From positions 1-33,820 of the forward strand of contig NJBP01000019.1 of NCBI GenBank assembly GCA_005223085.1: 33,820 nt of DNA. Direction: 5' to 3'. The stretch's first letter is position 1, and each line of letters begins with the position of its first letter. Source of the stretch: Candidatus Aerophobetes bacterium Ae_b3b. Lineage in GTDB: Bacteria > Aerophobota > Aerophobia > Aerophobales > AE-B3A. The position numbers and the translations under genes were made by a program. The notes below the pieces were generated by a model. The model was not told where the DNA came from and made no database searches. It saw only the letters and a list, made by a program, of their open reading frames with translations. Below, in pieces: positions 1-33,820 of the stretch.

Positions 1-102
1 TATGTAAGTATTTGGGCTCAATTACAGAAGAATCAGTGCAGTTAGGTCTCGATCGACGTATATTCTCGAAACCTGGTATCTAGTTATTCACTCGGCAGAA
101 AG

Positions 103-396
103 CTAAGGAAGTTCTCTAATTAGGGGAGTCGATGATCCATTAGAATCATTTATCCGCTGCCTAGCGTCGGTTTCTGGCCCATAAAAAGTGTTGTCGCGTT
201 TCATGTGCTCGTAGGTCTAGACGAGACCCAGAGCACCCCAAGGTCGAACGTCCTTTCTTGGATCCGCAAACACCACTGCTTTCAGTACTCTAGACCAATT
301 CTGCTCGTCTTTATCTTCAGCTGAATCTGGTTCCCTTTCGCTTCGAAGTATCGTTATGCGCCAAGGATCACCAATTAAGACTGCGCTAATTCCGGA
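103..396 (-). pseudogene. decayed unidentified gene, relic A
   Basis: Read on the minus strand from 396 down to 103, one frame gives a protein-like stretch containing VLIGDPWRITILRSE, then WSRVLKAVVFADPRKDV and RPWGALGLV, a TAG stop at 217-219, and after it TYEHMKRDNTFYGPETDARQ, ending at a second TAG at 103-105. The amino-acid mix and the continuation of sensible sequence past the stop suggest a formerly coding region rather than chance. I do not recognise the family. It lies downstream, on the same strand, of another relic (668-998) and of the TPR gene (1090-1731), so all three may once have been one operon. Confidence 0.4.
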
Positions 397-667
397 TTAT
401 TATTAATCCATTTTAGCTATCATCGATATTCTGTCAAACTTGTCGGATCGAACAGATGTGAATCACAAATACAGGAAACCCTCAGACTAGCAAAAAACTA
501 ATATTAAATGCGCATTTGATAATGTAGGTGTACATAAAGATCATGCTTGCTATGCAGGCAGCACTGCATTAGTTGCTGCGAAAACGGAAGTGTCAGAAAG
601 TCGAGGGCGGTATCTGTCATCTCCTGGAGAACTCGAGAACTTATTGATGAGCTACGCTCTGGTAGGC

Positions 668-998
668 TTACATCTTAGATAACTGCTGTATCTTTTCTTT
701 GATCTTCTTCTGGGATTCTTTTCTCACAATGAGACCGTACCCAACCACGTCACCGCTCTGGGGATCTTTTTAATTCCCGAAAACAAGTAAGTTCTCTTCT
801 TTTCTAAATTTGGGTAGGTATTCCGTGACAAAGATTGAATCCCCCATTTTCACCTAGGGTAGGCATTTTTTCTCTTTTTAGAAAATCACCTGCCGCCTAT
901 GTAGATCCAGAACCAAACGTAACTATATCCTGTTCTGGTCTTTGTGCCAAATCGGGAGAGGAATCTACCTCAATTAATGGAAAGATTATCTTAGTATC
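668..998 (-). pseudogene. decayed unidentified gene, relic B
   Basis: On the minus strand one frame from 998 reads DTKIIFPLIEVDSSPDLAQ, then DIVTFGSGST, a TAG stop, AAGDFLKREKMPTLGENG. At about 840-850 the reading must shift by one base to continue as DSIFVTEYLPKFRKEENLL and VFGN, meets a TAA at 770-772, and resumes KDPQSGDVVGYGLIVRKE to a final TAA at 668-670. One frameshift plus two nonsense codons in otherwise protein-like sequence is typical of an inactivated gene. A TGA also sits directly upstream of 998, so the 5' end is lost. The family is not recognised. Confidence 0.5.
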
Positions 999-1089
999 TC
1001 AATTTTAGATTAAATAGCAGTTTAATATCATGGATAAATCGGTTCAGATGACCAATTAGCGTGGTAATTAGATATCTATTTAATTTATA

Positions 1090-1731
1090 CTATGGGTTAG
1101 ACTGCAACTTCTGTTTTGCTTTCCCCATGTTTGACATCATTATCTCATAGTATAAGGGATACTTCTCAACAGTGTAGATTTTCAGAGCTTCCTCATAGGC
1201 TCTAATTGCCCTGGTAAGGTTCTCCTCTTTGTCTCGAACCTCGGCAAGATTACAGTAGGCAAGTCCAAGATTACTCTGGGCAGTTGCATAGTCAAGAGGG
1301 TACTTCTCAACAGTTCTGATTTTCAGAGCTTCCTCATAGGCTCTAATTGCCCTGGTAAGGTTCTGCTCTTTATCCCTTACGTTAGCTAATTCATAGTAAC
1401 AGATTCCTTCGTTGTGTTTAATATGGGCATAAATCTCTGGGTATTTTCTCACAGAAACTGTTTTCAACGTATTCTGATATATCGCCAATGCGTCATCGGT
1501 CATATTTGCCTCTAACAATTCATCTGCATTATTTATATCAGCCATGAGTGCAGTTTTGGCTCTCCTTTCCGCTCTATATTCGAACAAATAGAAGAGTGCG
1601 ATACCTACCAATATACCTCCAATCACAGTACTGATTATCGCTATGAAAACTGGATTATGCCCAAAGAACCTCATTGCGCCTTTTTTCTTGCTCAAAGTTT
1701 GGATCCGTGACTTTCTAGTTTTTCTTACCAT
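1090..1731 (-). CDS. membrane-anchored tetratricopeptide-repeat protein
   Basis: The 213-residue protein begins with a basic stretch (MVRKTRKSRIQ), followed by one hydrophobic segment at about residues 27-50 (FIAIISTVIGGILVGIALFY), so it is probably a single-pass membrane protein. The rest is TPR-like: units of about 47 residues carrying NLTRAIRAYEEALKI and TVEKYPL, two of them nearly identical. Long TPR units with this AIRAYEEALK...YP.DYA pattern are common in bacterial scaffold proteins; the partner is unknown. The only genes downstream on the same strand are decayed (668-998 and 103-396), so this may be the surviving member of a broken operon. It ends shortly after the last repeat and could itself be truncated at the C terminus. 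Confidence 0.75.
   Translation of the reverse strand: MVRKTRKSRIQTLSKKKGAMRFFGHNPVFIAIISTVIGGILVGIALFYLFEYRAERRAKTALMADINNADELLEANMTDDALAIYQNTLKTVSVRKYPEIYAHIKHNEGICYYELANVRDKEQNLTRAIRAYEEALKIRTVEKYPLDYATAQSNLGLAYCNLAEVRDKEENLTRAIRAYEEALKIYTVEKYPLYYEIMMSNMGKAKQKLQSNP
1158..1380 (-). repeat. near-identical 141-bp tandem TPR coding repeat
   Basis: Inside the TPR gene the roughly 80-bp segment starting tacttctcaacagt at 1160 recurs at 1301, 141 bp (47 codons) away, with only a few base differences. Such DNA-level identity points to recent duplication or conversion of a TPR unit rather than ancient protein repeats. Confidence 0.7.
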
Positions 1732-1970
1732 GGCATTTCTCTTCTTGTGGGAGCGATAAACAATACTGCTGATTGTTTGGAAGTGCGAGAATAGCTCTCT
1801 TCGGTCAGAGCATCTTTTTTACTTTAAACAATTTGAGCGGTCGTGCTAATCCCAATTGGCCCAGGAGTATTCTAAAACCTTTTCTGCATCTTGTCAAAAT
1901 CAAGAGACTCACTTTCATTAGTGATAGGTAGCGATTAAAAAGAGAACAAAATTAAATATCAATTTAAAAC

Positions 1971-2204
1971 GTGGACACAGGCTGTCCAACCCATGTCTGT
2001 GATTTGGCCGCAAGTACAGAGAACATAATTTTCCCAAGTATTACATTAAATGGGCATTTAATTTGGTACCCACCGGGTCATGGCTACAATGATGTTGCAC
2101 ATTTTTTTGTATTGATTTTGAATCGATCAAGGCAAAAAACTAGATCTAAGGTTAGAGTGGAAAAAAGGGAACTGTCAGCTAGCAATGGTCTTTCCGCATC
2201 TTGA
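1971..2204 (+). pseudogene. short open frame, possibly a sugar nucleotidyltransferase relic
   Basis: A GTG-initiated frame of 77 codons contains CPTHVCDLAASTENIIFPSI and GHLIWYPPGHGYNDVAHF. The PPGHG motif in an uncharged hydrophobic setting recalls the UTP-sugar nucleotidyltransferase (UGPase/UAP) family, but only this small piece is present, with no start region or downstream domain. The tail (RELSASNG) is repeat-derived and resembles the translated start of the repeat at 2649-2676. It is most likely a fragment; the family assignment is weak. Confidence 0.25.
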
Positions 2205-2412
2205 CTTGATTCCTGGAATAACTATAATACAATATGATTCAGTTACTAATCTTAAGCAAAATTATTGTGACCAAATTGTGACCATTTCTTACCAAAATAG
2301 GTATAAATACATCGAAATAGATATAAGTAGATAAAAATAGAAAATCCTTTGCCAAAGCTACTTACAGGCGAAAATACAGGTCAGTTCAGGAAGGTAGGAA
2401 CGGCCCAATTTA
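2205..2412. other. AT-rich intergenic stretch with short direct repeat
   Basis: No gene is seen. The stretch holds a tandem-like repeat of ttgtgacca (around 2267-2285) and AT-rich sequence leading into a tRNA-like 3' end. A location just outside a tRNA fragment, with direct repeats, is what the end of an integrated element can look like, but no integrase gene is visible. Confidence 0.4.
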
Positions 2413-2445
2413 GTCCCGTGGGTTCGAATCCCACCCTCTCCGTCA
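2413..2445 (+). pseudogene. tRNA-Ser-like 3' fragment (possible attachment-site duplicate)
   Basis: The bases gtgggttcgaatcccac form a perfect T-arm (GTGGG / CCCAC around TTCGAAT). They are followed by cctctccg and tca, the pattern of an acceptor 3' strand, discriminator base and near-CCA of a serine tRNA. The matching 5' acceptor strand (ggagagg) and the D and anticodon arms are absent upstream, so this is not a complete tRNA. A lone tRNA 3' end is the usual scar left on one side of an element integrated into a tRNA gene. The degenerate tca instead of cca fits a non-functional copy. Confidence 0.65.
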
Positions 2446-2503
2446 ATCTTACGCTTGGTTGATACATAGTAGAAAAGTAGCTCTCTTACTTCGGTGCATA
2501 GAT

Positions 2504-2621
2504 GTGGGATTCGAAGCCGAGTCGAGCGCATCCGGGGGATGAAAAGTGAGCGGAGCGAACGACAGCGAGACCGGCAGGCTTCGGAGGAGGAGCGAGAGCG
2601 ACGGGGGAGAAGGAATCCCAC
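2504..2621. repeat. long imperfect palindrome with REP-like core
   Basis: The left arm gtgggattc (2504-2512) is the exact reverse complement of gaatcccac (2613-2621). Inside, cgaagcc (2512-2518) pairs with ggcttcg (2577-2583). The centre is purine-rich and GC-rich (gagcggagcgaacgacagcg), unlike the AT-rich surroundings. The structure looks like a palindromic dispersed element inserted next to, or derived from, tRNA-like sequence. Confidence 0.65.
2506..2533 (+). repeat. 28-bp direct repeat, copy 1
   Basis: A 28-base unit with core tcgaagccgag recurs at 2649-2676 with 24 of 28 bases identical by eye. Copy 1 forms the left arm of the palindrome at 2504-2621. Confidence 0.6.
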
Positions 2622-2632
2622 CCTCTCCGCCA
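2613..2632 (+). repeat. second copy of tRNA-Ser-like 3' end
   Basis: The 20 bases ending cctctccgcca repeat the last part of the tRNA-like fragment at 2413-2445, here with an intact CCA. The two copies are direct repeats about 190 bp apart and bracket the left part of the palindromic element, as expected for nested or tandem insertions at a tRNA 3' end. Confidence 0.6.
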
Positions 2633-2648
2633 GTTTTTGATATCCATT

Positions 2649-2676
2649 GGGACTCGAAGCCGAGCTGAGCGCCTCC
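2649..2676 (+). repeat. 28-bp direct repeat, copy 2
   Basis: This is the second copy of the unit at 2506-2533. It is flanked by ccattgg (2644-2650) and ccaatgg (2675-2681), which are reverse complements, so it can form its own hairpin. It ends at the ribosome-binding site of the XRE-type gene at 2689. Confidence 0.55.
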
Positions 2677-2688
2677 AATGGAGGAAGA

Positions 2689-2862
2689 ATGAGCTACCGC
2701 ATAGAACTCGATCTAACCCAAACTCAACTTGCCCAAAAGATCAATGCCAAACAAAAAAGTATCTCTCGCTATGAAACCGGAGCATCGTCACTATCCATAC
2801 GAACTCTAGTAAAAATTGCCAAAGTCCTCAAAAAACCAGCTGGATATTTCTTGGATGAGTGA
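2689..2862 (+). CDS. short XRE-family helix-turn-helix protein
   Basis: The 57-residue product has LTQTQLAQKINAKQKSISRY followed by ETGASSLSIRTLVKIAKVL, the core of an XRE/HTH_3 DNA-binding domain. The frame is open further upstream to a TTG at 2647, but those codons are the 28-bp repeat; the ATG at 2689 has ggagg 4-5 bases in front and is preferred. The usual first helix before the LTQxxLA motif is nearly missing, so the gene may be a 5'-truncated regulator whose start was rebuilt by repeat insertion. It ends 28 bp before the DUF433 gene and could regulate that toxin-antitoxin-type pair. Confidence 0.6.
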   Translation: MSYRIELDLTQTQLAQKINAKQKSISRYETGASSLSIRTLVKIAKVLKKPAGYFLDE

Positions 2863-2890
2863 GGCGAAGAAAAGGAGGTGAGAGTAAGTT

Positions 2891-3112
2891 ATGAATGATC
2901 GAATTATTATAGACCCTGATATACAGCACGGCAAACCTGTTATCAAGGGAACAAGGGTTCCTGTTGTGCGCATTATCGGGGGGCTTGCAGGCGGTATGAC
3001 AAAAGAAGAGATCATACGGGAATACGAGGTAAGTGAGGAGGATATTCGAGCTGCTCTAACCTATGCTGGCGAACTTATCGAGGAGGAAGAGTTTCATCCT
3101 CTTCCGAAATAG
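2891..3112 (+). CDS. DUF433-family antitoxin-like protein
   Basis: The 73-residue protein shows the DUF433 signature: IIIDPDIQHGKPVIKGTRVP near the N terminus and EEIIREYEVSEEDIRAAL in the second half. DUF433 proteins are small winged-helix-like proteins, usually encoded immediately before a PIN-like DUF5615 protein and believed to act as the antitoxin. That partner starts 9 bp downstream here. An aaaaggagg ribosome-binding site precedes the ATG. The role as antitoxin is family knowledge, not visible in the sequence itself. Confidence 0.85.
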   Translation: MNDRIIIDPDIQHGKPVIKGTRVPVVRIIGGLAGGMTKEEIIREYEVSEEDIRAALTYAGELIEEEEFHPLPK

Positions 3113-3121
3113 GGTGAAATT

Positions 3122-3484
3122 ATGCAATTTCTAATTGATGAGGACTTACCACGTTCGACAGGTGATCTGTTGCGGAGCTATGGACATAAAGCAATCGATG
3201 TGCGTGACATCGGTCTACGAGGGGCAAAGGATTCACAAATTGCTTCCTATGCTCAAAGTAGAGACTTGTGTTTAGTGACAGGTGATTTTGATTTTTCGGA
3301 TATCCGTAACTATCCACCCGCACAATATATGGGACTCATCGTTCTGAGTATTCCAAGGGATGTGCCAGCTCTTTTTATCCTCAACTTGCTCGAAGGCTTT
3401 CTGAAGCAAGACAAATTGGTTTCAGAATTGCCTGGGAAATTGGCGATTGTTGAACCTGGGCGTATCAGAATTCGAAAAGGTTAA
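3122..3484 (+). CDS. DUF5615 PIN-like toxin
   Basis: The 120-residue protein begins MQFLIDEDLPRSTGDLLRSY, with the acidic pair of the first PIN-like strand. It continues with GHKAIDVRDIGLRGAKDSQI and then VTGDFDFSDI, the second conserved acidic site. This order (LIDEdLp ... hda.dv.d.gl.g..D..I ... vT.D.DF) is that of DUF5615/Mut7-C-like putative nucleases, the toxin half of DUF433-DUF5615 modules. It probably cleaves RNA in the cytoplasm; no target is known. The acidic positions D6, E7 and the later D-F-D all look intact, so the toxin is probably functional. A 9-bp gap from the DUF433 gene indicates one transcript. Confidence 0.85.
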   Translation: MQFLIDEDLPRSTGDLLRSYGHKAIDVRDIGLRGAKDSQIASYAQSRDLCLVTGDFDFSDIRNYPPAQYMGLIVLSIPRDVPALFILNLLEGFLKQDKLVSELPGKLAIVEPGRIRIRKG

Positions 3485-3516
3485 CAGAGTGCCCAACTTC
3501 ACATAACACATACGTT

Positions 3517-3660
3517 TCATCTATTGATATTTAAGCTTTTGGCTATTTGTTGGTATGACATTCCCAATAAACGCAGTTGGGTTGCTTTTTTGGATAGTTT
3601 CTGATATAAATAGGGTTGGTGGGTAGGGAATATTTTGACATGGGCGGTTATTTCGGCAGC
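3517..3660 (-). pseudogene. relic of HTH-containing recombinase or transposase
   Basis: The minus strand reads AEITAHVKIFPTHQP, then YLYQKLSKKATQLRLLGMSY and QQIAKSLNINR before a stop. This is the helix-turn-helix pattern (LRxxGMSYxxIAKxLNINR) seen in transposase and recombinase tails, cut off straight after the recognition helix. The upstream portion has no recognisable start or catalytic domain. It is probably a leftover of a mobile element beside the toxin-antitoxin module. Confidence 0.4.
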
Positions 3661-3719
3661 GGTTCGAATTAGTTGCAACCGCGTCCGCCAGAGTGAAATA
3701 GAACTAAGCACTAAGCATT

Positions 3720-3771
3720 GAGAACTGAGATTTACCAACAGGTTTTTTCTTAATTCTTAGTTCTCAGTTCT
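3720..3771. repeat. inverted repeat upstream of the isochorismatase-fold gene
   Basis: The sequence agaactgaga (3721-3730) is the exact reverse complement of tctcagttct (3762-3771), with a 31-base loop containing a T run. Related tctcagttct words are repeated within 3700-3775. It could be a terminator-like hairpin or a small dispersed repeat. The rest of 3661-3827 shows no gene. Confidence 0.5.
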
Positions 3772-3827
3772 GAATTATTAACCAACGACAGCCAACAACT
3801 ACCGCAGATAAGAGAAGGGGTTATCCA

Positions 3828-4346
3828 ATGGCCAGAGAAGCTCTTTTGGTCATGGAAATGTTGAAGGATTTTGTGGAAAGAGGCGCCCCCCTGGAGGTGC
3901 CATCTGCCCGTAAGATTCTTCCTAAGGTAAAGCTAAGGATTGAGGAGGCCAGAAAAAAAGGAATTCCCGTCATTTACATCTGTGATGCTCACAGAGCTCA
4001 AGATGAGGAGTTTAAACGATGGCCTGCTCACGCTATTTTGGGTACCAAGGGGGCAGAGGTTGTGGAAGAGTTAAAGCCCCAAAAAACTGATTTTGTAGTA
4101 AAAAAGAGAAGATATTCTGGTTTTCTGGGGACCGATCTAGACCTCCTATTGAAGGAGCTTAAGGTTGAGAAGTTACACCTGACAGGGGTTCTCACTAATA
4201 TTTGCGTTTTTTTTACCGCAGCGGAGGCGGCCATGAGAGACTATAAGGTAGTTGTGTATAGGGATTCTGTGGCGGCTCTTTCCGAAAAAGATCATAAGTT
4301 TGCCCTTGATCAGCTTGACCAGGTTCTTAAGATTAAGGTGGTTTAG
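3828..4346 (+). CDS. isochorismatase-fold cysteine hydrolase with unusual acid residue
   Basis: The 172-residue protein has the nicotinamidase/isochorismatase fold: LLVMEMLKDF at the N terminus, VVKKRRYSGFLGTDL in the middle (catalytic Lys region), and LTGVLTNICVFFTAAEA with the nucleophile Cys. In this family (PncA, YcaC-like and related proteins) the triad is Asp-Lys-Cys and the first strand normally reads hhhxDMxxDF. Here the triad Asp position is Glu (VMEML), confirmed by a gaa codon. The substrate cannot be told from sequence; nicotinamide hydrolysis is one option. It lies 40 bp before dut, on the same strand as the ftsK run. Confidence 0.8.
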   Translation: MAREALLVMEMLKDFVERGAPLEVPSARKILPKVKLRIEEARKKGIPVIYICDAHRAQDEEFKRWPAHAILGTKGAEVVEELKPQKTDFVVKKRRYSGFLGTDLDLLLKELKVEKLHLTGVLTNICVFFTAAEAAMRDYKVVVYRDSVAALSEKDHKFALDQLDQVLKIKVV

Positions 4347-4386
4347 ACAACAAAAATTGGTTGGTTTTAATTTGAGAGACTCGGGT

Positions 4387-4821
4387 ATGGAGTGGGTGGA
4401 AATAGAGATTGAGCAATTGGATTCAGATCTTCCTCTTCCTCAATATATGACGAGAGGATCGAGCGGTATGGATCTTTATGCTCGTCGCGCCACCACTCTT
4501 TTCCCCAGGCAGATAAAGTTGATTCCTACGGGGATAAAAGTGGGTATTCCCACTGGTTTTGAGCTTCAAATAAGACCTCGCAGCGGTTTGGCTACTCAGG
4601 GAGTAAGTGTGATCAACTCTCCAGGAACCATTGATCCTGACTATCGAGGAGAGATTAAGGTTATTCTTATTAATTTTGGAGAAAAGCCTTATCTTATCAA
4701 ACGGGGAGATAGGATTGCTCAGGCGGTGCTTTGTCCTGTATGTTATGCCCGGCTAAAAGTTGTCAATCAACTAAGGAGGTCTGAAAGAAGTCACCAGGGG
4801 TTCGGTCATACGGGAAGGTAA
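4387..4821 (+). CDS. dut: deoxyuridine 5'-triphosphate nucleotidohydrolase
   Basis: dUTPase splits dUTP to dUMP and pyrophosphate, keeping uracil out of DNA and feeding dTMP synthesis. All five trimeric dUTPase motifs are present: SGMDLYA, PRSGLA, GTIDPDYRGEIKV, RIAQAV and a C-terminal GFGHTG (usually GFGSTG). I chose the ATG at 4387, giving 144 residues, the family's normal length. The frame is open further back but those codons lie over the preceding gene. Its stop is 3 bp before ftsK. A thymidylate-synthase-family gene, which could use the product, is in the minus-strand cluster at 12451-13278. Confidence 0.93.
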   Translation: MEWVEIEIEQLDSDLPLPQYMTRGSSGMDLYARRATTLFPRQIKLIPTGIKVGIPTGFELQIRPRSGLATQGVSVINSPGTIDPDYRGEIKVILINFGEKPYLIKRGDRIAQAVLCPVCYARLKVVNQLRRSERSHQGFGHTGR

Positions 4822-4824
4822 GCC

Positions 4825-6816
4825 ATGCTCATAAAAAGAAAAGAGGATGAGATTGTGGGAGTTCTTTTGGTAGTGGGCGGTATTTTTATTTTGTTGAGCC
4901 TTATTTTTTTCAACTCGTCCAGGTCTTCTTTTCTCACCTATCCTCCCCATATCTCTTCTGATAATTATGTCGGTAGGTTTGGGGTTTTTATAGCCTATTA
5001 TCTTTATCTTGTCCTGGGATTAGGAGCCTTTTTAGTTCCTCTGGGTTTGATCAAAGGAGGAGTGGAAAAATTTAGACGAGGAAAGATGGATGGGTTGTTT
5101 CGTAAAATCACAGGACTTGTCCTTTTTCTCATAGCCTTCTCGACATCCCTGTCTATGTTGGGTTTAAATAAACTCCCCTTTCTTTATAGAGGGGGATTAT
5201 TGGGACTATTCTTTTCTGAAACTTTCCTTTCCTTTTTTGGAAGGCTGGGAGCAGGTGCTATTCTAGGGGGGATTTTCCTTATTTCGCTCATTTTGTGGGT
5301 TGATTTTTCTCCGTTTTTAGCCAGACGAAAAATAAAAAAGCAGCTATCTGTTAAAAAGAGACCTTTCTCCCTGGAGAAACTCAAGAAAGAAAAAACCAAA
5401 AGATTCGCTGAGACCCCTAGCTCCAGTATGAATCTACCTCCATTTTCTCTTTTAAACCCTGTTCCCTCCCAAAGGACAGCAGCGGATGAGGTTAAAATAG
5501 CGGGAAGGAAACTGCGCCAAACCCTGGGAGATTTCGGGGTAGAGGTAGAAATTGATGAGGTCAAGGAAGGTCCCGCGGTTAATCGATTTGAGGTACGCCT
5601 TGCTCCGGGGATAAAAGTAAGTAAGTTAATGAGTCTTTCAAGTGATCTTGCTCTTTCTCTAGCTGTTTCTAAGGTCCGTATCGAGGTTCCTGTTTCAGGA
5701 AAATCCTTGGTAGGAGTGGAGGTTCCCAAAAAGAAGGTAAACTTTGTTTACCTGCGGGAGTTATTGGAAGATAGGGAGTTCAGGGAACCCAGAGCTAAGC
5801 TACTCTTTCCTCTGGGTAAGGACATCGCGGGAGTCCCCATCTGGGTCAATCTAGAATCCTTACCCCACCTGCTTATAGGAGGAGCCACCGGCTCGGGGAA
5901 AAGCGTATGCATCAATTCTCTCATTGTGAGTATCTTATGCAGGGCTCTCCCTGAGGAGGTAAAGTTTCTTTTGATTGATCCTAAAACGGTGGAACTAGTT
6001 GACTATTCAGGTATTCCTCACCTTCTTTTCCCACCTATAACTGAAGTAAAACAGGCTAACTCCGCTCTCGAATGGGTAGTGCAGGAGGTAAAGCGGCGAT
6101 ACCAGCGATTTAGCCAGGCAGGGGTACGGAATATAGCCAGCTTTAATGATAAGATGAAGTCTGGGAATGAGCCCGCAATTCCCTATTTGGTAGTGATCAT
6201 TGATGAACTGGCGGACCTGATGATGTTGGGCGGGACCGGGTTGGAGAAGACTATCTGTAGAATAGCCCAGTTGGCAAGGGCAACCGGCGTTCATCTGGTA
6301 GTGGCTACTCAGCGTCCATCGGTGGATGTAATTACTGGCCTGATCAAGGCCAATTTTCCCTCTAGAATTTCCTTTGCCGTAGCTTCTCAAATTGATTCTC
6401 GTACAATCCTTGATGCCACGGGAGCAGAAAGATTGGTAGGTAATGGGGATATGTTGTACTCTCCGGTGGAAGCTTCTCAGCCATTCCGCATCCAGGGAAG
6501 TTTTATCTCGTCTTCAGAGGTAAAAAAGGTAGTCGATTTTATTAGAGAACAAGGAGAGCCTACCTATCTGGATGAGATAGTCAAGGGAGTCGAGGAAGGG
6601 AAAGGTCGGGAAGAGACTCCCTCCCACGATGAACTCTTTCCGGAGGCCAAGGAATTGGTAATGAGAAGGGGGAAGGCTTCCACTTCTCTTCTTCAGCGGA
6701 GATTAGCTATAGGGTATAATCGAGCTGCCCGGATCATGGATCAGTTGGAAAAGGCTGGAATAGTAGGATCACCCCGGGGAAGCAAACCACGGGAGGTGTT
6801 GAGAAGGGAGAGTTAG
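4825..6816 (+). CDS. ftsK: DNA translocase FtsK/SpoIIIE
   Basis: This 663-residue protein pumps DNA through the closing septum and helps resolve chromosome dimers. The N-terminal third holds about four membrane segments (from about residue 10 to 165), then a short basic linker, then the motor: Walker A GGATGSGKSVCIN at about 352-364 and Walker B VVIIDELADLMM at about 455-466. A C-terminal gamma-type winged helix (about 600-663, LFPEAKELVMRRGKASTS and RAARIMDQLEKAGIVG) reads orienting sequences. The linker is far shorter than in E. coli FtsK and close to SpoIIIE in size. The TAG stop shares one base with the GTG start of pgsA, so the two are translationally coupled. Confidence 0.95.
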   Translation: MLIKRKEDEIVGVLLVVGGIFILLSLIFFNSSRSSFLTYPPHISSDNYVGRFGVFIAYYLYLVLGLGAFLVPLGLIKGGVEKFRRGKMDGLFRKITGLVLFLIAFSTSLSMLGLNKLPFLYRGGLLGLFFSETFLSFFGRLGAGAILGGIFLISLILWVDFSPFLARRKIKKQLSVKKRPFSLEKLKKEKTKRFAETPSSSMNLPPFSLLNPVPSQRTAADEVKIAGRKLRQTLGDFGVEVEIDEVKEGPAVNRFEVRLAPGIKVSKLMSLSSDLALSLAVSKVRIEVPVSGKSLVGVEVPKKKVNFVYLRELLEDREFREPRAKLLFPLGKDIAGVPIWVNLESLPHLLIGGATGSGKSVCINSLIVSILCRALPEEVKFLLIDPKTVELVDYSGIPHLLFPPITEVKQANSALEWVVQEVKRRYQRFSQAGVRNIASFNDKMKSGNEPAIPYLVVIIDELADLMMLGGTGLEKTICRIAQLARATGVHLVVATQRPSVDVITGLIKANFPSRISFAVASQIDSRTILDATGAERLVGNGDMLYSPVEASQPFRIQGSFISSSEVKKVVDFIREQGEPTYLDEIVKGVEEGKGREETPSHDELFPEAKELVMRRGKASTSLLQRRLAIGYNRAARIMDQLEKAGIVGSPRGSKPREVLRRES

Positions 6817-7364
6817 TGACTTTAGCTAATAAGATTACCTTAGCTCGTGTTGGTTGTATCCCCTTTTTTGTTTTCTTTTTGTTTGTGGGAGGAAAAAAGG
6901 GGATAGTTTTTGCTTTCATGATCTTTATTTTTGCTACTCTTTCCGATTTTTTGGATGGATGGTTGGCCCGCCGCAAGCATGAGGTGACCTCTAGCGGAAA
7001 AATAATTGATCCTGTTGCCGACAAGATTTTGATTTATAGTGCTTTCATCTGCTTTATTCAACTTCACCTCATTCCATTTTGGATGGTCATAATTATCATG
7101 GGAAGAGATTTTCTGGTAACAGCTCTACGGATTGAGCTGGCGGCAAAGCAGGTAATTCTGGCTGCTGGTCAACTGGCAAAACTGAAGACTTTCTTTGAAG
7201 ATCTAGCAGTCATTTTTGTTTTTTTTGTTATGGTGGCTAAAGATTTTGAAGTTAGACTTTGGAAACCCGGAATGCTAATCTTTGTTTTGATGGGTATTGC
7301 TACCTCGTTAGCTGTCATATCAGGCATCCATTACTGGATGGAGAACAGAAGGCTTTTAGGATGA
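6816..7364 (+). CDS. pgsA: CDP-diacylglycerol--glycerol-3-phosphate 3-phosphatidyltransferase
   Basis: PgsA makes phosphatidylglycerol phosphate from CDP-diacylglycerol and glycerol-3-phosphate in the inner membrane. The CDP-alcohol phosphotransferase motif D-x2-DG-x2-AR-x8-G-x3-D-x3-D is complete: SDFLDGWLARRKHE, then SGKIIDPVADKI at about residues 45-72. Several hydrophobic segments follow over 182 residues, the normal length. The GTG start overlaps the ftsK stop by one base, and the TGA stop overlaps the pgpA start by four. Coupling to the phosphatase that removes the phosphate in the next step is direct. Confidence 0.93.
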   Translation: MTLANKITLARVGCIPFFVFFLFVGGKKGIVFAFMIFIFATLSDFLDGWLARRKHEVTSSGKIIDPVADKILIYSAFICFIQLHLIPFWMVIIIMGRDFLVTALRIELAAKQVILAAGQLAKLKTFFEDLAVIFVFFVMVAKDFEVRLWKPGMLIFVLMGIATSLAVISGIHYWMENRRLLG

Positions 7365-7819
7365 AAACTATTTTTACTTTTTTAGGGACAGGGTTTGGAG
7401 CAGGGTATACTCCATTTTTACCTGGAACAGCAGGGACTTTGTTGGGAGTAGTGATATATCTAGTTTTGAGCCGAATTTTTACTCATCCTTTTAGCTATGT
7501 AGTGATGTTGGTGATTTTTAGTGGCTTCGGGGTGTGGATTTGTGGAAAATGTGACCATCATTTTGAAAAAGAAGATTCTCCGGTGATTGTCATCGACGAA
7601 ATAGGAGGATTTTTGATAGCTATGTTTGCCCTGCCCGTTTCCTTTCGATTTATTTTTCTAGGATTCATTTTATTTAGAGCCTTTGATATTCTTAAGCCCT
7701 TTAAAATAGAGAGACTTCAAAGACTCCCGGGAGGTTGGGGTATCATGGCAGATGATATAGCAGCAGGCATTTTGGCTAATTTGATGCTCCATATAGCTCG
7801 GATAATGCTGGGATGGTAG
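7361..7819 (+). CDS. pgpA: phosphatidylglycerophosphatase A
   Basis: PgpA dephosphorylates phosphatidylglycerol phosphate to phosphatidylglycerol. The 152-residue protein carries the family's blocks: GTGFGAGYTPFLPGTAGTLL at the N terminus, VIDEIGGFLIAM in the middle, and FRAFDILKPFKI then LPGGWGIMADDIAAGILAN towards the end, with acidic residues for the metal site. It has membrane segments throughout. The ATG at 7361 overlaps the pgsA stop (atga), so I prefer it to upstream starts lying inside pgsA. The reaction follows immediately on that of PgsA. Confidence 0.93.
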   Translation: MKTIFTFLGTGFGAGYTPFLPGTAGTLLGVVIYLVLSRIFTHPFSYVVMLVIFSGFGVWICGKCDHHFEKEDSPVIVIDEIGGFLIAMFALPVSFRFIFLGFILFRAFDILKPFKIERLQRLPGGWGIMADDIAAGILANLMLHIARIMLGW

Positions 7820-7841
7820 CAGTTTTAAAAAGGAGGCATTG

Positions 7842-8414
7842 ATGAGTAAAATTACTGAGATTCGCTGGCATGGAAGAGGGGGACAGGGTGCAAAAACGGC
7901 GTCCTTGTTGTTAGCTGAATCTGCTCTGGAGGAGGGAAAATATATTCAGGGATTTCCTGAGTATGGTCCCGAACGCATGGGAGCTCCTATGCAGTCTTTT
8001 ACCCGGATTAGCGAGGTTCCCATTAGCCTACATTCTCATGTCAGGACTCCTGATGCTGTAGTAGTCCTGGATTCCACATTATTGGGCACTGTTGATGTAA
8101 CCTTTGGTCTTGGAGAAAAAGGTGTAATTCTGGTAAACAGTCCCGAGACTCCTCAAACCATAAGAAGAAAGTTAGGGTTAAACAAAGGTAAAGTTTTTAC
8201 CGTAGATGCTACTTCCATATCTATAGAGATCCTGGGGAAGAATTTACCCAATACCCCTATGTTGGGGGCTTTAATCAAGGTTACCAGTCTATTAAGTCTA
8301 GATACAGTCGCATCTTCCATTAAGCACAAGTTTGGAAAAAAGTTTAGTTCCAGAATAATAGAGGGAAACATAGAGGCTATAAAGAAGGCTTATGAGGAGG
8401 TAAAGGAAGAATGA
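7842..8414 (+). CDS. porG: 2-oxoacid:ferredoxin oxidoreductase, gamma subunit
   Basis: The gamma subunit is part of the complex that oxidatively decarboxylates a 2-oxoacid (pyruvate or a related acid) with CoA, reducing ferredoxin. The 190-residue protein opens with IRWHGRGGQGAKTASLLLAE and has EYGPERMGAPMQSFTRI, both hallmarks of the PorG/VorG family. An aggagg site sits 5 bases before ATG 7842, which I prefer to the TTG three bases earlier. It is first of four genes in the order gamma-delta-alpha-beta, the same as in Thermotoga. Its 3' end overlaps porD by four bases. Pyruvate is the default substrate guess; 2-ketoisovalerate is possible. Confidence 0.9.
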   Translation: MSKITEIRWHGRGGQGAKTASLLLAESALEEGKYIQGFPEYGPERMGAPMQSFTRISEVPISLHSHVRTPDAVVVLDSTLLGTVDVTFGLGEKGVILVNSPETPQTIRRKLGLNKGKVFTVDATSISIEILGKNLPNTPMLGALIKVTSLLSLDTVASSIKHKFGKKFSSRIIEGNIEAIKKAYEEVKEE

Positions 8415-8719
8415 AAGAGAAAGGTTGGAAGGATATTCCCTGGGGAGGGCTGATTTTAGAGGAAGGTAATGCAGAAGAGTATAAGACGGGAAGTTGGCGA
8501 ACCCATCGGCCAGTATGGGATGAAAAGAAATGTACCCACTGTCTTTTATGCTGGGTTTATTGCCCAGATTCTTCTATTATTGTTAAAGAAGAAAAATTCA
8601 AACAATTTGATTATGATCACTGCAAGGGTTGTGGAATTTGCTCAACCCAGTGCCCGACGAAAGCTATCCACATGGAAGAAGAGGGTAAATTTGTGATAAA
8701 GACGGAAGGAGGAAAATAA
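8411..8719 (+). CDS. porD: 2-oxoacid:ferredoxin oxidoreductase, delta subunit (2x[4Fe-4S])
   Basis: This 102-residue ferredoxin-like subunit carries electrons from the thiamine site to external ferredoxin. Two classic cluster motifs are visible: CTHCLLCWVYCPDSSI and CKGCGICSTQCPTKAI, each CxxCxxCxxxCP. The N-terminal WRTHRPVWDEKKC is typical of PorD proteins. Its ATG overlaps the porG stop. The next gene starts 2 bp after its stop, so the four genes form one tightly packed operon. Confidence 0.93.
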   Translation: MKEKGWKDIPWGGLILEEGNAEEYKTGSWRTHRPVWDEKKCTHCLLCWVYCPDSSIIVKEEKFKQFDYDHCKGCGICSTQCPTKAIHMEEEGKFVIKTEGGK

Positions 8720-8720
8720 G

Positions 8721-9902
8721 GTGGGAAGGATAGTTGGTTTAACCGGTGATGAGGCTACGGCTGAAGCGATGCGACAGATCAATCCTGATGTAGTGGCTGC
8801 CTACCCCATTACTCCTCAAACAGAGACGGTACAGAGATTTTCTGAGTTTGTGGCTGAAGGGATAGTTGCTACCGAGATGGTGAGGGTAGAAAGCGAACAT
8901 TCAGCTATGAGTGCCTGTGTAGGAGCGGCAGCAGCGGGGGCTCGAGCCATGACTGCCACTTCGGCTAATGGCCTGGCCTTGATGTGGGAGATCTGTTATA
9001 TTGCGGCCTCTTATAGACTGCCTGTAATAATGGCTGTGGTAAATAGAGCCTTGAGTGGTCCTATTAACATCCATTGCGATCATTCTGACTCCATGGGGAC
9101 GCGAGATGCTGGGTGGATCCAGATATACAGTGAGAACTGCCAGGAGGCTTATGATAATCTCATTCAGGCGGTACGAATAGCTGAAGAGGAGAAGGTTAGA
9201 CTTCCGGTAATGGTCACTTTTGATGGATTTATCATTTCTCATGCCATGGAGCGAGTTGAGATATTGGAAGATGACGAGGTGAGCCAGTTTATCGGTAAAT
9301 ATAAGAATGCCTATTCGCTTCTTGATGTGGACAGTCCTGTGACCTACGGCCCTCTTGATCTATATGACTATTACTTTGAGCATAAAAGACAACAGATAGA
9401 GGCCATAGAAATCTCACCCGAGGTTATTCAAAAAATTGGGAGGGAATTCAAAGATTTAAGCGGTCGGTATTATGATTTAATGGGAAGTTGTCATCTGGAG
9501 GGAGCGGAGTTGGTTATTGTAGCTGCTGGTTCTACTGCCGGAACGGTTGAGAGTGTGGTAGATGAATTAAGAGAGAAGGGTGAGAAAGTGGGTCTTCTCA
9601 AAATTAGAATTTTCCGTCCTTTTCCAGCCAAACAGATCGCAGAAGCCTTAAGAGGCGTGAGAGCAGTGGCTGTTCTAGACCGTTCTGTTTCCTTCGGGGC
9701 GCAGGGAGGACCAATCTTTCTGGAGATTAGATCCGCCCTTTTTGACGAGATTAAACCACCAGCCGTGGTAAATTATATTTATGGACTGGGGGGACGAGAT
9801 ATCGGGGTGGATGAAATTGAGCGAGTTTATAAAAATCTGGAAAGAATTGCCCATACTAAAAAGGTAGACGAATTAGTCGGTTATCTAGGGCTCAGGGAGT
9901 AA
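8721..9902 (+). CDS. porA: 2-oxoacid:ferredoxin oxidoreductase, alpha subunit
   Basis: The 393-residue alpha subunit has the pyrimidine-binding half of the thiamine-diphosphate enzyme: AAYPITPQTETVQRFSEF near the start, VESEHSAMSACVGAAAAGAR, then TATSANGLALMWE. The C-terminal domain of the transketolase type includes VGLLKIRIFRPFPAKQI and VLDRSVSFGAQGGP. Length and domain order match bacterial PorA. The start is GTG with ggaggaaaat upstream. It pairs with the beta subunit encoded 15 bp further on, which supplies the diphosphate-binding half. Confidence 0.93.
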   Translation: MGRIVGLTGDEATAEAMRQINPDVVAAYPITPQTETVQRFSEFVAEGIVATEMVRVESEHSAMSACVGAAAAGARAMTATSANGLALMWEICYIAASYRLPVIMAVVNRALSGPINIHCDHSDSMGTRDAGWIQIYSENCQEAYDNLIQAVRIAEEEKVRLPVMVTFDGFIISHAMERVEILEDDEVSQFIGKYKNAYSLLDVDSPVTYGPLDLYDYYFEHKRQQIEAIEISPEVIQKIGREFKDLSGRYYDLMGSCHLEGAELVIVAAGSTAGTVESVVDELREKGEKVGLLKIRIFRPFPAKQIAEALRGVRAVAVLDRSVSFGAQGGPIFLEIRSALFDEIKPPAVVNYIYGLGGRDIGVDEIERVYKNLERIAHTKKVDELVGYLGLRE

Positions 9903-9917
9903 AATAAGGAGGAGAAG

Positions 9918-11372
9918 ATGCCGTCCCTTAAAGTTTTATCCAGGAAAAAAGAGTTGCTTACCGGAGGTCACCGGCTTTGTGCTGGCTGTGGTGCCTCCAT
10001 AATTGTAAGGCAGGTTCTTATGGCTGCCGAAGATCCCGTGGTAATGAGTTCTGCTACCGGGTGTCTGGAGGTAGCTACCACCATTTATCCTTTTACTGCC
10101 TGGAGAATTCCCTGGATTCATTGTGCTTTTGAGAATTCAGCTTCTACTTTGTCTGGAGTAGAAGCTGCCTATCGTAGTCTAAAAAGACAGGGTAAGATCG
10201 ACCGTACCATTAAGTTCATTGCCTTTGGTGGTGATGGGGGGACCTATGACATAGGACTTCAGGCCTTGTCCGGAGTTCTGGAAAGAGGGCACAATCTCCT
10301 TTATATCTGCTACGATAATCAAGCTTATATGAATTGTTTAAGTACATCTTCTTTGATAATGACTGAAGATGGAGTTAAGAGAATAACAGAAGTAAAAGAA
10401 GGAGATGAGGTATATGCCTTTGATCAGAGAACCTATCAGTTAGTTTTGAAAAAATGTAGTGGGGTATTTGACAATGGAATAAAGGATGTTTACGAACTTA
10501 CCACTTTGCACCATTCAATAAAGGCAACGGCGAATCATCCCTTTTTGGTCTTAAAAAGGAATGGTAGAGGCAAGAAGAATAATTTTGTTTGGCAAACAAT
10601 CTCAGAAATGAAGACGGGAGATGAAATCGTAGTACTGAAAAATTTAGACGAAGGAGAATCATTTAAATTTGATTTTAATAAAGTAAAAAAGGGAGACTAC
10701 AAAGTAAATCGTTCAAAAAATTTTTTAATCGATAACAAGTATTTTGAGATAGAAAAAGTAAGAGATATAAAATTAGTTGGACCAGAGCCGACTTTAGATT
10801 TGAGGGTAGAGGGTGAGCATAATTTTATTGCTGATGGAATTGTGGTTCACAATACAGGGATCCAGAGATCGAGTGCTACTCCTGAAGGGGCGGCAACTAC
10901 TACCAGTCCTGTGGGAAAGGCCATACCGGAAGGAAAGCAAAGACCCCGCAAAGATTTAACCCGGATTGCAGCTGCTCATGACTCTCCCTATGTGGCTCAG
11001 GCTAATCCTGCTTATTACAATGATTTAATTAAGAAGGTACGAAAGGCCTTAAGTACAGAGGGTCCAACTTTTATCAATATTCTCTCGCCCTGTCCCCGGG
11101 GCTGGAGGCATGATCCTTCTCTCTCCATTCAGATTGCTAAACTGGCAGTCTCGACCGGAGTCTGGCCTCTTTATGAGGTGGAAAAAGGTCAATACAGGGT
11201 CACTTATCGTCCTAAAAAGAGACATCCTCTAAGAGAATGGCTGGAGTCTCAGGGAAGATTCAGACACCTTTTGCGGCCCGAGAATAAGGGGATTATGGAA
11301 AGATTAGAAAAACAAGTAGAAGAGAAAGAAAAGAGTCTATTAGCCTTAGCGGGGGAGGAAACTTCCGCGTGA
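9918..11372 (+). CDS. porB: 2-oxoacid:ferredoxin oxidoreductase, beta subunit, with in-frame mini-intein
   Basis: The 484-residue precursor is a normal PorB of about 311 residues interrupted by 173 foreign residues. Extein parts show Cys21, Cys24 and Cys49 (LCAGCGASI, TGCLEV) and CPRGW near the C terminus, the expected ligands of an iron-sulfur cluster. They also show the diphosphate-Mg site with GGDGGTYDIG (Asp106) and YDNQAYMN (133-139). PorB normally continues TGIQRSSATP, which here appears only at residue 313. Cys140 to Asn312 is an intein, described separately. The enzyme can only work after splicing, because the insertion parts the active-site Asn139 from TGIQRS. RBS aaggagg lies 6 bases before the ATG. 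The frame is intact throughout. Confidence 0.95.
   Translation: MPSLKVLSRKKELLTGGHRLCAGCGASIIVRQVLMAAEDPVVMSSATGCLEVATTIYPFTAWRIPWIHCAFENSASTLSGVEAAYRSLKRQGKIDRTIKFIAFGGDGGTYDIGLQALSGVLERGHNLLYICYDNQAYMNCLSTSSLIMTEDGVKRITEVKEGDEVYAFDQRTYQLVLKKCSGVFDNGIKDVYELTTLHHSIKATANHPFLVLKRNGRGKKNNFVWQTISEMKTGDEIVVLKNLDEGESFKFDFNKVKKGDYKVNRSKNFLIDNKYFEIEKVRDIKLVGPEPTLDLRVEGEHNFIADGIVVHNTGIQRSSATPEGAATTTSPVGKAIPEGKQRPRKDLTRIAAAHDSPYVAQANPAYYNDLIKKVRKALSTEGPTFINILSPCPRGWRHDPSLSIQIAKLAVSTGVWPLYEVEKGQYRVTYRPKKRHPLREWLESQGRFRHLLRPENKGIMERLEKQVEEKEKSLLALAGEETSA
10335..10853 (+). mobile_element. mini-intein in PorB (Cys1, Asn173, Thr+1)
   Basis: Intein residues run from Cys1 (host residue 140) to Asn173 (312). 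Block A reads CLSTSSLIMTEDGVKRI. Block B has ATANHPFLVL, with the Thr65-x-x-His68 pair. Block F is TLDLRVEGEHNFIADG. Block G ends VVHN, with His172 and the cyclising Asn173. The first C-extein residue is Thr, one of the three permitted nucleophiles. Nothing between blocks B and F resembles a LAGLIDADG or HNH homing endonuclease, so this is a mini-intein. The segment is plainly richer in A+T than the flanking porB codons. All splicing residues are present, so protein splicing is predicted to be active. Confidence 0.95.
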
Positions 11373-11413
11373 TTACAAATTTTCGTAAGTATTCAGTGAA
11401 CCCCATCATTTTT

Positions 11414-11461
11414 GGTAGTCGCAAGGCTTAGAGCCTGCGCACCCTAAAGGGTGCGGCTACC
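11414..11461. repeat. REP-like three-way-junction palindrome
   Basis: The outer arms gtagtcgca (11415-11423) and tgcggctac (11452-11460) pair with one wobble. Within them aggcttagagcct and gcaccctaaagggtgc form two further stems, giving a three-armed fold. It lies in the 125-bp gap where the porGDAB run and the minus-strand epimerase converge, so it may end transcription from both sides. It could equally be a dispersed repeat, since elements of this kind are common in such genomes. Confidence 0.7.
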
Positions 11462-11497
11462 CTGAAAATTCAATGTGACACGGCGTTTACTAAGCAT

Positions 11498-12454
11498 TTA
11501 CAAATTTTCTCTAAACCAGCCTACTGTTTTTCCTAATCCTTCTCTCAGGTTAAGTTGGGGTTGCCAGTCCAGCTCTTTTTTCGCTTTGTCAGTATTTAAA
11601 AATATTCTCCTTATCTCTCCTTTTCTTTCCGGAGCATAGATTGGTTGGACTTTGAAGCCGATTATCTCTGCTAAAAGCTGGTATAACAGATTCACCGAAC
11701 TTCCTTTACCTGTTCCCACGTTGTAGGCCAAATCATCGGGCGAGCTTGGCTTCCTCTCATTAAGGCTTTCTATCTTCTGGCTGGCGAGTAGGTGAACGTT
11801 TACTACCTCACTGACGTGTATGTAATCACGTAACTGCTCACCATCTCCGAAAATTTTGGGCCTTTTTCCCCGGAGCATCTGTTGGGTAAAGATAGCAATC
11901 ACTCCCGCTTCTCCATAAGGGTCTTGTCGGGCCCCATAGACATTTGCGTACCTCAAAGAAAGGTAATTGAGCCCATAAGTTTTTCTATAATAGTGAAGAT
12001 AATGTTCTATGGTATGCTTTGAAACTCCATAGGGGGAAAGAGGATTTTTTGGATAGTGCTCATCCACTGGTAAATCGGTCGGTTCTCCGTAAACGACTCC
12101 TCCTGATGAGATAAAAATGAAGTTATTTACCCCGTGTTTTACACAGTTATTTAAAAGATTTAAGGTTCCCAGAATATTTACCTCTGCATCGAACACAGGC
12201 TTTTTTACAGAAACTCTCACATCTATCTGAGCCGCATGATGGTTAACCAGGTTGAACCTTTCCTCAGCAAAAATTTTATTTAACCTTTTGTCGGTGATGT
12301 CCATCTGATAAAACTTGGCTTTTTCATTGAGATTCTCTTTCTTTCCACTGGATAGATTATCCACTACCACCACCTTCCAGCCTTGCTGGAGGTACCCGTC
12401 AACCACATGGGAGCCAATAAAACCTGCTCCCCCGGTTACCAATACCTTTTTCAT
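11498..12454 (-). CDS. NAD-dependent sugar epimerase/dehydratase (GalE-like)
   Basis: This 318-residue extended short-chain dehydrogenase begins with the NAD motif VTGGAGFIGSHVVD and has FISSGGVVYGE, then YGVSKHTIEHYL with the catalytic Tyr-x3-Lys. RYANVYGARQDPYGEAGVIA follows. The substrate-side YxxxK, RYxNVYGxRQ and DYIHVSEVV patterns place it with bacterial UDP-glucose 4-epimerase-like proteins that interconvert nucleotide sugars for surface polysaccharide. The exact sugar is not determinable. Its ATG (12454) overlaps the stop of the ThyA-like gene by four bases, so it is the last gene of the minus-strand operon. Confidence 0.88.
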   Translation of the reverse strand: MKKVLVTGGAGFIGSHVVDGYLQQGWKVVVVDNLSSGKKENLNEKAKFYQMDITDKRLNKIFAEERFNLVNHHAAQIDVRVSVKKPVFDAEVNILGTLNLLNNCVKHGVNNFIFISSGGVVYGEPTDLPVDEHYPKNPLSPYGVSKHTIEHYLHYYRKTYGLNYLSLRYANVYGARQDPYGEAGVIAIFTQQMLRGKRPKIFGDGEQLRDYIHVSEVVNVHLLASQKIESLNERKPSSPDDLAYNVGTGKGSSVNLLYQLLAEIIGFKVQPIYAPERKGEIRRIFLNTDKAKKELDWQPQLNLREGLGKTVGWFRENL

Positions 12455-13278
12455 ACCAGATTTCCTTTCTTATCCTTTTTCAATCTTTTTCTTCCTTCCT
12501 CGAAAAAAGGCTCGGCAAAGGAAGTTGACCAGGTTCTCTCCTCAAAGGATCTTTTCTTCAAGGTATCGAGGAAACCCTTAAAATCCTGGTAGTAAGAGCC
12601 ATAGATGTGGTAACTGTCAGCAATATGTAGGTATTTACCTACATTTATCTTTTTGTCTATTTTCTCACTAATTTTCTCTGCAATTACTTTTTGTAGCTCG
12701 GTGAAGGCGAACATATTCATGAATGCGGCTTTAAAAGCGTCGTTACTTCTAAAGTGAACATTCAACTGGAGACGATCCTCAAAGATTCTTAGCCAGAAGC
12801 GTTGCATACAGGGTGAATCGCTACACTCAGGATCAAGCCAGGCTTTCCAGGTGACCGCTTGGGCCCGACGAGTGTACGGCGTTTCGGATAGCTTGCGGAC
12901 CAAATAATCAATCTGGTCTACGCTCTTTCCTTCAGCCTTATAGTTAAATAGTCTTTCATGGTAGGTATATTCCCATTTTCCTTCCTCTGGTTTAATCCAG
13001 TCATCATGGATACCGAAGATAACCTCCTGCCGATAGATCTCCAGGTCTTCCAGACCAGCGGGAAAAGCTCGGTGCAAACGAGGTTCTTTGAAGGGATGCG
13101 TTACTTCCATAATCATAGTGCAATCTCGGCTGGGAGGATCCCCCGCTTTATCGTATTCAGTTCTTATGGCTATCCCACCCTGCCAGCACTTCATCACTGA
13201 CTTTTCCCATACTTCAGGAAGAGTTTCCCCCTCTACCTTAATAACCGGACAATCGTTTGAAAGATCCTTTTTACCCAT
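12451..13278 (-). CDS. thymidylate synthase family protein (methanogen-like)
   Basis: The 275-residue protein shows the ThyA fold's key parts: RRAQAVTWKAWLDP (137-150), the active-site Cys157 in DSPCMQRFWLRI, HFRSNDAFKAAFMNMFAF (175-192) for the dUMP phosphate and base, and HIADSYHIYG around 218-227. Wording such as CMQRFWLRI and FRSNDAFKAAFMN differs from E. coli-type ThyA and recalls the methanogen-type thymidylate synthase family, from memory. It would make dTMP from dUMP, possibly with an unusual folate or pterin; dCMP hydroxymethylation is the alternative. It sits between gatA and an epimerase, overlapping the latter. Confidence 0.75.
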   Translation of the reverse strand: MGKKDLSNDCPVIKVEGETLPEVWEKSVMKCWQGGIAIRTEYDKAGDPPSRDCTMIMEVTHPFKEPRLHRAFPAGLEDLEIYRQEVIFGIHDDWIKPEEGKWEYTYHERLFNYKAEGKSVDQIDYLVRKLSETPYTRRAQAVTWKAWLDPECSDSPCMQRFWLRIFEDRLQLNVHFRSNDAFKAAFMNMFAFTELQKVIAEKISEKIDKKINVGKYLHIADSYHIYGSYYQDFKGFLDTLKKRSFEERTWSTSFAEPFFEEGRKRLKKDKKGNLV

Positions 13279-13293
13279 TGTTCCTTTCTTGAT

Positions 13294-14769
13294 TTATAAT
13301 TCCTGGCCACTGATTTTTGCCCTTCTTTCATGCCATACTGTATTTTGTTCATAAGCATAAGCAATTCTAAGCAGCATAGGTTCGTCAAATGGTTTTGCCA
13401 AAATCTGAAGGCCGATAGGAAGGTCGTCTTGGTTAAAACCGCAGAGGATAGACATTCCTGGTATACCAGCGAGGTTAGCAGATATAGTGAAAATATCAGA
13501 AAGGTACATCTTAAGAGGATCGTCTATTTTTTCCCCTATCTTAAAAGCTACGGTTGGTGCAGTGGGAGTAATTAGAGCATCAAAATTCTGGAAAACCCTA
13601 TCAAAATCTTCCTTAATAAGAGTACGCACTCTTTGGGCCTTTCCGTAGTAGTTCTCGTAATAACCCTTACTCAAGACATAAGTTCCCAGCATTATCCTTC
13701 TTTTTACCTCATCACCGAATCCTTCCTGACGAGTTCTTTTATACATATCTATAAGACTGGTCTCATCCGGAGTTCTGCATCCATATCCCACTCCATCGTA
13801 TCTGGCCAGGTTAGAGCTTGCCTCAGCAGTGGCTATCAGGTAATAGGTGGCTATGGCGTAATCCGTATGAGGGAGGGATACTTCTTCTATTCGAGCTCCC
13901 AAGTCTTCCATGACTTTAGTGGCCGCTAGAACTTTCTTTTTCACCTCTTCTTCCATGCCGGGAATAAAATATTCTTGAGGAAGACCTATCTTTATTCCGT
14001 GAAGATCTGGAATAAGGGATCGATGGTAGTCAGGAACAGGGTAATCGAGAGAGGTAGAATCACACAAATCTCTGCCGGAGATTACCTGCAGAAGATCTGC
14101 GCAGTCGGTAACATCCTTAGTTATAGGGCCAATCTGATCTAAAGACGAGGCGAAAGCTACCAGCCCGTAGCGGGAAACCCGACCATAAGTTGGTTTCATC
14201 CCTACGATTCCACAGAGAGCAGCCGGTTGACGGATAGACCCACCCGTATCTGAACCAAGGGCAAGAGGAGCTTCACCACTGGCAACAGCTGCTGCCGATC
14301 CCCCACTCGAGCCTCCTGGAATGGTTTCTGGATTCCAGGGGTTATGGGTTATTTTAAAGGCAGAATTTTCTGTGCTCGATCCCATAGCAAACTCATCCAT
14401 ATTGGTCTTGCCTATGATGATGGCTCCTTCTTTTTTTAGTTTCTCTATCACAGTAGCTGAGTAGGGAGGATAGAATCTCTTAAGGATCCGAGAAGCACAG
14501 GTAGTTTTGCCTTTTTCTACACAGATAAGATCTTTAATGGCAATGGGAATCCCGGTAAGAGGCTTCATCTGTTCTCCTTGAGAAATTCTTTTGTTCCACT
14601 TCTTTGCCTGATGGATAGCTCCTTCTTCATCAAGACTCAGAAAGGCTCCTATTTTACCCTCCACGTCCCTGATGTGCTGAAATATTGAAGAGACCACTTC
14701 TTCAATAGAAACCTCTTTATCCTCAATTAACCTATGGAGTTCATGCGCAGAAAGCTCGTAAAGTTCCAA
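13294..14769 (-). CDS. gatA: Asp/Glu-tRNA amidotransferase subunit A
   Basis: GatA is the glutaminase-side amidase of GatCAB, which turns Glu-tRNA(Gln) and Asp-tRNA(Asn) into the cognate amide forms. The 491 residues carry the amidase signature: the triad Lys79 (PIAIKDLI), Ser154 ([15 protein letters not shown]) and cis-Ser178 ([13 protein letters not shown]). The downstream block [20 protein letters not shown] is also present. Length is normal. gatB and gatC are not in the window, so the complex depends on genes elsewhere. It heads a minus-strand trio with the ThyA-like and epimerase genes, with 15 bp between the first two. The 184 bp upstream of it separate it from polA. Confidence 0.95.
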
Positions 14770-14953
14770 TTAAATCTCCTTTACCACCACGAATTTGCAT
14801 GAATGCTATCAGTTCGCTAAGGGTTGTCAAATTCCCTGAAAGATGAGGATTTGCCGCAAAACTTGATTCTGGGACAAGAGTCTACCGCTCATCATTATTT
14901 TTTTATTGGTACGAAATCTTCGTTAGAAGTTTGACCGAAGGTGCTCTTTTTGG

Positions 14954-17530
14954 TTAACTCTTCATCTCGCCCCAGTTTTTTCCCATCTTTGTCTCTACCA
15001 CCAGAGGGACAGAAAGCTTCATGGCCCTTTCCATTTCCTGTTTCGCTATTTTGCGAGTCTGGTCTATTTCGGCCTCCGGCACCTCCAACAGGAGCTCATC
15101 ATGGATTTGAAGAATGATGTAGGCTCCTAATCCCTCCTTTTTGAATCTTCTATCCAGATTGATCATGGCTAGCTTGATGAGATCAGCAGCTCCTCCCTGA
15201 ACAGGAGTATTCATAGCTGTGCGCTCAGCAAATTCCCGAGTTCTCTTATTTCGCGAGTTAATCCCGGGAAGACGCCTCTTCCTTCCCAGAAGGGTGGTTA
15301 CATACTGTTTCTCTCGGGCGTCCCTTAAGGTTTTCTCTATATAGTCCTTCACTTTAGGGTAGCGATCAAAGTATTTCTCAATATAGTCTTCGGCTTCTTT
15401 TTGAGAGATTCCCAGATCTCGGGAGAGTCCATAGGCACTTATTCCGTAGATAATTCCAAAATTGACCACTTTTGCTTGTCGTCTCATCGGGGGAGTAACC
15501 TTTAGAGGAAGAACACCAAAAATCTCAGCTGCTGTTTCTCGATGGATATCCTCATTTTTGGCAAAAGCTCTTTTTAGATTAGAGTCTTGAGAAAGATGAG
15601 CTAGAAGCCTTAGTTCAACCTGTGAGTAGTCGGCAGAAAGAAACACATATCCATTTTCTGGCATAAAAGCGCGTCTTAATCTTTGTCCTAACTTGTTCCT
15701 GATGGGAATGTTTTGCAAATTAGGCTCTGAAGAGGAAAGCCTTCCCGTGGCAGTAACAGTTTGATTAAAAGAGGTATGTATCCTTCCCGTGGCAGGGTTG
15801 ATTAATTCGGGGAAAGGCCTTATGTAAGTTGACTCTAACTTAAAAAACCGTCGGTACTCCAATATTTTAGTCACGAAAGGATAAAACAAAGATAGGGTTT
15901 GTAGAACTTCCTCATTGGTAGAGTATCCGGTCTTGGTCCTTTTAAGAGGCGGCAGATTCATTTTTTCGAAAAGAATCTGGCTCAACTGCTGGGAAGAATT
16001 CATATTAAATCTTTCTCCCACCTCTTGATAGATTTCTTCTTGTATTTCCTTCCTTTTCTTCTTTATGTCCTTTAAGAAGTCTTCCAGGGCGGCTTTATCA
16101 ACTTTGATGCCCCTCTCTTCCATCTTAGCCAGAATCTCTATGAGCGGCATCTCTATGTTCAGAAATAATTCCCAGAGGTTCTCTTTTTTTAACCTTTCTT
16201 CCAGCAATTCCGAAAGCTGTGAGATGATCTTGGCTCTTTTAGCAGGATGGGCTTCTTTATCCAGATCTGTTTCCAGATAGTGAAGGGCCAAATCTTCCAG
16301 GGGATAATGGGATGCCAAAGGATTTAAAAGATAGGCAGCTAGTTCGGTATCAAAGCCCAGTCCAGTCAGATCCATCTTTAACATTTTTAGCTGATGAACT
16401 GTGGTCTTCAGATCATGCCCTATCTTCATAATTTTGGGATCTCTAAATATAGGATTTAATTTACTTATAATCAGATGGTTCTTTATCCCGGCTTGCTTGA
16501 GAGAGAGCCAATAAAGAGGCTTATCTTTGACGAAAAAAGCCATACCTTCTATTTTTCCATTTTTTTGAGGCTCAAGGATAAAGAAAGTCTTCTTCAGATT
16601 AGAGGCGAGACTGATCAAGTCGGGTAAGCTGGAGATTTCATAAAAGCGGGTTTTAGGGAAGATGGAAGGCCCAAGTTCTTTAATCAGTTGGTTAAATTCA
16701 AGATGGCTGAACAAAGGGAGGAGAAGATCTCTTTGGGGGGGGTTAACTTTAAGCTCATCCAGACTAACTTCAAGGGAGACTGAAGTAATAGTAGTAGCCA
16801 GTTTCTTGTTTAATCTTGCCTGGTCAGCATGTTTTATTAAAAGCTCTCTTTTTTTGCCAGGAAGTTGATCAAGGTTATCAAGAAGATTATCCAGGTTCTT
16901 GAATTTTTGGATCAACTCCTTGGCCATAACCGGTCCAATGCCGGGAACGCCAGGGATATTATCTGAGGTATCCCCCACTAAGGCTAAAAAATCAGGAATT
17001 TGTGACGGAGAGACTCCGTATTGTTTTTTCACCTCTTTCTCATTAAAACGACGGATATCGGTAATTCCCTTTCTCGGTCTGAGAACACAGATAGAGGAGG
17101 ATACTGTCTGCAGGGCATCTTTGTCTGCGGTGAGAATTTCAATCCTCAGGTCCATTTTTTCTCCTTTTTTGGCCAGAGTTGCCAATAGATCATCCGCCTC
17201 ATATTCCTCATTCTCGAAAAAGGGAATTCCAAAACCCTTCAGAACTTCTTTAGTTAGGGGAATCTGGCTAGCCAGGTCCTCGGGCATTCTGGGTCGGGTA
17301 GCTTTATACTCCTTCCATTTTCGATGACGAAAGGTTTTTCTACCTTTATCAAAAGCACAGGCAATGTAAGCTGGTTGTTCTTCTCGAAGGAGCTTCATTA
17401 GCATCCGGGTGAACCCATAAACAGCACCAGTGGGAACTCCTTCTGAGTTAGTCAAAGGAGGAAGGGCATAGAAGGATCGATAAAGCAGGGCATTACCATC
17501 AATGAGAATAAATTTTTTCTGAGATTCCAA
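14954..17530 (-). CDS. polA: DNA polymerase I with degenerate proofreading domain
   Basis: PolA fills gaps and removes RNA primers. The N-terminal 5' nuclease (about residues 1-290) shows LIDGNALLYRSFYALPPL, AFDKGRKTFRH, YEADDLLATLAKKG, LTADKDALQTV and VGDTSDNIPGVPGIGP. The middle domain (about 300-480) lacks the metal acids of a 3'-5' exonuclease: the first motif position reads FFILEPQKNGKI instead of a DxE, and HDLKTT replaces the usual NLKYD. It therefore probably does not proofread, as in Bacillus and Thermus enzymes. The polymerase domain has motif A DYSQVELRLLAHL near 630, motif B RRQAKVVNFGIIYG near 685 and motif C QIHDELLLEVP near 812. Confidence 0.95.
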   Translation of the reverse strand: MESQKKFILIDGNALLYRSFYALPPLTNSEGVPTGAVYGFTRMLMKLLREEQPAYIACAFDKGRKTFRHRKWKEYKATRPRMPEDLASQIPLTKEVLKGFGIPFFENEEYEADDLLATLAKKGEKMDLRIEILTADKDALQTVSSSICVLRPRKGITDIRRFNEKEVKKQYGVSPSQIPDFLALVGDTSDNIPGVPGIGPVMAKELIQKFKNLDNLLDNLDQLPGKKRELLIKHADQARLNKKLATTITSVSLEVSLDELKVNPPQRDLLLPLFSHLEFNQLIKELGPSIFPKTRFYEISSLPDLISLASNLKKTFFILEPQKNGKIEGMAFFVKDKPLYWLSLKQAGIKNHLIISKLNPIFRDPKIMKIGHDLKTTVHQLKMLKMDLTGLGFDTELAAYLLNPLASHYPLEDLALHYLETDLDKEAHPAKRAKIISQLSELLEERLKKENLWELFLNIEMPLIEILAKMEERGIKVDKAALEDFLKDIKKKRKEIQEEIYQEVGERFNMNSSQQLSQILFEKMNLPPLKRTKTGYSTNEEVLQTLSLFYPFVTKILEYRRFFKLESTYIRPFPELINPATGRIHTSFNQTVTATGRLSSSEPNLQNIPIRNKLGQRLRRAFMPENGYVFLSADYSQVELRLLAHLSQDSNLKRAFAKNEDIHRETAAEIFGVLPLKVTPPMRRQAKVVNFGIIYGISAYGLSRDLGISQKEAEDYIEKYFDRYPKVKDYIEKTLRDAREKQYVTTLLGRKRRLPGINSRNKRTREFAERTAMNTPVQGGAADLIKLAMINLDRRFKKEGLGAYIILQIHDELLLEVPEAEIDQTRKIAKQEMERAMKLSVPLVVETKMGKNWGEMKS

Positions 17531-17580
17531 TTATTTGTCTCTTCTTAAACTAGACTTTGGGTTAAAATTCTCTACCTTTA

Positions 17581-17641
17581 CCCCGTTAGAAAGGAGGCTC
17601 CCTCCGCGCGCCCCGTTTTAGAGATTTTGTTTCTAACGGGG
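17581..17641. repeat. long inverted repeat ccccgttagaaa / tttctaacgggg
   Basis: Perfect 12-bp arms at 17581-17592 and 17630-17641 enclose a smaller ggagg-ctc-cctcc stem. A related half-arm, tttctaacagggt, occurs at 22228-22240 before rpmI, so the word is dispersed. It lies just before polA (on the other strand); on the plus strand the distal arm is followed by tttatttag, weakly terminator-like. It may belong to the polA 5' region or be a REP element. Confidence 0.65.
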
Positions 17642-17708
17642 TTTATTTAGGATCCTTGGTATTATTATAGCAGATCTTTTGCTATTAAGCAAAAAAGATA
17701 AATCCTAC

Positions 17709-17736
17709 TTGCCATTTAGCTTATATGTTGTATAAT
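17709..17736 (+). promoter_or_regulatory. sigma-70-type promoter
   Basis: TTGCCA (-35), 16 bp, then a perfect TATAAT (-10). It reads towards the M23 peptidase but lies almost 500 bp ahead of its start, so the transcript would have a long leader or encode a small RNA. Confidence 0.55.
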
Positions 17737-17909
17737 GGTAAAGCCTTAAATGAGAGATTAAGAGTCAGTGGTTAGTGATGAGAGGTAGTGAGGACTTTCT
17801 TTTCTGTTCATTTGATTAGCACTACAGCGAGGCAGGATGAAAAACTGATGTTTTCTCGATAGTACTGGGAAAGCGTTAGTACTTAGAAGATTCATATGCG
17901 TATGGAGGG

Positions 17910-17934
17910 GAAGAGTCCTGAGATGTTTCTTGAG
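17910..17934 (+). repeat. 25-bp direct repeat, copy 1
   Basis: The unit starts gaagagtcc and ends tttcttgag. It matches copy 2 at 18009-18033 in 22 of 25 positions, all three differences being transitions. Both copies are preceded by a ggaggg-like stretch. The spacing is 99 bp. Confidence 0.65.
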
Positions 17935-17960
17935 TTAAAAGACGGAAGAGAAGGCTAGAC

Positions 17961-17988
17961 TTTACATTTTGAGCTGGTGTGTTATAAT
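17961..17988 (+). promoter_or_regulatory. second sigma-70-type promoter
   Basis: TTTACA, 16 bp, then TATAAT (17983-17988). It lies between the two 25-bp repeats, so transcripts from it would contain only copy 2. Confidence 0.5.
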
Positions 17989-18008
17989 GAAAATCTGGAG
18001 GGACACCG

Positions 18009-18033
18009 GAAGAGTCCCGAAATATTTCTTGAG
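18009..18033 (+). repeat. 25-bp direct repeat, copy 2
   Basis: This is the partner of 17910-17934 (22 of 25 identical). It starts about 20 bases after the second promoter's -10 box. Confidence 0.65.
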
Positions 18034-18113
18034 GTATAGCAATTTCAATAATCTCTCTGAATTATTATCAAGTAAACCTCGGTAGACCAAATATCAGAAA
18101 AAAGAGGGGAGCA

Positions 18114-18216
18114 GGCTCGACTTGCTCGAGCCGTCGAGGGGGGTCATTCCGGAGGAATCGGCGAAGCCCTATTTCCCCCCTTGATATGTTCTCTAAATTA
18201 TTTTTTTGAGGGGGGT
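18114..18216 (+). promoter_or_regulatory. structured leader with two alternative pairings around the RBS
   Basis: A perfect stem ggctcga/tcgagcc spans 18114-18132, and an attcc/ggaat hairpin lies at 18146-18158. The 9-mer gaggggggt occurs twice: at 18136-18144 and at 18208-18216, where it is the ribosome-binding site of the M23 gene. The single cccccct at 18175-18181 is complementary to both, so one fold exposes and the other hides the RBS. The part around gtcattcc-ggaggaat also resembles a widespread family of dispersed repeats, so the arrangement may be fortuitous. Confidence 0.4.
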
Positions 18217-18220
18217 GAAA

Positions 18221-19168
18221 ATGAGGAAAGAAAAGAGAAAGTTCTTTACTCTGATGTGGGTTCCCCATTCTCAAGGTAAGGTTCGCCACCTTGCAATATC
18301 ACAATTTGCCTTTTCTTTGACTCTTCTGGGGGTTGGTTTAGCAATTGTTATTTTGTTTTTTTTCTTCATTGATTATTCTCAGATGAAGAACAAACTGGTT
18401 CGTCTAAACGAATTAGAGAGAATAAATCAGATCCAAGCCAGGAGGATTTTTTCCCTGGCAGAGAAAATAAAAGACTTTAATCAGACTATGCAAAGATTGC
18501 AGGAACTGGAACAAAGAATAAGGTCACTAGCTGGAGTAGGGGGTAGTGAGATTAATGAGCAAAAATTAGGTCGAGGAGGACCGAGTCTCTACCTGCCTCT
18601 TAAAGAGAAAATAGATATAGATGCAAATAGTCCCCTCTCGTTTAAGTTAATTGGAAAAATTGAGGAAAACGTTGAGGTTCTCAAGGCTGAAGCTGAGGTA
18701 CGCCAGGCAGGTTTTGGGGAGGTGGAGAAGGTCATCCTTAAGAAAAGAGATCTATTTGCTTCAACTCCCAATATTTTTCCTGTTCAGGGATGGATTTCTT
18801 CTGGATACGGTTGGCGCCGAAACCCTTTTAGCAAGCGCAGAGAGTTTCATCAGGCTATTGATCTCGTTGCTCCTTGGGGTACCCCGGTGAAGGCGGCTGC
18901 CCAGGGAAAGGTTGTCCATGCTGGATGGAGAAAGGCCTACGGACTCACCGTAGAGGTAGAAGATGGTCACGGGTATTCTACTGTTTATGGTCATCTTTCT
19001 CGTATTCTGGTAAAAAAAGATGCACGGATAGAAAAGGGTGGGATAATAGGTAGGATAGGAAGTAGTGGCCACAGTACCGGGCCTCATCTTCATTTTGAGG
19101 TGTGGTTTCGGGGAAAAACGATAGATCCTTTAAATTTAATGGTAGAACCCCTGGGATCGGGTGATTGA
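18221..19168 (+). CDS. M23-family peptidoglycan metallopeptidase, membrane-anchored
   Basis: The 315-residue protein has a short basic cytoplasmic N terminus, one membrane segment at about 27-55 and a coiled-coil-like stretch (about 60-115, repeated Leu/Glu/Arg). The C-terminal LytM/M23 domain is at about 195-305. Zinc-site motifs are present: the HxxxD of EFHQAIDLVAPWGTPV, then YGHLSRI and HLHFEVW. Such proteins cut peptide cross-bridges or activate amidases at division sites. The ATG at 18221 has gaggggggtg just before it; the upstream TTG at 18206 would put the RBS inside the gene. It is followed 75 bp later by a bactofilin, a pairing seen in many bacteria where the bactofilin localises the peptidase. 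Confidence 0.9.
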   Translation: MRKEKRKFFTLMWVPHSQGKVRHLAISQFAFSLTLLGVGLAIVILFFFFIDYSQMKNKLVRLNELERINQIQARRIFSLAEKIKDFNQTMQRLQELEQRIRSLAGVGGSEINEQKLGRGGPSLYLPLKEKIDIDANSPLSFKLIGKIEENVEVLKAEAEVRQAGFGEVEKVILKKRDLFASTPNIFPVQGWISSGYGWRRNPFSKRREFHQAIDLVAPWGTPVKAAAQGKVVHAGWRKAYGLTVEVEDGHGYSTVYGHLSRILVKKDARIEKGGIIGRIGSSGHSTGPHLHFEVWFRGKTIDPLNLMVEPLGSGD

Positions 19169-19243
19169 CATCAAAAAGTTTGGTTGCAATGAGTTGATGG
19201 CTGATAGATAATTTTTAGCCGAGACCCAGGTGGGGAGAGGAAA

Positions 19244-19627
19244 ATGTTTAAGAGAGGAGAGAAGTTCAAGACTAGCAGTGTAATTGGGAAGGAAACAGAG
19301 TTTAAAGGAAACTTAAAAGACAGGGAAAGTATTCGCATCGACGGAAAATTTGAGGGAGAGATCGAAGTAGGGGGAAATTTGATTGTAGGAGAAAATGCAG
19401 TTATCAAGGCAAATATAAAGGCTAAGTCGGTAAGCATCGGAGGTAAGGTTGTTGGTGATGTTAACTGCGAAGGAAAAGTAGAGCTTTTTTCCTCAGGGAG
19501 TTTAGAGGGTAAGGTAAAAGCTTCTGATTTGACTATTGCTGAAGGAGCTTTCTTTAATGGAGAATGTAGGATGGTTCCCCTGAGTGAATTTCCCGGAAAA
19601 GAGAACTCTGAGTCACAAGAGGGTTAA
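19244..19627 (+). CDS. bactofilin (polymer-forming cytoskeletal protein)
   Basis: Bactofilins are small beta-helix proteins that polymerise under the membrane and position cell-wall enzymes. This 127-residue protein shows the repeated short strands and glycines of the family: SVIGKETEFKGNLKDRESIR, IDGKFEGEIEVGGNLIVGEN, AVIKANIKAKSVSIGGKVVG and VNCEGKVELFSSGSLEGKV. A short N-terminal tail and a polar C-terminal tail flank the core, as usual. An aggtggggagagg stretch provides the RBS. It follows the M23 peptidase gene, its probable client. Confidence 0.93.
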   Translation: MFKRGEKFKTSSVIGKETEFKGNLKDRESIRIDGKFEGEIEVGGNLIVGENAVIKANIKAKSVSIGGKVVGDVNCEGKVELFSSGSLEGKVKASDLTIAEGAFFNGECRMVPLSEFPGKENSESQEG

Positions 19628-19656
19628 AATCTACTCCATGCCAAAAAAAATAAAGG

Positions 19657-19730
19657 GGCGGCATAGCCAAGCGGTAAGGCAGAGGACTGCAAATCCTTTA
19701 TCCCCGGTTCGAATCCGGGTGCCGCCTCCA
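19657..19730 (+). tRNA. tRNA-Cys (GCA)
   Basis: The acceptor ggcggca pairs with tgccgcc, followed by discriminator T and an encoded CCA. The anticodon loop ctgcaaa gives GCA. The T-arm is ccggttcgaatccgg. Total length is 74 bases. Confidence 0.95.
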
Positions 19731-19731
19731 A

Positions 19732-19804
19732 GCCCAGTTAGCTCAGTGGTTAGAGTGCTTGCTTGACATGCAAGAGGTCGCTGGTTCAAGTCCAGCACTG
19801 GGCA
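19732..19804 (+). tRNA. tRNA-Val (GAC)
   Basis: The acceptor gcccagt pairs with actgggc, discriminator A. The anticodon loop ttgacat gives GAC. The T-arm is gctggttcaagtccagc. No CCA is encoded (the next bases are cta), so CCA must be added by nucleotidyltransferase, in contrast to the tRNA-Cys one base upstream. Total length is 73 bases. Confidence 0.95.
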
Positions 19805-19850
19805 CTATAAAAACAGTAAATAGTGATTCGTATCGGAATTCAAGGAACCA

Positions 19851-21587
19851 ATGGGGTCAGAAGATAAACTTCAAAGTGAAGTAAACCTTGAGGCTTTGCG
19901 CCATAGTACTTCCCATATCATGGCGCAGGCTGTTAAAAGAATTTTTCCTCAGGCAAAACTGGGCATAGGTCCCCCCATTAAGGATGGTTTTTACTATGAT
20001 TTTGATCTGGATGGGGCAATTCTTTCTCAAAATTTACCTCGAGTCGAGAAGGAAATGAGGAGAATAATTGAAGATAATCTCCCCCTTGAGAAAAAAATAG
20101 TGATCAAAAAAGAGGCTGAAAAGATCTTTAAAAAAAGAAACGAGCCCTACAAATTGGAACTCTTAGAAGAGATACCCGATGATGAGGTTACCTTATATCG
20201 ACAGGGTGAATTTATTGATCTATGCCGAGGTCCCCATCTAAAAAGGACAGGCGAGGTAAAGTTTTTTCGCCTTCTTTCCCTGGCCGGGTCATATTGGCGA
20301 GGGAAGGAAGAAAATCCGATGCTGTCCCGCATCTATGGAACGTCATTTTATAGAAAAGAAGAATTGGAGGATTACCTAAAGCGATTAGAAGAGGCAAAGA
20401 GAAGAGATCATCGAAGATTAGGTAAGGATTTGGATCTTTTCAGCGTTTCAAGCGATTTGGGAGCAGGATTTGTAATCTATCATCCTAAGGGAGCACTTCT
20501 CCGAGAGATTATAGAAAATTTTGAGAAAGAAGAACATTTAAAAAGGGGATATCAACTAGTAAAAACTCCTCATCTTTCTAGAGCTAGGCTCTGGGAACAA
20601 TCAGGGCATCTTGACTTTTATCGAAAGAATATGTATATTTTCTCCTCAGGAAAAGAAGACTATGTAATTAAACCCATGAATTGCCCCGGGCATATATTGA
20701 TTTATAAATCAAGGATTAGAAGTTACAGAGATTTGCCCTTGCGATATTTTGAGTTAGGCACTGTTTATAGACGGGAGGAATCTGGAGTATTACATGGTCT
20801 TTTAAGAGTGAGAGGTTTTACCCAGGACGATGCTCATATATTTTGTGCACCTGCACAATTGATTCAAGAGATAAGAGGAGTACTGCAATTTGCCCTTTTT
20901 ATGATGAAGATTTTCCGTCTAGGGTATCGAGTAAGCTTATCGACCCGACCTACTCAGTACATTGGTTCGCTCAATTCTTGGGAGAAGGCAACTGATGCAC
21001 TGAAGAAGGCTCTGGAGGAAGAGAAACAGGATTTCGAGATTGCTCAAGGGGAAGGAGCTTTTTATGGTCCTAAGATAGATATTCAGATGGAGGATGCTCT
21101 GGGTAGATTATGGCAAGGTTCCACTATTCAGGTAGATTTTAATCTCCCAGAAAGATTTGATCTTACCTATATAGCTTCTGATGGAAAAAAGAAGCGGGTA
21201 GTTATGATACATCGAGTAGTTCTGGGAACAATGGAGAGATTTCTCGGAGTATTGATTGAACATTGGGGAGGAGCTTTCCCGGTTTGGCTTTCCCCGGTCC
21301 AAGTCAGGATATTGACCGTGACCAATAAAGAAGATTCTTTTGCTACTCGCATTTTTCAAAGGATGAGGAACGAGGGTATTCGGGTTGAGATTGATGACAG
21401 AAATGAAATGTTAGGCCATAAGGTGAGGGAGGCGCAATTAGACAAGATTCCCTACATGTTAATAATAGGGGCAAAAGAGGTAAAAGATGGTTTGGTAACC
21501 ATACGTAAAAGAAATGGAGAGAACTTGAAGGAAATAAGATTGGATGAGTTCATTCCAGCGATTAAGAGTGAGATACGAAGCAAATAG
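19851..21587 (+). CDS. thrS: threonyl-tRNA synthetase lacking the TGS domain
   Basis: ThrRS charges tRNA-Thr. The 578 residues start directly with the editing domain: HxxxH at His18 and His22 (LRHSTSHIMAQA), and the second metal/editing site FIDLCRGPHL near 120-128. A class II catalytic core follows, with zinc ligands in MNCPGH, FTQDDAHIF and MIHRVVLGTMERF, then an anticodon-binding domain (VRILTVT to the end). The roughly 60-residue N-terminal TGS domain of most bacterial enzymes is absent, and the tRNA-Val gene 46 bp upstream leaves no room for it. It heads the thrS-infC-rpmI-rplT cluster conserved in many bacteria. Confidence 0.95.
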   Translation: MGSEDKLQSEVNLEALRHSTSHIMAQAVKRIFPQAKLGIGPPIKDGFYYDFDLDGAILSQNLPRVEKEMRRIIEDNLPLEKKIVIKKEAEKIFKKRNEPYKLELLEEIPDDEVTLYRQGEFIDLCRGPHLKRTGEVKFFRLLSLAGSYWRGKEENPMLSRIYGTSFYRKEELEDYLKRLEEAKRRDHRRLGKDLDLFSVSSDLGAGFVIYHPKGALLREIIENFEKEEHLKRGYQLVKTPHLSRARLWEQSGHLDFYRKNMYIFSSGKEDYVIKPMNCPGHILIYKSRIRSYRDLPLRYFELGTVYRREESGVLHGLLRVRGFTQDDAHIFCAPAQLIQEIRGVLQFALFMMKIFRLGYRVSLSTRPTQYIGSLNSWEKATDALKKALEEEKQDFEIAQGEGAFYGPKIDIQMEDALGRLWQGSTIQVDFNLPERFDLTYIASDGKKKRVVMIHRVVLGTMERFLGVLIEHWGGAFPVWLSPVQVRILTVTNKEDSFATRIFQRMRNEGIRVEIDDRNEMLGHKVREAQLDKIPYMLIIGAKEVKDGLVTIRKRNGENLKEIRLDEFIPAIKSEIRSK

Positions 21588-21653
21588 GCTACCGGATGTT
21601 AAAAATTGGCTAGGCCAACTAGAGGTTAAACTAGGCCAAGAAAAGGGGGAAGA

Positions 21654-22175
21654 ATTAGAATCAAGGCGAAGATTGCAATAAACGATGAGATAAGAGCCAA
21701 GAAGGTAAGACTTGTCGACCAAGACGGCAAGCAAAAGGGAATTGTCTTACGCGAAGAGGCCTTAAAAATTGCGCGAGAAGAGGGATTGGATCTGGTGGAG
21801 GTAGCACCAGAGGCCAATCCTCCTGTCTGTAGAATTTTGGATTACGGTAAGTTCAAATATCAACAAGAAAAACGTAGAAAGAAATCCAAGAAAAAACACT
21901 CTACTAACGTATTAAAAGAGGTAAGACTAAGCTACAGGATAGGGGAGCACGATTTTGAAGTGAAACTAAGGAAAGTATGTAAGTTTCTAAAAGAGGGGCA
22001 TAGAGTAAAAACTACTCTTCGATTCAGGGGGAGAGAAATGATCTATAAGGATCGGGGAAAAATGATTCTCGAGCGGATAGCTCAGGAAGCGCAAGAGTTT
22101 AGTAAGGTTGAGTCTCCTCCTTCTGTCAGTGGTAGAAGGATAGAGCAGTATTTGATACCTAAGGTGGCAAAGTAA
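21654..22175 (+). CDS. infC: translation initiation factor IF-3, AUU start
   Basis: IF-3 binds the 30S subunit and checks start codons. The 173-residue product has INDEIRAKKVRLVDQDG, then LVEVAPEANPPVCRILDYGK and FKYQQEKRRKKSKKK (N domain and linker). The C domain shows VKEVRLS-like LKEVRLSYRIGEHDFE and TTLRFRGREM. The frame is open from 21630, but no ATG, GTG, TTG or CTG occurs before residue 45, which is already inside conserved sequence. ATT at 21654, with aggggga a few bases upstream, gives the right length; ATC at 21660 or ATT at 21672 are alternatives. IF-3 rejects AUU starts, so this permits the autoregulation known in E. coli. Confidence 0.85.
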   Translation: MRIKAKIAINDEIRAKKVRLVDQDGKQKGIVLREEALKIAREEGLDLVEVAPEANPPVCRILDYGKFKYQQEKRRKKSKKKHSTNVLKEVRLSYRIGEHDFEVKLRKVCKFLKEGHRVKTTLRFRGREMIYKDRGKMILERIAQEAQEFSKVESPPSVSGRRIEQYLIPKVAK

Positions 22176-22180
22176 GTAAA

Positions 22181-22209
22181 CCCCATTGGAGACGTTGTCT
22201 CTGATGGGG
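22181..22209 (+). promoter_or_regulatory. hairpin leader between infC and rpmI
   Basis: The arms ccccat and atgggg enclose gagac-gtt-gtctc, a two-part hairpin. It lies in the 93-bp gap before rpmI, where E. coli carries the L20-binding autoregulatory structure. It is not followed by a T run, so it is not a simple terminator. A copy of the dispersed word tttctaacagggt follows at 22228-22240. Confidence 0.45.
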
Positions 22210-22268
22210 CACGCAGAGGGAACCTTCTTTCTAACAGGGTAAACTTCAAGGGAGAATAAGGCAGAGGA

Positions 22269-22460
22269 ATGCCTAAAATTAAAAGTCATAGAGGGGCGAT
22301 GAAGCGATTTAAAAAGACCAAAAAGGGAAAAATGAAAAGAAGTCAGGCCTTTAGTGGTCATTTGAAAGCAAAAAAGACCTCTAAGAAAAAAAGAAACTTG
22401 AGAAAAAGTGTAATATTGGGTAAAGGAGATACCGCGAGGATCAAAAGATTGGTTTCATAA
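22269..22460 (+). CDS. rpmI: 50S ribosomal protein L35
   Basis: The 63-residue, very basic protein begins [17 protein letters not shown] and contains [19 protein letters not shown], typical of L35 at its usual length. It sits between infC and rplT in the conserved order, 33 bp before rplT. Expression is probably controlled with rplT by the leader at 22181-22240. Confidence 0.97.
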
Positions 22461-22493
22461 ATGTCCTTTATTTTGTGAGAAAAGAGAAATTTA

Positions 22494-22853
22494 ATGACTA
22501 GAATAAAAAGAGGCACAATTCACAGTAAAAAGAGAAAGAGAATATTGAGACTTGCCAAGGGATATAGAGGAGGGAGGAGCAAGCTTTACACTCTGGCAAG
22601 CGAGGCTCTAAAGAAAGCACTTTCTGCCAAGTATAAGGGTAGAAAAAGAAGAAAGAGAGATTTCAGAAGACTGTGGATTGCCAGGATTAACGCTGCCTCT
22701 CGCAAGGAAGGAATCCCTTATAGTCGTTTTATAAGAGGACTAAAGAAGGTTAATATCAAACTAAACAGAAAAGTTCTCTCGGAGTTAGCCATTAGTGATC
22801 CTTCCGAGTTCTCAGAATTGATAAAGAAGGCTAAGGAAGGACTAGAGGAGTAG
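22494..22853 (+). CDS. rplT: 50S ribosomal protein L20
   Basis: L20 is needed early in 50S assembly and represses its own operon in many bacteria. The 119-residue protein starts MTRIKRGTIHSKKRKRILRL and has AKGYRGGRSKLYTLASEALK, RRKRDFRRLWIARINAASR and YSRFIRGLKKVNIKLNRK, the whole conserved length. The following PASTA gene starts 3 bp beyond its stop. Confidence 0.97.
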   Translation: MTRIKRGTIHSKKRKRILRLAKGYRGGRSKLYTLASEALKKALSAKYKGRKRRKRDFRRLWIARINAASRKEGIPYSRFIRGLKKVNIKLNRKVLSELAISDPSEFSELIKKAKEGLEE

Positions 22854-22855
22854 AG

Positions 22856-23818
22856 TTGACCGGATGGTTGAGGTCCTTTTTGATGCCTATAGGGATATTT
22901 GTTTCTCTAGTTGGGTTGTCTATTGGAATTGGCTTTTTGACTCTCAGGATATTAGTTCCGTCGAAGACAATGGAAGTTCCTTCTATTGCTGGCAAGGAGA
23001 TAAAGGAAGCAGCTATTATTTTGAGTGAGCGGGATCTGGCTCTCAAGATAGTTGGCCAGGAGTATTCCCTTCAAGTCCCCGGAGGAGTTATCATTTCGCA
23101 ATTGCCTTCTCCCGGGACAAAAGTACATAAGAACAGGGAAATCGAGGTTGTTATAAGTGAGGGAAGGAAGGTGCTATCTGCGCCTTCCTTGGTAGGCAAA
23201 AGAGTTAGAGAGGCCAAGGTCTATCTGTCTGAGAGAGGATTAAAGTTTAGAGATGTAAGTTATGTTTGGGCTGAACTTCCCCAAGGGGTTATTATAGCTC
23301 AAGATCCTCCTCCTCAGACTGATATAAATCCGCGGCAAGGCATAAGTATACTAGTAAGTCTGGGTAAAAGCAATCCTCATTTTTATATGCCTAATTTTGT
23401 AGGAAAAAAAGTGGGGGAGGTAAAAGATCTTTTTGAGAAGTTACCTTTAAAGATAGGGAAGATAAAAGAGTCTCCTTCTTTAAAAGAAGAAGGAGTTGTT
23501 CTTTCTCAATCTCCTCCTCCTGGATCTAGATTAGATTCAGAGACCCCAATCGATCTTTTGGTAAGTGTGATTTATAGAGAAAAGAAACCTTCGTTATCTC
23601 AAATCTCAAAATGGATATTGATTTCGGTTCGGATTCCTGTGGGGTGGGTCAAAAGGTCAGTTGAGGTAGTGGTTATTGATACTCAGGGAAAGAAAATTCT
23701 CGATTTTGGACAGAAAAATCCGGGGGAAGAAGTATGGATTGGGGCTGTTGTGGTTGGGAAGGGAGAGATTCGCTCTTACCTGGATAATGCATTAATAAGA
23801 GTTGATAAGGTTGGGTAG
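22856..23818 (+). CDS. membrane-anchored PASTA-domain protein without kinase domain
   Basis: The 320-residue protein starts with TTG, has one membrane segment (about 8-32), and then three PASTA repeats. These start MEVPSIAGKEIKEAA (about 38-102), LSAPSLVGKRVREAKVYL (about 105-170) and YMPNFVGKKVGEVKDLF (about 177-240), each ending with a VxSQxPxPGxxV-like segment and a VS(E/L)G or equivalent. PASTA domains bind muropeptides or beta-lactams and usually form the outer part of Ser/Thr kinases or penicillin-binding proteins; neither catalytic domain is present. A C-terminal 80-residue segment is not recognised. It sits directly between rplT and rpe, so it may be co-expressed with translation genes. 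Confidence 0.85.
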   Translation: MTGWLRSFLMPIGIFVSLVGLSIGIGFLTLRILVPSKTMEVPSIAGKEIKEAAIILSERDLALKIVGQEYSLQVPGGVIISQLPSPGTKVHKNREIEVVISEGRKVLSAPSLVGKRVREAKVYLSERGLKFRDVSYVWAELPQGVIIAQDPPPQTDINPRQGISILVSLGKSNPHFYMPNFVGKKVGEVKDLFEKLPLKIGKIKESPSLKEEGVVLSQSPPPGSRLDSETPIDLLVSVIYREKKPSLSQISKWILISVRIPVGWVKRSVEVVVIDTQGKKILDFGQKNPGEEVWIGAVVVGKGEIRSYLDNALIRVDKVG

Positions 23819-23864
23819 ATATCTAACCAACCCGGTCCCGAAAAGGGAATGAAACGGAGGATAA

Positions 23865-24569
23865 ATGGTCAAAATAGCAGCTTCTATCCTTGCAGCTGAC
23901 TTCAGTGATCTTTATAAGGCAGTCAGAAGAGTAGAAAAGGCAGCCGATAGTCTTCATCTCGACATCATGGATGGACATTTCGTCCCCAATATAACGTTTG
24001 GTCCTAATATAGTGAGGTCACTGAGAGACAAGGTTGATCTGCCTTTTGAGGCTCATTTGATGGTAGATAATCCCCAAGAATGGGTTGCCCCATTTGCCAG
24101 AGCAGGCTGTGATTTAATTACCGTTCATGTTGAAACGTCCTATCATTTAGATCGGTTAATCACTCTGATCAGAAAAGAAGGGGTAAAGGCCGGAGTTGCT
24201 CTAAATCCGTCCACCTCCCTGAGCCAATTAGAGCATATTTTGTCCCGGGTGGATTTAGTTCTTCCCATGACAGTAAATCCCGGCTTTGGAGCTCAGGAAT
24301 TGCTGGGCTGGGTTCTGCCAAAGATAAGGAGCCTTAGGGAAATCACCAAGGAAAAAGGGCTTTCCCTGGAAATCGAGGTGGATGGGGGAGTAAATCAAGC
24401 CACCGCTAAAGAAGTAGCCGCCTCAGGGGCTACTGTTTTGGTAGCAGGAACGGCTGTTTTCAATGCAAATGATCCAAAAGAAGCAGTATTTGAATTAAAA
24501 AGAAGCTGTGACGGGGCGTTTTCAAGAGAAAAGGAGGGAGTTGTCCAGTGGCGACAAAGATTGGGCTGA
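23865..24569 (+). CDS. rpe: ribulose-phosphate 3-epimerase
   Basis: Rpe interconverts ribulose-5-phosphate and xylulose-5-phosphate in the pentose phosphate pathway. The 234-residue TIM barrel shows IAASILAADFSDLYKAV, LHLDIMDGHFVPNITFGP, FEAHLMVDNPQ, MTVNPGFGAQ (usually MSVNPGFGGQ), EIEVDGGVNQAT and VAGTAVF, with the metal His/Asp residues intact. RBS acggagg precedes the ATG. The 3' end overlaps the rpsP start by 22 bases. Confidence 0.96.
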   Translation: MVKIAASILAADFSDLYKAVRRVEKAADSLHLDIMDGHFVPNITFGPNIVRSLRDKVDLPFEAHLMVDNPQEWVAPFARAGCDLITVHVETSYHLDRLITLIRKEGVKAGVALNPSTSLSQLEHILSRVDLVLPMTVNPGFGAQELLGWVLPKIRSLREITKEKGLSLEIEVDGGVNQATAKEVAASGATVLVAGTAVFNANDPKEAVFELKRSCDGAFSREKEGVVQWRQRLG

Positions 24570-24802
24570 GAAGGATGGGGACTAAAAAGGTTCCCTTTTA
24601 CCGCATAGTTGTAGCGGATTCCCGTTCTTTATCCAGGGGAAAATTCATTGACCAATTGGGGTGGTACGATCCTCGCCAAAAAAAGGTGGAGGTAGACAAA
24701 GAAAAAATACTGGGTTGGATAAGTAAGGGGGCAGAGCTTACGAATTCTGTGAAGAAGGTGTTGGTGAATTTTTCCATTGTTTCTCTCCATGAGATATCTT
24801 AA
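24548..24802 (+). CDS. rpsP: 30S ribosomal protein S16
   Basis: The 84-residue protein begins MATKIGLRRMGTKKVPFYRI and continues VVADSRSLSRGKFIDQLGWY, the conserved S16 start. The GTG start lies inside rpe, so the genes are coupled. It is followed by khpA and trmD, the usual S16 neighbourhood. Confidence 0.96.
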   Translation: MATKIGLRRMGTKKVPFYRIVVADSRSLSRGKFIDQLGWYDPRQKKVEVDKEKILGWISKGAELTNSVKKVLVNFSIVSLHEIS

Positions 24803-24853
24803 GACAGTTGGAAGAGGGAAAAGGACGAATTTGACCCAAACAAGGAGGTTGAG

Positions 24854-25087
24854 ATGCGTGAGTTAGTGGAGTACATTGTCAAGCAGATAGTAGACGCCCC
24901 CGATGAGGTGAAAGTACAGGAAATAAAGGCAGAGAAAGTTATTCTCCTGGAGATTTCGGTGGCTAAAGAGGATATGGGTAAGGTGATTGGAAGAGGGGGT
25001 AGAGTGGCTAATGCCTTGCGGACAATCATAGGGGCAGCTGCAGCTAAATTGAGAAAAAGGGTAATGGTGGAAATTCTGGAGGACTAA
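24854..25087 (+). CDS. khpA: KH-domain RNA-binding protein KhpA
   Basis: The 77-residue protein is a single KH domain with the GxxG loop in MGKVIGRGGRVANALRTII and the typical ending AAKLRKRVMVEILED. KhpA, with partner KhpB, binds many RNAs and affects cell elongation and division. It lies between rpsP and trmD as in many bacteria, but rimM, which normally comes next, is absent: trmD begins 9 bp after its stop. Confidence 0.95.
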   Translation: MRELVEYIVKQIVDAPDEVKVQEIKAEKVILLEISVAKEDMGKVIGRGGRVANALRTIIGAAAAKLRKRVMVEILED

Positions 25088-25096
25088 ACATTCGCA

Positions 25097-25858
25097 ATGC
25101 GAGTGGATATTATCACTCTTTTTCCCTCCATGTTCCAGGGTCCTTTTGACGAGAGCATTATCAAAAGAGCGAGAGAAAAAGGGATTTTGGAAATTAATCT
25201 TCATAATCTGCGTGAATTTACCCATACCAAGCATCGGACAGTAGATGATTTACCTTTTGGTGGCGGGGTAGGTATGGTTATGAAACCAGAACCCCTTTTT
25301 GAAGCAGTAGAGAAAATCAAGACTCAAGCTGATTTCACCTCCCGTGTCCTCCTCCTCTCTCCTCAGGGGATACCTTTTTGTCAAGAAAAAGCAAAGGAGC
25401 TTGCCAAGGAACAAGCTCTTCTTTTAATTTGTGGGCATTACGAGGGTGTAGATGAGAGGGTAAGGGAGTATTCAGTAGATGAGGAAATATCCTTAGGGGA
25501 CTACGTGCTCACAGGGGGAGAACTAGCAGCTATGGTAATCATAGATGTGGTGGCTAGGATGCTTCCGGGAGTTTTAGGCTGTGAACAATCGGCTAAGGAA
25601 GATTCCTTCTATCATGGTCTTTTGGACTATCCTCAATATACAAGACCGGCTAGCTTCTGTGCTTGGAAAGTGCCGGAAGTGCTTCTATCCGGGAATCACT
25701 ACAAGATCAAGCTATGGCGAAGAAAGAAAATGCTGGAGGCGACTTTGAGGAAGCGCCCCGATCTATTAAGAAAAATCAAGCTTAGTGAGGCTGATAAAAA
25801 GCTATTAAGAGAGGTTAAAGAGAGATTGGCTGATGCAAACAAAACTGCAAAAAGTTGA
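25097..25858 (+). CDS. trmD: tRNA (guanine-N1-)-methyltransferase
   Basis: TrmD methylates G37 of tRNAs that read CNN codons, preventing frameshifting. The 253-residue SPOUT-class enzyme shows [62 protein letters not shown] and the C-terminal YTRPASF and LLSGNHYKI. All are conserved in TrmD, including the trefoil knot YEGVDER. The 3' end overlaps rplS by 26 bases. Confidence 0.97.
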
Positions 25859-26153
25859 AGAAAAACGGGTAAAAAAGGAGATTTCAGAATTCCGCCCTGG
25901 AGATACTGTGGCTGTCCATCTGAGCATCCATGAAGGAAAAAGAGAACGAACACATATTTTTGAGGGAATAGTTCTGAAAAGAAGAGGAGGGGGAATGAGA
26001 GAAACCTTTACGGTAAGAAAAGTCTCCTTTGGCATAGGGATAGAAAGAACATTTCCGTTGCACTTGCCCCTAATTAAGAAAATAGAGGTAACCAAGCAGG
26101 GAAAGGAGAGAAGAGCTAATCTATCTTATCGAAGAGGGAGAATTAAAAGGTGA
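25833..26153 (+). CDS. rplS: 50S ribosomal protein L19
   Basis: The 106-residue protein has [20 protein letters not shown] and [20 protein letters not shown], then [16 protein letters not shown] and [11 protein letters not shown], the L19 core. The ATG is inside the trmD 3' end, so it is translationally coupled. The TGA stop overlaps the lepB GTG start. Confidence 0.97.
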
Positions 26154-26731
26154 AAAAAAGACTCCTCCCTTGGATGAGGGAGACAGTTGAGACTATAGTT
26201 ATTGCTTTTATTCTGGCCTTTTTGATACGTACTTTCGTGGTACAGGCTTTCTATATTCCTTCTGGTTCCATGCAACCAAATCTTCAAATAGGAGACCGTA
26301 TTCTAGCATACAAGTTTCTTTATGGACTGAAAAATGTAAAAAGGGGCGATATAATTGTTTTTAAGTTTCCTCTTAATCCTCGCAAAGATTTTATCAAAAG
26401 AGTGATTGGACTACCAGGGGACATAATTAAGGTAGAAAATAAGGAGATTTACGTCAATGGTAAGCAACTGAGCGAGCCGTACATTGTCCACGGAGATAAG
26501 TGGAACAGTGGTTTTCCTCGTGATGAATATCCTCCGACTCCGGTTCCTGCCGGATCTTTGTTTATGCTCGGTGATAACCGAGATTCTAGTGACGATAGCC
26601 GCTATTGGGGATTTGTCCCGGCCAAGAATATAGTGGGAGAGGCATTCCTCGTTTACTGGCCCTTGTGGCGAATCAGGATTATGGGAGGATTTTCTTACCA
26701 AGAACATATTGAGAGAAAAGAGAATTATTAG
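26150..26731 (+). CDS. lepB: signal peptidase I
   Basis: LepB removes signal peptides from exported proteins at the outer face of the membrane. The 193 residues have one N-terminal membrane segment (about 13-33). The catalytic Ser40 is in [10 protein letters not shown], and the general base Lys83 is in [11 protein letters not shown]. Box [19 protein letters not shown] is also present. The single-anchor layout matches Gram-positive and many candidate-phylum enzymes. The GTG start overlaps rplS, and the end overlaps yraN by 23 bases. Confidence 0.95.
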
Positions 26732-27095
26732 TGCAAGACAGGCGTTAGGAAGGAAAGGAGAAGAGGTAGCAGTTGATTTTTTAAAGAAACAGGGTTACAG
26801 GATTATCAAGAGAAATTATCGCTGTCGAGCAGGAGAGATAGACATAATAGCAAAGCAAGGCAGCAGCTTAGCGTTTGTAGAGGTAAAAACCCGCCGATCC
26901 ACTCATTTTGGTTTGCCCGAGGAAGCTGTCTCTTATGAGAAGAAACGCCATCTTACCAGAGTAGCCTTAGGTTATTTTACCCACCATCGCATAAAAGAGA
27001 CTAAGTGCCGTTTCGATGTAGTAAGTGTGGTAATGAATGAGAATGGAGTCAAAGAGATCCGGCTAATCAAGAATGCTTTTGAAGCGGTGTATTAG
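26709..27095 (+). CDS. yraN: UPF0102/YraN-family putative endonuclease
   Basis: The 128-residue protein contains RQALGRKGEEVAVDFLKKQG, then RCRAGEIDIIAKQGSSLAFV and EVKTRRSTHFG, where the GEIDIIA...VEVKxR pattern is the PD-(D/E)XK-like nuclease core of the YraN family. The true role is unknown; roles in DNA repair or processing have been proposed. The start is TTG inside lepB. It closes the translation/secretion run; a regulated promoter for the sugar locus follows. Confidence 0.9.
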   Translation: MREKRIISARQALGRKGEEVAVDFLKKQGYRIIKRNYRCRAGEIDIIAKQGSSLAFVEVKTRRSTHFGLPEEAVSYEKKRHLTRVALGYFTHHRIKETKCRFDVVSVVMNENGVKEIRLIKNAFEAVY

Positions 27096-27130
27096 GTGAG
27101 GCTATTTGACGGAGCGTGGAAGGGCGAGGG

Positions 27131-27158
27131 TTGACAGATTAAATTTTTTTAGTACAAT
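27131..27158 (+). promoter_or_regulatory. promoter of the LacI-family regulator
   Basis: A consensus TTGACA (27131-27136), a 16-bp AT-rich spacer and TACAAT (27153-27158). The predicted start point lies inside the operator palindrome, so bound repressor would block initiation. Confidence 0.7.
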
Positions 27159-27192
27159 GAGTAAAACGATTGCTGCAACCGTTTTACTCATT
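27156..27192 (+). promoter_or_regulatory. operator palindrome for the LacI-family regulator
   Basis: The arms aatgagtaaaacg (27156-27168) and cgttttactcatt (27180-27192) are perfect 13-bp reverse complements around attgctgcaac. Within it, tgcaaccgttttac (27174-27187) fits the LacI-family core TGNAANCGNTTNCA except for its last two bases. It overlaps the -10 box and the expected start point, implying autorepression. Confidence 0.7.
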
Positions 27193-27226
27193 AAGCAAGT
27201 GCAAAATAATAAACTGGAGACCGATA

Positions 27227-28276
27227 ATGGATGAGATAACCCAGGATTTATTTAATAAAAAGAAATCAATTTCCATAAATGACATAGCAAAGTATGCCGG
27301 AGTTTCCAAAAGTACAGTATCTCGTATTTTGAACAATAAAGGTAAGTTCTCTAAAGATACAAGAGATAAGGTGCTGCAGGTAGTAAAAAAGCTCAATTAC
27401 CGTCCCAGCATGATAGCCAAGAGTTTAAGAAACAGAAGAACAAAGGCGGTAGGACTGTTGCTTCCCGATATAGTGAATCCATTTTTTCCTGAAATTATGA
27501 AAGGAGTTGAGGATGTTGCCTCTGAAAATGGTTATGTCGTTATTTTATGCAGCAGCAATGAAGATAGCGAGAAAGAATTTATGTATTTCCATATGTTTGA
27601 GAACCGCTGGATTGACGGAATAATTTACTCAGGAGTAACTGGTACTAAGGAAGAGGCACAAAACATTCGTGTCATTTTAGAGCAAGAGATACCTGTTGTG
27701 TTAATGGATAGGGAAATTGAGGATTATTTTGCTAGTGTGGTCATGATCGACAATGAGAAGGCAGCTTATGATGCTACGACTTATTGTTTAGAACTTGGTC
27801 ACAAACGAATCGGATTTATTGCTGCTCCTCTAAAGGTAAAAATTTTCCAAAAAAGACTTGAAGGTTACCGGAAAGCGCTGCAGAAATATGGAGTAGAATT
27901 TGATGAAAACTTGGTGGTAGAAGGAGATCTGACAATTAAAAGGGGAAGTAGAGCTAGTAAAGAACTATTGGCTAGAAAAGATCGTCCCACGGTGATTTTT
28001 GCCAGTAATGACCTGATGGCCATAGGGGCCATGAAGGAAATACAGGGACATGGTTTAAAAGTTCCAGAAAATATTTCTATTATTGGGTTTGATGATATTC
28101 CTACGGCCTCTTTAGTTACACCTGCTCTCACTACCATTGCTCAGCCTAAAAATGAGATGGGTGTGGAAGCCATGAACTTACTTATTAGAATGATAGAAAA
28201 AAGGGGTGCATCCAAAAGTAAGGTTGTTTTAGATACACAGTTAATGGTGCGGGAGTCAACGAAGCGTCTAATCTAA
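27227..28276 (+). CDS. LacI-family transcriptional regulator of sugar use
   Basis: The 349-residue regulator has a LacI helix-turn-helix (ISINDIAKYAGVSKSTVSRI, then LNNKGKFSKDTRDKVLQVVK) and the hinge LNYRPSMIAKSLRNRRTKAV. A periplasmic-binding-like sensor domain follows: GLLLPDIVNPFFPEIMKGVE, LGHKRIGFIAAPL, VIFASNDLMAIGAM and IIGFDDIPTASLVTPALTTI. The ATG at 27227 was chosen because upstream in-frame codons overlap the operator. The effector is probably the sugar, or its phosphate, handled by the downstream transporter and isomerase. Base composition matches the rest of the chromosome, unlike the transporter genes. Confidence 0.92.
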   Translation: MDEITQDLFNKKKSISINDIAKYAGVSKSTVSRILNNKGKFSKDTRDKVLQVVKKLNYRPSMIAKSLRNRRTKAVGLLLPDIVNPFFPEIMKGVEDVASENGYVVILCSSNEDSEKEFMYFHMFENRWIDGIIYSGVTGTKEEAQNIRVILEQEIPVVLMDREIEDYFASVVMIDNEKAAYDATTYCLELGHKRIGFIAAPLKVKIFQKRLEGYRKALQKYGVEFDENLVVEGDLTIKRGSRASKELLARKDRPTVIFASNDLMAIGAMKEIQGHGLKVPENISIIGFDDIPTASLVTPALTTIAQPKNEMGVEAMNLLIRMIEKRGASKSKVVLDTQLMVRESTKRLI

Positions 28277-28426
28277 ATGGGAAATAACTGTGATAAAAGG
28301 ATTTGAGGCACTTTAAAAAAGTTTGCTAACAATTACTAGTAAAAGTTATATCTCTGACAAAGGAAAAGCTAAATATAAGGCCGGAAGGAGGCGAGAGGCA
28401 GGTGTAGGTCCGTTAGCTTGAACAAA

Positions 28427-28481
28427 GAAAAGCTTTTTAAAAGGGAAATTAAATAATTAAACCTCTTTTTGGAAGCTTTTC
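28427..28481 (+). promoter_or_regulatory. hairpin in the leader of the transporter operon
   Basis: The arms gaaaagctt (28427-28435) and aagcttttc (28473-28481) are exact reverse complements, with aaaaggg and cctcttt forming a weaker inner stem. It lies in the 250-bp gap between the regulator and the binding-protein gene. No copy of the 27156-27192 operator was found here. Confidence 0.45.
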
Positions 28482-28526
28482 AGGAAAAAATGAACGAAGT
28501 CTCATTAAATAAGGAGGAAAGGTACG

Positions 28527-29819
28527 ATGAAAGTCTTGAAAGTGGTAGGTTGTGTATCATTATCGCTGTTGATAGCTACTAGCTTTCTAGTAGCGGAAGC
28601 AACTCCGAAGGAAAAGCCTTTTGCTGGCGTGAAATTGCGGGTGGCTATGATTGATGAGGAGCGCGAGTGGGCGTTTAGGGATTTGTTGCCTGAGTTCGAG
28701 GAAAAAACCGGCATCAAGGTCACCATTGATACGTATGGGTTCGAAGACCTGTATAACAAGATCTTAACCGCTTCTGCCGCACATACTGGTGAATACGACG
28801 TCTGCCAGTTTCACTTTCCCGACATGGCTCTATTCGATAAGCGTGGTTACATGATGGACATCACTGAGTGGGTAATGCGTGATGCCGACGAGATACAACT
28901 GGATGATATCCATCCGAGCCTGCAAGAATCGCACATGAAGTACAATGGTCGTTACTGCGGTGTACCGACTCATGTGGGTTCGATGACCTTCTACTACCGC
29001 AAAGACATCTTTGAAGATCAGGGCTACGAAGTACCAACTAACTGGGAAGAGGTGCTGGAGATCGCCAAAGATGTGGATGAGAAATATGGGCCTGACATTC
29101 GCGGCTTCGTGTTCATGGGACGAGCCGACATCCAGGGCGCTGCGACCTACCTCAACTTTCTAGGTGGCTATGGTGGTGACCTGTACGATCAGAAGACCTT
29201 TAGGCCCACCGTGGATAGTTCGGAAGCGCTGCAGGCTATGACCATGCTCAAAAATTTGGTGGCGTACTCGGTAAAAGGCTCACCAAGTTATGGTTTCGAT
29301 GAGGCGCACGTGGCTTTCCAGCAGGGCCGGGCTGCTATGCTTCCCTTCTGGGACTCTGGTGACGGCTTCTTCTCAGATCCTAAACAGTCAGACATTATAG
29401 GTAAGTGGGCTGTCGCTCCTATGCCAGGCGGTAGAGCAACCAATGGTGGCTGGTCAGTGCAGATTTCGGCCGACTCGCCCAACCCTGAGGCGGCTTGGGA
29501 GTTCCTGAAGTGGATCATTTCACCGGAGATGGAGCGACGTTTGGTACCTCTAAAACCTAGCTGTCGCATCTCGATTCTGACAGACTCTGAGTTCAGTAAA
29601 TATCCTTCCTACATGGGTTTCTATAATGTACTGGAGGGCAATCCGTTCCCCTTCCCCAAGATCACACCTAACTGGCAGATGTTACAACTTCTCGGCAAAG
29701 CAGAGAATCAGGTCGTCACTGGCCAAATGACGCCAGCGAAGTCCTTGGGCTGGCTGCAGGAGCAGTATAAAGTTATACTATTGCGTTACGATCTGTGGAA
29801 GCCAGGAAAGTCAAAGTAA
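28527..29819 (+). CDS. ABC sugar transporter, extracellular binding protein
   Basis: The 430-residue protein has a signal peptide (MKVLKVVGCVSLSLLIATSF, then LVAEA) without a convincing lipobox, then a family-1 sugar-binding fold: LRVAMIDEEREWAFRDLLPE, FEEKTGIKVTIDTYGFEDLY and YDVCQFHFPDMALFDKRGYM. VGSMTFYYRKDIFEDQGYEV follows, with a late block WSVQISADSPNPEAAWEFLK. It captures a sugar outside the cell for the two permeases encoded downstream. RBS aaggagg is strong. From about codon 30 the G+C content is clearly higher than in the regulator before it, suggesting separate ancestry. No ATPase gene follows. Confidence 0.92.
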   Translation: MKVLKVVGCVSLSLLIATSFLVAEATPKEKPFAGVKLRVAMIDEEREWAFRDLLPEFEEKTGIKVTIDTYGFEDLYNKILTASAAHTGEYDVCQFHFPDMALFDKRGYMMDITEWVMRDADEIQLDDIHPSLQESHMKYNGRYCGVPTHVGSMTFYYRKDIFEDQGYEVPTNWEEVLEIAKDVDEKYGPDIRGFVFMGRADIQGAATYLNFLGGYGGDLYDQKTFRPTVDSSEALQAMTMLKNLVAYSVKGSPSYGFDEAHVAFQQGRAAMLPFWDSGDGFFSDPKQSDIIGKWAVAPMPGGRATNGGWSVQISADSPNPEAAWEFLKWIISPEMERRLVPLKPSCRISILTDSEFSKYPSYMGFYNVLEGNPFPFPKITPNWQMLQLLGKAENQVVTGQMTPAKSLGWLQEQYKVILLRYDLWKPGKSK

Positions 29820-29834
29820 TAGTAGCTATCCCGA

Positions 29835-29874
29835 TCGTAGCTGGGCGGTGGAAGACTCCTGCCCAGCTACGATT
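29835..29874 (+). terminator. terminator-like hairpin after the binding-protein gene
   Basis: The perfect 13-bp arms atcgtagctgggc and gcccagctacgat are followed by tgtcatttcttttta. It is placed 15 bp after the binding-protein stop and 400 bp before the permeases. Partial termination here would give the usual excess of binding protein over permease. Confidence 0.75.
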
Positions 29875-30009
29875 GTCATTTCTTTTTATGCTACTAGTAG
29901 GACACTGGTAAGAAACTCTCTCCTAGGGGGCGAGGTAAAGAATTAAGATCTCATTAATAAGGCGCATAAAGAAGTTGATTAAAGTTAGGATTAAAAATTT
30001 ATTATGTTT

Positions 30010-30270
30010 TCAGAAAACGTGACAGGAAAAAGTTTTGCCTGAAACTTGAGCAAGATTTGTTTTTCCCTTTAGATTTTGCAGAATTTGTTTTACCAATCTT
30101 CTTTCTTTTTCTCGCATTTTTGCTCCGTGGTCGATTATTTTTCTATCAATAACTCATTCCCGTGGAAACTCACCATCATGCAAGTTCTCTATGTATTTTA
30201 CCGAAGGGTATATGTTCATATTCTCAGAACATTGGGATATCACTAAAATACTTGGAAATGGGTTTTCGCA
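30010..30270 (-). pseudogene. possible decayed minus-strand gene in the intergenic gap
   Basis: The minus strand reads CENPFPSILVISQCSENMNI, then KYIENLHDGEFPRE, a TGA at 30154-30156, then continues in the same frame VIDRKIIDHGAKMREKERRL, VKQILQNLKGKTNLAQVSG and ends at 30010. The charged, helical composition of the second half looks like real protein, but no family is recognised. The remainder of 29880-30290 is AT-rich with no other gene; a clear RBS (aaggagg) for the permease ends it. Confidence 0.3.
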
Positions 30271-30291
30271 TCTTTTTTAGAAGGAGGAACA

Positions 30292-31227
30292 ATGGATAGC
30301 CAATTTAACACGTACTCAAGTGGAGTTGGCGTTATGCTATGGCCGGGCCGGCTCCTGAGCAAGATCGTAAATTTGGTAAAGCCGTACCTGTTGATCATGC
30401 CGGCCATGCTTATCTTAGCAGGAGTGATCATCTATCCGCTAATTTTCTCACTGTCCAAGAGCCTGACCGACTTCAATCTAGGCATGCCCGGTGAGGTTTT
30501 CATTGGCCTGAAAAACTACATCACTGCCCTCAATGACCAGGCCTTCCGTGAGAGTTTGGGGGTCAGCCTGTTGTTCTCGCTATGTTCGACTGGCTTGGGG
30601 CTGGCGCTCGGCTTTGGAACAGCGCTCTTGCTCCAACGAGATTTTATCGGTAAGCGACTGTTGACCATCTTGATCATCCTGCCAATGATGGTCACGCCGG
30701 TGGCGGTAGGTATTATTTGGTTACTGATGTTTCAACCCGACTTCAGTATCATTAACGGCCTGCTTGGTCTGATAGGCATCAATGGCCCGATCTGGCTCCA
30801 AAATAAGTGGTCTGCCCGTATAGCTGTCATCGTCGCCGACGTATGGCAATGGACGCCTTTCTTTACCTTGATTTTGCTGGGCGGTTTGTTAAGCTTACCT
30901 GCAGCGGTTATCGAGTCGGCCAAGGTGGACGGTGCGTCAGGTTTTCAGTTGTTGCGCTACATTAAGGTGCCTATGATGAAGTCTTTGATTCTGGTTGTAC
31001 TCCTTATCCGGCTGATTGACTCCTTTAAGACCTTCGACTCGATTTTCATCATGACCAATGGTGGTCCCGGCAGTGCAACTGAGGTACTGAGTCTGCATAT
31101 CTATCGCAGTGGCTTGCCTTTCATGAACATAAGCTATGCCTCAGCTATGAGCTATCTGTTTCTCGTTATCCTGATCGTAACTACTACGTTATTGATCCGT
31201 CAACTGAGGAGGGCTGAAAATGTTTAA
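30292..31227 (+). CDS. ABC sugar transporter permease 1 (MalF-like)
   Basis: The 311-residue protein has six predicted membrane segments (first at about 36-56, LLIMPAMLILAGVIIYPLIF) and the permease EAA loop VIESAKVDGASGFQLLRYIK followed by VPMMKSLILVV, which contacts the ATPase. RPGRLLSKIV precedes the first helix. It pairs with permease 2, overlapping it by eight bases, to form the channel for the sugar delivered by the binding protein at 28527. G+C is higher than in the surrounding regulator and isomerase genes. Confidence 0.92.
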   Translation: MDSQFNTYSSGVGVMLWPGRLLSKIVNLVKPYLLIMPAMLILAGVIIYPLIFSLSKSLTDFNLGMPGEVFIGLKNYITALNDQAFRESLGVSLLFSLCSTGLGLALGFGTALLLQRDFIGKRLLTILIILPMMVTPVAVGIIWLLMFQPDFSIINGLLGLIGINGPIWLQNKWSARIAVIVADVWQWTPFFTLILLGGLLSLPAAVIESAKVDGASGFQLLRYIKVPMMKSLILVVLLIRLIDSFKTFDSIFIMTNGGPGSATEVLSLHIYRSGLPFMNISYASAMSYLFLVILIVTTTLLIRQLRRAENV

Positions 31228-32095
31228 GCAAAAAAGAGTGAACGAGATAAACCAGAAGACTTCGCAACAAACTGTATTTAAAGTTGGCTTTGTAATTATG
31301 TTGGGAGTAATACTCGTCTTCGCGCTATTTCCTCTGCTGTGGATAGTGCTGACCAGCGTAAAGACCCAGCGGGATCTCTTTGCTTTGCCACCACTTTTCA
31401 TTTTCCAGCCGACGCTTGAGCACTGGCACACGGTGTTGATTGAAAGCGAATTCCTGCACTACTATCGCAACAGCCTGGTCATTAGTGGAAGCACATTGAT
31501 AGTTGTGTTGGTCGTGGCAACGATGGCGGCCTACAACTTAGCCCGCAGCCAATACGCATACAAAATACGTGAAAATATCGCTTTTTTTATCCTCTCACAG
31601 CGTATGATGCCGCCAGTGGCCATCATATTGCCCGTTTACGTCTTGTTTAGTCGTATCAGAATGCTGGACCGCCTCGAAACTCTAATTTTAATGAATGTAG
31701 CCTTTAACCTGCCGCTTTCTATCTGGATGATCCGAGGTTTCCTGGAAAGTCTTTCGGTAGAGATAGAAGAAGCGGCTATAGTGGACGGGTGCTCGCGTCT
31801 TGGGGCTTTTATCCGCGTAGGCCTGCCGCAAATGCTCCCTGGCCTGCTTAGCACAGCTCTACTGGTCTTCATATATACTATAAATGAGTTCTTCTTCGCT
31901 CTTATTCTGTCGGGCACGCGTTCCCGCCCCGTGTCGGTAGCAGTACAGTTGTTTTTGCCCACGGGCGTGCGTGGCACACTGTTCGGCGAAGCAGCAGTAG
32001 CATCGATTCTGATCATGCTACCTAGTCTCATCTTTGCCATGTTCATGCAGCGCTACCTAGTGACAGGTATCTCACTCGGTGCCATCAAGGGATAG
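31220..32095 (+). CDS. ABC sugar transporter permease 2 (MalG-like)
   Basis: The 291-residue protein has six membrane segments (first at about 20-42) and the conserved loop VEIEEAAIVDGCSRLGAFIR followed by VGLPQMLPGLL. The P-x-x-L-W-x-x-x-x-S/T start (FPLLWIVLTSVK) and the late LFGEAAVASILIMLPSLIFA are typical of the second permease of carbohydrate family-1 transporters. It ends at 32095, immediately before a remnant of a sugar kinase gene. No gene for an ATP-binding subunit follows, so a shared ATPase such as MsmK/MalK must come from elsewhere. Confidence 0.92.
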   Translation: MFKQKRVNEINQKTSQQTVFKVGFVIMLGVILVFALFPLLWIVLTSVKTQRDLFALPPLFIFQPTLEHWHTVLIESEFLHYYRNSLVISGSTLIVVLVVATMAAYNLARSQYAYKIRENIAFFILSQRMMPPVAIILPVYVLFSRIRMLDRLETLILMNVAFNLPLSIWMIRGFLESLSVEIEEAAIVDGCSRLGAFIRVGLPQMLPGLLSTALLVFIYTINEFFFALILSGTRSRPVSVAVQLFLPTGVRGTLFGEAAVASILIMLPSLIFAMFMQRYLVTGISLGAIKG

Positions 32096-32107
32096 GAGCC
32101 TTCAAGT

Positions 32108-32173
32108 ATGAGTCTTTTGGGTTTAGACCCGGGTCATACCGGTCGTAAAGTTGTTGTATTCAATCTAGTATGA
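32108..32173 (+). pseudogene. 21-codon stub of an FGGY-family sugar kinase
   Basis: A start codon is followed by SLLGLDPGHTGRKVVVFNLV and a TGA. FGGY kinases (xylulokinase, fuculokinase, rhamnulokinase) start with hhLGxDxGTTGxKhhhFD, their phosphate-binding strand-turn; the match of LLGLDxGxTGxKxVVFN is clear. Nothing of the remaining 450 or so residues remains before the next gene, so the kinase was lost by deletion. DP in place of the usual D(I/L/V) and H for T show further drift. It sits between transporter and isomerase genes, where a kinase is expected. Confidence 0.6.
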
Positions 32174-32196
32174 AAAAATCCATGTGAGGTGAGAAG

Positions 32197-33780
32197 ATGA
32201 GTTTTGGGTCTATATCCGTTGAAGAGAAAATTAAAGTAGGAGTGTTTTCACCTAATGACCCCCGGCCCTGGGTGAGATCTCGGAATTTGGAATCGATGCT
32301 CAAATGTGAGTCTTCTTTAATTAATACTCTAGGAAAGGAAGGGGTAAAGGTAATCCGTGGGGGAGATGGTTTTTCTAAAGAAGACCAAATTGCTTGGAAT
32401 ACCAATCTGGTTAGGAAGCATATTGCCAGTATAGCCAAAGAAAAGCCTGACGCCTTAATAATAAATCAAGGTGATTGGGCATTTCCTTATGACTCTGTAG
32501 ATGCTGTTGAGGTCTTTATGCGAGAAACCAAGGATATAGTCAGGATAGTAATATTTTCCTACAAGGATACTAAAATTCCTGGATTGGTAGCTGGAATGGC
32601 TACAGGTGGAGGTTTGAGGAAAATAGGAATCCCCTTTCAGTTATGCTATGGAGTTATTGATAAAGACCCAAAAGTTTTGGGAGAGTTGATGGACATTTTA
32701 AGATTTTACAAAAAACAAAGTGAGGTGTCAGAGAAAGTAAAAGCAGCAATCGAAGCTCTTGGGAGACAAAAATATTTGTCCCTTGGGGGTATGTCTTTAA
32801 GGATGCCCACCACTACCTGCGATGTTGACCAATGGCAAAAGCTATTTGGCATAACCTACGAGGCTCTTGACCAGTCGGAAATGAAAGTTAAAGCTTTAGA
32901 AATGGTTAAATGGATGGGTAAGCCCGGGGAAAGTGATCATGAAATACTTGATGAAAGGGTTAAAGAAGCAGTTGAATACTTGTATAATAAAAAACACGGT
33001 CATTTTGACTTTTCCCGAAGTAGTTTGAAATCCATTAGCAAATTTGTTTATCAGCTTTGCTTTTACTATGCTGCACTCGATTTATGCAGGGAATATCAAA
33101 TTACCTTTGCTGGAATAAAATGTCAGGACGAGTTAAGTGCTCGTGAGTGTACAGCTTGTCTTGCCACTGCTTTTCTTGGTAATGATGTAGGTCCAGAGGG
33201 AAAACCAAAAGAAATTATTCCTGTCGCCTGTGAGAACGATAATGATTCAGCGTTAACGCAGTTATGGATGTATCTTCTTACGAGGAAACCTGCTGGATTT
33301 GGTGATTTTAGAGATGTGGAAGATGGCATTCTGAGCATTGTCAACTGTGGACAGCATCCTCCTTATTTCTTTGGTACTCCAGATGAGGATTCGGTAAAAA
33401 AACTTGATGCTGTTGAGTACATGGGTCAAGAACACTTCTACGCAGCAGGAGGGAGTGTTGTAAGAGGTAGAACACCAGGAAGAGAGATTATGACTATCGC
33501 TCGTCTAGCCAGGGAAAATTTAAGATATCAATTGATAGCTATGCCGATTGAAACAATTGAGGTTTCTCCAGAAGACCATAAAAAATATAATCTCGCCTGG
33601 CCTATAATAAAAGGAAAAATACCTATCCCTGATAAGAGGCTAATTGATTTATGGCCATGTAATCATTTGGGATTTGCTTACGGAGATTTAAGTCCTCATT
33701 TAGTAGAGATGGCTCATAGATTAGACATAGGCTATAGGGTATTTGATATAAATGGGAGAGAGTATTCCAAGCCTAGTTAG
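32197..33780 (+). CDS. L-fucose isomerase family protein
   Basis: The 527-residue protein resembles L-fucose/L-arabinose-type isomerases, which convert an aldose to a ketose with a divalent metal. Likely metal residues are the Glu of IKCQDELSA (about residue 310), the Asp in VACENDNDSALTQL (about 350) and the His in WPCNHLGFAYGDL (about 490), matching the Glu-Asp-His set of E. coli FucI. The N-terminal third (VGVFSPNDPRPWVRSRNL, ALIINQGDWAFPYDSVDAVE) fits the substrate-side domains. The sugar is not determinable; fucose, arabinose or related deoxysugars are options. RBS gaggtgagaag precedes the ATG. Composition matches the chromosome, unlike the transporter. Confidence 0.8.
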   Translation: MSFGSISVEEKIKVGVFSPNDPRPWVRSRNLESMLKCESSLINTLGKEGVKVIRGGDGFSKEDQIAWNTNLVRKHIASIAKEKPDALIINQGDWAFPYDSVDAVEVFMRETKDIVRIVIFSYKDTKIPGLVAGMATGGGLRKIGIPFQLCYGVIDKDPKVLGELMDILRFYKKQSEVSEKVKAAIEALGRQKYLSLGGMSLRMPTTTCDVDQWQKLFGITYEALDQSEMKVKALEMVKWMGKPGESDHEILDERVKEAVEYLYNKKHGHFDFSRSSLKSISKFVYQLCFYYAALDLCREYQITFAGIKCQDELSARECTACLATAFLGNDVGPEGKPKEIIPVACENDNDSALTQLWMYLLTRKPAGFGDFRDVEDGILSIVNCGQHPPYFFGTPDEDSVKKLDAVEYMGQEHFYAAGGSVVRGRTPGREIMTIARLARENLRYQLIAMPIETIEVSPEDHKKYNLAWPIIKGKIPIPDKRLIDLWPCNHLGFAYGDLSPHLVEMAHRLDIGYRVFDINGREYSKPS

Positions 33781-33792
33781 TAGGATGTTAAG

Positions 33793-33820
33793 TTGAATTT
33801 AAGAGAGCGTTTTTTAGAAA
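33793..33820 (+). CDS. start of a further gene, cut by the window end
   Basis: TTG at 33793 opens a frame reading MNLRERFLE to the end of the window, 12 bp after the isomerase stop. M(N/T)xRERFL is how many uroporphyrinogen-decarboxylase-like proteins begin, and these are often found beside sugar and methyl-transfer genes. Nine residues are too few for a firm call. Confidence 0.3.

Follow-up and report, generated by a model that had tools for sequence, protein, structure and literature searches.

The window, which is the whole analysed stretch of 33,820 nucleotides from Candidatus Aerophobetes bacterium Ae_b3b, carries on its forward strand a porB reading frame directly downstream of three frames that read as the gamma, delta and alpha subunits of the same enzyme (7839-9902). 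The probable gamma subunit PorC (7839..8414) and the probable alpha subunit PorA (8721..9902) were recognized by reading their translations by eye, and the probable delta subunit PorD (8411..8719), of the 2x[4Fe-4S] ferredoxin type, by the cysteine motifs in its translation. Judged by its sequence, the fourth frame (9918-11372, 484 aa) encodes the precursor of PorB, a beta subunit belonging to a 2-oxoacid:ferredoxin oxidoreductase (OFOR) of the pyruvate type, the substrate being a prediction. The pyruvate synthase beta model PRK11865 is its top NCBIfam OFOR beta match (E 9.5e-109), with a score of 363 bits against a model cut-off of 405 and with the match split into two stretches by an insert. 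The short spacer at 11373-11497, which separates porB from an epimerase gene in convergent orientation, contains self-complementary words rich in GC (gcgcaccctaaagggtgcggctaccc) that may represent a terminator or a dispersed repeat.

The insert in porB

The insert (10335..10853, forward strand) comprises 519 nt, or 173 codons, in frame within porB, and corresponds to precursor residues 140-312 (CLSTSS...DGIVVHN). It is preceded by the N-extein (9918..10334, forward strand, PorB residues 1-139), which contains the GDG motif and ends in YDNQAYMN, and followed by the C-extein (10854..11372, forward strand, precursor residues 313-484), which runs from TGIQRS to the stop codon and supplies Thr as the predicted +1 nucleophile. 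The predicted masses are 54 kDa for the unspliced protein, 34.4 kDa for mature PorB and 19.8 kDa for the excised segment, in agreement with the approximately 34 and 20 kDa proposed in an earlier note on this DNA.

By its motifs and modelled fold, the insert is a class 1 mini-intein. The Pfam family Intein_splicing matches it with an E-value of 8.5e-18 and 65.1 bits (cut-off 35.8), and the NCBIfam models intein_Nterm and intein_Cterm, both above their cut-offs, place its start at residue 1 and its end at residue 173. The catalytic set consists of C1, a block B of T65-A66-N67-H68, the terminal H172-N173 and Thr+1, with a block F/G of LDLRVEGEHNFIADGIVVHN; the residue at position 1, block B, the HN end, the +1 residue, the HINT fold and the exact in-frame insertion all conform to class 1. 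The earlier note had described a 173-residue mini-intein with Cys1, a TxxH block B, His172-Asn173 and Thr+1 at 10335-10853, and these coordinates proved exact and every named residue is present. A family search detected neither LAGLIDADG nor any other endonuclease domain in it, which distinguishes it from a full-length homing intein. Its AlphaFold model has a mean pLDDT of 70, with weak regions at residues 105-134 (the former endonuclease loop) and 163-173 (the C-terminal end), and matches the Ssp DnaB mini-intein (6frg) with a Z of 16.3 over 132 residues and a Foldseek E of 1.2e-8. Its closest sequence relatives with solved structures are cyanobacterial DnaB inteins. The Ssp and Npu DnaB mini-inteins (1mi8, 4o1r, 6frg) resemble it in their class 1 HINT domain (26-30% identity, Z about 16), Cys1, TxxH block B and HN C-terminus, but they occupy another site in another host protein, the DnaB helicase, have a different endonuclease-deletion loop and are not allelic to it. 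A class 3 intein was ruled out by C1, the only other cysteine, C41, lying outside block F, and a bacterial intein-like (BIL) domain by the conserved PorB sequence on both sides together with Thr+1.

In 9bt4_C (PFOR beta) and 5c4i_C (oxalate oxidoreductase beta), the counterparts of the two extein halves (1-139 and 313-484) adjoin without a gap. Both chains are members of the same extein family and are continuous through N/TGIQ.S (the slash marks the junction), whereas PorB of the window carries 173 additional residues there. The single Asn of these chains pairs equally well with N139 or with the last Asn of the intein, N312. In 71 PorB loci the corresponding sequence is an uninterrupted AYMN/TGIQRS or a near variant, so that, with the window's own extein included, the junction is N/T in 72 of 72 cases, and the 10-residue segment around it ranks third of 302 in conservation. 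Chance can be dismissed as an explanation of the intein observation, and the earlier view that the host is PorB and that the insertion occupies a near-invariant active-site position is supported.

In the OFOR of S. tokodaii, the GDG motif lies at residues 89-91, Asn118 binds Mg, and Leu123 is the counterpart of Asn996 in D. africanus PFOR, which belongs to the substrate pocket and rotates when pyruvate binds (PMC5020499). The spacing of GDG (105-107), the Mg-binding N134 and the junction N139 in PorB of the window matches this arrangement, which places the intein directly behind the Asn996 equivalent; N139, five residues beyond N134, corresponds to that residue. The earlier note had equated the junction Asn with that of the GDG...N motif; its active-site location stands, but the Mg-binding Asn of the motif is N134, not N139.

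As the earlier note had supposed, the openly accessible full-text literature, to which the search was confined, yielded no description of an intein in PorB, and the insertion site is apparently previously undescribed. DNA-replication proteins are the usual hosts of inteins, and porB would add to the catalogue a host and site located where an enzyme of core anaerobic carbon metabolism binds its cofactor.

Alleles at the junction and their descent

The same site is occupied in 7 of 17 Aerophobetes genomes, six of them recognized by the junction pattern and the seventh (G004, locus L013) cut by a contig end, as well as in Actinomycetota of the Subteraquimicrobium type (G061/L042, G133/L134 and G284/L135). 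Ten of the 15 matches of the actinomycetotal pattern search were examined; L133-L135 are PorB inteins, while the remaining seven appear to match by chance. Searches in the phyla around G057, G031 and G049 gave no match among the three to four genomes covered in each. The scan of genome contigs covered the best 80 loci, and dissimilar same-site inteins may exist elsewhere. All genomes compared are MAGs, and the window itself comes from a fragmented one of 86 contigs, a setting in which assembly or binning might have joined an intein to porB; since independent assemblies from two phyla show the same in-frame junction with continuous exteins, the probability of such an artefact is negligible.

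The alleles differ in the state of their endonuclease. Full-length inteins of 366 aa are present at L039, from the same genus as the window, and at L040, both with LAGLIDADG_3, and at L134, in which the endonuclease was recognized by alignment. The 326-aa intein of L042 retains LAGLIDADG_3 and has its endonuclease tail deleted, the endonuclease of L013 is internally deleted, and the shorter alleles measure 173 aa (window), 165 aa (L037 and L038, with a deletion common to both) and 145 aa (L135), while the contig bearing L041 ends inside the intein. The intein of the window is 91% identical to that of L039, relative to which it lacks 579 nt with a breakpoint at intein nt 381-384, near 10715-10719 of the window; alignment to L039 places the scar at 10714..10720 on the forward strand. 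The breakpoints differ between alleles, which implies a minimum of four separate losses of the endonuclease, each through an in-frame deletion that left the splicing blocks intact.

Between the window and L039, silent divergence is practically equal in the intein (dS 0.27, dN 0.037, dN/dS 0.138) and the extein (dS 0.29, dN 0.033, dN/dS 0.114), indicating that intein and porB were co-inherited from the ancestor of the genus. As L039 retains the endonuclease, the lineage of the window probably lost it later, the alternative being gene conversion in L039. Against L037 and L038 (dN/dS 0.08-0.09), the intein shows a somewhat smaller silent divergence than the extein, significantly so in one pair only, and an entirely vertical history within the family is accordingly not certain. 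The endonuclease region of the full-length alleles is constrained between L039 and L040 (dN/dS 0.05), and silent changes between L042 and L134 are too few to show constraint.

The dN/dS values near 0.1 in both intein and extein indicate that purifying selection acts on the splicing domain and has kept it functional, and they lend indirect support to autocatalytic splicing. They also bear on the proposal that the insert is a relic that no longer splices, leaving PorB inactive or working as two cleaved pieces. Such decay would accord with the loss of the endonuclease, but it is very improbable given this constraint, the intact catalytic residues and the fact that the intein-bearing PorB is the sole strong PorB/PFOR match in its genome (G000), although this MAG is 88.6% complete and a second PFOR could be missing from the assembly.

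In all eight complete alleles, the intein has a GC content of 33-38% and the extein one of 45-53%, and in the actinomycetotal hosts, with exteins of 50-53%, the inteins remain within the same range. The earlier note correctly regarded the intein as more AT-rich than its host codons, but its interpretation of this as a sign of late arrival was rejected: the GC content is equally low in every host, which makes it a trait of the intein family that says nothing about arrival time, and dS relative to L039 equals that of the extein.

Movement between hosts is apparent from several comparisons. Between L039 and L042, the inteins share 75% and the exteins 63% amino acid identity (p 0.0014), and silent sites are saturated in the extein (0.70 vs an expected 0.74), whereas those of the intein differ at 0.46 against a saturation value of 0.71 (p 1e-6); silent-site comparisons were tested against base-composition saturation because the AT-rich third positions of the intein reduce apparent divergence. 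Within Subteraquimicrobium (L042 and L134), 4% of fourfold sites differ between the inteins vs 17% between the exteins (p 7e-4). The intein postdates the split between the phyla of its hosts. In the extein tree, in which the actinomycetotal rows fall outside the Aerophobetes clade (support 100/99), the insert must have been gained or lost a minimum of four times on well-supported branches, and sister genera in the same family have an empty porB site. The host distribution is patchy. One MAG (G010, isolate B47_G16) contains both an occupied porB (L041, positions 4325-4766) and an exactly empty one (L044, positions 1-240), whose sequences are identical over the 93 nt that end at the junction and continue with TGT (intein) and ACG (Thr), respectively; this looks like strain polymorphism in the sampled population. 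The DNA of the empty site is ...GAYAAYCARGCNTAYATGAAY^ACNGGNATHCARCG.... A search for a viral or plasmid source of the intein revealed no vector, as viral, phage and plasmid collections yielded no close relative and only distant inteins (<40% identity over any long stretch), located in other proteins where annotated.

Proposed history of the intein

It is highly probable that the porB intein descends from a homing intein that spread horizontally at the active-site position of porB, and that it still splices but is no longer mobile. The HINT domain presumably excises after translation through an N-S acyl shift at Cys1, attack by Thr+1 and cyclisation of Asn173 aided by His172, which would join ...AYMN to TGIQ... 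and restore the 34.4-kDa PorB. Without splicing, pyruvate:ferredoxin oxidoreductase could not build its thiamine-diphosphate/substrate site, and PorB is likely to be essential. The LAGLIDADG endonuclease of the full-length ancestor is presumed to cut the conserved empty site (...TATATGAAY^ACNGGNATHCAR...), with the intein being copied in by repair, and homing of this kind would have spread it within the Aerophobetes as well as between this phylum and the Actinomycetota. In the lineage of the window, deletion of the endonuclease after the split from the same-genus relative would have produced an immobile mini-intein, which is proposed to be held in place because only its exact removal is tolerated.

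The homing cycle as reviewed (PMC7765530), in which homing-endonuclease inteins decay to mini-inteins, likewise brings together empty, full-length, partly deleted and mini forms at one conserved site, the difference being that the host here is PorB, a central enzyme of anaerobic carbon metabolism. The ordinary homing cycle explains the porB intein, the value of which lies in its life-cycle stages and active-site location rather than in a new mechanism. A single site in one small phylum presents empty, full-length, partly deleted and several mini forms, a mixed population and interphylum transfer; with all stages of the cycle at one site, the rates of endonuclease loss and re-invasion become measurable. 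Furthermore, the natural deletion variants provide ready-made compact inteins for engineering.

The gating proposal and further inteins

PFOR belongs to an oxygen-sensitive class of enzymes, and the insertion blocks its active site, which raises the idea of a domesticated intein whose conditional splicing (redox, oxygen or temperature) gates PFOR activity to the benefit of the host. C41, which together with C1 makes up all the cysteines of the window's intein, lies between blocks A and B and is invariant in eight aligned alleles. A cysteine between the same blocks, Cys48, forms an inhibitory disulfide with the catalytic Cys118 in DnaBi1 of M. smegmatis (PMC6195587); this is at most an analogy, since DnaBi1, unlike the class 1 intein of the window, belongs to class 3 and uses another nucleophile. 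Intein-free sister genera of the same family and the population with both states indicate that the intein is dispensable, and its distribution and endonuclease decay fit a parasite cycle. Regulation of this kind is therefore unlikely, and the redox gating suggested in the earlier note is unsupported, with only C1 and C41 available and close relatives living without the intein.

At least four inteins occur in the genome of the window, the other three being hosted by V-type ATP synthase subunit A, by RtcB and by the acetyl-CoA synthase AcsB. That of AcsB (L004, contig C69, from about 20855) is large, has LAGLIDADG-like motifs and a Lys in place of His as its penultimate residue, and is inserted directly before the A-cluster cysteines, with junctions DPMTS/CVVGETEL...LIKN/CGCFE. 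It is also present in G002 (L142) and G007 (L144), and so in three Aerophobetes genera, and the open literature, searched with the same scope as for PorB, contained no report of an intein in AcsB. Splicing in PorB and at the AcsB A-cluster might respond to redox state or oxygen and so keep two enzymes of anaerobic carbon metabolism, both oxygen-labile, in inactive precursor form until conditions become reducing, a reading that is likewise unlikely.

V-type ATP synthase subunit A and RtcB are well-known intein hosts. In the former, the intein (L002, contig C45) interrupts the P-loop site GPFGSGK/C; that of RtcB lies on contig C57 (L003). In the Subteraquimicrobium genome G061, two frames, L130 (contig C81, 1793 aa) and L131 (contig C58, 1088 aa), weakly match the intein/endonuclease and are probably further inteins.
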